A DNA stretch of 43,998 bases from positions 1-43,998 of the forward strand of contig JAGVWA010000006.1 in the NCBI GenBank assembly GCA_018304505.1, written 5' to 3'. Source of the DNA: Nanobdellati archaeon. Lineage in GTDB: Archaea; B1Sed10-29; JAGVWA01. Under the pieces are notes generated by a model. It searched no databases. It saw only the letters and a program-made list of their open reading frames with translations, and was not told the origin of the DNA. The position numbers were made by a program, and so were the translations under genes. Shown in pieces: positions 1-43,998 of this stretch. The stretch's first letter is position 1; the number at the start of each line of letters is the position of its first letter.

Positions 1-79
1 CGATGTCGCCGCCACCGTAGCCCATTGTTCCCTTGCTGGACCTGTACGGAAAGTTGAATGTTAATATTAAGAGTCTCAT
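1..79 (-). CDS. Glycosyltransferase, N-terminal fragment (cut by window edge)
   Basis: An ATG at 77-79 on the minus strand opens a frame that stays open to the window edge. A GGGAT ribosome-binding sequence lies a few bases upstream. The 26 visible residues begin MRLLILTFNFPYRSSKG and continue with a Gly-rich GYGGGD stretch. A beta-strand followed by a Gly-rich loop is typical of the N terminus of GT-B (GT4) glycosyltransferases. This agrees with the neighbouring sugar genes but is too short for a firm family call. Confidence 0.5.
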   Translation of the reverse strand, partial: MRLLILTFNFPYRSSKGTMGYGGGDI

Positions 80-152
80 TTTATCCCTTTTCTTAAGAAT
101 TAGCTCATTTGATTTTTAAATAGGTTGTATTGAACGTAGTATGGGTCTTCTT

Positions 153-1250
153 TTAGTTGGCGTTTTCGTTTTTCTTCAGCAAAGTATCAACAATGCGCTT
201 GCTTGCAAATCCATCCCATAATGGGGGCATAGCGCCTTTTTTGTAGGTTCCAGTGAGGATCTCAGTTACTTTAGCTAGTATTAATCTCTTGTTTAATCCG
301 GTTACAGTGTTTGTGCCCACGTCAACTGTTATTGGCCGTTCTGTTTCATCACGTAGAGTTAGGCAGGGGAGTCTTAGATATGTGGTTTCCTCTTGCACAC
401 CCCCAGAATCAGTAACTATGAATTTCGCGTGCATAACTAGATTCAAGAATTCAAGGTACCCTTGAGGTTCGATTATTTTAATGTTTGCTTCTTCAAGTTG
501 TTTAAGCATATTGAATTTTTCCAGATTTGCCTTTGTTCTTGGATGGATAGGCCAAACCAATTGTATTTTTTTACTAATCTCTATTGTTATATCAACGGCT
601 TTCTGTAAATTTTCGCTATCGTCTACGTTTTGCGGCCTGTGCAGTGTCATGATTGCATACCCTTGGTTTGTTAAATTTAATTCACGCCAAGTCTGGAGAT
701 TTTTTGCTTTTTCGATGTTTTGAATTAGAGTGTCTATCATCACGTGCCCAACAAATGAGATTTTATTTGACGGGATCCCCTGACGTATGAGGTTTTGTAT
801 GCCGCTTTCTTCAGTTACAAAAAGGTAATTTGATAGCACGTCTGTGACTATTCTATTTATCTCTTCAGGCATTTCATAATTAAAGCTTCGTAGACCTGCT
901 TCTATATGCGCTAGTTTTATTTTTCTCTTTGCGCATACTATCGCACATGCTAGGGTTGAGGTTACGTCTCCAACAACAATGGCCAAGTCAGGTTTTTGCT
1001 CTTCAACAAGTTTGTCGAACTTTTCGATTATCTGTGCTGTTTGTTCTGCTTGATTTCCGCGAATGCCCAGGTTAATATCCGGCTCGCGTATACCAAGTTC
1101 CTTGAAAAATACATCTGACATGTTGCTGTCATAATGTTGTCCTGTGTGCACTAGGATAGTCTCGATATCAGTTTTGTTTTCTAATTCTTTTAGAATTGGG
1201 GCGATTTTTGGGAAGTTCGGGCGGGCCCCAGCAACAAGTATTATTTTCAT
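153..1250 (-). CDS. wecB: UDP-N-acetylglucosamine 2-epimerase (non-hydrolysing)
   Basis: Interconverts UDP-GlcNAc and UDP-ManNAc in the cytoplasm, feeding N-acetylmannosamine units into surface glycan synthesis. The 365-residue length is usual for the family. Recognisable motifs, in order, are AGARPNFPKIAPI at the N terminus, HTGQHYD, GDVTST, HIEAGLRS, PEEINR, TLHRPQNVD and the UDP-binding DSGGVQEE. I chose the ATG at 1250 because MKIILVAGARPN is the normal family start; an in-frame ATG at 1310 would add 20 low-complexity residues. It is transcribed divergently from the sugar epimerase at 1357. Family assignment is secure; the exact product used by this organism is inferred. Confidence 0.93.
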   Translation of the reverse strand: MKIILVAGARPNFPKIAPILKELENKTDIETILVHTGQHYDSNMSDVFFKELGIREPDINLGIRGNQAEQTAQIIEKFDKLVEEQKPDLAIVVGDVTSTLACAIVCAKRKIKLAHIEAGLRSFNYEMPEEINRIVTDVLSNYLFVTEESGIQNLIRQGIPSNKISFVGHVMIDTLIQNIEKAKNLQTWRELNLTNQGYAIMTLHRPQNVDDSENLQKAVDITIEISKKIQLVWPIHPRTKANLEKFNMLKQLEEANIKIIEPQGYLEFLNLVMHAKFIVTDSGGVQEETTYLRLPCLTLRDETERPITVDVGTNTVTGLNKRLILAKVTEILTGTYKKGAMPPLWDGFASKRIVDTLLKKNENAN

Positions 1251-1298
1251 AAAAGTCACTTTTTCATTTATGTTATTTGATTTTTTATGATTGGATAA

Positions 1299-1350
1299 GT
1301 TTATAAACATAATTGGCCAAATTTGTTATAACTCTCTTTATAAGGAGGGG
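1299..1350 (+). promoter_or_regulatory. TATA box and Shine-Dalgarno for the 1357 gene
   Basis: GTTTATAAAC at 1299-1308 is a good archaeal TATA box. It predicts transcription from about 1330, giving a short leader. AAGGAGGGG at 1342-1350 is an unusually complete Shine-Dalgarno sequence six bases before the ATG at 1357, and it excludes the upstream in-frame ATG at 1291. Confidence 0.6.
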
Positions 1351-1356
1351 GTATTC

Positions 1357-2316
1357 ATGGAGTTTAAAGACAAAATTGTTTTAGTAACTGGGGGCGCGGG
1401 AGCCATAGGCAACAACCTTTGTACGGCATTGCTCGCTGAAGACATAACGAAATTGATAATTATAGATGACTTAAGTTCTGGGCAGGAGGCATTCATACCG
1501 AAGGATGAGCGAATTGAATTTGAGAAAGCATCTGTTATTTATAATGAGGTCTTGTCGAGAATTTTCTCAAAAAATAAAATTGATATTGTTTATCATCTAG
1601 CAGCCAATTTCGCCAACCAGAATTCTGTTGATCATCCAGAAAAAGACTTGGAGGTTAATGGGATGGGAACTTTAAGGGTGCTGAAACATTGTGCGGATTA
1701 TGGTGTTAAGCGTTTTGTCTACACATCCTCATCCTGTGTTTATGGGGATATGAATGGTCAAGTTTCTGAAAAAAATGTTGTATACCACTTGGACACGCCA
1801 TATGCTATCACAAAGCTATTGGGCGAGAGATATGCCACATACTTCAGAGAACATTATGGAGTGGAGACTGTAACTCTGAGGTTGTTCAATTCATTTGGTC
1901 CAGGAGAACTTCCTGGAAAATACAGGAATGTCATACCTAATTTCGTTGCCAAGGCCATAAACAAAGAGCCCCTGCCGATTATGGGCTCAGGCGAGGAAAC
2001 GAGAGACTTTAATTATGTTGATAATGTTATTCAAGCACTACTGCTCTCTGTAAAAGTTGACAAGGCAGTAGGTGGCACCTTCAACATTGGTTCCGGAAAA
2101 GAAACAGCTGTACGAAAAATAGCTGAAATTATTAATAAAATTACTGGTAATAATGCTAGATTTGCCAATATCCCAAAGCGCAGTTGGGATAGCGTCAATA
2201 GAAGAAGTGCAGACATTTCACATGCTCAAGAGATCCTTGGTTACTCACCGGTAAATGATTTAGAATCGCAAATCAGACACACATATGAGTGGATACTCAA
2301 TGAAACGGCTGAATAG
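1357..2316 (+). CDS. NAD-dependent nucleotide-sugar epimerase/dehydratase
   Basis: A 319-residue extended SDR of the UDP-glucose 4-epimerase/dTDP-glucose dehydratase type. The NAD-binding loop is GGAGAIGNN (residues 12-20). The Ser-rich segment YTSSSCVYG precedes the catalytic Tyr149-x3-Lys153 (YAITK). The sugar-binding region includes FNSFGPGE and RNVIPNF. It probably changes stereochemistry at C4 of a UDP-sugar, or makes a related 4-keto sugar; sequence alone does not settle the substrate. It starts the operon 1357-4119 and its end overlaps the following glycosyltransferase. Confidence 0.85.
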   Translation: MEFKDKIVLVTGGAGAIGNNLCTALLAEDITKLIIIDDLSSGQEAFIPKDERIEFEKASVIYNEVLSRIFSKNKIDIVYHLAANFANQNSVDHPEKDLEVNGMGTLRVLKHCADYGVKRFVYTSSSCVYGDMNGQVSEKNVVYHLDTPYAITKLLGERYATYFREHYGVETVTLRLFNSFGPGELPGKYRNVIPNFVAKAINKEPLPIMGSGEETRDFNYVDNVIQALLLSVKVDKAVGGTFNIGSGKETAVRKIAEIINKITGNNARFANIPKRSWDSVNRRSADISHAQEILGYSPVNDLESQIRHTYEWILNETAE

Positions 2317-3388
2317 AAAAACTATTCTCCTGGCAATTCCACGACCATGGGATCAGATGTGGGGGCAGGAAAAGGATTTGATAAATGAGCTTAATTCGAC
2401 TTATGACATTACTGTTTTGGAGTGGTTTGATAGGGACAACTTTGAAAGGAAGTATACTATTCCAAACAACACCCAGATTGTGTTCCGAAAAACCAAAATA
2501 AATAGGGGGCTTGCCTCGACAATATCAAACACGGTGCGTTCTATTACAGATGTCTTGAAGTATCCGCATGACATATACATTACATATAACACACTAAGCA
2601 ATACTTTTGCTCTTATTCTTGAAAAGCTTAGGGGTAAAAAGGTCCTTTTAATTTATGCTGATGACCTACCTGAATTATACAAGACCAATTCATATCTTGC
2701 TTATTGGTTAACTAAGTACATTGCGAATCCGATAGCGTCTAGGGTGGCAAATAAGATTGTTGTAACTGCATCACTTCTTGAAAAAGACATTGATGTAGGG
2801 CACAAAACGACATGGATTCCCAATGGGGTAAATCTATCATTAATAAAGAGAACCAAATTAAAGAAATCTGGAAGATTCACTGTTGGTTTTGTCGGTGGAT
2901 TTGGTAATTGGGTTGATTTTGATATTGTCATAAGTGTAGCGCAGAGAAATATGGATATTGATTTTCTGCTCGTTGGGGATGGAGAAGAATATTCATATGT
3001 TAAAAACAAAACCAAGGGTTTGAAGAATGTTATCTTGACTGGAATGGTGCACAAAGACAGGGCGAATGGGTATATGGGCATGATGAGTGTCTGCCTTATC
3101 CCATTCAAGAAAAACCGTGTGACTGACCGCGTTTCTCCAATAAAGCTGTTTGAATATTGGGGCCATGGAAAACCGGTTATAGTTTCTAGGTGTTATGAGA
3201 TGGTAAAAACTGGTAAAGACCTTGTGTTGTATGCAGACAACGCTGAGGAATTAGAGCAACAGATTTTAAAACTAGAGAATGACGATAGGCTTAGAAGCGC
3301 ACTGGCAAAAAAATCTATCAACGAAGTCAAGAATTTCGATTGGAAGGTGCTAGGGCATAAATATAAGGAGATACTTAAGTCTCTTTGA
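2300..3388 (+). CDS. Glycosyltransferase, GT4-like (GT-B fold)
   Basis: About 362 residues in two Rossmann-like halves. The N-terminal half has a strand-loop segment (ILLAIPRPWDQMWGQ). The C-terminal half carries FTVGFVGGFGNW, FLLVGDGEE and the donor-binding motif SPIKLFEYWGHGKPVI, with the P-x-K-x3-E pattern of GT4-type enzymes that transfer from nucleotide sugars. I prefer the ATG at 2300, which has GAGTGG eight bases upstream; the in-frame ATG at 2285 has no ribosome-binding site. It overlaps the upstream epimerase by 17 nt, so translation is probably coupled. Donor and acceptor are unknown. Confidence 0.8.
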   Translation: MKRLNRKTILLAIPRPWDQMWGQEKDLINELNSTYDITVLEWFDRDNFERKYTIPNNTQIVFRKTKINRGLASTISNTVRSITDVLKYPHDIYITYNTLSNTFALILEKLRGKKVLLIYADDLPELYKTNSYLAYWLTKYIANPIASRVANKIVVTASLLEKDIDVGHKTTWIPNGVNLSLIKRTKLKKSGRFTVGFVGGFGNWVDFDIVISVAQRNMDIDFLLVGDGEEYSYVKNKTKGLKNVILTGMVHKDRANGYMGMMSVCLIPFKKNRVTDRVSPIKLFEYWGHGKPVIVSRCYEMVKTGKDLVLYADNAEELEQQILKLENDDRLRSALAKKSINEVKNFDWKVLGHKYKEILKSL

Positions 3389-3417
3389 GTTGTAGGTCTC
3401 TTTAGCTAGGTGATTTA

Positions 3418-4119
3418 ATGAAAAAATACTTTATGCCAGATCTTAATAAACACTTGACAGAAGAGGAGTTAAAAGGTCATTATAACACATCCTTTGATCA
3501 GTTACTTGCACTTTCAAAACAGACGTTGATTAACAAGCGGCGTCAGGAATTTCTTTTAAGAGAGGATATTTTCTCAGGAAGAAAAAAGATCTTGGACGTT
3601 GGTTGCTACATAGGATTGATTTCTAGGTTCATAGCTGAAAAATACCCTCGGAGTGAGGTTGTTGGAATTGATGTTGTCAAAGAGTTTATAGAGGCTGCAA
3701 ATGTGCTGTCGAAATCTCCAAATACTTCGTTTATTCATGGGAACATCCTAACAGCAAAGATCAAGGAGAAGTTTGACGTCATTATCTTTTTAGAAACGAT
3801 AGAGCATGTTGATAACCCTATTGGGATGATCAGGCATTTTCATAAGCTGTTGAACAAAGGGGGCACATTGATTATTTCAACACCCGACTGCACAGGCATT
3901 ACTAACGTACTTAGGAACATAAAACACAAATCCCTAGAGTTCATAAAACATGAAAAACAAAACTCTGGAACAGAAGCAGACCACTTGTATTGCTGGGACA
4001 AGATAACACTAACAAGGTTGCTTAATCGGAATGGTTTTGAATTAGTCGACTTTTTTGTGAGTCAAAAATACAATCCGTGTGTATATCAGAGTTTGGTCAT
4101 GGTTTCTAAAAAGAGATAA
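3418..4119 (+). CDS. Class I SAM-dependent methyltransferase
   Basis: A 233-residue protein with methyltransferase motif I (ILDVGCYIGL, about residues 58-67), an acidic residue after strand 2 (VVGIDVV), a post-I FDVIIFLETIEHV segment and HKLLNKGGTLIISTPD, the Methyltransf_11/23 pattern seen in small-molecule and sugar methyltransferases. AGGTGA lies just before the ATG. It is third in the operon after an epimerase and a glycosyltransferase, so O-methylation of a glycan or activated sugar is likely but inferred. It ends seven bases before the convergent deacetylase gene. Confidence 0.75.
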   Translation: MKKYFMPDLNKHLTEEELKGHYNTSFDQLLALSKQTLINKRRQEFLLREDIFSGRKKILDVGCYIGLISRFIAEKYPRSEVVGIDVVKEFIEAANVLSKSPNTSFIHGNILTAKIKEKFDVIIFLETIEHVDNPIGMIRHFHKLLNKGGTLIISTPDCTGITNVLRNIKHKSLEFIKHEKQNSGTEADHLYCWDKITLTRLLNRNGFELVDFFVSQKYNPCVYQSLVMVSKKR

Positions 4120-4126
4120 GCAAAAA

Positions 4127-4975
4127 TTAGGGGGTGTTATATTTGCCAGCTAATTTTTTTACGGTATCGAGCATTGTTAGGGTTTTGATGCCCTTATCAT
4201 TGATGATCTCGAAAATCTTTCCCAACCTATTGCTTATTATGTCTAAAGGGTCAACATAGATATTTAAAATTTGTTTGCGTTCAAGTGACATGTCGATCAG
4301 CTTAGCGAAGATGTCAAAGAATTCACTTTTTGAGTGCTTTGTTGTTGGAGATCTGAATGAGTGAAAAGTATCAAATGGGGAATAAAAGTGCTTAGGGCAG
4401 GAAGTTACTGGAAACTCATATAAGTTTTTCCTTACTTTAAATGGCGCTATATGTCCTGAAACTGAAGAAGTTGTTGAAGATGAGTACAACATTTTTTCTT
4501 TCTCGAGAATATCATAAACGCTAACTTCAAACTCTGACCCAAAGTGAGGAAACCTAAATCCTAGCGGCTTGGTTTTAAGGAGCTTGTTGCAGATAGTATT
4601 ACACTTGGATATCTCATTTTCTTTTTCTTTGGTTGTCAGGGAACGATATTTCGGTGTTTTTAATTCATCATTATACGGGTGAGAGTAGGTGTGATTTACT
4701 ATCTCATGTTTCCGTCGTACGATCTCCTTGTGGATTTCAGGAAACTCCTCGACATACATCCCGACAACTGCAAAACTGGCCTTGATGCTATGCGTTTTCA
4801 TTATATCAATCAGCAAAGGGATTGATTCAACATCCTTTTTATAGTCCATATCGTAAGATATTGAAATGGTTCCTATTTGCCCATTGTGAGCGTATAAATT
4901 GTTGAATATCTGCTTGCCGTAGAGCTTGTTAGTTATTCGCTTTAGTACAAAATTTGTTTTCCAATATTGATGCAT
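4127..4975 (-). CDS. Polysaccharide deacetylase (NodB-homology domain)
   Basis: A 282-residue CE4-type deacetylase, expected to remove N-acetyl groups from GlcNAc-type sugars with a divalent metal. The metal/catalytic Asp motif appears as SYDMD (Asp42, Asp44), the His pair as NHTYSHP (His95, His99) and the third motif as FRFPHFG (Arg141, Pro143). No signal peptide is evident, so it may act on lipid-linked or cytoplasmic intermediates. I chose the ATG at 4975, since upstream sequence is non-homologous and overlaps the divergent gene. It lies alone on the minus strand within plus-strand glycan genes. Confidence 0.8.
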   Translation of the reverse strand: MHQYWKTNFVLKRITNKLYGKQIFNNLYAHNGQIGTISISYDMDYKKDVESIPLLIDIMKTHSIKASFAVVGMYVEEFPEIHKEIVRRKHEIVNHTYSHPYNDELKTPKYRSLTTKEKENEISKCNTICNKLLKTKPLGFRFPHFGSEFEVSVYDILEKEKMLYSSSTTSSVSGHIAPFKVRKNLYEFPVTSCPKHFYSPFDTFHSFRSPTTKHSKSEFFDIFAKLIDMSLERKQILNIYVDPLDIISNRLGKIFEIINDKGIKTLTMLDTVKKLAGKYNTP

Positions 4976-5054
4976 ATCACGTCCCTCTAGATCTATTTCA
5001 GAGATAAGAAGATATATAAATGCAGTGCATCTTAAGGAGAGTAGAGGGGTTTTT

Positions 5055-5936
5055 GTGTTTAATTGTCCGTATTGTGTTGCAGCATTAAAAAAAACAGGCG
5101 AAGGGTTTACATGCAATAAATGTATGGCATCTTTTGCTCCCGACAAGAATGGGATCTATTCAATAACCAAGGACAAAAAAAAGCTGGTCGAAGAAATTAA
5201 GAGGCTGGGAAAGCAAAAGCCAGGCTGGTATAATGAATCTCAAATAGTTTATGTTACCAATGGCCCATATAAGTGGCAGTACATAGTTAGGAAACAGCAC
5301 TTACTGGATGAGATTAGACGGCTATACAAAAAGAAAAAATTCAATACATATCTTGATCTAGGCTGTGGAGATGGCGTAAACTTAAAAGACATCGTAGATG
5401 AATTCGGTGACGCATTCGATATTTATGGAATTGATTATAATTATGATCGGTTAGTAAGGGCCAAGCATTTCATTAAAAACAAAAATGTCTCGTTGGTTCA
5501 TGTTGACATAAATGAGGATGTTATCCGGCCGAATTCATTTGATGTAATCTTGTTCAATCATGTTCTAGAGCATATCCACGATGATGAAGGCGCGCTAAAA
5601 AAAGTTCATTCGTACCTGAAAAGAGGAGCTCATCTAATATTGGGCATTCCCCAGGAAGGCATATTATACTTCCAGTTTAGGGATAGAGTTCTCGAGCCGT
5701 ATATCATGTGGAAAACAGATCATGTCCAGTTTTATACTGAGGGGAGCATATCAGAAAAGCTTAAAAAGCATAAATTTAAAATTGAAAAGGTAGTAAGAAT
5801 GAATTATGCGTTCCCGCACTCAATTATCGATAAGCATCTGAGAAAGTATAAGCGGATCCATGATGTTTTTGAACGTGTAGGCTCTCGATTCGCCCCCGGT
5901 ATTGCTGGGGCACTGCAGATCACGTGCGAAAAATAA
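5055..5936 (+). CDS. SAM-dependent methyltransferase with N-terminal zinc ribbon
   Basis: About 293 residues. A short zinc ribbon (Cys4-x2-Cys7 and Cys20-x2-Cys23) is followed by a class I methyltransferase domain with motif I YLDLGCGDGVNL, an acidic YGIDYNYD, FDVILFNHVLEHIHDDE, and KRGAHLILGIP. Zinc ribbons of this kind precede methyltransferases acting on varied substrates; the locus suggests a glycan or lipid-linked sugar. The start is ambiguous: GTG at 5055 follows GAGGGG at 5044-5049, while an in-frame GTG at 5025 would add ten residues. It opens a six-gene plus-strand run to 9907. Confidence 0.75.
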   Translation: MFNCPYCVAALKKTGEGFTCNKCMASFAPDKNGIYSITKDKKKLVEEIKRLGKQKPGWYNESQIVYVTNGPYKWQYIVRKQHLLDEIRRLYKKKKFNTYLDLGCGDGVNLKDIVDEFGDAFDIYGIDYNYDRLVRAKHFIKNKNVSLVHVDINEDVIRPNSFDVILFNHVLEHIHDDEGALKKVHSYLKRGAHLILGIPQEGILYFQFRDRVLEPYIMWKTDHVQFYTEGSISEKLKKHKFKIEKVVRMNYAFPHSIIDKHLRKYKRIHDVFERVGSRFAPGIAGALQITCEK

Positions 5937-5968
5937 TTCGGAAGAATACAATCAACGTAGGCGATGCA

Positions 5969-7105
5969 ATGACAACTTTATTAACAATACCAATGGATTC
6001 CCCAGGAGTTTACATAAAAAAAGGGGAAATTAAGGCAGGATACTACAACCCCGACAATTTTTTCGATAAGGTTATAGTTTTGCTCTTTGGCGAAAAACTA
6101 GAGGGGGATCTTGAAGGCGCAAAGTTGATGGCTGGCAAAGCTAATGTTGAGGTAGTATATATTCAAGGAAGAACAAATATTGAATTAATATCTAAGATGC
6201 AGCAAAACATAAAAAGAGCTTTTGACGGCAAAGATTTTGATGTAATACGAGCATATGATCCGATAATAACTGGCTATGCGGCATACCTTATCAGTAAGCA
6301 GTTTGAAAAACCATATGTGGTTTCGATCCATGGGGATTATGATAGAGACATACGGTATTTAGAACTGTGGCGTAAGGGTAGATATTTCAAGTATTTATTG
6401 TACGCATTGTGGGATCGCTTATTTGAGAGAAAAATACTTAAGACGGCTGAGAAGGTAATCTCCGTGTATCCATTTGGCATTGACTATATAAAAGGGAAGG
6501 GTGTTAGCGAGGATAAAATTGAATTAATATTCAACAAGGTTGATCTTTCAAGGTTCAAGCCTAAGAAAGTAAAACATGATAAATTCACAATCATAAATGT
6601 AGGGCGTTTTGTTCTTGACAAAAATCAGGAAGTTCTGATCCGGGCTATGCGAGATATCGATGCAAAGCTGGTGCTAATTGGCGATGGCCCTGAAAGGGAC
6701 AGGCTAGTGAAGTTAGCAGATGACTTGGGGGTTTCAAACAATATCGAGTTCATAAAATCTGTAGAAAATAAGAAGATTCACTTGAAATACCAAGCCGCAG
6801 ACCTTTACGCAACAGGAATTTTATATGGAGGCGTTGTCATTCCGGTACTAGAAGCGCTTGCTTGCGGCTTACCTTTGGTGCAGAGCAAATCAATATTTGG
6901 TGACAAGCTAGATACTGTTGATGATATCGCTTATAAAATCGAGAATACACCAGAGGCGTTTTCGAAAGCAATTAACTATCTAGTAAAAAATGCCGCGTTA
7001 CGAAAAAAATTATCAGAAAAGGGCCTAGCGTTTATAAAGACCATTGACAAGAAGAGAATGGAGAAAAAGGAAGTCAGGCTATACAAGACGGTGCTACGGC
7101 GATAA
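5969..7105 (+). CDS. Glycosyltransferase family 4-like protein
   Basis: About 378 residues with a GT-B fold. The N-terminal acceptor half ends near KPYVVSIHGDYDRD. The C-terminal half has FTIINVGRFVLDKNQEVLIRA, KLVLIGDGPERDRL and VIPVLEALACGLPLV. The canonical GT4 E-x7-E motif is incomplete: the second Glu is present (LEALACG), but the position of the first is Gly (YGGVVIP). The donor could therefore be unusual or the enzyme altered. The ATG at 5969 is chosen over a GTG at 5924 that would overlap the upstream methyltransferase. The next gene follows after two bases. Confidence 0.78.
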   Translation: MTTLLTIPMDSPGVYIKKGEIKAGYYNPDNFFDKVIVLLFGEKLEGDLEGAKLMAGKANVEVVYIQGRTNIELISKMQQNIKRAFDGKDFDVIRAYDPIITGYAAYLISKQFEKPYVVSIHGDYDRDIRYLELWRKGRYFKYLLYALWDRLFERKILKTAEKVISVYPFGIDYIKGKGVSEDKIELIFNKVDLSRFKPKKVKHDKFTIINVGRFVLDKNQEVLIRAMRDIDAKLVLIGDGPERDRLVKLADDLGVSNNIEFIKSVENKKIHLKYQAADLYATGILYGGVVIPVLEALACGLPLVQSKSIFGDKLDTVDDIAYKIENTPEAFSKAINYLVKNAALRKKLSEKGLAFIKTIDKKRMEKKEVRLYKTVLRR

Positions 7106-7107
7106 AA

Positions 7108-8067
7108 ATGACGTATAATATAACGATTTCTGAAGTTGCGCCCAGCAGATGGGATGAAAAAATAAAACTGGATGTTGGGGGAAATATATTCCAAACCACA
7201 ATGTGGGCAGGTTACATGAAAGAAAAAGTTAGTGCAGAACCAAGGTATCTAACGGTTTTTCAAGATGGTCAAGAGGTTGCTGTGCTCTTGTATTTTATCA
7301 TTGGCAAGGGCTCAGAGGTTTTTGCGAATTATTATGGTGGCAAAATCTTAGCATATACTTCACGAGTACTTTTTCCAAAGGTGACCTGGATTGGAGGCCC
7401 GCTTTTTTTAAAGCGTCTTACTCAAGATGAGAAAAAAGGCGTGGTGCGTTTAATATTAAAGCAAATAAATGGAAAACGTATATTTGCTACATTTAATGAG
7501 TATTTTGAGTTCTTGCAGCAACACCAAGAAACATTTATTGTTGATCTTAAGCATGATGAAAAAAGACTTTTTGCAGGTCTACAGAAAAACGTTAGAAATT
7601 CGATAACACGCTCATTTAGGGCAGGTCTCAATTATAATGTTACCAACAAGGAAGAAGATCTTATGAAGTATCTTCATGTATTACAGCAGAATAGGCAACG
7701 TGCTGGTCTTGGCTTACCCCCACACTTTCCTAGTACCATGATGAAAAAATATCTTAGAGATCATATGTGGGTTGTTTTGATTTTGAAAGGCACCGACACA
7801 CTGGCTGCAATAGGCGTTCTCGAGTACAATGGTAACATTATCGAGATCGCGCCCGCTATCTCAGATTTTGGTTTTCAGAAGTATAGTTTTGTTGGCGATT
7901 GTTTAAATTGGTCATTAATTAAATGGGGTAGCGAAAATAATTTCAGAACATATGATCTTGCGGGTGTGGAGCCCTCATCAAGTGATCCTAAGATAATTGG
8001 AATTTTTAATTTTAAGAAGAAATTCGGTGGGCAATTGCTGAAGAGGAGTATGATCTGGAAAACTTAG
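7108..8067 (+). CDS. FemAB/FemX-like GNAT-superfamily transferase
   Basis: A 319-residue protein with the double-GNAT layout of FemAB-like proteins. The N-terminal half has FQTTMWAGYMKE and YYGGKI; the central part has LQKNVRNSITRS, matching the conserved R-N-x-I/V segment; the C-terminal half has LAAIGVLEYNG, a small-residue track and TYDLAGVEPSSSDPKIIGIFNFKKKFGG, close to the family ending (Y-D-x-x-G plus F-K-x-x-F-G). Bacterial FemX enzymes attach amino acids to lipid II. In this archaeal locus an aminoacyl or acyl transfer to an amino-sugar is the natural guess, unproven. It fits with the adjacent aminotransferase. Confidence 0.75.
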   Translation: MTYNITISEVAPSRWDEKIKLDVGGNIFQTTMWAGYMKEKVSAEPRYLTVFQDGQEVAVLLYFIIGKGSEVFANYYGGKILAYTSRVLFPKVTWIGGPLFLKRLTQDEKKGVVRLILKQINGKRIFATFNEYFEFLQQHQETFIVDLKHDEKRLFAGLQKNVRNSITRSFRAGLNYNVTNKEEDLMKYLHVLQQNRQRAGLGLPPHFPSTMMKKYLRDHMWVVLILKGTDTLAAIGVLEYNGNIIEIAPAISDFGFQKYSFVGDCLNWSLIKWGSENNFRTYDLAGVEPSSSDPKIIGIFNFKKKFGGQLLKRSMIWKT

Positions 8068-8079
8068 TAGAAGTGATGA

Positions 8080-9270
8080 ATGATGTTAATCAGAGTGGCA
8101 TTTACTAGTCCGTATTGGAGTCTTTATGATTTGTTTGTTTCATTGTTTAGAAAAGGGGCAACTGAAGAGTTAAGAGGTTTAATAAGGAAAAAAACGCTGT
8201 CTAAGGAGGTTATGCTATTTGATTCTGGGACGAGTGCTATTTATGCTGCGTTAAAAACTCTTAAATTGAAGGAGGGGAATCTCGTTGCAGTGCCGTCTTT
8301 TATTTGCCGTGCCGTTCCCCGAGCTATAGTAGCTGCAGGGTGCATCCCATTTTTTATAGACATTGATGACGAATATGGCGTTGATTATAATTCGTTGAAA
8401 AAAGCAATAAAGACGAGGAAAATTAAAGCGGCTATTATCGTGTATCAGTATGGTAAGGTGCCAAGCAACACGAAAAAAATAATTTCATTATGTAGACAGA
8501 ATAACATAAAGGTTATCGAAGACGCGGCCGTGACAGGTCTTTATGAGACCTCATTTGGCTTAACGGGAACACTTGGGGATGTGTCAATAATAAGCTTCAA
8601 TATCGGCAAACTAATAACTGGACTGGGTGGGGGCGCACTTATCCTGAACGATCCAAAATTAGTAAGCAGAGATATTATCGTAAATACTAGTATTCAACCT
8701 ATGCTGAAAAAGTTGAACACTATTGTATACTTTCTGTTTCGAATAAAATACAAAAAAATGCTCTTTCCCTTTTATTATATGCTGAAAAAAATTAGGGGGG
8801 CAGAATTAAAGGGGGACTCGGACTTATGTCGATTTGATGAAGGGCTCTCAGAGACTGTAACTCCATATGGGATCGCTAATTTTCAGGCACATTGTGCGTA
8901 TGTAGTAATGAATAAACAAAAACAGATTTTAAATGACTGCAAGATAACAGCTGAAGCATATACTAAGCTATTGGACAGCAAGAAAGTAAATGTCCTTCCA
9001 TTGGTTGACAATACCAATGCCAAGGTTGTTATTAGAGTCCAAAATAGGGATAGACTGCAGCAGGAACTCCTAAAAAAAGGAATCGAAACACAATGGACAT
9101 TCTATCCCTGCCACAAACAGCGGCAATTTATAGGCTTCCCAAAAACTAAAATGCCGAGAACAGACCGCGTTTGGAAGCAAACCCTTATGATGCCGAGCGG
9201 ATATAATGTTCCGCATAATCAAATAAGATCAATAGCAGAGGTCGTTAACAATGAAGCAAGCAAGAATTAG
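8080..9270 (+). CDS. DegT/DnrJ/EryC1/StrS-family PLP aminotransferase
   Basis: A 396-residue fold-type I PLP enzyme of the sugar aminotransferase family. It carries FDSGTSAIYAAL near residue 50, the Asp that contacts the pyridine nitrogen in VIEDAA (Asp148), and the Schiff-base Lys in SFNIGK (Lys177) followed by GLGGGAL. These enzymes usually aminate a nucleotide keto-sugar, so an amino-sugar product is likely. The spacer is 12 nt after the FemAB-like gene, and the 3' end overlaps the next methyltransferase by 20 nt. Some family members act as dehydratases, but the Lys is present here, supporting transamination. Confidence 0.82.
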   Translation: MMLIRVAFTSPYWSLYDLFVSLFRKGATEELRGLIRKKTLSKEVMLFDSGTSAIYAALKTLKLKEGNLVAVPSFICRAVPRAIVAAGCIPFFIDIDDEYGVDYNSLKKAIKTRKIKAAIIVYQYGKVPSNTKKIISLCRQNNIKVIEDAAVTGLYETSFGLTGTLGDVSIISFNIGKLITGLGGGALILNDPKLVSRDIIVNTSIQPMLKKLNTIVYFLFRIKYKKMLFPFYYMLKKIRGAELKGDSDLCRFDEGLSETVTPYGIANFQAHCAYVVMNKQKQILNDCKITAEAYTKLLDSKKVNVLPLVDNTNAKVVIRVQNRDRLQQELLKKGIETQWTFYPCHKQRQFIGFPKTKMPRTDRVWKQTLMMPSGYNVPHNQIRSIAEVVNNEASKN

Positions 9271-9907
9271 CAGTGATGTGGAGAAAACAGTTGAGTACTA
9301 TGATAAATTAGCCGATGGGTACAGCAAGATTTTACGCCCGTGGCGAATTGAATTGCTTGAGAAATACTTTACTGGTCGGCATAAGACGGTGCTCGAAATC
9401 GGGTGTGGCACTGGGAATTACCTTGCTGCAATTAACGTTGATAAGAAAATCGGAATTGACATCTCGAAAAAGAGCCTGCAGATAGCAAAAAAGCGCAAAG
9501 GCCTAAAGACAGCACGTTTAATTCATGGTTTCGCAGAGGATCTTCCAATAAAGTCGAATTCAGTTGACTTTGTATTTTCCTACAGCGCGCTATACAATAT
9601 GCCTGATCAAAGAAAAGTGATAAATGAAATCAAGAGGGTGTTAAGGTCGGGGGGCGTTGCTGTGCTTGAATTTCAAAATATGTATTCTCCTGTCAGCATG
9701 CATAGCAAACTATTGTTTGATGTGCCCCAGTATTTCATGTCAGAAAGAGAAATTAACAAAGTTCTTAAAGAAGAAGGGTTTGATGTTATTGATATCCAGC
9801 ATAGACAAATCATTCCCGGATACCTGGCACCAAATGATTTTAGGGTAGAACTTCCATTACTAAAAAACATTTGTCTCAAGCTAATTTATGTTGTTAGAAA
9901 AAAATAG
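9251..9907 (+). CDS. Class I SAM-dependent methyltransferase (UbiE/Methyltransf_11 type)
   Basis: A 218-residue protein with motif I VLEIGCGTGNYL, acidic motif II KIGIDISKKSL, AEDLPIKSNSVDFVFSYSALYNM and KRVLRSGGVAVLEFQN, the standard order of a Methyltransf_11 domain. The start overlaps the aminotransferase by 20 nt, so translation is probably coupled. It is the third methyltransferase in the locus and last in the run 5055-9907. It overlaps the convergent flippase gene by 14 nt at the 3' ends. The substrate is unknown; amino- or keto-sugar methylation is plausible from context. Confidence 0.8.
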   Translation: MKQARISSDVEKTVEYYDKLADGYSKILRPWRIELLEKYFTGRHKTVLEIGCGTGNYLAAINVDKKIGIDISKKSLQIAKKRKGLKTARLIHGFAEDLPIKSNSVDFVFSYSALYNMPDQRKVINEIKRVLRSGGVAVLEFQNMYSPVSMHSKLLFDVPQYFMSEREINKVLKEEGFDVIDIQHRQIIPGYLAPNDFRVELPLLKNICLKLIYVVRKK

Positions 9908-11372
9908 GTACCTTTAATTTAGAGAGAATCTCTTTTTCACTATGGTCTAAGATATTTAATTTTAAAATCAAGAAAAAATAAAACATTGCGCATAGGCCCC
10001 CGTATACTATTTTTGTGATTAATTCTTGAGGATTCATGTAAAAGAGGGTCACGCTGGCAGCAGCTGCTAGGATAGCAATTTTTAAAAGGTGAATAAACTG
10101 GATAGACAGCTTAATCTTGTTGGTTTTGCTCAGCATGAATAATAATATACTGTAGGAAATAGCGGTTGCTAAAACAGCGCCGGTGTATGAAAAAATTGGA
10201 ATGAGCAAATAACTTGATGCCAAGCTTGCCCCTGCGGCAGTAAGATGGGCCACAGCAATTCTTTTGGTGTTTCCTTGTACTATGTGGTTATAGATCAGGA
10301 GGTTTGTTGGAACTATTAATATTAATAATGGGATTATGAGCGTTATAATGTCAACGGATCTAAGATATTTTAAACCCCCTATCAATGAGATGTAAGCATC
10401 CCCGTTGAACAGCAAGACAAAAATAATAAGGGCACTTAATATTATGGCAAACTTGAGGTAAGTATTTGCTAATCGCTCTGCCAGCAAAATATTTTGTTTA
10501 TTATACGCTTCAACTATATACGCATAACTTATATTTAGGGGGATTCCGATTAGTAGGACGGCCATATTGAGAATAAAATAACTGAGCGCATAATATGAAA
10601 GGGCATCAAGACCTAAAAAGTATGTAATTATGATTTTGTCTGCATTTATGATCAATCCACTTCCAAGTACGTAAATAACCAAAGGTGACGAAAAGAGCAG
10701 CATTTGTTTTATGATATTTTTCTTCACTTTAAATGGTAAAAAGAGGGAATAATCCGCTGCAAGTATTGATACAAAAAGTGTGCAAAGCACCCCTACTGCC
10801 CAGACAGTCAGCAGTAATTCGACGTTCGCCTCACCAAATAAAATGAATACCCCAAAAGCGGCATACACCCAAAATGTTTTTAGTAGAAACTGCAGGAAAT
10901 GGTATAAAATTAGATTCTTGTTGACATACACTGAATTGTTAAGAAGCATCGCGAGGTTTGTTAGTATTAGTATAATACTACCAAGAAGTAGGGTATTAAT
11001 CTTTTCTGGGGAAACAAAATTAAATAAGTACTGTGCAGCCCAAATTAGTACTACTGCGATGATGGTAAGCGTCATTACTACAATTAGGGAGGTGCTGAAA
11101 ATATTTTTTGTTTGCTTATTTTCTATCCCAATTGTTTTCTTGGACACGAAACTGAATACCTCAAATAGGGTCAAGCTTGAAATAAAAGGGATTAGATTAT
11201 AGATCAAGGAAAAAAGTCCATAGTCTTCATGGGTAAGCGTTCTTAGTAAAAATGACATGAATAATGCTATCGAAACAAAATATGTGGCTTGAAGTAGATA
11301 TGTTGCTATTATTTGTTTCGCGACACGTTGTACAATAGACGCTGAATGAGATTTTTTATTAGAAACAATCAT
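9894..11372 (-). CDS. Polysaccharide/oligosaccharide flippase (Wzx-like, MOP superfamily)
   Basis: A 492-residue polytopic membrane protein with about 12-14 hydrophobic segments. It begins with a basic cytoplasmic stretch and a first helix followed by LRTLTHEDYGLFSLIY, the family signature region near helix 1-2 (T-x-x-D-Y-G). Polysaccharide_synt family members move polyprenyl-linked glycans across the cytoplasmic membrane. Its place between the sugar-modification operon and the oligosaccharyltransferase gene fits the flipping step before protein transfer. It is transcribed in the same direction as aglB, 55 nt away, and may share its messenger. Confidence 0.85.
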   Translation of the reverse strand: MIVSNKKSHSASIVQRVAKQIIATYLLQATYFVSIALFMSFLLRTLTHEDYGLFSLIYNLIPFISSLTLFEVFSFVSKKTIGIENKQTKNIFSTSLIVVMTLTIIAVVLIWAAQYLFNFVSPEKINTLLLGSIILILTNLAMLLNNSVYVNKNLILYHFLQFLLKTFWVYAAFGVFILFGEANVELLLTVWAVGVLCTLFVSILAADYSLFLPFKVKKNIIKQMLLFSSPLVIYVLGSGLIINADKIIITYFLGLDALSYYALSYFILNMAVLLIGIPLNISYAYIVEAYNKQNILLAERLANTYLKFAIILSALIIFVLLFNGDAYISLIGGLKYLRSVDIITLIIPLLILIVPTNLLIYNHIVQGNTKRIAVAHLTAAGASLASSYLLIPIFSYTGAVLATAISYSILLFMLSKTNKIKLSIQFIHLLKIAILAAAASVTLFYMNPQELITKIVYGGLCAMFYFFLILKLNILDHSEKEILSKLKVPIFF

Positions 11373-11427
11373 TTACTCGTCGCCGGATACATGTGGTATA
11401 ATATGATTAATAAATTAGCATTAATGC

Positions 11428-13824
11428 TTAAGTTTGGTTGGCTAGCTTATCACAGATTATCTTTGCGTTTCCTGTACATAACACTGAGTTTTGTTTTGTC
11501 CAGGCCGTGAATTCTGTAGGTTCAGGAATTGTGTTTTGGTCAATGATTTCATATATTACATTCCAGTCATTTTCGAATACGAGTTTGACGTGCTTTAGGT
11601 TTGGATCCTTGAGCCATAGTCTGTGAGCAAAGTCAAACAGAATTGGCGGGCTTGTGTTTGGCGTGAATTGTGATCCACAACCTATTGCAGGCATGAATAG
11701 TTGTTGCCCTTGGCTGTCTTCTTTTGCGAATGCTCTTATATCAATACCTGAAAGGCCGTAGTCAGCTGAATCTATTCCAGATGGCCAGAACTTTTGTTCT
11801 ACGGCTTCTTTCCACTGTTCGCTTGTGAAAGTCATGCCTAGGGGGTTGCCTTGTCCATCTGTGCCGATAGTACAGCTAATGCCCCCTTCCTGTTTAGAGC
11901 AACCTAATTGCTGGAAGCAGCCAGTCTGCACACCTGCAATATGAGCCAGAGCACCAAATTTTCCTCCAGTAAAACCAGCCACTATCTCTTTGTCAATTAG
12001 AATATGTGTCGTCTTTAAGGGCTTTAGCAGGGATAAGGATTCTAGTTCTGCTTGTTCAAGCGACCCGGCATCAATCGGGCAGTTAAATCTTATTGAACGG
12101 GGGTCTTGAGGATTAGTCTGCTCTGCAGCGCATTGAGGGGCATGAGTAAATGACGATGCCACAGTAAAGATGATGTCCATCCGGTCTTGGATGTTGTCAA
12201 GAGTTGTGTAAATTTGTCCACCGTTCCAGTAGTTCATCCAGTGGCCATAATCCCACCAGGCTGTAATGACAGAGTCCTTTTGCACGGTGTTTAAGAAATC
12301 AAATGTTTCAAACCACTCTTGTGGCACGTCGTATCCAAAACTTTGTGCAGCATTGCTTATGCCAAGTGACCCAGAAAGGAAAATTGCAATGCTGAAGAAG
12401 TATGCTCCAAGCAATAGGTGCTTTTTATACTGTTGATTTTTGAAAAACTTGGGAATTACGCGAATTACCTCGCTTAGGAGGTATGCAGCGCCGAATGCTA
12501 TGGTGCCTGCTAGGAAGAACATGGTTATTGACTTCTGTGTCAGTGTTTGTAGTGCGAATAATATAAAGCCAGAGGCTGTGATGTCCCATATATGCACTGA
12601 TTTTCGCATTGTGACTACATTGAACATGGTCTTTCCAAATGCTACGAGTCCGCCGATAAATGCAAGCCAGATTGTAATTCCAAATGTTCCGCTGAGCGTG
12701 TTTATCCTGCCAAGGAGGTCTCCGCCGCCAATAGGGTTCTGTTCTGCAATTGTCTGCCACATTCTTTGCTCGTATGGTAGATCAAGCCCAGTTGCCACCC
12801 CCGCTGGCGAAGTAACAAATGAGACCGCTGCACCGAGGAAATCAATGCCGTAGAAAATTGTTGTTATTCCCAGGGATACAGTTATAATTGCAAGAGATAA
12901 TGTTAGTTTATCTTGTTTAGTAAATCTCAAACCGTTTTTTGTGATGTAGAATCGTTCAAGCAATATGGCGGATACAGCGGTTACGGCGATAGCACCGAGT
13001 GATATAGGGTCTGGCGGTGATTTAAATAGGACTGTTCTTGTAAACACAGAAAGTAGTATTGGTATCAATGCTAACGTTAGATTTAATCTCTGCACTTCGC
13101 TGTTTTCAATAAACTGCCTATTACTCATGAATTTAGCGAAGATGGCTATTCCATAGAATGCAGCCACGGTTCCAGCTATTATTAGGGCGCTTACGCTGTA
13201 TGCCATCCACACAACAGAAAGCCATGAAAACAGCAAAAAGGAGAGTATTGATCTACCAAAGGTGAATTTTTTGCTGTTGTAAGCGAATGCTGTAAGGGTG
13301 AAGAAGAATAATGTTAAGCCAAGGGCATCATTTTCAGCATGGCCGAAAATTGAGTAGAATAAATGATTGCCTGAAATGGATAAGAGCAAGGCTGCAAAGA
13401 GGCCCGTTGTGCGGTTAAATGCAATTCTGCCAAATGCGTATATTCCAACAACAGCTAGAGATCCAACAATGGCCGTCATCCACGATGTTATAAAGCCAAA
13501 ATGATCAAAGTTAAATGGTGCTGCTGCACCGCCAGTAAATTTATAGATCACGGCATTTATACCCCACCATCCGATGTCACCGCCGCACCTGATTCCGCGG
13601 CCCCACGGATGGTCAGTTACATTTTCCAGTAAGCAGTCAAAGGGGAAATTTCCTTTTTCTCCGGTTATCATGTATTTTGTCATTCGTGAGCCCCAGTAAG
13701 AATCAAAGCCATATATGTTTGGGAAAGCGTCACTTGGAAAGGTACGGATTCCAAAGGTTATCAGGAAGACTCCAATGATAATCAGTACATCTAGACGATA
13801 TCGTGTTATGCGAGTTAGGTTCAT
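11428..13824 (-). CDS. aglB: Oligosaccharyltransferase AglB/Stt3
   Basis: A 798-residue integral membrane GT-C enzyme that transfers a lipid-linked oligosaccharide to Asn in N-x-S/T sequons on the outer membrane face. The first external loop contains an acidic motif (GFDSYWGSR, Asp41) and a second acidic site occurs in GHAENDALGL. About 12 transmembrane segments precede a soluble C-terminal domain that begins with the diagnostic WWDYGHW (near residue 523). A possible DK-type sequon-binding helix is IDKEIVAGFTGGKFG. A single copy in this window, next to the glycan assembly genes, makes this the terminal step of the locus. Confidence 0.96.
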   Translation of the reverse strand: MNLTRITRYRLDVLIIIGVFLITFGIRTFPSDAFPNIYGFDSYWGSRMTKYMITGEKGNFPFDCLLENVTDHPWGRGIRCGGDIGWWGINAVIYKFTGGAAAPFNFDHFGFITSWMTAIVGSLAVVGIYAFGRIAFNRTTGLFAALLLSISGNHLFYSIFGHAENDALGLTLFFFTLTAFAYNSKKFTFGRSILSFLLFSWLSVVWMAYSVSALIIAGTVAAFYGIAIFAKFMSNRQFIENSEVQRLNLTLALIPILLSVFTRTVLFKSPPDPISLGAIAVTAVSAILLERFYITKNGLRFTKQDKLTLSLAIITVSLGITTIFYGIDFLGAAVSFVTSPAGVATGLDLPYEQRMWQTIAEQNPIGGGDLLGRINTLSGTFGITIWLAFIGGLVAFGKTMFNVVTMRKSVHIWDITASGFILFALQTLTQKSITMFFLAGTIAFGAAYLLSEVIRVIPKFFKNQQYKKHLLLGAYFFSIAIFLSGSLGISNAAQSFGYDVPQEWFETFDFLNTVQKDSVITAWWDYGHWMNYWNGGQIYTTLDNIQDRMDIIFTVASSFTHAPQCAAEQTNPQDPRSIRFNCPIDAGSLEQAELESLSLLKPLKTTHILIDKEIVAGFTGGKFGALAHIAGVQTGCFQQLGCSKQEGGISCTIGTDGQGNPLGMTFTSEQWKEAVEQKFWPSGIDSADYGLSGIDIRAFAKEDSQGQQLFMPAIGCGSQFTPNTSPPILFDFAHRLWLKDPNLKHVKLVFENDWNVIYEIIDQNTIPEPTEFTAWTKQNSVLCTGNAKIICDKLANQT

Positions 13825-13898
13825 AAAAAATCATCAGTTTTTGTTGCTACATAATGTTGTGCGTACTTGTCAATAAAAAGGTATGGTCTCTTTGATAG

Positions 13899-14918
13899 TT
13901 ATACATAAAAGCTGATAACACCTAATACAATTAGCACTGTAATAAATACATATGGTATTTGGTGCTCTTTTAGATTCCAAAGGGTCATTGGCACATGTGT
14001 CAGCGATTCAATTCGATCATTTTTAGGTTTGAGGTAGCCTTCTTTTGTAAGTTTTCCGAGGCTTGTGGCTCTGAATTTTCTTTTTGCTTTCAGGAATGCT
14101 TCGACAATCCAGGGTATGAATATTATTATGCCTGCTTTTTCGATGTTGCCTATGATTACAACGGTTGCGATGAGGGCGCCGGAGAGATATGTTAGTGAGT
14201 CGCCGGGAAGTATCTTTGCTGGTGCCCAGTTGAATTTAAGGAACGCTAAGAGCGCTGCGACTGAGATGAATGCTATTGCTGCGGCTTCTGTTGCGCCCAC
14301 GTTTAGCGCATGCACACCAAGAAAAAATAATGCTATTGTGGCCATGCTCGCCTCCAGGCCATTTTGCCCAGCCAACATGTTTGTGGCGTTCGAGACGCTG
14401 AGTACTCCGATTGGTATTAATAATAATGGATATAGTATGCCAAGTTCAATTGCTCCAAAGAACGGTAATGTTAAAACGCTGTGCCCTGCGTTAATGGCCA
14501 TTAATGGGATTGCAGCCGGTAGCACAGATAGTGCTTTGGTTTTTTGCGTCAATCCAATACGCAACACGTCATCCCCATTGGTTAGATTGCGTGTTCCCCA
14601 TGGCCTGTTTACGTAAATGTCATCTATGAAACCAATAATGGATATAGTTAAAATCGATAGTAAGCCTGCAAAAATAAGCGTTAAGTTGATGTTATTTAAT
14701 GGGAGAAATACATTCAATCCGACGTACAGCAGTACGCCTATAAAGATGCCTATAGCTACCATTACTCCACCAGATGTTGGGAGCACGGGTTTATTTTTTT
14801 TTTGTTGATCTATGCCAACGATTCCAGTGTTTCTAAGGTAGGAAATTACCTTTGGGCCTATTAGGAGCAAGGTTGCTATGGCAGCTATACACGAAAAAAG
14901 AATTGGATGGACGGACAT
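13899..14918 (-). CDS. Polyprenyl-phosphate GlcNAc-1-phosphate transferase (GPT/MraY family, AglH-like)
   Basis: A 339-residue polytopic protein that would start glycan assembly by moving GlcNAc-1-phosphate (or a related sugar phosphate) from its UDP form to dolichyl phosphate on the cytoplasmic face. Motifs are VLPTSGGV (residues 45-52), the catalytic Asp pair GFIDD (Asp99, Asp100), NATNMLAGQNGLE and LPGDSLTYLSG. About ten transmembrane helices are visible. It resembles eukaryotic Alg7 and archaeal AglH more than bacterial MraY, judging by the NMLAGxNGLE motif. It lies 74 nt downstream of the aglB start, in the same orientation. Confidence 0.92.
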   Translation of the reverse strand: MSVHPILFSCIAAIATLLLIGPKVISYLRNTGIVGIDQQKKNKPVLPTSGGVMVAIGIFIGVLLYVGLNVFLPLNNINLTLIFAGLLSILTISIIGFIDDIYVNRPWGTRNLTNGDDVLRIGLTQKTKALSVLPAAIPLMAINAGHSVLTLPFFGAIELGILYPLLLIPIGVLSVSNATNMLAGQNGLEASMATIALFFLGVHALNVGATEAAAIAFISVAALLAFLKFNWAPAKILPGDSLTYLSGALIATVVIIGNIEKAGIIIFIPWIVEAFLKAKRKFRATSLGKLTKEGYLKPKNDRIESLTHVPMTLWNLKEHQIPYVFITVLIVLGVISFYV

Positions 14919-14944
14919 TTTTGCACTCTCTCGTTATCTGGAAT

Positions 14945-15055
14945 TCACTTTAGGTATTTAGACAAGACGGTCATACTCATGTGGTCTATCATCATGTGTA
15001 TGCCCTCTGCTTCAAACATTGATGTGTCTCTAGCGTTGATCCTTGGCTGGGCCAT
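14945..15055 (-). CDS. Possible 36-residue small protein
   Basis: A short minus-strand frame, ATG at 15055 and TGA at 14945-14947, directly upstream of the GlcNAc-1-phosphate transferase (26 nt gap). A GAAGGA ribosome-binding sequence lies just before the ATG, and an AT-rich TTTAAA element near 15,105 could be its promoter. The peptide starts MAQPRINARDTSM and contains a Met-rich stretch. I recognise no domain. It may be a leader peptide or simply chance. It is the only candidate gene in the 328-nt space 14919-15246; the remainder of that space holds only AT-rich promoter-like sequence. Confidence 0.3.
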   Translation of the reverse strand: MAQPRINARDTSMFEAEGIHMMIDHMSMTVLSKYLK

Positions 15056-15246
15056 TATCCTTCACTGTCTTGCGCGTAGCCCATTTGTTTGATCATCGCT
15101 TGTTTAAATTTTGGACACTCTAGTTTATTAAAGTTGTCTGATTGTGGTCTGTGAGATCGAGTTTTTAGGCATCTGTGTATTATGGTTATTACTGGTATAT
15201 ATTGCTGATAATATATTTAATGTGCTTTAAAAATGCGAGTTCAATA

Positions 15247-17196
15247 TTATTTGTTTTTTATGAGTATTGTTATGGGGATATAATTCGATAAAACGTGGTC
15301 TTTGGTTATTACTATTATCTCTTGCAGTATTTGGGTGGGTCCTGAATTAAATACATAGATGTATACTTCATATTCCCCGAATTGTAGCAAGTCACTCTTT
15401 TTTCCAGACAATTGAGCTGCTGAGGCACCCCCCATTGCGATTAATCGTTGCCGTTTGTCAGCCGCATAAGCATCAATTGAGTTATATGTTTTTGAGTCAA
15501 AGGTTTCAAGTACTGCTTGCCCCTTATTGCTAAACCCATTGTTTAACAGCTCACTGATAACTGTGTCTTGGTCTTGTCTATAGATCGGCACTAAGACAAT
15601 GTCTGAGGCCAACAGGGCACTTGCATTAACGCTATTGCTGTCTACGAATTCTGCGCGTTTGCCAACACTGTGTACCGCCGCAGTTATGGGATTGCTTGAA
15701 ACTGTCGAGTTTTTATTTTGTCCTCCACTGCTATAACTGATAAGTTGTTGTGGCAATGCGATTGTTATTTCATCATTTGTGGTTTGCTTAGCAATGTTTT
15801 GCATCAGAGCTATTGCACTGTTATCTGTTTTTATCTTGATGTTAGGGTAGTATGAAACAACAGATGCTAACACAAAAATAGTTAGTATAATAGCATTTAG
15901 TTTTTTAACGTTAATATTGATTTGGGGCAGTGTTGGCTTCCAGTTGTATAAAATTGAGGAAATCGCTATGCCTGCAAAGAATATCTGATAAAATTCAAAA
16001 TAAAATTTGTATCTGAGCAGGTATGGAAGTAGGGAGTGCAAGGCTGTTGTAGCAAGGCCAAGTAAGATTATTGGGGCTAGAATTTTTATTTTCTTTGTTT
16101 CAAATGCTTTGTAGAGCCCGATAATGAAGAGTACAAGCAGGATAGTCTGGTAAAGTATGGTGTTGTCTATTTCTGATTGCGACATTACCCTCTGCGAGTA
16201 TTCTGTGTTTGGTAAAAGCCAGTAATACAAGAACTGCATCTGTTTTCCTATTGTTTCTAGTGGGTGGGATGTTGAGTAATCTAATGCGTACTGGAACCAT
16301 GTATTTGCTAATACTTCTGGATCGCTCATGTTAATGCCTCTTTCTGTTGCCCACGCATTCACTGGTTCTGAGCTCACAGACGTATATCTGCTTGTATAAA
16401 AGATGGAGCTCTCATTGCTTGGGTTATTTCGTAGATAGAAATTCCCGCCCCTGTGGCCTGCTGGAAATGGCGCGCTGTAGCCTGTTTGAGATGAATAAAA
16501 GCTGCTTGCTAATCCTAGAAGAATGAACGTGGCGGCAAGGATTACCGCTATCGGCTTTGCTGAATCCTTGATTTTTAGAATAGCTCCCTCTTTCTTGTTT
16601 AATAAGATTATTGAAAAAATTGCGATTGGTATGTAGATAATCAACCAAGCGTTTATTTCAGCAGCGATAAATGTCGGAAATGCTATTAGCATGGAATAAA
16701 CAGCCATCAAAGCATGTTGGTTTGGCTTTAATTCCGTTAATTTGTATGTGGCATAAATCGCTATCAGTAAATAGAAAAACATTGCCATCTCCTTAAAGAG
16801 GAATGTTGAGTAAAACGAAGCTTCTGGACTGATCATAAAAATTAATCCGCTAGCATAAGCGGCGGTTTTATCAATCCAGTTATATAGAATTAAAAATATT
16901 AAGAGGGCGATCGCCGCTGCCAAAATAACATTGATTACATGCCCTATTGCTGGGCTTGTGCCAAATATTTTGTAAGCCATAGCAAGTGTCAAAGCATATC
17001 CTGAAGGTAAGTTGATGCCCCCCATCCATTCATTGTTTAGGGCGAAATATGAGGCCGTGTTATGCATGTCAATTGGGTCAATGCTATCTGGATTTACTGA
17101 GTTTGCTATAGAGGGGCCTAGCTTTATGAATGTTGTTATGAAAATAAGCAGGAGGAAAATCGAAAAATATTTGTTCTGGATAAGCCGTTTAGACAT
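15247..17196 (-). CDS. Large GT-C-like membrane protein (PMT/GT39-type)
   Basis: A 649-residue protein with an N-terminal helix, an acidic first external loop (SIDPIDMHNTASYF), then about 12 hydrophobic helices and a C-terminal soluble region with strands such as DIVLVPIYRQDQD and YEVYIYVFN. This arrangement matches GT-C enzymes that use polyprenyl-phosphate sugars on the outer face and have a catalytic Asp in loop 1. The DPM1-like enzyme at 18355 could supply its donor. No family-defining motif beyond this layout is obvious, so the call is by architecture. Several N-x-S/T sequons occur in the loops. Confidence 0.65.
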   Translation of the reverse strand: MSKRLIQNKYFSIFLLLIFITTFIKLGPSIANSVNPDSIDPIDMHNTASYFALNNEWMGGINLPSGYALTLAMAYKIFGTSPAIGHVINVILAAAIALLIFLILYNWIDKTAAYASGLIFMISPEASFYSTFLFKEMAMFFYLLIAIYATYKLTELKPNQHALMAVYSMLIAFPTFIAAEINAWLIIYIPIAIFSIILLNKKEGAILKIKDSAKPIAVILAATFILLGLASSFYSSQTGYSAPFPAGHRGGNFYLRNNPSNESSIFYTSRYTSVSSEPVNAWATERGINMSDPEVLANTWFQYALDYSTSHPLETIGKQMQFLYYWLLPNTEYSQRVMSQSEIDNTILYQTILLVLFIIGLYKAFETKKIKILAPIILLGLATTALHSLLPYLLRYKFYFEFYQIFFAGIAISSILYNWKPTLPQININVKKLNAIILTIFVLASVVSYYPNIKIKTDNSAIALMQNIAKQTTNDEITIALPQQLISYSSGGQNKNSTVSSNPITAAVHSVGKRAEFVDSNSVNASALLASDIVLVPIYRQDQDTVISELLNNGFSNKGQAVLETFDSKTYNSIDAYAADKRQRLIAMGGASAAQLSGKKSDLLQFGEYEVYIYVFNSGPTQILQEIIVITKDHVLSNYIPITILIKNK

Positions 17197-17295
17197 ACCG
17201 CTTTTATAGTCTAAAGCATATATTACTCTTATGGTGTTTAATGTTGTAGTGTATCGGTTTTATATACAAACGGATAGTAAAAAATGTGAGAATTG
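17197..17295. promoter_or_regulatory. Divergent promoter region between 17196 and 17296 genes
   Basis: On the plus strand TTTTATATACA (17258-17268) is a TATA box centred about 30 nt before the ATG at 17296. On the minus strand a TATATT-type box at 17218-17225 sits 25 nt upstream of the ATG at 17196, which predicts an essentially leaderless transcript. Confidence 0.5.
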
Positions 17296-18279
17296 ATGGG
17301 GCGTGCAGTTTTTATTGGAAATTCAAAGTTCTTGTTGCTCATACTAATGGGTATGGCGTTGCTTGGTTTTCTTTTCTTAAACGTTGAGCTCGACAAGGTT
17401 TTCGCGCTGCTATCCGGGGCTCCGCCAGAAATTCTATTAGGGATATTGGCTCTTGATGGGTTGATATTGCTGGTCAGAATTGCGCGTTGGTCATACTTAT
17501 TGAAGCCATTCAACTTGAATATTTCTAGGTATCATAAAGTCTCGTCATACCTTGGTTCTTTGTTTATTTCTAATGTGACCCCTGCCAGGGTCGGTGAAAT
17601 GTCGCGTGCTTACTTTATTAAAAAGAGGTATGGGGGCAACATGTCCAATTTGGTTCCATTAATCATTGTCGAACGTTTCTTAGACATTGGCACCTTGATA
17701 GCTTTTTCAATTGTATCTCTCGTGATGTTCTCTGGTGCGATAGTAAATTCATTTTTTTTCGTTATTGGAATCGCATCTGTTATATTAGCGCTTAGTGTTT
17801 ATATCGTTTTCAACAAGTCATTTTTCAGGTGGTTTGTAAAGAAGTTCTTCTCAGCATTCCGTTTTTCAAAAAGAGTCACTAAATATGAAAAGCAAGCTGC
17901 TGAGTCAATAGGCAAGTTTTACAATGGAGTTTTCCAATTAAAGAACTCTAATTTTCTCGTGATCTCGATGTTTACATTTATAAGCTGGATTTTAGAGGCC
18001 ATGATTCTATTCTTTGTTGGCGTAGCTATTGTTCCGTCGTTATTTACCCCTGGCTTTTTCTTGATTAGCATTGGCTTCACAGCTGTGGCCATTATAGGGG
18101 GTACCTTAAGTAGCTTGCCAGGGGCCTTGGGCTCACTTGAAGCCATACTCTTTACCATGTTCGCATTGCTTGGATTTACAGGGGAGGTCGCGTTGTCAAT
18201 AGCTTTGCTTTATAGGTTTATGTCATATGTTTTAGTAATGGGTTTTTCGTCAGTGTTCTTTGTCCGAGAGATGGTGTAG
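17296..18279 (+). CDS. UPF0104 / lysylphosphatidylglycerol-synthase-TM-like membrane protein
   Basis: A 327-residue protein with about eight transmembrane helices. It has the family segments LILLVRIARWSYLLKPF and VTPARVGEMSRAYFIKKRYG, then VERFLDIGTL and GGTLSSLPGALGSLEA. Such domains occur in bacterial MprF and at the C terminus of archaeal AglD, and are thought to act in lipid or lipid-linked sugar transfer or flipping. The ATG at 17296 is preferred over an adjacent TTG. It opens the plus-strand run 17296-22381. The partner in AglD is a GT2 domain, and here a separate GT2 gene follows directly, so the two may be a split AglD. Confidence 0.8.
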   Translation: MGRAVFIGNSKFLLLILMGMALLGFLFLNVELDKVFALLSGAPPEILLGILALDGLILLVRIARWSYLLKPFNLNISRYHKVSSYLGSLFISNVTPARVGEMSRAYFIKKRYGGNMSNLVPLIIVERFLDIGTLIAFSIVSLVMFSGAIVNSFFFVIGIASVILALSVYIVFNKSFFRWFVKKFFSAFRFSKRVTKYEKQAAESIGKFYNGVFQLKNSNFLVISMFTFISWILEAMILFFVGVAIVPSLFTPGFFLISIGFTAVAIIGGTLSSLPGALGSLEAILFTMFALLGFTGEVALSIALLYRFMSYVLVMGFSSVFFVREMV

Positions 18280-18318
18280 CTGATTGGATTGGCGAGGGAT
18301 AAAGGATAACCAATAAGC

Positions 18319-18329
18319 TTATAAATATA
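18319..18329 (+). promoter_or_regulatory. TATA box for the 18355 gene
   Basis: TTATAAATATA is centred about 31 nt before the ATG at 18355. It predicts transcription starting within a few bases of that ATG, so the mRNA would be leaderless or nearly so. This favours ATG 18355 over the GTG at 18346. Confidence 0.5.
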
Positions 18330-18354
18330 GCCTTCAAGAGTTAATGTGGTAAGA

Positions 18355-19065
18355 ATGAGTATATCGATAATAATTCCTGTACACAATGAAATATCTAGGC
18401 TTGAGGATTGTGTAAAAAATGTTGAAAAACAGCTCGGGCGACGTGATTTCGAGATCTTGCTGATGGAGGATGCGTCTACCGACGGAACCGCTGATCTTGC
18501 AGCTGATCTAGCGAAGGGGGATAAACGGATTAAGCATATTCATTCAAATATAAAGATGGGAAAAGGCAATGCAATAAAGCGTGGTTTTCAGCTCGCTACA
18601 GGGAGAATTTTGGCTTTCCTTGATTCCGATGAATCAACAGACACCAGTTATCTCCCCCTCTTAATTGAAACAGCTGAAAAGCACGGCATTGCCATTGGGT
18701 CCAGATACATGCGAGGGAGCAAGGCAAAGCGCATCTTTAAGAGAAACGTTATAAGTCGAGTATATAATCTGCTTTTGGCGATTTTATTTAGCTCAAAAAT
18801 CAAGGATCACCAGTGTGGGTTCAAAGCTTTTAAAAAGGAGATTGCCTATAAGCTTATAAAAGAGTGTAGGAATGACAGATGGTCCTTTGATACTGAAATG
18901 CTTCTACTGGCTCAGCGTCAAAAATACCCTGTAACGGAAATTCCTGTGCTATGGGATGAACATCCAGACACCACAAATATACATGTCGTAAGGGACTCGA
19001 TACGATTCATTATAGATATTATAAAGCTAAGGGTACGTTTCTGGACCCAGGGCTCAACAGCGTAA
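18355..19065 (+). CDS. Dolichyl-phosphate sugar synthase-like GT2 glycosyltransferase
   Basis: About 236 residues, the size of a stand-alone DPM1/AglD catalytic domain. The N terminus is SIIIPVHNE, followed by LLMEDASTDGTADLA, GKGNAIKRGFQLATG and the metal-binding LAFLDSDEST (DxD-type). A conserved C-terminal block is HQCGFKAFK and WSFDTEMLLLAQ. These enzymes load hexose from a nucleotide sugar onto polyprenyl phosphate at the cytoplasmic face. There is no C-terminal membrane domain, but the UPF0104 protein encoded immediately upstream could provide it. Its product could be the donor for the GT-C protein at 15247-17196. Confidence 0.85.
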   Translation: MSISIIIPVHNEISRLEDCVKNVEKQLGRRDFEILLMEDASTDGTADLAADLAKGDKRIKHIHSNIKMGKGNAIKRGFQLATGRILAFLDSDESTDTSYLPLLIETAEKHGIAIGSRYMRGSKAKRIFKRNVISRVYNLLLAILFSSKIKDHQCGFKAFKKEIAYKLIKECRNDRWSFDTEMLLLAQRQKYPVTEIPVLWDEHPDTTNIHVVRDSIRFIIDIIKLRVRFWTQGSTA

Positions 19066-19075
19066 CGTGATAAAT

Positions 19076-20182
19076 ATGAAGAAAAGTTTTTACCCAAAGT
19101 TCATGCTGAAATTGCTCACCACTCGGGCATTCAAACAAATAGGGTATCCAAAACAGGTCCCTTACAAGCTAACTTTCGTAGTCACTAATAAGTGTAATTC
19201 CCATTGTGAAACCTGTTTCATTTGGGACATATACCGGCAAGACGTCACCAAACTCAAGGATGAGTTGAAAACGGAAGAGTTCACCAAAATCTTAGATTCA
19301 ATGAAAAATGACTTATTCTGGCTCAACATTACCGGTGGAGAACCGACAATGCGCACTGACCTGCCGGATATTGTAAAATACGCATCTGACAACTGCAAAA
19401 ACCTTGGCATGATAAACTTCCCATGCAATGGAATTGTCCCGCGGATAGTCATTGACTCGTACACAAAGATTATTGAATCAGTGCGGTCAGACATTGATGT
19501 GTATGTAACCCTGAGTTTGGATGGCCCTAAAGAGGTTCATGACAAGGTTCGGGGCACAGCAGGCAACTATGATTCAGTAATGGCCTGTTTTGAGGGCCTG
19601 AAAAAGCTTGAAGAAAAGCACAAAAACTTTCATATAAATTTTCAAGCAACAGTAAGTAAGCTGAACATTGATTCAATAAAGGGACACATAGATGATATTT
19701 ACAAGCTTGCTGACTTCAACATAATAACATTTGCCCAAGAAGCTTACTTGTTTAAGAACAAGAACAAGAGCATAACAATTGTCGGTCAAGATACGTATAA
19801 GAAAAAACTCGTAGATGCAATACACTATGCTCTTGAAAAAATCAAGGTTGACACGCCTCAAAAAGTTATACAAAAAATTTATCTTAAATTGGCTATTGAG
19901 TTCCTCCAAACTGGAAAACTGCCCATAGCGTGTTCTTCCTCATTTGCAACCGTGACAGTTGATCCGTATGGCGAAGTGACGCCATGCCCGTTCATGGGAA
20001 CGTCTGTAGGAAACTTAAAAAACTACAACTACAACATGAAGCAAGTAATGTATGACCATGAAGCAGTAAAACTTCAAAACCAGTTAAGGAAGGGCAAGTG
20101 CCCGGAGTGCTGGATGAACTGTGAAGCCTATCCGAGTATCTTCGATCAGTTTTTGCCAGCTATGATAAAGTACGCTACGTGA
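19076..20182 (+). CDS. Radical SAM/SPASM-type enzyme
   Basis: A 368-residue radical SAM protein. The 4Fe-4S cluster motif is TNKCNSHCETC (Cys40, Cys44, Cys47), followed by LNITGGEPTMR (the GGE motif) and LSLDGPKEVHDKVRG. The C-terminal part has a SPASM/twitch-like set of cysteines: one at CSSSFATVTVDPYGEVTPCPFMG and a CPECWMNC cluster, expected to bind one or two additional clusters. Related enzymes modify peptides, lipids or cofactors. In this locus a sugar or polyprenyl-lipid substrate is possible. The start ATG at 19076 lies 10 nt after the previous stop; a GTG at 19067 is an alternative. Confidence 0.8.
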   Translation: MKKSFYPKFMLKLLTTRAFKQIGYPKQVPYKLTFVVTNKCNSHCETCFIWDIYRQDVTKLKDELKTEEFTKILDSMKNDLFWLNITGGEPTMRTDLPDIVKYASDNCKNLGMINFPCNGIVPRIVIDSYTKIIESVRSDIDVYVTLSLDGPKEVHDKVRGTAGNYDSVMACFEGLKKLEEKHKNFHINFQATVSKLNIDSIKGHIDDIYKLADFNIITFAQEAYLFKNKNKSITIVGQDTYKKKLVDAIHYALEKIKVDTPQKVIQKIYLKLAIEFLQTGKLPIACSSSFATVTVDPYGEVTPCPFMGTSVGNLKNYNYNMKQVMYDHEAVKLQNQLRKGKCPECWMNCEAYPSIFDQFLPAMIKYAT

Positions 20183-20192
20183 AGTGAGGCAA

Positions 20193-21503
20193 ATGAAAGC
20201 AGTATTCATGGATGTCGACACTAAAGAAACAATTGTCCCTATCAACAAGGACTTTGCCAATGGATTCGGTATTCGTCCGAGGATTGGGAATTCATTATTG
20301 GCAAGGTTTCTAGAGCACATGCGAGGTAAGGAAAAGGTGCCGTTGTTCTCATTTGCTCAAGGTGCGGCAATGCTGCATGCAAATGGTTTTGAGGTTTCTT
20401 ATTCCTTAAATGAAATTCCAGGCGAAGCTGACTTGGTGATGTTCGCGCCTGCAATGGCAAATCATAAATCTGAAATAAAGAAGATGCATGAAGTCAAAGA
20501 AAGAGTGCCTGGCGTAAAAGTAGGGGTAATGGGTACGTTCGCAACCGTTAGGCCAGATGTGTTTGTAGAACACGCTGATTTTGTTATAGCCGGAGAGCCC
20601 GAAGAGGCATTACAAAAAATCAAGGGCAAAGACTCAATTCCACAAGGTATTGTAAAAAGCGAGTCACTTATGGATCTTGATGCATTGCCATTCCCAAAAT
20701 GGGACATCTTTGACTACAAGAAATTTACCTTCAAGCCGATCATTAGGGAAACGCCATTCGGATTCATATTATCGCAAAGAACATGCCCGTATGGATGTTA
20801 CTATTGCCCTTATCGATTTGGTGGAAAATACAGACAAAAGAGTCCGGAGAGAACTGTAGAAGAAGTCGAACATCTTGTAAATAGGTATGGTGTTAAAGGA
20901 ATCATGTTTCGGGATCCGATTTTCAGCATGAGCAGAGAGCGGGCGGAGAAAATCGCCAAGCTCTTAATAGAAAAAAATCTGGGAATAAAGTTTGTCATTG
21001 AAACGCGACTAGATAGGCTCGACAAGGAGCTTGTAGATCTACTCTATGAAGCAGGGGTTAGGGTAATAAAGATTGGCGTAGAATCAGCAGACAAAAAAAT
21101 GCTCGTAAGGTCGAGAAGATTGCCAATAGAAATCCAGCATCAAGAAGACATGATTGGCTATTGTGATAAAAAGGGCATAAAGATAGTTGCTTTTTACATA
21201 ATTGGCCTGCCTGATGATACCAAAGACAATGTCCTGAACACAATTGAGTACGCGAAAAGGATCAACACCCACGGTGCACAATTCACTGTATGTACCCCTT
21301 ACCCAGGAACCCCTTATTTTGAAGAGGTAAAAGACTTGATTGACGACCATAATCTCGAGCACTACGATTCATTTACCCCTGTATTCAACCATCCGAATTT
21401 AACCAAAGACGAGATATATTCCCTTAAAGAAAAAGCTTATTTGAGCTATTACATTAGGCCAAAGTACGTTTTATCATACATACGGCGGAGTTTAAAGGCG
21501 TGA
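20193..21503 (+). CDS. Radical SAM protein with B12-binding-like N-terminal domain
   Basis: A 436-residue protein. The N-terminal 150 residues resemble a cobalamin-binding Rossmann domain (AAMLHANGFEV, ADLVMFAPAM, GVMGTFATVRPD, ADFVIAGEPEEAL), but the DxHxxG cobalt-ligating motif is not visible. The radical SAM core begins with SQRTCPYGCYYCPYRFGG, followed by IMFRDPIFSM, GIKFVIETRLDRL, IKIGVESAD and FYIIGLPDDT. This BchE/HpnP-like class performs methylations, cyclisations and lipid modifications. It is co-directional with the SPASM enzyme 10 nt upstream and overlaps the SDR gene, so the three are probably one functional set. GTGAGG upstream supports ATG 20193. Confidence 0.8.
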   Translation: MKAVFMDVDTKETIVPINKDFANGFGIRPRIGNSLLARFLEHMRGKEKVPLFSFAQGAAMLHANGFEVSYSLNEIPGEADLVMFAPAMANHKSEIKKMHEVKERVPGVKVGVMGTFATVRPDVFVEHADFVIAGEPEEALQKIKGKDSIPQGIVKSESLMDLDALPFPKWDIFDYKKFTFKPIIRETPFGFILSQRTCPYGCYYCPYRFGGKYRQKSPERTVEEVEHLVNRYGVKGIMFRDPIFSMSRERAEKIAKLLIEKNLGIKFVIETRLDRLDKELVDLLYEAGVRVIKIGVESADKKMLVRSRRLPIEIQHQEDMIGYCDKKGIKIVAFYIIGLPDDTKDNVLNTIEYAKRINTHGAQFTVCTPYPGTPYFEEVKDLIDDHNLEHYDSFTPVFNHPNLTKDEIYSLKEKAYLSYYIRPKYVLSYIRRSLKA

Positions 21504-22381
21504 AGATTCTCATTACCGGCGCAACAGGTTTTATTGGGCAAAACCTAGTTATGGCCCTTGCAAAAAAAAGCAAACACAATATAAGCGTACTGGTGAGGAA
21601 AACGGGAGCGTTTCCTGATAATGTACAAGTTATTCTCGGTAACCTCGTAGATTCTGAATCTTTAATGAAAGCTACAAAAAACATTGATGTTATCGTACAT
21701 TTAGCAGCATATGTAAACATAAAAAACAGAAGGCATTCAGAGCAAACAAATATTATTGGGCTAGAAAACATGCTTAAAGCAGCAAAACAAAATAAGGTTC
21801 GCCATTTTATCTTCTTCAGCACGGCTGTCATAACTTCGGAAATTCCGGGGGTATATACGCAACACAAGAAAATCGGTGAGGACTTAGTTAGGAGGAACAG
21901 CTTGCCTTATACAATAATTAGGCCATCATTGGTTTATGGGCAATATGACAACAAGAACTTTGGACGTATGATAGCCTTAATCAAGAGGCATCCGATAGTG
22001 CCTATTGTCGGCTCGGGGAAAGCGAAAACTCAGCCTGTGTTAGTAGATGACTTGGTAGATGTCACCATTAAGGCAATCGAAAAGAAACCGCAGAATAAAG
22101 TGTATTTCATTGCTGGGCCGGAATCAATTACAGTGAATGAAATGATAAAATTAGTGGCGAATCAGCTCGGTGTTACACGCCATATCATTCATATTCCAAT
22201 TCCGATTGCGTTAGGTGGCCTGAAGTTTTATCTATTTTTTTCTAGGTATCCAAAAATAATCAAAGAACAAATTGTTAGAATGAATGAAGATAAGGTCTAT
22301 GATATAACAGCTGCTCAGAACGACTTTGGGTTTAAGCCAAAAAACTTCGCGTCAGGAATTAGGTTTCTCAAGCGAAGTTAA
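21500..22381 (+). CDS. NAD(P)-dependent extended SDR (epimerase/reductase)
   Basis: A 293-residue Rossmann-fold protein with ITGATGFIGQNL at the N terminus, VIVHLAAYV, FFSTAVI and the active-site Tyr-x3-Lys in YTQHKKIGE, followed by TIIRPSLVYGQYDN. It resembles NAD-dependent epimerases and the NDUFA9/hopanoid-associated sugar epimerase group. The GTG start overlaps the stop of the upstream radical SAM gene by 4 nt (GTGA), a sign of coupled translation. This pairs it with that enzyme: a radical step followed by a redox or epimerisation step is a reasonable reading, but inferred. Confidence 0.8.
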   Translation: MKILITGATGFIGQNLVMALAKKSKHNISVLVRKTGAFPDNVQVILGNLVDSESLMKATKNIDVIVHLAAYVNIKNRRHSEQTNIIGLENMLKAAKQNKVRHFIFFSTAVITSEIPGVYTQHKKIGEDLVRRNSLPYTIIRPSLVYGQYDNKNFGRMIALIKRHPIVPIVGSGKAKTQPVLVDDLVDVTIKAIEKKPQNKVYFIAGPESITVNEMIKLVANQLGVTRHIIHIPIPIALGGLKFYLFFSRYPKIIKEQIVRMNEDKVYDITAAQNDFGFKPKNFASGIRFLKRS

Positions 22382-22389
22382 AGTAAAAA

Positions 22390-22956
22390 CTAGATAACAA
22401 ACAGCAATGCAGACACCGTTATCGGCACCAACAAATTGTCGTCCAGCACCGCGAACAGCTCAATAAGTGCAGCGGCAAAGCAAGTGATAAATGCGACTAT
22501 TGGGGTTATAATAAAACTCACCGCTATAAAGCTACCGAAAAAACCCGCAAGGAACCCTTCAAGCGTCTTCTTTCCATGTATCTTGTGTTTCCCGTAAATC
22601 TTTCCAAATATTGTCGAGAAAGAATCGCCTATAGCCAGAATAATCATTGCAATGAACACCGCATCTTTTGGAAAAAACAGCAACGATACCAGCGCGCCCG
22701 TGATAAATGTGATGGCCCCAGTGCCCGGCCACACGCGCTTTCGCTCGAAATTCTTGAGTAACCACGATACTACCGGAATGCGCTTGTTGAACTTGGCCTC
22801 GCGCGAAACCAAAATAGCTATTATCAACATTCCACTGAGCAAGTTTATCAGCTCGGTTCTGTCAAAAATAAAAATCAGATAAGCAATGAACAGGCCAAAA
22901 ACTAAGTGAAACACGTTACGCTTAATTTCAAAACCAATTACTCGCTGTGTCGCCAT
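22390..22956 (-). CDS. Dolichol/phytol-kinase-like CTP-dependent lipid kinase (SEC59 family)
   Basis: A 188-residue membrane protein with about six helices. The conserved region is AIGDSFSTIFGKIYGK followed by KKTLEGFLAGFFGS, the signature of SEC59, phytol kinase and related CTP-dependent polyprenol kinases. It would phosphorylate a polyprenol, making or recycling the lipid carrier used by the GlcNAc-1-phosphate transferase. The N-terminal region (RNVFHLVFGLF) also matches the family. A TATA-like TTTATA on the minus strand at 22979-22988 lies about 27 nt before the ATG, giving a leaderless transcript. It is convergent with the SDR gene. Confidence 0.8.
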   Translation of the reverse strand: MATQRVIGFEIKRNVFHLVFGLFIAYLIFIFDRTELINLLSGMLIIAILVSREAKFNKRIPVVSWLLKNFERKRVWPGTGAITFITGALVSLLFFPKDAVFIAMIILAIGDSFSTIFGKIYGKHKIHGKKTLEGFLAGFFGSFIAVSFIITPIVAFITCFAAALIELFAVLDDNLLVPITVSALLFVI

Positions 22957-23038
22957 GCATTATAATATAAGTTGGGGGTATAAATATCATGAGTATCACA
23001 AGCTTTTTATTCTCAATCCAGCAGAACCATAATTAGTT

Positions 23039-23146
23039 GGGCCCGTGGCTTAGCCTGGCAGAGCGCCGGTCTTATATGACACGTTCTGGTATATCCAGTT
23101 GTCTTGAGACAACCGGAGGTCCTTGGTTCGAATCCGAGCGGGCCCA
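23039..23146 (+). tRNA. tRNA-Ile (anticodon UAU) with a 34-nt intron
   Basis: A full cloverleaf: acceptor GGGCCCG (23039-23045) with CGGGCCC (23139-23145), D stem GCTT/GAGC, anticodon stem CCGGT (23066-23070) with ACCGG (23112-23116), variable AGGTC, T arm CTTGG-TTCGAAT-CCGAG, discriminator A at 23146, no CCA. The anticodon loop CTTATA (23071-23076) plus A (23111) is split by an intron at 23077-23110, the canonical 37/38 position. Around it a bulge-helix-bulge can be drawn: CTTA pairs with TGAG, three-base bulges TAT and ACA, inner helix GACA/TGTC. The anticodon at 23073-23075 is TAT, reading AUA. Short variable arm excludes Leu and Ser. Confidence 0.88.
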
Positions 23147-23165
23147 CTAGAGGGGGTTTCACATG

Positions 23166-23329
23166 CAACGAAGCATAGCTTCGTTGATGATTTGAAAAAC
23201 AGTGTTTTTCAAATCCCCTTCGATCCCTGACGCACTGCACTTGCCGGTGGCGAGGCAGAGCAGTTCTTTGATTTTGAAAAGAGGGGCTTGGGCTCATTCT
23301 ATCCCTGAAGTGGGGGCTTCGCCCCCACT
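23166..23329. repeat. Cluster of short perfect stem-loops
   Basis: Between the tRNA and argF, three near-perfect inverted repeats with three-base loops are visible: 23166-23186 (9-bp stem CAACGAAGC, loop ATA), 23189-23215 (12-bp stem GATTTGAAAAAC, loop AGT) and 23309-23329 (9-bp stem AGTGGGGGC, loop TTC). A weaker GCC-TTC-GGC hairpin follows near 23345. The motif CCCTGA occurs three times between or beside them. No protein frame is convincing here. They could be terminators, a structured RNA, or dispersed palindromic repeats. Confidence 0.6.
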
Positions 23330-23414
23330 ACCCCTGACGTGCGCCTTCGGCAGCATTTATCATGATGCGAAGCTGAGCAGTACCTTTTTATGTATGGTTT
23401 TCTTTCAGCAACTG

Positions 23415-24314
23415 ATGAGCAATTTTCTCTCAGTCACAGACCGGACAAAGCAGGAATTCAACGCAATAATTGATAACGCAATCGAGCTGAAGAAAAGTTA
23501 TGCAAAGCACCGCGATGTGTTCAAAGGCAAAACTCTATTGATGTACTTTGAAAAGCCCAGCACGCGCACCCGCCTCAGCTTCGAGTCCGGCTTCGCGAAG
23601 CTTGGCGGCCACCCGATTTTCTTCACAGGCGGGCACATCAGCTCTGGAAAAGAAGACTTGCGAGACACGGCAGAGATGTACAGCAGGTTCACGGACCTCG
23701 TGGTGGCGCGTGTGTATTCCCATGAGGCCCTGGTCGAGCTTGCAAGGCATTCCAAAATACCGATTATCAATGGCCTTAGCGACCTTGAGCATCCGTGCCA
23801 GGCGTTGGCGGATTTAATGACGGTAAAAGAGCACAGGGGTTTTGAAAACACAACGCTGGCATACATCGGAGATGGAAACAACGTTGCCAATTCACTGGCG
23901 CTCGCGTGCGCGTATACTGGCGTTAAGTTCAAAATCGCGACCCCTAAAGGGTACGAGATGAGCAAAGACATCGCAGCCAAGGCAAAAGCGCTTGGCGGCA
24001 ACATTGAAGCCTTCAACGATGCTAAGCAAGCGGTCCAGGGTGCCGATTTTGTGTACACTGACGTCTGGGTTTCAATGGGTGATGAGAAGGAGGAGCGGCA
24101 GAGGTTGAGTGCATTTAAAGATTATCAGGTCAATGGCGAGCTGATGAAAATCGCTAGCCTTGGAGCGAAGTTCATGCATTGCTTGCCAGCAATAAAGGGA
24201 AAAGAAGTCACTGCAGAAGTGTTTTCATCGCCGCAGTCGATCGTTTACGATCAGGCTGAGAACAGGATGCATGCGCAGAATGCACTGATGATGCACCTGC
24301 TTGAAAAGCATTAG
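23415..24314 (+). CDS. argF: Ornithine carbamoyltransferase
   Basis: Joins carbamoyl phosphate and ornithine to citrulline in arginine synthesis (or the reverse in catabolism). The 299-residue length is normal. Diagnostic motifs are STRTR (residues 49-53, carbamoyl phosphate), HPCQ (126-129), DVWVSMG (216-222) and HCLP (255-258, ornithine side). The start ATG at 23415 is chosen because MSNFLSVTDRTKQEFN is the family N terminus; a longer upstream frame through the stem-loop region is not homologous. A TTTTTATG element near 23385 could be the promoter, giving a leaderless mRNA. No other arginine genes are visible here, so the direction in vivo is unknown. Confidence 0.95.
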   Translation: MSNFLSVTDRTKQEFNAIIDNAIELKKSYAKHRDVFKGKTLLMYFEKPSTRTRLSFESGFAKLGGHPIFFTGGHISSGKEDLRDTAEMYSRFTDLVVARVYSHEALVELARHSKIPIINGLSDLEHPCQALADLMTVKEHRGFENTTLAYIGDGNNVANSLALACAYTGVKFKIATPKGYEMSKDIAAKAKALGGNIEAFNDAKQAVQGADFVYTDVWVSMGDEKEERQRLSAFKDYQVNGELMKIASLGAKFMHCLPAIKGKEVTAEVFSSPQSIVYDQAENRMHAQNALMMHLLEKH

Positions 24315-24325
24315 AAGCAGACAAC

Positions 24326-24964
24326 TCATTGCCAGTAAACATTTTCGTGGCCACTTACTTTTTTATCAAGATTTACAAGAAACTTTTCATCAGCAAGTTC
24401 TAGTAGGGGTAAGTCCCGCAGCTCGTCAGAAAATGCCATAGCAACATCTCCGAATCTCTGTTTGACCATGTCTGCCTTTGCCTGGTTCTCGCAATTCTCT
24501 CCGTCAATTATGTTTGTTATTTTCCCATCAATTACCCCGATTTTTGTGCATATTAGCTCATCTGCGCCAGTTTTTTTGTAAATCGGCAGCATGTAGTAAT
24601 CGAGCGATGCGGTCGCAATAACGACTTTGTAGCCTTGCCGCTTTAGTTTTTTTATTTCGGTTAGCGCATCCTTCATCAGGTTTTTCTCATGCAGCTTCCA
24701 GAATTCTTCAACATATGTTTGTAGTGTTTTTATTGGGATGTTCCTGATCGCTAACAATATTTGTTGTTTTGCTGTTGCTGCAGGTATGAGGTTTAGTTTG
24801 TACAAGAGATAAACGATTGCGTGGTATGGCCCCCACAGTATTTTTGCAGGATACTTATTTAGAGTGAATAAATAAAAGTCTATCAGCGCGTCGCCTTTGT
24901 AGATAGTTCCGTCGAAATCGAAAACAGCAACCTTAGTTTTTGGGGTTTTGTTCATAAGAATCAC
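24326..24964 (-). CDS. HAD-superfamily phosphatase (subfamily IB, SerB-like)
   Basis: A 212-residue HAD hydrolase with the nucleophile motif VFDFDGT (Asp16, Asp18), an alpha-helical cap, motif II VVIATAS, and motif IV SDELRDLPLLELA. This is the subfamily IB pattern of phosphoserine phosphatase and related small phosphatases. The substrate is not evident. A GTG start at 24964 overlaps the fibrillarin stop by 4 nt (GTGA), as at the other junctions of this operon; ATG at 24955 is an alternative. It is last in the four-gene box C/D operon, so a role linked to RNA modification is possible only by context. Confidence 0.78.
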   Translation of the reverse strand: MILMNKTPKTKVAVFDFDGTIYKGDALIDFYLFTLNKYPAKILWGPYHAIVYLLYKLNLIPAATAKQQILLAIRNIPIKTLQTYVEEFWKLHEKNLMKDALTEIKKLKRQGYKVVIATASLDYYMLPIYKKTGADELICTKIGVIDGKITNIIDGENCENQAKADMVKQRFGDVAMAFSDELRDLPLLELADEKFLVNLDKKVSGHENVYWQ

Positions 24965-25626
24965 TTAACTTTCTTGGCGAGGATCAGCACGTGGTCCTTC
25001 TCATGGGGTGCTAGGTTGACAACTTCTTCAATGATTAAGCCAGCTTTTTTTAATGTCTCTATTTCTTGTTTGAAAATCTCCTCAGGTTTTTTAGCAACGT
25101 CGATGCTGCGCGCTTTTACAGCCATCAGCGCGTAACCATTTTTCTTGAGGTGCATGTTTGCGTTTTTAATGAGGATTTCTGCCTGGTTTTTCTGCGCCAC
25201 GTCCTGATAGACAACGTCTACCTTTTCCTCGATGAACTCTGAATAATCATCGGGATTGTTTGCATCTGCAAGAAGGGGTATGATGTTTTCCCTCTCTTCG
25301 GCCACATGCAGGAGTTTTTCGAATGGCTTTGTCGCGACATCGATGCAGATTAGAAGGCCGCTTGTGGTAATTATGTCTGATATGTGGCTGGCTGTGGTGC
25401 CCTGCGCTGCCCCGAGATATAGCACGTTGGATCCTGGTTTGATCGGCATGTGTTTGAGGCCGTTGTGAATCGCGGCGCACAGCTTCGATTTTTCAGGATT
25501 CCAGATCCTGAATTCGCGTGAGTTTTGCTTAATGATTTTCTCATCGTAAACTCTTACACCTGGAGCGATGCTCTGCGTAGCAAATTGATTCTTTATCTTG
25601 TAAACGTTCGGGAATATTTCTCTCAT
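24961..25626 (-). CDS. flpA: Fibrillarin-like rRNA/tRNA 2'-O-methyltransferase
   Basis: The catalytic subunit of the archaeal box C/D sRNP, methylating ribose 2'-OH groups of rRNA and tRNA with SAM at guide-RNA-selected sites. The 221 residues are family length. The N-terminal part has REFRIWNPEKSKLCAAI; the SAM site is VLYLGAAQGTTASHISD; then VDVVYQDVAQKNQAEI, ALMAVKARSID and a C-terminal LAPHEKDHVLIL, providing the K-D-K-H type catalytic residues. It starts with an ATGA overlap with the upstream membrane protein gene. Its usual partner Nop5 is encoded two genes upstream. Confidence 0.95.
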   Translation of the reverse strand: MREIFPNVYKIKNQFATQSIAPGVRVYDEKIIKQNSREFRIWNPEKSKLCAAIHNGLKHMPIKPGSNVLYLGAAQGTTASHISDIITTSGLLICIDVATKPFEKLLHVAEERENIIPLLADANNPDDYSEFIEEKVDVVYQDVAQKNQAEILIKNANMHLKKNGYALMAVKARSIDVAKKPEEIFKQEIETLKKAGLIIEEVVNLAPHEKDHVLILAKKVK

Positions 25627-26348
25627 TTACTCGGCCGGATAATGGTTTTTATAATTGACAGGATGATGATGAAAAACAGCAGGCTGATCGCTAATTCGTT
25701 GGCGGGGATGGCGCTCCTTTCCTGTTTTTCTTGGATGACGATGCCTGTTTTCAAGGCCGCGTCGAGTTCTTCTCGGTCGTTGCAGTACATCAAAACGTGC
25801 CCCCCGCGCACGGTTAGTGCGAGCCGTTGAACTATGGTGTTGTTTTGTAATTCTGTTGTTAGGTTGAATTCCATGGTGTCTTTTTGTCGGGAAATGTTTT
25901 CAGCGTATTTTGTGATGCCATAATTTCCGGGAATGAGGGTTGTGACAATGAATTCTTGATTTATGGGCGGCAAGAACAGGATTTCTTTTTTCGCGCAGAT
26001 AGTGTCAATGAAGCCCCGGCCGCCTAATTTGTATTCCCCGTTTCCGAGATTTGTTATGTAGTTGTTGTATTCCCCATAGAGCGTTACTTCAACAGTTTCG
26101 TTGCTGGTGTTTGATTTCCATTCGAGTATTGAGATGTCCTGGTATTTGTTCTGTAAAAACTCATAGGTGTTGTTGATGTTGAAGTTTTTGTTCATCGCCA
26201 TAGCGTGATTTCCATAGTAATATTCAGTCAGGGCGATCTGGTCTGTAAGGTTTTCCAGTATATTGTGGGTTGATGTTATTAACAGATCAGATTGTGCCGC
26301 AGTCGCTATTCCGAAGAGCAGAACAAAAACTATCAGGGTTTTGATCAT
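25623..26348 (-). CDS. Secreted single-span membrane protein of unknown function
   Basis: A 241-residue protein not recognised by family. The first 20 residues are a signal peptide or helix (IKTLIVFVLLFGIATA) and the last 30 contain a transmembrane helix (ISLLFFIIILSIIKTII) with a basic tail, so the body should face outside. The external part has several N-glycosylation sequons (NLT, NNT, NTS, NET, NIS), making it a possible AglB substrate. Both ends overlap neighbours by 4 nt (ATGA), tying it to Nop5 and fibrillarin in one operon. A box C/D link is unexpected for a surface protein; co-transcription need not mean shared function. Confidence 0.75.
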   Translation of the reverse strand: MIKTLIVFVLLFGIATAAQSDLLITSTHNILENLTDQIALTEYYYGNHAMAMNKNFNINNTYEFLQNKYQDISILEWKSNTSNETVEVTLYGEYNNYITNLGNGEYKLGGRGFIDTICAKKEILFLPPINQEFIVTTLIPGNYGITKYAENISRQKDTMEFNLTTELQNNTIVQRLALTVRGGHVLMYCNDREELDAALKTGIVIQEKQERSAIPANELAISLLFFIIILSIIKTIIRPSK

Positions 26349-27217
26349 TTTATCAGTTCTTTTATCTCGTTTTCAAGTTCCTTTGAGAGTTTGTCTGCGT
26401 AGAAAGCCCCCTTGAAGTAATCAACCTTTGCTGCTATACTGATTTTTGACGAGAGCTTTCGCGCGATTTTTCCGCGCACGTTCTTGTTTGCGCCCCTGAG
26501 TTTCGGAAATCCAAAGATGACGCCGTGCTTCGGGCTCGGCGTGCCCTGTCGAATGTGCGCAAATAGAGCCTTTTCTGCACCTAGCACCTGGATCGTGGAA
26601 CTCGGGAATTCTGAAAGTTTCTCTAGGCTTCCCGCTATTGAAATTAGCCTGGCTGCTATCGGAGCGCCTATTAGGTGCGTGATGTTTGGTGCTTCTTCTT
26701 TCATTACCGTTTCTAGATATTCGAGGGTGCGCGTTCTTTGTTCTCTTAGTGAAATAATAGATTCAGCATACATGACAATTTGGTCCAAGTCTGTGTCTTT
26801 AAGTGTGCCGCCCATTGTCTCTCTGCAGGCTTTTTCAATCTTGTCTGCATACCCTTTGTTTCCCACTACCTGCTCAATCTTTTCTTTAGTAAAATTCGCC
26901 TTCGATTTTAGTTTCGTTATTAGTACAAGGTACTCGTCTGCGTCTTCTACATGCCGGGATAGTTCTGGAAAGTAGTTTGCATACCACTCTCGTAGTTGTT
27001 CGGTTAGCAAATTAGAAGTCTTGTCTATCAAGTCTATTGATTTGACTGTCTGCACGATGGTCTTGTCGCGCTGCTCGAGCTTTTTTTGTATGCGCTCTTT
27101 TGTTTTTTTGAATGCTCGTTCTCTAAGCGAGTCTACTGATTTTTGCCTTGCCGGCTTGCCAGCCGAGAAGGGCTGCCTTTTATAGGTTTCCCTGTTCTTC
27201 CTAGGTTTTCCTTTCAT
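26345..27217 (-). CDS. nop5: Nop5/Nop56-58 family box C/D sRNP core protein (short form)
   Basis: Scaffold of the box C/D sRNP, linking L7Ae-RNA with fibrillarin. The C-terminal NOP domain is clear: NLLTEQLREWYANYFPEL starts the coiled coil, then NITHLIGAPIAARLISIAGSL, LGAEKALFAHIRQG, PSPKHGVIFGFPKLRGAN and RGKIARKLSSKISIAAKVDYF. At 290 residues it is shorter than typical archaeal Nop5 (roughly 350-450). The usual N-terminal fibrillarin-binding domain is missing and replaced by about 45 Lys/Arg-rich residues. The start is supported: a TTTAAA promoter box at 27269-27278 and GGTGA at 27225-27229 precede the ATG at 27217. Confidence 0.9.
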   Translation of the reverse strand: MKGKPRKNRETYKRQPFSAGKPARQKSVDSLRERAFKKTKERIQKKLEQRDKTIVQTVKSIDLIDKTSNLLTEQLREWYANYFPELSRHVEDADEYLVLITKLKSKANFTKEKIEQVVGNKGYADKIEKACRETMGGTLKDTDLDQIVMYAESIISLREQRTRTLEYLETVMKEEAPNITHLIGAPIAARLISIAGSLEKLSEFPSSTIQVLGAEKALFAHIRQGTPSPKHGVIFGFPKLRGANKNVRGKIARKLSSKISIAAKVDYFKGAFYADKLSKELENEIKELIK

Positions 27218-27224
27218 TGTGTTT

Positions 27225-27278
27225 TCACCGTCCCTTGTTTGCTTGCTAGGATTTATGGTGAGTTTTTGGTATTTAAAG
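27225..27278 (-). promoter_or_regulatory. Promoter and ribosome-binding site of the nop5 operon
   Basis: Read on the minus strand, CTTTAAATAC (27269-27278) is a TATA box about 55 nt upstream of the nop5 ATG. It predicts a leader of about 30 nt that contains GGTGA (27225-27229), seven bases before the start. This argues that the short Nop5 is the natural product, not a truncated reading. Confidence 0.5.
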
Positions 27279-27355
27279 ATGCCTTTATAAGGCCATAAAA
27301 TAAGGGTGCAGGATCACCTGGGCGCGATTTGAATTTACGGGTGTAGTTTAGTTTT

Positions 27356-27577
27356 TTATATGCTTTGGATCTGCTTTTGTGCTTCAACTGATGCCACGTG
27401 CAGCTCTCGCTGTCCCCGTGTCAGGTGGTCAAGCCCTTTTGTTGGGTACCTTCGTTGTCCAAGTCCTATGTCGAACCAGTTAGCATGATCTCGTTTTTTG
27501 TCTGGTACCACTTGGCACGGCCATCTCTTCTCATGGGCATACAGTTCTGCATCGTAAAAACCGGTATTGGTCCACAT
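27356..27577 (-). CDS. Small hypothetical protein (73 residues)
   Basis: A hydrophilic 73-residue protein (MWTNTGFYDAELYAHEKRW at the start, then QVVPDKKRDHANWFDIGLG). I do not recognise a family. It is favoured over the opposing-strand frame because a TATA-like TTTTTATACC on the minus strand near 27615-27624 and a GGTGG ribosome-binding sequence just before the ATG at 27577 fit its expression. It is Trp, His and Arg rich, with no membrane segment. It lies alone between the nop5 operon and the lipoprotein operon. Confidence 0.45.
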   Translation of the reverse strand: MWTNTGFYDAELYAHEKRWPCQVVPDKKRDHANWFDIGLGQRRYPTKGLDHLTRGQRELHVASVEAQKQIQSI

Positions 27578-27659
27578 ATTGCCACCAAGTAGTAGTGTCT
27601 TTTTGTTGGCTTTGGTATAAAAATGTTTTGATTCGGAAAACTAAAGAAAGAGAAAATAA

Positions 27660-27712
27660 AATAAAAAATAAACCAAAAAGAAAATAAAAAATAGGAAGGC
27701 CAAGGGGCCTTC
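27660..27712 (-). terminator. Terminator after the lipoprotein gene
   Basis: A GAAGGCC/GGCCTTC hairpin (27695-27712, 7-bp stem, 4-base loop) begins at the lipoprotein stop codon. On the minus strand it is followed by long T-rich runs down to about 27660. A hairpin plus U-tract is a credible transcription end for the 29332-27712 operon. Confidence 0.6.
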
Positions 27713-28002
27713 TAGAAGACGTCTACTTCTTCAAAACCGGACCCTGCTTCTAAGGTCTGTTCCAGCTCTGTTGCGCTTTCAATGTCTTCTGGGGTTTCTG
27801 TTGAGTACTCTGGCTGTGCAGGTTGTTGCGGTGCTTCAATTGTTGGTGCCTCAACTGTTGCTGCTTCGTCTCCAATTGCAGGTGGCACTTCTCCCATAAC
27901 GCCCCCTGCAGTGACGTCCTGCGCTTGCTGCTGTGGTGTAATGCATGCTGCAAATAGGACCATTGCCAGCAGTATCGTTGATGCAATCAATTTTTGTTTC
28001 AT
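27712..28002 (-). CDS. Small secreted lipoprotein-like protein
   Basis: A 96-residue protein with a signal peptide and a lipobox-like end (AMVLFAAC, Cys20), followed by a low-complexity region rich in Gln, Pro, Ala, Glu and Thr (for example EAPTIEAPQQPAQPEY), ending in acidic residues. It may be a membrane-anchored spacer or surface protein. No enzymatic domain is visible. GGAGCGTGAG just upstream supplies a ribosome-binding site, and the gene follows the coiled-coil secreted protein by four bases, so the two are likely co-transcribed and act together at the cell surface. Confidence 0.65.
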   Translation of the reverse strand: MKQKLIASTILLAMVLFAACITPQQQAQDVTAGGVMGEVPPAIGDEAATVEAPTIEAPQQPAQPEYSTETPEDIESATELEQTLEAGSGFEEVDVF

Positions 28003-28006
28003 GAAC

Positions 28007-29332
28007 TCACGCTCCTACTCCTCTTGCTTGCGGTTTGGCGCCTGTTGTCAAGGCAGGCCTTTGCGCATTTTTATCTCCACTAGGTATTGCCCGTGCAGAT
28101 ATTGTCCTGAGGGTTTCTCTCGCAGCCACGGCTTTTTCTTTCCTCTCCTCAAGCCTTTTCTTATCGAAGTCTGTCACGGATCTTCGCACGACTGATGCAG
28201 CTGTTCTTACAACTTCGCGCCTCTGTGATTTCTCGATTACCCTGTTCTGGCGTGCCAGCTCGCGTATTTGGTTGAAGTTTTCCCTGACTGCATTGACGTG
28301 CCTTGCAGAATCGTTGAAAGCCCTTAGTAATTGCCTTTGCGGGGTGTCACTATCTAACGCGTTCAGGGCATTTATTTCCGACTCTTCAAAGTCTTGCAGT
28401 TGTGCTTCAAGGGTGTCGATTCTCTGTCCACGGTTATGCAGCCTGTTGATTTTTTCTTCAAGAATGCATTTTCGGTGTTCGAAAATGAGTTCGAGTTTTT
28501 CCTTGGCCGCGGTTTTGGCTTCATCTCTGGTGTCCTTCAGTTCTTCGCGTTTGGCCTCCCGGATTTCTCGCAATGCGTTTCGCACTTCTTGGATCTTTTC
28601 CGGTGCAGTCAGTACATCGAGTTGCCTTGCTGCATCCCTGAAGTTCATCATTGCGGTTTTTACAGCATCTGAAATACCATCGTACTCTTGTTTTGATTCA
28701 GCAGTCTGGTTCAGGGCTTCACGTGCGCTTCGGACCTCTTCTAGGTACTGCGTTAGGTTTGCCAGCTCTTCATCCGATGCGCCGGATTCGCGCGCTATCT
28801 CGAGTACTTTTTCCATTTCAGCTATCTTAATTTCAACGTGGTACTTGTCCTGTAGATGCCGAACTTGGTTGCGCCTGTTCTCGCCGATTTCCTTGGCGAT
28901 TTCAGAGACTGACTTTCCGAGTCTGGTTTCGCAGATGTTTGTCGGCTTTTTCTCGATTTCGATTACTGACCCTTCTGCTGTCTCGATAATTTCTATGTCG
29001 TCTGCGGTTTCAGAAACTTCCTCTGATTCTGTTTCGTTTGTAGTGTCCGATGTGGTTTGGTTTTCTTCCATGCTTGTGTCATCTGATGTTGTGTCACCTG
29101 ATGTTGTGTCGTTTGACGTTGTTGCGTCATCTGATGTTGTGTCGTTTGATGTTGTTGCGTCATCTGATGTTGTGTCGTTTGACGTTGTGGTGTCATCTGA
29201 TGTTGTGTCGTTTGACGTTGTGGTGTCATCTGATGTTGCTGTGTCATTCGACGTTATTGTGTCGTTGCTTTGCGAGATTGCGCTGCTTGTTAATAGTAAT
29301 ATGAGTAATAGCGCAATCAACAGTTTTCTCAT
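28007..29332 (-). CDS. Secreted coiled-coil protein with sequon-rich Ser/Thr/Asp repeats
   Basis: A 441-residue protein. A signal peptide (RKLLIALLLILLLTSSAISQ) precedes about 85 residues of SNDTTSDD-type repeats containing six NDT sequons, plus NQT and NET. Then comes an acidic linker and about 300 residues of charged, Ala-rich helix (for example LREIREAKREELKDTRDEAK) typical of coiled coils, and a basic C-terminal tail. The repeat region looks like a heavily N-glycosylated stalk and is a natural AglB acceptor. No close family is recognised. A TTTTTATAC box near 29,385 and GGAGGGATG at the start support expression. Confidence 0.75.
   Translation of the reverse strand: MRKLLIALLLILLLTSSAISQSNDTITSNDTATSDDTTTSNDTTSDDTTTSNDTTSDDATTSNDTTSDDATTSNDTTSGDTTSDDTSMEENQTTSDTTNETESEEVSETADDIEIIETAEGSVIEIEKKPTNICETRLGKSVSEIAKEIGENRRNQVRHLQDKYHVEIKIAEMEKVLEIARESGASDEELANLTQYLEEVRSAREALNQTAESKQEYDGISDAVKTAMMNFRDAARQLDVLTAPEKIQEVRNALREIREAKREELKDTRDEAKTAAKEKLELIFEHRKCILEEKINRLHNRGQRIDTLEAQLQDFEESEINALNALDSDTPQRQLLRAFNDSARHVNAVRENFNQIRELARQNRVIEKSQRREVVRTAASVVRRSVTDFDKKRLEERKEKAVAARETLRTISARAIPSGDKNAQRPALTTGAKPQARGVGA
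29127..29260. repeat. 33-bp tandem repeat coding for Ser-Asn-Asp-Thr units
   Basis: Starting at 29127, 29160, 29193 and 29226 the same 33-bp unit (beginning TCATCTGATGTTGTGTCGTT) recurs with a few substitutions, and a partial, differently spaced copy lies near 29088. The period is a multiple of three and keeps the reading frame of the 29332 gene, encoding an 11-residue repeat with one NDT sequon each. Copy number may vary between strains. Confidence 0.85.
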
Positions 29333-29410
29333 TGCATCCCTCCAGTTGGTTCATATAAGTTCATATAATACGCTTTTGTTGTTTTAGTATAAAAAGGGGC
29401 CTGTAAAAAA

Positions 29411-29448
29411 TGACCCATATAAAAATAAATGACCCATATAAAAATAAG
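29411..29448 (+). promoter_or_regulatory. Duplicated TATA-containing 19-bp element
   Basis: Two tandem copies (29411-29429 and 29430-29448), identical at 18 of 19 positions, each containing CATATAAAAATAA, a strong archaeal TATA box. They point along the plus strand into a 200-nt stretch with no protein gene, so they are best read as a doubled promoter for an RNA. Confidence 0.55.
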
Positions 29449-29449
29449 T

Positions 29450-29640
29450 AAAATCGGCATAGGTTGCCCGAAAGGGTTTTACATCTGAGCACGGGTGAGT
29501 AGGAGTTTCTCCTAAGTTCTTCTTACTCCGCCTAGGTTCGCGAGGAGACCAATCCGGAAACCCACAATGCTCTGAAAATGGCTGATGGTCTATCTTTGCG
29601 AAGTCGGGGTTTATAAGACTTGCCTGTAAATTTCTTTTTG
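29450..29640 (+). ncRNA. Candidate structured non-coding RNA, class unknown
   Basis: No protein frame is convincing in 29400-29655, yet the sequence is rich in self-complementarity and flanked by a doubled TATA promoter and a T-rich tail at about 29630-29656. Pairings seen: CCC-GAAA-GGG tetraloop hairpin (29467-29476); AGGAG-TTT-CTCCT (29501-29513) enclosed by GAGTA/TACTC (29497-29501 with 29524-29528, sharing one base); ATCGGC (29453-29458) with GCTGAT (29581-29586); AAACCC (29558-29563) with GGGTTT (29607-29612). The last two interleave, so they form a pseudoknot or are alternatives. Local GC is higher than the flanks. I do not recognise it as tRNA, 5S, SRP or a standard box C/D RNA. RNase P RNA is not excluded. 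Confidence 0.45.
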
Positions 29641-29655
29641 CTTTTTCTTGTTTTT

Positions 29656-30075
29656 TTACATTTTTATTAGTCCGTCTTGCGATTCCCAGTACTCTTCCGG
29701 CGCGTCCTTGAATTGTTTGTACAGTTTATTGACAGAGTGGTGGCCAACGCGCTCCTTACCGAAGACGACGTGGGGCACTAGAGCGCCGCTAAAATTTTTG
29801 GAGATATGCAGCAATTCATGAATGATGGTTTTTTCTTTCTCGTGCCCTGGCAGATTGTCGAATCTTTCAGAGCAAACCTCGATTACGTAGTGCGGTTCTA
29901 AGCCAAGGGCTTTTTGCCATATCCGTGGGAACTCCCAGGTCCGGGCTATGGCGTTCGATTTCGTGTTGAATGTCCTAACGAACTTCACGCGTCTTGAGTC
30001 GATGTGATCGAGGTCAAGCTTGCGGATTATCTCCTCGGCAATGAGCTTTATATCGGGCGCAAAATCGATTTTCAT
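29656..30075 (-). CDS. Putative metallopeptidase with HExxH motif (phage-metallopeptidase-like)
   Basis: A 139-residue protein with a zinc-binding HELLH (His86, Glu87, His90) in IIHELLHISKNFSGALVPH, followed by several His that could supply the third ligand (His102, or the pair in GHHSVNKLY). The pattern HELLH-x-S/P-x6-G-x2-x-PH resembles the putative phage/archaeal metallopeptidase family. No signal peptide is present, so it should act in the cytoplasm. The ATG overlaps the stop of the upstream S2P gene by 4 nt, so two metalloproteases share one operon. The substrate is unknown. Confidence 0.7.
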   Translation of the reverse strand: MKIDFAPDIKLIAEEIIRKLDLDHIDSRRVKFVRTFNTKSNAIARTWEFPRIWQKALGLEPHYVIEVCSERFDNLPGHEKEKTIIHELLHISKNFSGALVPHVVFGKERVGHHSVNKLYKQFKDAPEEYWESQDGLIKM

Positions 30076-31133
30076 TCAAGTAGCTCCTTCATCCTGACGT
30101 ACTTGTCAATGTCTTCCTGGTAAACGACGCCAACAAGTTTCTTGCCATGCATCACTGGCAGTACAGCAGTGTTCTGGTTTGCCATGGTTTCCATGACGCG
30201 GTTTAAGTCAGTCGTGCTGCTTACTGGCGCTATAGGTTTTGAAACATCATTTACGTGCATCGTTTTTTGGTCTTTTTTACGCAGTTGGTAGATATCGCGT
30301 AGTGAGACCGTTCGCATTTTATCTGTGATAAAGCTCGTGCGCCTCTTCTTAAGCATCAAGTTGATTACCGCTTGCAGGCCATGACTTTCCTTTACAACCG
30401 TCGGTTTCAGTTCTATTATGTCGAGCAGCTTGGCCCGTGACAGGGCGTCTGTAACCAAAAGCCCCTGGTATTCCGCAGACGCGCCGAAGATTATGAATAA
30501 GGAAATGAGCATGATCCAGACGTCAAATCGAAGCAAGGCCCACAAGAACAGGCCAATGGAAATCATGATGCTGACGTTCTTTGCAACCTCTGTTGCCCGT
30601 TTATAGTCAAGCTTATACGCGAGCAGTGCCCTGAAAATGCGTCCCCCGTCTAGCGGAAATGCAGGCAAGAGCAAATTGAAGCTGCCGAGAATAAGGTTTG
30701 AGTATAGCGAATAAAATATGAACAGCTCGAAAACCGACAATGATGAAATGCCCCCATGCACAAAGGCGCTCAGCCATTCATTTAGCGGCCAATTGAAAAG
30801 CACTGACAATCCTAGTAGTATGTACACCATGACGAAGTTGAACAACGGACCGGCAATGCTGACCTTTAGCTCCGTATATGGAGATATGTCCTTTGTGTCG
30901 ATCATGGACATGCCGCCTATTGGAAGCAGGGTAATGGATTTCACGTTGATTTTGTTCTTCAGCGCAACGTAGCTGTGGCTCAGTTCGTGCAAGGTGACGT
31001 AGATAAACACCAGAAGAATAAGGAACGCGAATGACACGTTCAGGACCAGTAGGAGAAGGATAAATAACAAAAACGAGATGTGCAGCTCGATGTCAATGTC
31101 AAAGACTGATAAGATTTTATAGGACCATGCCAT
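30072..31133 (-). CDS. Site-2 protease (M50) with C-terminal CBS domains
   Basis: A 353-residue intramembrane zinc protease. The active site HELSH (His49, Glu50, His53) lies in helix 2, and the conserved LDGGR (Asp162 ligand) in FPLDGGRIFRAL. About six helices are followed by a cytoplasmic tail of two CBS-like repeats (LKPTVVKESHGLQAVINLML; MANQNTAVLPVMHGKKLVGVV), which often sense adenine nucleotides. S2P proteins release membrane-tethered factors. ATG 31133 is preferred over 31145, because the upstream ATG is the reverse complement of the start of the divergent zinc-finger gene and a TATA-like box at 31162-31170 fits 31133. Confidence 0.88.
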   Translation of the reverse strand: MAWSYKILSVFDIDIELHISFLLFILLLLVLNVSFAFLILLVFIYVTLHELSHSYVALKNKINVKSITLLPIGGMSMIDTKDISPYTELKVSIAGPLFNFVMVYILLGLSVLFNWPLNEWLSAFVHGGISSLSVFELFIFYSLYSNLILGSFNLLLPAFPLDGGRIFRALLAYKLDYKRATEVAKNVSIMISIGLFLWALLRFDVWIMLISLFIIFGASAEYQGLLVTDALSRAKLLDIIELKPTVVKESHGLQAVINLMLKKRRTSFITDKMRTVSLRDIYQLRKKDQKTMHVNDVSKPIAPVSSTTDLNRVMETMANQNTAVLPVMHGKKLVGVVYQEDIDKYVRMKELLE

Positions 31134-31143
31134 AGGTATCAAC

Positions 31144-31317
31144 ATGCCAAATGGAATCTGCGATATATGTAGTATGCCCCAGAGGCATTTAAACGTATGC
31201 CAGCGATGCGGCGCGAGGGTATGTGATATGCATTATGTGCCATTGAACGCGTTATGCTCGAACTGCGCTGCGCAGCTAGGCACTTTTCAGGAGAAGGGAA
31301 AATGGCTCAAGAAGTAG
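31144..31317 (+). CDS. Small zinc-finger protein (57 residues)
   Basis: A short frame encoding MPNGICDICSMP and then four Cys/His pairs: Cys6-x2-Cys9, Cys19-x2-Cys22, Cys27-x2-His30 and Cys38-x2-Cys41 (NVCQRCGARVCDMHYVP, LCSNCAAQLG). Eight ligands in this spacing could bind two zinc ions in a cross-brace fold like B-box or AN1-type fingers. TTTTATAGG at 31114-31122 lies about 26 nt before the ATG and predicts a leaderless mRNA starting at the ATG. The 3' end overlaps the RNA ligase start by 16 nt, so the two are probably co-translated. Function is unknown; nucleic-acid or protein binding is plausible. Confidence 0.65.
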   Translation: MPNGICDICSMPQRHLNVCQRCGARVCDMHYVPLNALCSNCAAQLGTFQEKGKWLKK

Positions 31318-32417
31318 CAGCGGCAAAGGCCCTCGGAATTGAGGTACCGCAATTTGCACACCACTTAAGCAGTGGGCACATCCAGTTCATCAATGATCAC
31401 TTTCGCTTCCAGAAAGAGCTACTGGGCATCGATAAGGGCACGTTGTATTTTCCACAAACAAATGAGGTGGTTTTTGGGTTCCCGAAAATTAGGCGAATAC
31501 TCGCCATGCGAAACCTCGGGATGCATTTTAAAAAGCCATTTTACGTAGAGGAAAAATTGGATGGCTACAACGTCCGGCTTTGCAAGGTCAATAATGAGGT
31601 ACTTGCCTTTACGCGCGGCGGCATTAAGGACAAGTACACGGCACAGCGCATTTTGCAGCACATGACTGGTGATTTCTTTGACAAGCATCCGCAGTATGTC
31701 CTCTGCGGCGAAGTCATCGGATTACAGAACCCTTATCAGGAAAAGGGGTATCCAGAGGAGAGGGACTTCGGGTTCTACGTTTTCGACGTGCGCGAAAAAA
31801 ACACAAACAAGCCAGTTAGTGCCGAAAAACGCTATGCTCTAATGAAACGGTTCAAGATTAATCAGGTAAGGTCATTTGGCCTTTACAAGGCAACAGACTG
31901 GCAGGCGTTGCTTAAGCTAACGCGAAAATTAGGCGACCAAGGTCGCGAGGGCATTGTAATGAAAAGTCACGACATTGGGATGCAGCTGAAGTACACATCA
32001 AATCAGTCGACAAGCAAGGACCTGGAGTACGCGTTCACGTTCCCATTTGACTACGGGCAGGCGTTTTTTTTCAGACGTTTGATAAGGCAGGGCTTCCAGG
32101 CCTCTGAGCTGAACCTAACGAAAAAGCAGCTTGACCATGAGGCTGCGCGTATTGGCAAGGCAATTCTGTTTCCGATGGTGCATACCATAAATGAGCTGAA
32201 GAAAGGAAATGAAGTGACAGAAGATTTTGAAATCGAAGTGCCTGACGAGCAATTTGGACGCGAATTTATTGAACACCTGAAAAAAATGGGTTTGGTGCTT
32301 TCTGTCAGGGGCCTGAAAAAAGGCAGGGCGTCTTGCAAATTCAGGATATCACGGCACTATCAGGCTACAAACGATAAAACAAAGGCATACCTACAAGGAT
32401 CACTGTCATCAGATTAA
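31302..32417 (+). CDS. ATP-dependent RNA ligase (Rnl3/Pab1020 family)
   Basis: A 371-residue nucleotidyltransferase-fold ligase that adenylylates itself on Lys and seals or circularises RNA. The nucleophile is in EEKLDGYNVR (Lys85). Later motifs are FGFYVFDVRE (motif III), EGIVMKSH (motif IV) and MQLKY (motif V). An N-terminal segment ends in VVFGFPKIRRIL, and a C-terminal helical region (from about 260) fits the archaeal dimerising family. GGAGAAGGG upstream supports ATG 31302; a TTG at 31254 would overrun the zinc-finger gene. The enzyme could join tRNA exons or circularise sRNAs; the target is not shown. Confidence 0.9.
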   Translation: MAQEVAAAKALGIEVPQFAHHLSSGHIQFINDHFRFQKELLGIDKGTLYFPQTNEVVFGFPKIRRILAMRNLGMHFKKPFYVEEKLDGYNVRLCKVNNEVLAFTRGGIKDKYTAQRILQHMTGDFFDKHPQYVLCGEVIGLQNPYQEKGYPEERDFGFYVFDVREKNTNKPVSAEKRYALMKRFKINQVRSFGLYKATDWQALLKLTRKLGDQGREGIVMKSHDIGMQLKYTSNQSTSKDLEYAFTFPFDYGQAFFFRRLIRQGFQASELNLTKKQLDHEAARIGKAILFPMVHTINELKKGNEVTEDFEIEVPDEQFGREFIEHLKKMGLVLSVRGLKKGRASCKFRISRHYQATNDKTKAYLQGSLSSD

Positions 32418-32431
32418 CGGAGTGAAAAACC

Positions 32432-33343
32432 ATGGACCTTGCAAAACCCGCAGGCTTAATTGTAAACGAGATACTTAAACTCAAGGAAAACGAAACGCTC
32501 TTAATCATGCGCACGGCGTCTCAAGGCCGGATTAGCCAGGCATTGCAGGATGAGGCAACTAAAGTTGGGGCTGCTGTTTTTGAAATGGTATTCCAAAGCA
32601 AGAAATTCATTGGTACTTGGGGACTTGGTATTTCCCGGATTTTTGGGGAATTCGATGCGGTAATATCATTAGGCTTCGCCACAAACCAGGGTGTAGATTT
32701 AAACAAGGCCAGAACACGGGCTGTATCAATGCCATCAATTGATGATGAACTTTTTGCCAGGGCAATCGACCTTGACTACAATGAAATGAGAAAGAAGGCC
32801 AAGAAGCTCAAGCAGGTTCTAGAAAAAGCAGAGAAAGTCCACATAACGTCGTCAAGCGGCACTGACTTGCGCCTTGTTGTGACGAACCAAAAAGTCAAGG
32901 CGCTGGACGCAGCCATAAGCGCGAATCATAGGCATGTATTTCTTCCAGAGGGTGAAGTTGCCGTGGTGTTGAACCGAAAAACAGCAAACGGCGTCATTGT
33001 GGCAGACTTTCTTGGGGAGCTAGGCAAGGCCAAAACTAGGATTCATGTAAAAAACGGTGCTGTGCACGAAGTAGAGGGTGACAATGAACTTGCTGAGCGT
33101 CTAACGAAAATTCAAAACGCAGGGGTTGTGTCAAAATTCGGGATTGGCCTGAACAAGAAGACAACGCTTAAGTCAATGATAGAGGCCGTCACAAACAACA
33201 GCACGTGTAATTTTGTGTTTGGAGACAATTCGCAATTTAGCGGTAGGATTTGCTCAGAAGTGTCTCTTCCGTGCGTTGTAATCAAACCCGACATCATGGC
33301 GGACGGGAAAAAAATAATGGCGGGGGGACAGTTATTACTGTAG
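32432..33343 (+). CDS. M29-family aminopeptidase-like protein
   Basis: A 303-residue protein related to M29 (aminopeptidase T/leucyl aminopeptidase) by its layout: N-terminal domain, ITSSSGTDLRL, and FLPEGEVAVVLNRKTANGVIVAD, matching the conserved LPxGEV metal-site segment. However, the family's C-terminal HxDFMIG-like motif is not visible; the equivalent region reads CVVIKPDIMADGKKIMAGG, so one or more metal ligands are probably missing. It may be inactive or have changed activity. It is 14 nt downstream of the RNA ligase and is followed directly by the M24 peptidase. Confidence 0.7.
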   Translation: MDLAKPAGLIVNEILKLKENETLLIMRTASQGRISQALQDEATKVGAAVFEMVFQSKKFIGTWGLGISRIFGEFDAVISLGFATNQGVDLNKARTRAVSMPSIDDELFARAIDLDYNEMRKKAKKLKQVLEKAEKVHITSSSGTDLRLVVTNQKVKALDAAISANHRHVFLPEGEVAVVLNRKTANGVIVADFLGELGKAKTRIHVKNGAVHEVEGDNELAERLTKIQNAGVVSKFGIGLNKKTTLKSMIEAVTNNSTCNFVFGDNSQFSGRICSEVSLPCVVIKPDIMADGKKIMAGGQLLL

Positions 33344-33387
33344 AACACGCGCGGATCAGCGCGCTAAAAAAACGGTGCAGGCTCCCT

Positions 33388-34335
33388 ATGCTACTTCACA
33401 AGCCTGCAGACCAAAAGTATTATCTCGGAATTTCAACTGATGGGCTATTTGTGTTTTTTGATGAAAAAAAGCGCGCGTTCTCGATTGAAGGCAATTCAAT
33501 AAACAGTTATGAGACTGGCTTTGAAATTGTTACAAGCATTGAGGAATTAATAAAAGGTTTACCAAGAATTGGGGCTAGGGTACCCTGTTTAGAAACCAGG
33601 GACTACACACGGTTGATGAATGAGACTAAGCTTGTCGATTTCTCTGATCAAATTGATGAGCAGCGGATGAAGAAAAGTGGGGATGAGCTGAAAAACATCA
33701 AGCGGGCATGTAAAATCACGAGCAACGTAATGGGGGAAGTCAATGATCACCTGAAGCCGGGCATCCTGGAATCAGAACTGGAGCGCCGGTTGAAGACATC
33801 GGGCTTGGAAGAATCACACGGTACCGCGTTCGATTTCATCATCGCGTCTGGAAAGAATTCAGAGATGGTGCATGCGAAGCTCAAGGACAGGCGGATAAGG
33901 GCGCATGATCTTGTTATAGTTGACATCGGCTTCAAGTACAACGATTACTGCGCAGACATGACGAGGACGTTTTGCTTAAAACCAAATCACCAGCAGTTTG
34001 AGAAGCACGCCTTGATAATGCAGGCCCAGGAAATCGCTATCCGCACAGCCAAGAAAAATGTAAAGTTTAAGGACGTAAACTCTGAGGTAAAACAGTTTTT
34101 GCAGAAGAATCATGTTAGCCAATTCATGCCATACAGGGTCGGCCATGGCATCGGGCTCGAGGTGCACGAGGCGCCATTTCCAGAAAACGAGGGGCTGTTG
34201 CCAAGTGGAACATGTTTTACACTAGAACCTGGGATACACATTCCCGGTTTCGGGGGAATTAGGATCGAGGATGACTTTGTAATGCGCGCAAAAGCGAAAC
34301 AATTGACTGACGCGCCGCGGGAGCTGAAGCCATGA
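33388..34335 (+). CDS. M24-family Xaa-Pro dipeptidase/aminopeptidase
   Basis: A pita-bread metallopeptidase that cleaves Xaa-Pro bonds using two metal ions. All ligands are visible: Asp in VIVDIGF and CADMTRTF, His in GHGIGLEVHE, Glu in TLEPGIH and Glu in IRIEDDF. The start is uncertain. ATG 33388 gives 315 residues but leaves out RISALKKRCR, which looks like the normal first helix; no ATG or GTG lies close upstream, only GTG 33271 or TTG 33250 inside the previous gene. A non-standard start or coupled re-initiation is possible. It ends with a 4-nt overlap with the PAP2 gene. Confidence 0.85.
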   Translation: MLLHKPADQKYYLGISTDGLFVFFDEKKRAFSIEGNSINSYETGFEIVTSIEELIKGLPRIGARVPCLETRDYTRLMNETKLVDFSDQIDEQRMKKSGDELKNIKRACKITSNVMGEVNDHLKPGILESELERRLKTSGLEESHGTAFDFIIASGKNSEMVHAKLKDRRIRAHDLVIVDIGFKYNDYCADMTRTFCLKPNHQQFEKHALIMQAQEIAIRTAKKNVKFKDVNSEVKQFLQKNHVSQFMPYRVGHGIGLEVHEAPFPENEGLLPSGTCFTLEPGIHIPGFGGIRIEDDFVMRAKAKQLTDAPRELKP

Positions 34336-34952
34336 GAAAATCGCTTGACAAAGCCCTTGTGGCAAGGGACGTCTTAATCGGCGCAGTCATTGCATCAATT
34401 TTGGTTTTAGCAACCTCGAATTTTGACGAGCTCCTTGTTAGGCTTATCACGGAAAATCAAGCCCCATTGCTGAATCCAGTAATGGCGCTGATATCTGATT
34501 TGATGGTTATACATGTTGGCATACCATTGATACTTGTGTTTGTTTATCTTGCAGATGGCAAGGAGAAACGCATGTTCTGGAACACAATAACCGCGCTAGC
34601 ATTGGCCATGGCGACGGCATTGGTTTTAAAAGAGCTTGTCAGCAGGCCACGGCCATATCTTGTTTTCGGCATCAATAACCTTAGAACAGAGTTGCTTTCA
34701 TCGTTTCCGTCAGGCCACGCTGCAAACTCATTTTCAATCATGGGCATCCTAGCGTATCATAAACGGCCCCAGGCATTGTTCTTCCTGCTCTTTGCAGCAA
34801 TCGTAGCCTATTCACGGGTGTATCTTGGCGTGCACTATGTCTCAGACGTCTTGGCAGGCGCACTAATCGGCATGCTCTGGGCGCGAGTTGTTTTTGCGCA
34901 TGACCTTGGCCTGAGGATGAAAAAGTCGATCTCCAAATTAATGCGCCAATAA
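34332..34952 (+). CDS. PAP2-superfamily membrane phosphatase
   Basis: A 206-residue polytopic membrane protein with the three PAP2 motifs: K-x6-RP as KELVSRPRP (Lys100, Arg107-Pro108), PSGH at 126-129, and SR-x5-H-x3-D as SRVYLGVHYVSD (His168, Asp172). Such enzymes remove phosphate from lipid phosphates or polyprenyl diphosphates; recycling of dolichyl diphosphate released by AglB would be a fitting role, unproven. It begins with an ATGA overlap on the M24 gene and follows the peptidases in one operon. About five or six helices flank the active site, which should face outward. Confidence 0.9.
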   Translation: MRKSLDKALVARDVLIGAVIASILVLATSNFDELLVRLITENQAPLLNPVMALISDLMVIHVGIPLILVFVYLADGKEKRMFWNTITALALAMATALVLKELVSRPRPYLVFGINNLRTELLSSFPSGHAANSFSIMGILAYHKRPQALFFLLFAAIVAYSRVYLGVHYVSDVLAGALIGMLWARVVFAHDLGLRMKKSISKLMRQ

Positions 34953-35015
34953 TTTTTAAATGAAAATAAAAATGAGAATAAATAAGATTAAAAACATGCG
35001 CTGCGTAAATACAGT

Positions 35016-35237
35016 ATGAAAACGTACATCTCGACCTGGTTCACCAGTGAGGGGGCGCGGCCATCTGAGGTTGTGCAAAAGCTCGAAAAACTCGGGTTTA
35101 AAAAATTAACAGGCGCCTACGACATGGAGTATGATTGGGGCCGCAATGCGAACGTAAATGATGCCCTTGGTTTGGCTGATAATGTGCAGAAGGCCATGAA
35201 GGACGATAACGTCATGTTTAAAGTTGAGACAATATAA
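35016..35237 (+). CDS. Small conserved protein, tandem paralogue A (73 residues)
   Basis: A 73-residue soluble protein starting MKTYISTWFTSEGARPSEVV with alternating strands and helices (a ferredoxin-like beta-alpha-beta plan is plausible). It shares about 32 of 73 aligned positions with the next gene, without gaps, including MKTY, WF, YDW, NA, LAD and FK-ET. No catalytic motif or cofactor site is visible, and I cannot assign a function. It lies 63 nt after the PAP2 gene. Confidence 0.7.
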   Translation: MKTYISTWFTSEGARPSEVVQKLEKLGFKKLTGAYDMEYDWGRNANVNDALGLADNVQKAMKDDNVMFKVETI

Positions 35238-35280
35238 TTTAGGGTGGCAAGGATTGGTAAGGCTGATAAGGGCGGATGTA

Positions 35281-35502
35281 ATGAAGACATATCTGACAGT
35301 GTGGTTCAACACGAATGGGGAAAAGACGTCTGAAGTAACCTCGCGTTTAATGTCAATGGGGTTCCGCCCGGTAAAGGGGAAACACGACTATGCATATGAC
35401 TGGCAAAAAAATGCCTCAGTAGACGAGGCGATTTCCTTGGCAGACCAGGTACACTCGACTTTGCGCGGATGCAACGTAACATTTAAACTTGAAACAGCCT
35501 GA
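35281..35502 (+). CDS. Small conserved protein, tandem paralogue B (73 residues)
   Basis: A second 73-residue member of the same family (MKTYLTVWFNTNGEKTSEV), gapless against paralogue A, with conserved Gly-Phe near position 28 and a YDW near position 40. The pair arose by tandem duplication. ATG 35281 is chosen, as it aligns with paralogue A's start; a longer frame from 35224 overlaps A's end. The stop is followed by five bases and then the next gene, so the two and that gene are likely one transcript. Confidence 0.7.
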   Translation: MKTYLTVWFNTNGEKTSEVTSRLMSMGFRPVKGKHDYAYDWQKNASVDEAISLADQVHSTLRGCNVTFKLETA

Positions 35503-35506
35503 TCAG

Positions 35507-36130
35507 ATGAAAAGCCTCTATTCATTTGAACCGAAACAAGTGGACATAACGCACCGTGATCAATTTGAAGTCCGCATCATTTTTGAGCTAATAAAAGCCC
35601 TCAAGCCCCAGGAAATAAACATAACATCAACTGACTTGGAGGGTAGTCTAAGGCAAGGGGTGTTCAACCCAACGTTGACCCAAGCGAACATAAAGCTCAG
35701 CCTGCTGCAGCAGGATTACTCTGTTTGGTACAAGCCAGTCTTCTTTCTGCCCGGAAAATCGGCTATAGTCGACCTTGTCATGCTGCGCGGGCACCACGAC
35801 TCGCTGTACATGATCGATGATGTTCTTAAGAAAACGCTGGCGAAGAAGACTAAACTCACTGCGCGGGAGAAGAAGGTATTCATAAATGAGCTGCTGCGAA
35901 CCCTAAAGCCGATACACATGATGATACTGGCAAAGAAAAGATTTTATGTAACGGACAGTGCTGAACTGTCATTAATAAATTCTGTTCTAAAACCATCGAA
36001 CTTGCTGCTTATTTCAGAGAAGGAAGTGCCCATGAAGTTGAAAATGATGCTTCCGAAAAACGTGCACCTAGTTGAAAAAGCCGACATCAACCATGCGAAG
36101 TTCGTAGATGCGGCTATGAAGCTGATTTAA
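35507..36130 (+). CDS. Conserved hypothetical protein (207 residues)
   Basis: About 207 residues, start ATG 35507 (five bases after the upstream stop; an in-frame TTG at 35489 overlaps that stop). Hydrophilic, mixed alpha-beta, with FEVRIIFELIKALK, WYKPVFFLPGKSAIVDL and a C-terminal strand-rich region (NLLLISEKEVPM, NVHLVEKADINH). No signal peptide or transmembrane segment is visible. I do not recognise a family. Its 3' end overlaps the convergent coiled-coil gene by 17 nt. Its position after the paralogous pair suggests a common transcript. Confidence 0.6.
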   Translation: MKSLYSFEPKQVDITHRDQFEVRIIFELIKALKPQEINITSTDLEGSLRQGVFNPTLTQANIKLSLLQQDYSVWYKPVFFLPGKSAIVDLVMLRGHHDSLYMIDDVLKKTLAKKTKLTAREKKVFINELLRTLKPIHMMILAKKRFYVTDSAELSLINSVLKPSNLLLISEKEVPMKLKMMLPKNVHLVEKADINHAKFVDAAMKLI

Positions 36131-37352
36131 AATTTAGGGTATCAATGGCCTTTCCGAGCGCGTTTTCATGCCTCGAGAGTTGAACAGCGAGTTCGCGTTT
36201 TTCTTTTTCAAGGAACTGAATCTGCCTGTCAAGATCGCTCAACTCACGCACATGGGCGTTCCGTTCCTTTTCTAGTTCCATGAGCTGCTGAACCGCGGGG
36301 GCCATTTTATCATGAATTTCGTTTTGCCTCTTATCAAGCTCCGTCAGGCTTTCTTTTATATTTTGTAGTTTGCCACTGAGAATGCTGGCAACCTCGGCCC
36401 GCATTTTTTCCTGCTGCTTTCCGCCAATAAATCCCTGGTCGTTATCAAGCACCTTCAGAACCGATTCAAGGATTATGCGCAAGTGATCGCTTTCGTCATT
36501 AGAGAAAGCCTTGGCAGGCTCGAGAATGTATCGCTCCAATGACGCGTTCACTGATTTATCCAGCGTGCTGACTTTGTGGAATTTCTTTAGGGCCTTGGAA
36601 ATTCCGGAGATGCTTGAATACACCACTGCTGAAGCGGCTTGCTTTTGCTCATCAATCGTGGCGAGCTCGTTTCTTTCTTTTTCAAAGTCGATTTTTTTAG
36701 CGCGCGCGTTTTTTTCAGAGATAAGTTGCTCAGAGCGTTCGCGTTTTTCAGACAATTCCGCTGCCCAGGCGTCGGATTTTTTAATTTTGTCTGTAACGTC
36801 ATTTATGGCCCTGCTGTTCCTGAGAATGTCATCAAAAACCCGGTTGCCATCATCGATTTCGCGTAGCGCTTTGCCCATCTCATTAATTAGGTCTATGAAT
36901 GCGTTCGCGTTTTTTCCAAGGTCTGCCACGTGCTGTTTCAGCAAGAATGATGTGTACGCCGTGTTCTTGAAATCCTTGCGCATGAAGTCCTGCATTTTCT
37001 CAGTGTTGCTTGCGCAGAATTCCACATACGCTTTGACAGACTGAGTTGTTGGAAAAGTTACACTGTTCAAAACAGGCGTTAAATGGTTAACGAGATTTTT
37101 CCGCGATTGCTCCACAGCATCGCGTAATTTTTTGTTTTCTACCTTTTGCAGCTCAGCGGTCTCGATTTGCTTCAATGACTCGCGAACCCTGTCAACTGCG
37201 CCTTCGATCTTTGGCTTGAACGCGTCTATATCCGCAAATGAAACGCTCTCCAATTCTTTCTCTGCAAGCGCTATGGCTTCTGCTTTTGTGTATTTCCTTG
37301 ATTCTGTTGGTACAGGCTGCTTTTTTTGGAAAATGCGCCGAAAAAACTCCAT
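36114..37352 (-). CDS. Coiled-coil protein of unknown function (412 residues)
   Basis: A 412-residue charged protein. The N terminus (MEFFRRIFQKKQPVPTESRK) is a short amphipathic basic segment; most of the rest is helix with heptad-like runs (for example LSEKRERSEQLISEKNARAKK, then LMELEKERNAHVRELSDLD, LDRQIQFLEKEKRELAVQL). There are no membrane spans or Walker motifs, so this is not an SMC-type ATPase. It could be a filament or scaffold protein. It is transcribed divergently from the beta-CASP gene, 54 nt apart, and overlaps 35507-36130 by 17 nt at the convergent ends. Confidence 0.65.
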   Translation of the reverse strand: MEFFRRIFQKKQPVPTESRKYTKAEAIALAEKELESVSFADIDAFKPKIEGAVDRVRESLKQIETAELQKVENKKLRDAVEQSRKNLVNHLTPVLNSVTFPTTQSVKAYVEFCASNTEKMQDFMRKDFKNTAYTSFLLKQHVADLGKNANAFIDLINEMGKALREIDDGNRVFDDILRNSRAINDVTDKIKKSDAWAAELSEKRERSEQLISEKNARAKKIDFEKERNELATIDEQKQAASAVVYSSISGISKALKKFHKVSTLDKSVNASLERYILEPAKAFSNDESDHLRIILESVLKVLDNDQGFIGGKQQEKMRAEVASILSGKLQNIKESLTELDKRQNEIHDKMAPAVQQLMELEKERNAHVRELSDLDRQIQFLEKEKRELAVQLSRHENALGKAIDTLNFKSAS

Positions 37353-37406
37353 TAGGGTTTTTGGATACCTTCAAGTTTATATAACAGGGGCTCATTTTAC
37401 AACAGC

Positions 37407-38690
37407 ATGAAGATAACTTTTTTGGGCGCGGCCAGGGACATCGGAAGGTCAGGGTTTCTGGTGCAAGATCAGAATGCCAGAATCGTGCTGGATTACGGGA
37501 TCGCGTTAAAAGCGGATAAGCCGCTTTATCCCCTGCCTGTCAAGGGATTTATAGACGCGGCTGTGCTGTCGCATTCGCACTTGGATCACTGCGGTGCCCT
37601 GCCCGTGTTGTACAAGAATTCAGAAGTGCCGTGTTATATGACGCCTCCGACTATGGCGCTGGCGAGCTTGCTCATAAAGGACGCGATGAAGGTCAATGAT
37701 TCAAAGGGCTTACCGCTGCCGTATTCTGATACGCATTTTAAGCGAATGATGCGGAACGTGCAGCCTATAAACTGTGGAAAGCCGCACCCTATCGCCAATG
37801 GCGTCACGCTGGAATTCAATGACGCTGGGCACATTCCCGGCGCAGCCATGTGTTTACTCAAAACCAAGAGCCACAATTTGCTTTACACAGGGGATTTCAA
37901 GTTACAGGACACTAACATGCACAGTGCAGCGTATTCTGATTACAAGGGCGTTGATGTGTTAATGACAGAAACCACTTACGGCACCAGGGAACACCCGGAC
38001 CGGGAAGAGCAGGAAAAGAAATACGTCAACTTAGTTAAAGAGACACTCGAGCAAAACGGCAACGTGCTGTTGCCAGCTTTCGGGGTCGGCAGGTCTACTG
38101 AGATAATCATGATCCTGAGAAAACATGGTGTCGAGGCCCCGATTTACATGGACGGCATGGCTAAGGAGGCTGCCGAAATCGCAATGGATTTTCCAGATTA
38201 CGTGCGGGACTATGATGCCTTTTACAGGGACATGATGAGTGTTGATTTCATTCAAGACTTCAGCGAGCGCAAGCGCATTTTTAATCGCCCGGGGGTTGTA
38301 GTTGCCCCGGCGGGAATGCTGCAGGGGGGCCACATGAAGAACTATGTCCTGCGGCTTAACAAAATCAACAAGCCCAAGGCCTTGCTATTTTCAGGCTATC
38401 AGGCCGAGGGAACGCCGGGCAGGAACCTCCAGGACTACGGCAAGCTCATTATTGACAAGGTGCAGATCGATGTTTCAAAATTCACTATAGGATACTTTGA
38501 TTTTTCAGCACATGCTGGCTTGAGCGACCTGCAGCGGTTTGTCAAGAAGGTCAAGCCGAAGCTCGTCATTTCAATACACGGCGAACCTGAGTCAACTAAG
38601 TCATTTTCAGAATGGGTCGAAGGCAACACCAAGGCCGTTGCGAGGTACCCGAAGCTTGGAGAGACCCTGGATATAGATGAAATCATCTGA
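37407..38690 (+). CDS. Beta-CASP metallo-beta-lactamase ribonuclease (aCPSF2-type)
   Basis: A 427-residue nuclease that processes or degrades RNA using two zinc ions. The MBL core has HSHLDH (His56, His58, Asp60, His61), GHIPGAAM and TGDFKLQD. The beta-CASP part shows METTYGTREHP (motif A-like acidic residue), LLPAFGVGRSTEI, VVAPAGMLQGGH and FSGYQAEGTPGR, ending in FDFSAHAGLSDL and ISIHGEP. The absence of an N-terminal KH domain points to the aCPSF2/shorter form, not KH-containing aCPSF1. The family makes mRNA 3' ends or matures RNA in archaea. It begins the plus-strand run 37407-41620. Confidence 0.9.
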   Translation: MKITFLGAARDIGRSGFLVQDQNARIVLDYGIALKADKPLYPLPVKGFIDAAVLSHSHLDHCGALPVLYKNSEVPCYMTPPTMALASLLIKDAMKVNDSKGLPLPYSDTHFKRMMRNVQPINCGKPHPIANGVTLEFNDAGHIPGAAMCLLKTKSHNLLYTGDFKLQDTNMHSAAYSDYKGVDVLMTETTYGTREHPDREEQEKKYVNLVKETLEQNGNVLLPAFGVGRSTEIIMILRKHGVEAPIYMDGMAKEAAEIAMDFPDYVRDYDAFYRDMMSVDFIQDFSERKRIFNRPGVVVAPAGMLQGGHMKNYVLRLNKINKPKALLFSGYQAEGTPGRNLQDYGKLIIDKVQIDVSKFTIGYFDFSAHAGLSDLQRFVKKVKPKLVISIHGEPESTKSFSEWVEGNTKAVARYPKLGETLDIDEII

Positions 38691-38743
38691 ACTCCCATGG
38701 GATTCAGCAAAGCTATAAAAAGCGAGACAGCATTCTTTACAAC

Positions 38744-39448
38744 ATGAGGGTGCCAACAGGAATCCAGGGTTTGGATGAACTAATAGAAGGCGGGCTTTTA
38801 GAAGGCTCAAGCACATTGATTGCAGGCGGCACAGGCACAGGCAAGACCATTTTTGGATCACAGTACATATACAACGGCGCGAAAGACTACTCAGAGCCCG
38901 GGATTTACATCACGTTCGAGGAAGGCGAAAAGAACCTCTGGTGGAACATGAAGAACTTCCGATGGGACGTTGCTAAGTACACGGAGCAGAACATGATGAA
39001 GATCTACAAGGTCTCAATGATAGAACCCGGAGAATTTGCCGCGCGCTTTAATTCAGAAATCGAGCGCATCAAGGACATGGTGGACAAGATGAACGCAAAG
39101 CGCCTAGTAATTGACTCGACAACAAGCTTTGGCATGTGGATGGAAAGCGACCATGAGATAAGATATTCATTATTCAAGCTGGCCGAAGAATTAAAGGAGA
39201 TGAACGTCACAACCTTGCTGACTGCTGAGACCCTCGGGGGAAAGAGCCAGCTTTCCAGATTCGGCGTTGAGGAGTTCATTACAGACGGCGTCATTTCCTT
39301 GTATTATAGACCGCCGAGGCGTTTCATGATGGTGCGCAAAATGAGGGGGACAGATCACAACAAGGACATTCACCCGTACGACATTACCAGCCATGGCTTG
39401 GAAATCAACACGCAGGAACGTGTTTTGTGGGAAAGTCTCGTGGATTAA
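38744..39448 (+). CDS. KaiC-like RecA-superfamily ATPase (single domain)
   Basis: A 234-residue ATPase related to KaiC/RadA. It starts with RVPTGIQGLDELIEGGL, the KaiC N-terminal signature, has Walker A GGTGTGKT (residues 28-35), GIYITFEEG and a Walker B-like KRLVIDSTTSF, and ends without a second KaiC domain. Single-domain archaeal KaiC-like proteins are often signalling or regulatory ATPases, but the role is usually unknown. It lies 53 nt after the beta-CASP nuclease and about 100 nt before the UbiA gene. Confidence 0.85.
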   Translation: MRVPTGIQGLDELIEGGLLEGSSTLIAGGTGTGKTIFGSQYIYNGAKDYSEPGIYITFEEGEKNLWWNMKNFRWDVAKYTEQNMMKIYKVSMIEPGEFAARFNSEIERIKDMVDKMNAKRLVIDSTTSFGMWMESDHEIRYSLFKLAEELKEMNVTTLLTAETLGGKSQLSRFGVEEFITDGVISLYYRPPRRFMMVRKMRGTDHNKDIHPYDITSHGLEINTQERVLWESLVD

Positions 39449-39481
39449 TCTGGCTGGCTGCTCAAATTGTGATGTTAAATT

Positions 39482-39546
39482 GTTATACTAACTCGTTATA
39501 CTAACTCGTGATACTAACTCGTGATACTAACTCGTGATACTAACTC
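39482..39546. repeat. 13-bp tandem repeat upstream of the UbiA gene
   Basis: Five consecutive copies of GTKATACTAACTC (two with TT, three with TG at positions 2-3), followed by a partial sixth that merges with the start region of the UbiA gene at 39555. The repeat lies directly in the leader or promoter of that gene, each unit contributing a weak TATACT element. It may affect expression or be a simple slippage product. It is not a CRISPR: there are no spacers. Confidence 0.9.
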
Positions 39547-39554
39547 GTGATGCA

Positions 39555-40400
39555 ATGGAGCTGAAGGATTTTCTCGCCACGGTAAAGCTGAGTCATGCGT
39601 TCCTACTGAGCCTGGCGTCTATTATAGGGATGCTGTTGGCGATTCGCGGCCTGCCAGAAATTCAAGTGGTTATCCTTGCAATAGCTGCGCCGTTCTTTGT
39701 CGAGATAATGAGCTTCACGCTTAACGATATTTTTGACGTTGAAGCAGACAGGGTAAACAGGCGCCAAGACAAGCCGATGGCAGTAGGGAGAATAAAACCG
39801 ATAGAAGCATGGGTCATCGTGATTGTGTCGTTTGTCCTCGGTGCAGTAAGTGCGTATATGGTTAACTTGATGGTGTTCTGGATCGTCATCGTGTTCTCGT
39901 TCCTGTCCGTGCTTTATTCAGTGTACTTGAAAAAGATGGCTCTTATCGGTAACGCCGCAATAGGGGCCTCGATGGCGATTCCATTCATTTACGGAGACTA
40001 CGTTGTTTCGCAGGTGCTGGAGCCGAACGTGCTGTTCATGGCCCTGCTGGCGTTTCTTCTGGGCCTTGGCAGGGAACTTTCAAAGAGCATACAGGATGTA
40101 AAGGGAGATAGAAAACAGGGCAGGCGTACCTTGCCGATTGTTGTCGGTGAGGGGCCCGCAGCCAGCGCAGCCCTGCTGTTTTATGTGTCCGCTGTTTTGC
40201 TGGTCCTGCTGCCGTTTTTTCTGCAAGGCCCGTATTACTATGACGTCTTCTATTTGGTGCCTGTACTGGCAGCTGGTTTCCTGACATTGGTTTCTGCAAG
40301 GCTAACACTTCAACAGCGCAACTTTGAAAAAATCAGGCGGTACACAATGTTCGCAATGCTGCTCGCCTTGCTCGGTTTTTTGCTCGGTGTGTTTCTCTAG
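39555..40400 (+). CDS. UbiA-family prenyltransferase (digeranylgeranylglyceryl phosphate synthase-like)
   Basis: A 281-residue, about eight-helix membrane enzyme. The first Asp-rich motif is NDIFDVEADRVN (Asn57, Asp58 onward) and the second is DVKGDRKQGRRTLP (from Asp181). In archaea this pattern belongs to the enzyme that adds the second geranylgeranyl chain in ether-lipid synthesis. The Asp-motif spacing fits that enzyme well, though other UbiA members also have both motifs. I chose ATG 39555; a GTG inside the 13-bp repeat would add seven non-homologous residues. Confidence 0.85.
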   Translation: MELKDFLATVKLSHAFLLSLASIIGMLLAIRGLPEIQVVILAIAAPFFVEIMSFTLNDIFDVEADRVNRRQDKPMAVGRIKPIEAWVIVIVSFVLGAVSAYMVNLMVFWIVIVFSFLSVLYSVYLKKMALIGNAAIGASMAIPFIYGDYVVSQVLEPNVLFMALLAFLLGLGRELSKSIQDVKGDRKQGRRTLPIVVGEGPAASAALLFYVSAVLLVLLPFFLQGPYYYDVFYLVPVLAAGFLTLVSARLTLQQRNFEKIRRYTMFAMLLALLGFLLGVFL

Positions 40401-40434
40401 CAAGTTTTTTAAACCAACGTACCCTGATTAATGC

Positions 40435-41148
40435 ATGCAAATTGAGCTTGTAAAGCTTGCGCAGCACCCTGATTGGAAAGACCTCTTATGGGACATCGTA
40501 AAGCAGGAAAATATGGATCCATGGAACATCAACGTCGAGCCGCTGGTTAACGATTACATAACGTACGTGCGTGAGATGAAACAGCACAACTTCTCATTGT
40601 CTGCTAACGTCATCCTGGCTGCCTCGATCCTGTTGAGGTACAAGTCTGACTCGTGGCTACTGAAGGAGCCTGAGCCTGATGAGCAGGTCATGGAGGTTCC
40701 TGACGGCATTATTCAGGCCCCTGAAATCCCGCACCTTGAGCCAATAATGAGGGAGACAAAACGTCGCGTTTCGCTGGAAGAGCTAATTTTCGCGATAGAG
40801 GACATAATGACAAAGGAGAAAAAGAAAGCGAGGAAGCAGAAGGCGAAGCTGGAGCGGAGCGTTGATGACGCGCTTATGGAACTTGTCAAGGAATCGCCAG
40901 AGGACTTTGAACGGAAGCTTAAAATGGTTTACGATAAGGTGAAGAAAAACATTGACAAGGAACAGCTAACAGTGTTTTCGAAGCTGCTTGATCAGCGCGA
41001 TGATGCATTGCACGTTGTCGAGCACCTTGTGCCGCTGCTTCACTTGGCAAATGAATCGAAGATCGCGATGTGGCAGGAGGAGATGTTCGGCGAAATCTTC
41101 ATTAACTTGATTGACGAGGTTGATAATGATGCAGAAAAAACTGGCTGA
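40435..41148 (+). CDS. scpA: Segregation and condensation protein A
   Basis: A 237-residue kleisin-type protein that joins ScpB and an SMC ATPase into a chromosome-organising complex. The N-terminal family motif is LLWDIVKQENMDPWNINVEPLVNDY, followed by LSANVILAASILLRYKSD, an acidic middle and a C-terminal winged-helix-like part ending VFSKLLDQRDDALHVVEHLVPLLHLANE. The ATG at 40435 follows the UbiA stop by 34 nt. It overlaps scpB by 23 nt, the common arrangement. No SMC gene occurs in this window. Confidence 0.92.
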   Translation: MQIELVKLAQHPDWKDLLWDIVKQENMDPWNINVEPLVNDYITYVREMKQHNFSLSANVILAASILLRYKSDSWLLKEPEPDEQVMEVPDGIIQAPEIPHLEPIMRETKRRVSLEELIFAIEDIMTKEKKKARKQKAKLERSVDDALMELVKESPEDFERKLKMVYDKVKKNIDKEQLTVFSKLLDQRDDALHVVEHLVPLLHLANESKIAMWQEEMFGEIFINLIDEVDNDAEKTG

Positions 41149-41620
41149 GGCAGCGCTGTTTATGAGCGCAATGCCAATGCAGTTGTCAGAGATATCGAAA
41201 ATTCTTGAAACCGATGACAATGAAGCGTCTAGGATACTTGAAGGACTAATAAGTGACTATAGGGAAGGCAACGGCGCGCTTGAAATCGTTAGAGAGGGAA
41301 TGAAGTATCAAATGCGCGTCAAAAACCTGTTTGCCGACAAGGTGTCGCATCTAGCTGTTTCAGCGGAATTAACAAAGGCTGTCCTGAGGACACTTGGATT
41401 AATCGCTACACGTGAACCAATTATGCAGAGCGACGTTGTCAGAATAATAGGGAACAAGGCATATGATTATGTAAAGGAGCTGCGCGAAAACGGCTTCATT
41501 ACCGCCAAGAAGCAGGGCACTACAAGGCTTTTGTCAACCACGTCGAAGTTCGAGGCCTACTTTGGAAAGAAGTCCAGCATCTTGAAAGAGGCAGTAACCG
41601 GGGTCTCGGTTGCGGAATAG
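41126..41620 (+). CDS. scpB: Segregation and condensation protein B
   Basis: A 164-residue tandem winged-helix partner of ScpA. Its N terminus (KKLAEAALFMSAMPMQLSEISKIL) and the central LRTLGLIATREPIMQSDVVRIIG match the family; the second winged helix follows (YVKELRENGFITAKKQGTTRLLSTT). GAGGT at 41116-41120 precedes the ATG at 41126, which is inside the scpA frame, giving a 23-nt overlap and coupled translation. The length is typical for archaeal ScpB. Its 3' end lies 30 nt before the convergent secretion ATPase. Confidence 0.92.
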   Translation: MMQKKLAEAALFMSAMPMQLSEISKILETDDNEASRILEGLISDYREGNGALEIVREGMKYQMRVKNLFADKVSHLAVSAELTKAVLRTLGLIATREPIMQSDVVRIIGNKAYDYVKELRENGFITAKKQGTTRLLSTTSKFEAYFGKKSSILKEAVTGVSVAE

Positions 41621-41650
41621 CGACAGGCCAAGGGCTTCTTATAGGGATTC

Positions 41651-42904
41651 TTATTTGAGAAGCCTGCCGAGGTCCTGGCCCTGGTCAAGCGAACTCAAGT
41701 CAGCGCCGCCTGTAGTTTCTTCAATGTTCTTCCGCTGTATCACGTCCTGCACCTTTGCAAACGTCGTCATCCTGTCGTCGACAAGGCTCTGCAGCACCTC
41801 TGCTTTCTCTTGCTGCTTCTGCTTAAGTTCGGACAGCCCAATGCCGCTTCTTTCTGAGAGCTTTTGCATTTTCCCGCTTGGCAATGACGTTCGTTTTACG
41901 TCGTCTGTTTTTATGTCGTAGTGGTAAACCTCATTGAACGACACCCCGAGCTCGGACTCTGATTTTGACACCTCGACAACGCCTGTGATGCGCCTCTTCA
42001 GGCCAACGTTGGTCTTGATTTTCTGCTGCACAATAATCAAATCAACAAGCGGCAAGGCTGATTTTGGAACGTTCATTGGATAATTTGACAGGCGCGCCAT
42101 TGACTCTGCAGGGCTGTTGGCGTGCACTGTTCCTACCGCAGAGTGGCCGACATTCATGGCGCTGAACAGTGTTTGGGCCTCAGTGCTCCTGACTTCACCG
42201 ATAACCAGCCTGTCAGGCCTCATGCGCAGCGCATTAATCAAGAGGTCGTTCATTGTCACTGCTGCCCTTCCGGAGGAGCCTTCCATTCTCACGACATTGG
42301 GCCTGTTTGGCAAGCTGAGTTCGCGCACGTCTTCTATTGTTATGATACGCTCTTCAACTGGGACAAAGGCCAGCAGGTTGTTCAGCGTCGTGGTTTTGCC
42401 GCTGCCTGTGCCTCCGATGACGAGGATGTTTAATGGGTAGTTCCTTTGCCCCTCAACTGCCATCCACAAAAACGCTGCAAGGTCCACTGATAATGTTCCG
42501 GCCAGGATAAGGTCAATGATTGAGAATGGCTCCTCTGAGAACTTTCGAATTGTTATTGTTGGCCCTGTAGGCGTTGCTGGCGGAATTGTGGCGTTCATTC
42601 GGGATCCGTCTGGCAAGCGCGCGTCCAGGAAGGGGTGTGTTATGTCGATTTTGTCAGTACTCGTTCTTTCCGCGTCCTTGATGATCGCCATTATCTCGCT
42701 GTTGGAGAGGTGTAAGTTGGTTTCACACACGCCGTATTGCCTGTGGTAAATGAACACCGGCACGTCTGGCCCATTGATCATGATTTCCTCGAGTGAAGGG
42801 TCAATCAGCAGCGTGTTGTATCTGGGCTTTTCCATCACGTATTTTTTCAGTGGTTTCTCGTCAATGATTTCGACGTTAATTGCAGCTTGAGGTTGTTGTG
42901 CCAT
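41651..42904 (-). CDS. Type II/IV secretion-system ATPase (CpaF/TadA-like)
   Basis: A 417-residue hexameric ATPase for pilus assembly or secretion. Walker A is GGTGSGKT (residues 164-171); then come ITIEDVREL (Asp box), RPDRLVIGEVRS (Walker B-like) and GTVHANSPAESMARL (His box), the set found in GspE/VirB11/TadA proteins. A C-terminal region beyond the ATPase (residues about 340-417) is helical and variable. No companion membrane subunit gene is within the window. The ATG at 42904 follows an AT-rich stretch with TTTAAA in reverse near 42923, giving a plausible promoter. Confidence 0.9.
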   Translation of the reverse strand: MAQQPQAAINVEIIDEKPLKKYVMEKPRYNTLLIDPSLEEIMINGPDVPVFIYHRQYGVCETNLHLSNSEIMAIIKDAERTSTDKIDITHPFLDARLPDGSRMNATIPPATPTGPTITIRKFSEEPFSIIDLILAGTLSVDLAAFLWMAVEGQRNYPLNILVIGGTGSGKTTTLNNLLAFVPVEERIITIEDVRELSLPNRPNVVRMEGSSGRAAVTMNDLLINALRMRPDRLVIGEVRSTEAQTLFSAMNVGHSAVGTVHANSPAESMARLSNYPMNVPKSALPLVDLIIVQQKIKTNVGLKRRITGVVEVSKSESELGVSFNEVYHYDIKTDDVKRTSLPSGKMQKLSERSGIGLSELKQKQQEKAEVLQSLVDDRMTTFAKVQDVIQRKNIEETTGGADLSSLDQGQDLGRLLK

Positions 42905-43001
42905 AGACTCAGGTAGATTATCTTTAAACTGAAATAAAAAGCCTTTTGGTTTGCAATAAACAACAGTGCAGGCAAGGCGTTATTCAATTCCAAAAAGGGA
43001 G

Positions 43002-43271
43002 TTATTCAACGTTCCTGGCATTCAGATCCTGCAGCGCCCGTTCTGTAGTGGCGGCGATTTCGCGTGCAGCGTCGCGCGCAGCCAACAAACTCCTGTGCGC
43101 TTCCACGCGTTTCATGCCTCCAAATGTGTCCCTGCCGCGGTCTATTTCTTCTACAGCCAGCGCATTCAGCTCAGCTTCAACATGATCAAGTGCCGCGCCT
43201 AGCGCAACAAGTTTCTGGGTTCTGTCCCCAAGTTCTACGAGTTCTGCAAGTGCGGCTTGTGCGTTCCACAT
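43002..43271 (-). CDS. Small helical hypothetical protein (89 residues)
   Basis: An 89-residue Ala/Leu/Glu-rich protein (MWNAQAALAELVELGDRTQK) predicted to be almost all helix, with heptad-like spacing suggestive of a coiled coil. No family is recognised. Expression is supported by a TTATAAAAA box at about 43290-43300 on the minus strand, about 25 nt before the ATG at 43271, giving a leaderless mRNA. It reads away from the adjacent tRNA. Confidence 0.6.
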   Translation of the reverse strand: MWNAQAALAELVELGDRTQKLVALGAALDHVEAELNALAVEEIDRGRDTFGGMKRVEAHRSLLAARDAAREIAATTERALQDLNARNVE

Positions 43272-43364
43272 GCGATTTTATTTGTGGATTGGTTTTTATA
43301 ATGCTTTCGCACAGTGTGCAAGGGCAAGGTTTTTAAAACACAAACTGCACTTTAATAATAGCAT

Positions 43365-43474
43365 GGGCTGCTAGCTTAGCCAGGATGGAGCACCCGACTG
43401 ATAATCGGGAACTCCTTAAGAAATTATTTCTTGGGAGTCGGGAAAGGTCGAGGGTTCAAATCCCTTGCGGCCCA
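43365..43474 (+). tRNA. tRNA-Ile (anticodon GAU) with an approximately 33-nt intron
   Basis: Acceptor GGGCTGC (43365-43371) pairs with GCGGCCC (43467-43473). D stem is GCTT/GAGC; anticodon stem CCCGA (43393-43397) pairs with TCGGG (43405-43409); loop CTGATAA places anticodon GAT at 43400-43402. T arm is GAGGG-TTCAAAT-CCCTT; discriminator A at 43474; no CCA, then a T run. A hairpin-forming insertion (ACTCC...GGAGT) lies between the anticodon arm and the T arm, flanked by two copies of TCGGGAA, so the exact junction is ambiguous. A bulge-helix-bulge with TCGG paired to TCGG and GAA bulges fits an intron at 43411-43443, near position 44/45. The variable loop is then 7 nt, unusually long. Confidence 0.85.
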
Positions 43475-43480
43475 TTTTTT
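43475..43480 (+). terminator. T-run after tRNA-Ile(GAU)
   Basis: TTTTTT starts immediately after the discriminator base. Archaeal RNA polymerase often stops at such runs, so this is the likely 3' end of the primary transcript. Confidence 0.45.
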
Positions 43481-43519
43481 TCTTCTTTGCAAAGCTTTAA
43501 ATTCTCTCACTAAGTTATA

Positions 43520-43530
43520 GATTTAAATAC
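43520..43530 (+). promoter_or_regulatory. TATA box for the 43555 gene
   Basis: GATTTAAATAC, centred about 30 nt before the GTG at 43555. It predicts a transcript starting near 43551. Confidence 0.45.
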
Positions 43531-43554
43531 AACAGGGAGCAATAAAATTACAGG

Positions 43555-43884
43555 GTGTTTATAGTGGCAGTGTCAAGCGCAGCGGCAGAGCGAAGAAGGC
43601 GTGGACGGGTTCGTGAAGTAATACACAAAAAGGCAACGGTCCTTGGCTTAAGCGCAAAAGAATACGCGCGCCTATCGGCAATGCGATCCCGGGCCAGAGC
43701 GGGTCATGCCGGTGAACCCAGGGTTGCAAAACCTGGCATGCAAGCGGTTTTCAAGGGCATGGGCGGCGAACTTAGAAAACCGCAACCCCCACAGGGCCTG
43801 CAGCAGGCTACTGAGATGCACAGGAAAATCGGACTGCTGGAACGCATCTTCGGTCAACGCAGGAAAGCGAAACCACAAGCCTAA
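43555..43884 (+). CDS. Small basic hypothetical protein (up to 109 residues)
   Basis: A 106-109-residue protein, strongly basic (RRRRGRVREVIHKKATV; RIFGQRRKAKPQ) with no Cys and no membrane segment. It could bind nucleic acid or the ribosome, but no family is recognised. The start is a GTG: either 43555 or 43564, the latter with AGGGTG six bases upstream. The TATA box at 43520-43530 supports expression as a separate unit after the tRNA gene. Confidence 0.5.
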   Translation: MFIVAVSSAAAERRRRGRVREVIHKKATVLGLSAKEYARLSAMRSRARAGHAGEPRVAKPGMQAVFKGMGGELRKPQPPQGLQQATEMHRKIGLLERIFGQRRKAKPQA

Positions 43885-43967
43885 CCGGATTTTTTAAGCA
43901 GCAATACCTTTATAAAGGCATCTTGGTTTTACCAATTTAAGTGCACCTACGAAAATGTGTGCAAAAA

Positions 43968-43978
43968 CCTTTAAATAG
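43968..43978 (+). promoter_or_regulatory. TATA box near the right window edge
   Basis: CTTTAAATAG is a strong archaeal TATA box pointing to a gene that starts at or beyond 43998. Another TATA-like palindrome, CCTTTATAAAGG, occurs near 43908. Confidence 0.4.
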
Positions 43979-43998
43979 AGGGTTGTTCAAAATAAGTA

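What the first reader, a model, noticed from the sequence alone, without database searches (positions are those of the whole stretch)
23039..23146. Intron-bearing tRNA-Ile with UAU anticodon
Most archaea read the Ile codon AUA with a CAU-anticodon tRNA whose C34 is changed to agmatidine by TiaS. A true UAU-anticodon tRNA-Ile is rare; I recall it for Nanoarchaeum and Korarchaeum, which lack TiaS. Here the loop, after removal of an intron at the canonical 37/38 site, gives anticodon TAT. The D, anticodon and T stems are complete and a bulge-helix-bulge can be drawn. ATA codons are visibly common in the window's genes. The result suggests that this lineage decodes AUA without agmatidine.
Basis: partly seen in the sequence, partly recalled or inferred. 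Interest (0 to 1): 0.75.

Follow-up and report, generated by a model that had tools for sequence, protein, structure and literature searches.

The report
Intron-bearing archaeal tRNA-Ile reading AUA
This small archaeon encodes a directly AUA-reading isoleucine tRNA (anticodon UAU, with a spliced intron) instead of the usual agmatidine-modified one, and the same swap, always without the agmatidine enzyme TiaS, turns up in about a third of 297 sampled archaeal species, where it has been described for only two.

Summary
Rfam calls a tRNA at 23039-23146, and removing a 34-nt intron (23077-23110) at 37/38 gives anticodon UAU. The bulge-helix-bulge is supported by covariation among relatives. The genome is a small archaeon of the Diapherotrites/Iainarchaeia class (917 kb, 92.8% complete). 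It also has tRNA-Ile(GAU). Its only detected CAU tRNA is the initiator tRNA-Met, and no tiaS was found; tiaS is missing from all 19 genomes of the class. AUA is a third of Ile codons in window genes. The interpretation therefore holds. The rarity claim does not: 109 of 297 archaeal species carry the UAU gene and 147 carry TiaS, with zero overlap (54 versus 40 families, zero overlap). Fifty-six named DPANN records share the same 37/38-intron gene over an exact 19-mer. Nanoarchaeum and Korarchaeum are the two cases described in the papers I could read. A possibly new side observation: many of these introns contain a stretch complementary to the D-arm of their own tRNA, with some covariation. This is suggestive, not proven. 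Charging, splicing and the state of U34 remain untested. Elp3 is present, so how AUG misreading is avoided is an open, testable question.

The parts
23039..23146 (+). tRNA-Ile(UAU) gene with intron
   Evidence: Rfam RF00005 54.6 bits; model R1 99.3 bits, E=5.1e-24
23039..23076 (+). exon 1 (positions 1-37)
   Evidence: BHB and homologues
23073..23075 (+). anticodon TAT (U34 A35 U36)
   Evidence: sequence; loop CTTATA invariant in alignments A1 and A2
23077..23110 (+). 34-nt intron at 37/38
   Evidence: BHB splice boundaries shared with relatives
23111..23146 (+). exon 2 (positions 38-73)
23071..23074 (+). BHB central helix 5' strand CUUA, pairs with UGAG at 23105-23108
23105..23108 (+). BHB central helix 3' strand UGAG
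23078..23081 (+). BHB inner helix GACA, pairs with UGUC at 23100-23103 (one unpaired U at 23104, so slightly relaxed here)
   Evidence: reading; inner helix varies on both sides among relatives
23082..23088 (+). intron element CGUUCUG, complementary to D-arm CAGAGCG at 23059-23065 (function unknown, tentative)
   Evidence: also paired in the predicted fold of the precursor
43365..43474 (+). tRNA-Ile(GAU) with intron, the partner isoacceptor for AUU/AUC
   Evidence: Rfam 50.8 bits; sequence

Best explanation
It is a functional tRNA-Ile(UAU). The precursor is cut by the archaeal splicing endonuclease at the bulge-helix-bulge and ligated, giving a mature tRNA with anticodon UAU. IleRS charges it, and its U34 pairs with A to read AUA. 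It replaces the CAU tRNA-Ile2/agmatidine (TiaS) system, which was not detected anywhere in the class, while tRNA-Ile(GAU) reads AUU and AUC. Shown: gene, intron structure, anticodon, no detectable TiaS or Ile-type CAU tRNA, heavy AUA use, mutual exclusion with TiaS across archaea. Inferred: expression, splicing, charging, and the modification state of U34.
For: Gene and structure. Own genome: TiaS 0; the only CAU tRNA detected is the initiator. Class: UAU gene detected in 14 of 19 genomes by pattern, TiaS in 0 of 19. Across 297 archaeal genomes: UAU and TiaS 0; UAU only 109; TiaS only 147; neither 41; Fisher p=4e-47; collapsed to 116 families 0/54/40/22, p=1.6e-15 (two pattern hits in TiaS+ genomes were fetched and are not tRNAs). 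Genomes with two GCTYAG-type CAU tRNA matches (elongator Met plus Ile2) number 73, of which 71 are TiaS+; the two exceptions each owe the second match to a sequence that does not look like a tRNA. Named records with the same gene over an exact 19-mer: 56 DPANN contigs and one cyanobacterial sequence without a tRNA. AUA is 33% of Ile codons.
Against: The assembly is 92.8% complete, and an elongator tRNA-Met was not found in it either, so a missing CAU gene cannot be excluded from this assembly alone. No RNA data. Elp3 is present (654 bits); a cnm5U34 would be expected to read AUG as well (argued in PMC8879553), so accurate decoding needs an extra explanation. 41 genomes have neither gene by these searches.
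Confidence: 0.92

Rival explanations
1. The gene is real, but AUA is read mainly by an undetected CAU tRNA-Ile2 modified by an unrecognised agmatidine- or lysidine-type enzyme; the UAU gene is a redundant extra.
For: 7% of the genome is missing; elongator tRNA-Met is undetected, so CAU genes can be missed.
Against: The gene is conserved across the class and beyond; TiaS is absent from 19 of 19 class genomes; no UAU-carrying genome among 297 has TiaS; a second CAU elongator-type tRNA is essentially confined to TiaS+ genomes. TilS was not searched for.
Confidence: 0.04
2. The locus is a decayed or mis-spliced tRNA whose real splice site gives another anticodon.
For: The predicted minimum-energy fold of the precursor does not form the anticodon arm.
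Against: Canonical BHB bulges, covariation, conserved boundaries in over 60 relatives, and intronless homologues with UAU.
Confidence: 0.02
3. The tRNA was acquired recently, for example from a virus or mobile element, rather than inherited.
For: Four viral contigs carry an intronless tRNA-Ile(UAU).
Against: Those genes are intronless with a CCA behind position 73 and otherwise dissimilar; the window gene has intron-bearing homologues throughout its class.
Confidence: 0.02

Closest known systems
tRNA-Ile3(UAU) of Korarchaeum cryptofilum and Nanoarchaeum equitans (PMC6000648, PMC8450103)
   Same: UAU anticodon, no tRNA-Ile2(CAU). PMC6000648 reports an intron in the Korarchaeum gene. G054 (one contig of 1,590,757 bp, which I take from memory to be Korarchaeum cryptofilum) has a UAU gene with intron start CTTATA^TGGC like this one.
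   Different: A different lineage (Diapherotrites). The literature read presents the trait as two isolated gains; here it is found across many DPANN groups.
Archaeal tRNA-Ile2(CAU) with agmatidine made by TiaS
   Same: Fills the same slot, reading AUA as Ile.
   Different: Anticodon C34 versus U34; needs TiaS, which was not found here and never co-occurs with the UAU gene in the sample.
Bacterial tRNA-Ile(UAU), e.g. Mycoplasma mobile (Taniguchi 2013, known here from citations in PMC11938285 and PMC4810244)
   Same: UAU replaces a modified CAU tRNA.
   Different: Bacterial, replaces lysidine/TilS, not BHB-spliced.
Eukaryotic tRNA-Ile(UAU) with pseudouridines 34 and 36 (PMC9602550)
   Same: UAU anticodon with a 37/38 intron; in yeast the intron is needed for the modification and may block ncm5U34.
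   Different: Whether the archaeal intron has such a role is unknown.

Membership tests
tRNA-Ile(UAU), 'Ile3' | complete tRNA cloverleaf | tested here: met
   Rfam 54.6 bits full length; helices
tRNA-Ile(UAU), 'Ile3' | mature anticodon UAU | tested here: met
   BHB-defined splice sites leave CUUAUA|A
tRNA-Ile(UAU), 'Ile3' | isoleucine identity outside the anticodon | tested here: inconclusive
   GGGCCCG acceptor, A73 and D-arm like archaeal Ile tRNAs; ARAGORN labels of homologues rest on the anticodon; no identity model was run
tRNA-Ile(UAU), 'Ile3' | no tRNA-Ile2(CAU) and no TiaS in the genome | tested here: met
   assembly 92.8% complete
tRNA-Ile(UAU), 'Ile3' | charged by IleRS, decodes AUA and not AUG | not testable with these tools
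   needs biochemistry
archaeal BHB tRNA intron | 3-nt bulges on opposite strands separated by a 4-bp helix, between 37 and 38 | tested here: met
   the inner helix has one extra U in this gene
archaeal BHB tRNA intron | cleavage by the archaeal splicing endonuclease | not testable with these tools
   no RNA data; the endonuclease gene was not searched for
tRNA-Ile2(CAU)/agmatidine system | C34 in the gene | tested here: not met
   position 34 is U
tRNA-Ile2(CAU)/agmatidine system | tiaS gene | tested here: not met
   0 matches, with four archaeal controls positive over the cut-off

The most novel reading that the evidence does not exclude
The intron of tRNA-Ile(UAU) is an old, selected part of an agmatidine-free decoding system in DPANN archaea. 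Its conserved first half (GGCC-A-CGYUCURR) pairs with the D-arm of its own precursor as an alternative fold, and this, or the intron itself, controls modification of U34, for example by keeping Elp3 (cm5U/cnm5U) off the anticodon so that AUG is not misread, in parallel with the intron-dependent pseudouridylation of eukaryotic tRNA-Ile(UAU).
Probability: 0.2. Interest if true: 0.8.

Novelty: new member of a known kind. Interest (0 to 1): 0.55.

Why it matters
Papers in the library state that prokaryotes generally do not use UAU for Ile (PMC8879553) and that archaea lack it nearly completely (2 of 167 genomes, PMC6000648). The sample here suggests that archaea split into two mutually exclusive AUA-decoding systems, with UAU tRNAs in at least 54 of 116 sampled families. 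That makes a clean evolutionary switch and raises a sharp biochemical question: how a U34 tRNA avoids reading AUG when Elp3 is present.

Tried and rejected
ARAGORN on the window found nothing (bacterial intron rules). An elongator tRNA-Met was sought in the own genome by Rfam, a T-loop pattern, a CATA pattern and a D-arm/CAU pattern and was not found; it is either interrupted in the D-loop or in the missing 7%. The orphan 3' tRNA half at C15:28946-28991 was considered as a split tRNA; a search for a matching 5' half gave no evident tRNA half. UAU-pattern hits in the TiaS+ genomes G081 and G198 were fetched and rejected as non-tRNA. The cyanobacterial 19-mer hit was rejected: the flanking sequence shows no tRNA and reads like a repetitive coding sequence. 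Viral tRNA-Ile(UAU) genes were rejected as relatives. Literature searches for DPANN or its groups plus tRNA-Ile(UAU), TiaS or tRNA introns found no paper on this trait, but most subscription papers are not held.

Full report
1. What is there. Rfam finds a full-length tRNA at 23039-23146 on the + strand (54.6 bits, gathering score 29). Read by hand: acceptor GGGCCCG/CGGGCCC with A73, D-stem GCUU/GAGC, anticodon stem CCGGU/ACCGG, variable loop AGGUC, T-stem CUUGG/CCGAG with loop UUCGAAU. Between the anticodon-stem strands lie C U U A U A, a 34-nt stretch (23077-23110), and A. Splicing at 37/38 gives loop CUUAUAA and anticodon UAU.

2. The splice sites are not a free choice. The precursor can form a canonical bulge-helix-bulge: C32U33U34A35 pairs with UGAG near the intron's end, with 3-nt bulges UA^U and AC^A. 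I aligned 16 intron-bearing relatives and counted the named structure: 95.7% of cells paired, 14 of 29 pairs with two-sided changes, covariation 0.398 against 0.179 shuffled and at most 0.101 when partners are slid. Over 67 introns the central helix keeps at least 3 of 4 pairs in 62, against about 10 expected; the inner helix keeps at least 3 of 4 in 42, against about 11. In the window gene the inner helix GACA/UGUC is separated from the central helix by one unpaired U.

3. Which organism. The genome is 917,116 bases in 21 contigs, 92.8% complete. Window genes include fibrillarin and Nop, so it is archaeal. Contig lengths of class members equal those of public records titled Diapherotrites (G008:C30 = JAGGYF010000001.1, 18,562 bases; G012:C5 = JAGMCR010000013.1, 90,725 bases), so the class is most likely Diapherotrites/Iainarchaeia.

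4. The refutation tests. TiaS (PF08489): no match in the own genome, while four well-known archaeal controls ring over the cut-off. CAU tRNAs: in the list of 40 Rfam candidates only the initiator tRNA-Met (AGCGGGG..., C13:8713-8787) has CAU; a CATA...T-loop pattern adds only a chance match, and a D-arm/CAU pattern finds none. The elongator tRNA-Met is therefore also undetected, which limits the argument from this genome alone. AUA makes up 129 of 392 Ile codons in 13 Pfam-supported window genes, so something must read it. The window also holds tRNA-Ile(GAU), 43365-43474.

5. The class and beyond. A UAU 5'-half pattern matches 14 of 19 genomes of the class; the five without are 67-90% complete. 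TiaS is in none of the 19. On 297 archaeal genomes chosen by the tool as relatives, 111 match the UAU pattern (the backward control pattern matches 3), 147 have TiaS, and 2 have both; those two pattern hits were fetched and are not tRNAs. The table is then 0 both, 109 UAU only, 147 TiaS only, 41 neither (Fisher p=4e-47). Collapsed to 116 families it is 0/54/40/22 (p=1.6e-15). Species are related, so the p-values overstate the independent evidence, but no family contains both. About 29 of the 109 genes were read in full; the rest depend on the pattern. As a cross-check, two GCTYAG-type CAU tRNA matches in one genome (expected for elongator Met plus Ile2) occur in 73 genomes, 71 of them TiaS+; in the two exceptions the second match does not look like a tRNA.

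6. Named records. The exact 19-mer AGAGCGCCGGTCTTATATG (D-arm end to first intron bases) was scanned over one genome each for 84,980 species: 57 stretches, of which 56 are titled Woesearchaeota, Pacearchaeota, Nanoarchaeota/Nanoarchaeia, Micrarchaeota, Aenigmatarchaeota, Altiarchaeota, Huberarchaeum, Undinarchaeales, Parvarchaeota, Diapherotrites or just 'archaeon', and one is a cyanobacterial sequence without a tRNA. The 56 read on into a 37/38 intron. Several carry a further intron in the T-loop or D-loop.

7. Literature. PMC6000648 found tRNA-UAU in 2 of 167 archaeal genomes (Korarchaeum, Nanoarchaeum) and called them species-specific gains. PMC8450103 gives the same two as the reason why Ile2 is absent there. 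PMC8879553 argues that cnm5UAU would misread AUG and that prokaryotes generally do not use UAU. I found no paper on the trait across DPANN, but the library is open-access only.

8. How it most likely works. Spliced, charged by IleRS, U34 pairs with A of AUA. Steps after transcription are inferred. Elp3 is present in the own genome (654 bits) and in 17 of 19 of the class, so U34 might be modified. In yeast the intron of tRNA-Ile(UAU) is needed for pseudouridines 34 and 36 and is proposed to keep ncm5U off (PMC9602550). Whether the archaeal intron does something similar is unknown.

9. A side observation. Many of these introns start GGCC/GACC, then CGYUCURR, which is complementary to UYAGAGCG of the D-arm. 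With shuffled introns as control, 23 of 64 reach p<=0.05, against 2 of 28 for introns of other tRNAs (Fisher p=0.0045). The variants partly follow the D-arm: D-arm UCAGAG goes mostly with intron CUG, UUAGAG mostly with CUA, and UGGAG with UCA/UCG in three lineages. The introns are homologous and related species are included, and many introns lack the element, so I treat this as a lead. The pairing would compete with the D-stem and is part of the predicted minimum-energy fold of the precursor.

10. Verdict. Observation confirmed, interpretation supported, rarity overstated. The gene itself is a new member of a known kind; the distribution and the strict exclusion with TiaS are the more interesting result.

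Noticed in passing
window 23082-23088 with 23059-23065; introns listed: Introns of tRNA-Ile(UAU) in many DPANN genomes contain CGYUCURR complementary to the D-arm of their own tRNA, with partial covariation; control introns rarely do.
   Followed up: partly
L039/L060 (G000:C15:28946-28991): Orphan 3' tRNA half, 88% identical to the 3' half of tRNA-Ile(UAU) but with acceptor CAGCCCC-A, directly behind a small ORF; a split tRNA half or an integration-site remnant. No 5' half found.
   Followed up: partly
L010 (G000:C3:106523-106594, -): A second tRNA with anticodon GUU, acceptor GACCCCG and an Asp/Glu-like D-arm, besides the ordinary tRNA-Asn (L009).
   Followed up: no
L037 (G000:C15:34172-34206, -): tRNA-like gene with a long variable arm, loop UUUACAA (anticodon UAC) and an apparent T-loop intron; does not fit Leu or Ser.
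   Followed up: no
L035 (G000:C8:45476-45531): A second tRNA with anticodon GUG and an apparent T-loop intron, besides tRNA-His (L007).
   Followed up: no
L026, L028, L029, L030, L031, L032, L034, L036: Many tRNA genes of this genome (Lys, Thr, Ser, Val) carry introns in the D-loop, some with a second one at 37/38.
   Followed up: no
window 43365-43474: In tRNA-Ile(GAU) the intron is bounded by a direct repeat TCGGGAA, so the splice point is ambiguous but the mature tRNA is the same.
   Followed up: no
L234, L235, L105 and several of L127-L183: tRNA-Ile(UAU) genes with a second intron in the T-loop (about 59/60).
   Followed up: no
L243-L246: Four viral contigs carry an identical intronless tRNA-Ile(UAU) gene with CCA behind position 73.
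   Followed up: partly
one search list of 41 genomes: 41 archaeal genomes (22 families with neither) have neither the UAU pattern nor TiaS, including some with 98-100% completeness; their way of reading AUA is unresolved.
   Followed up: no
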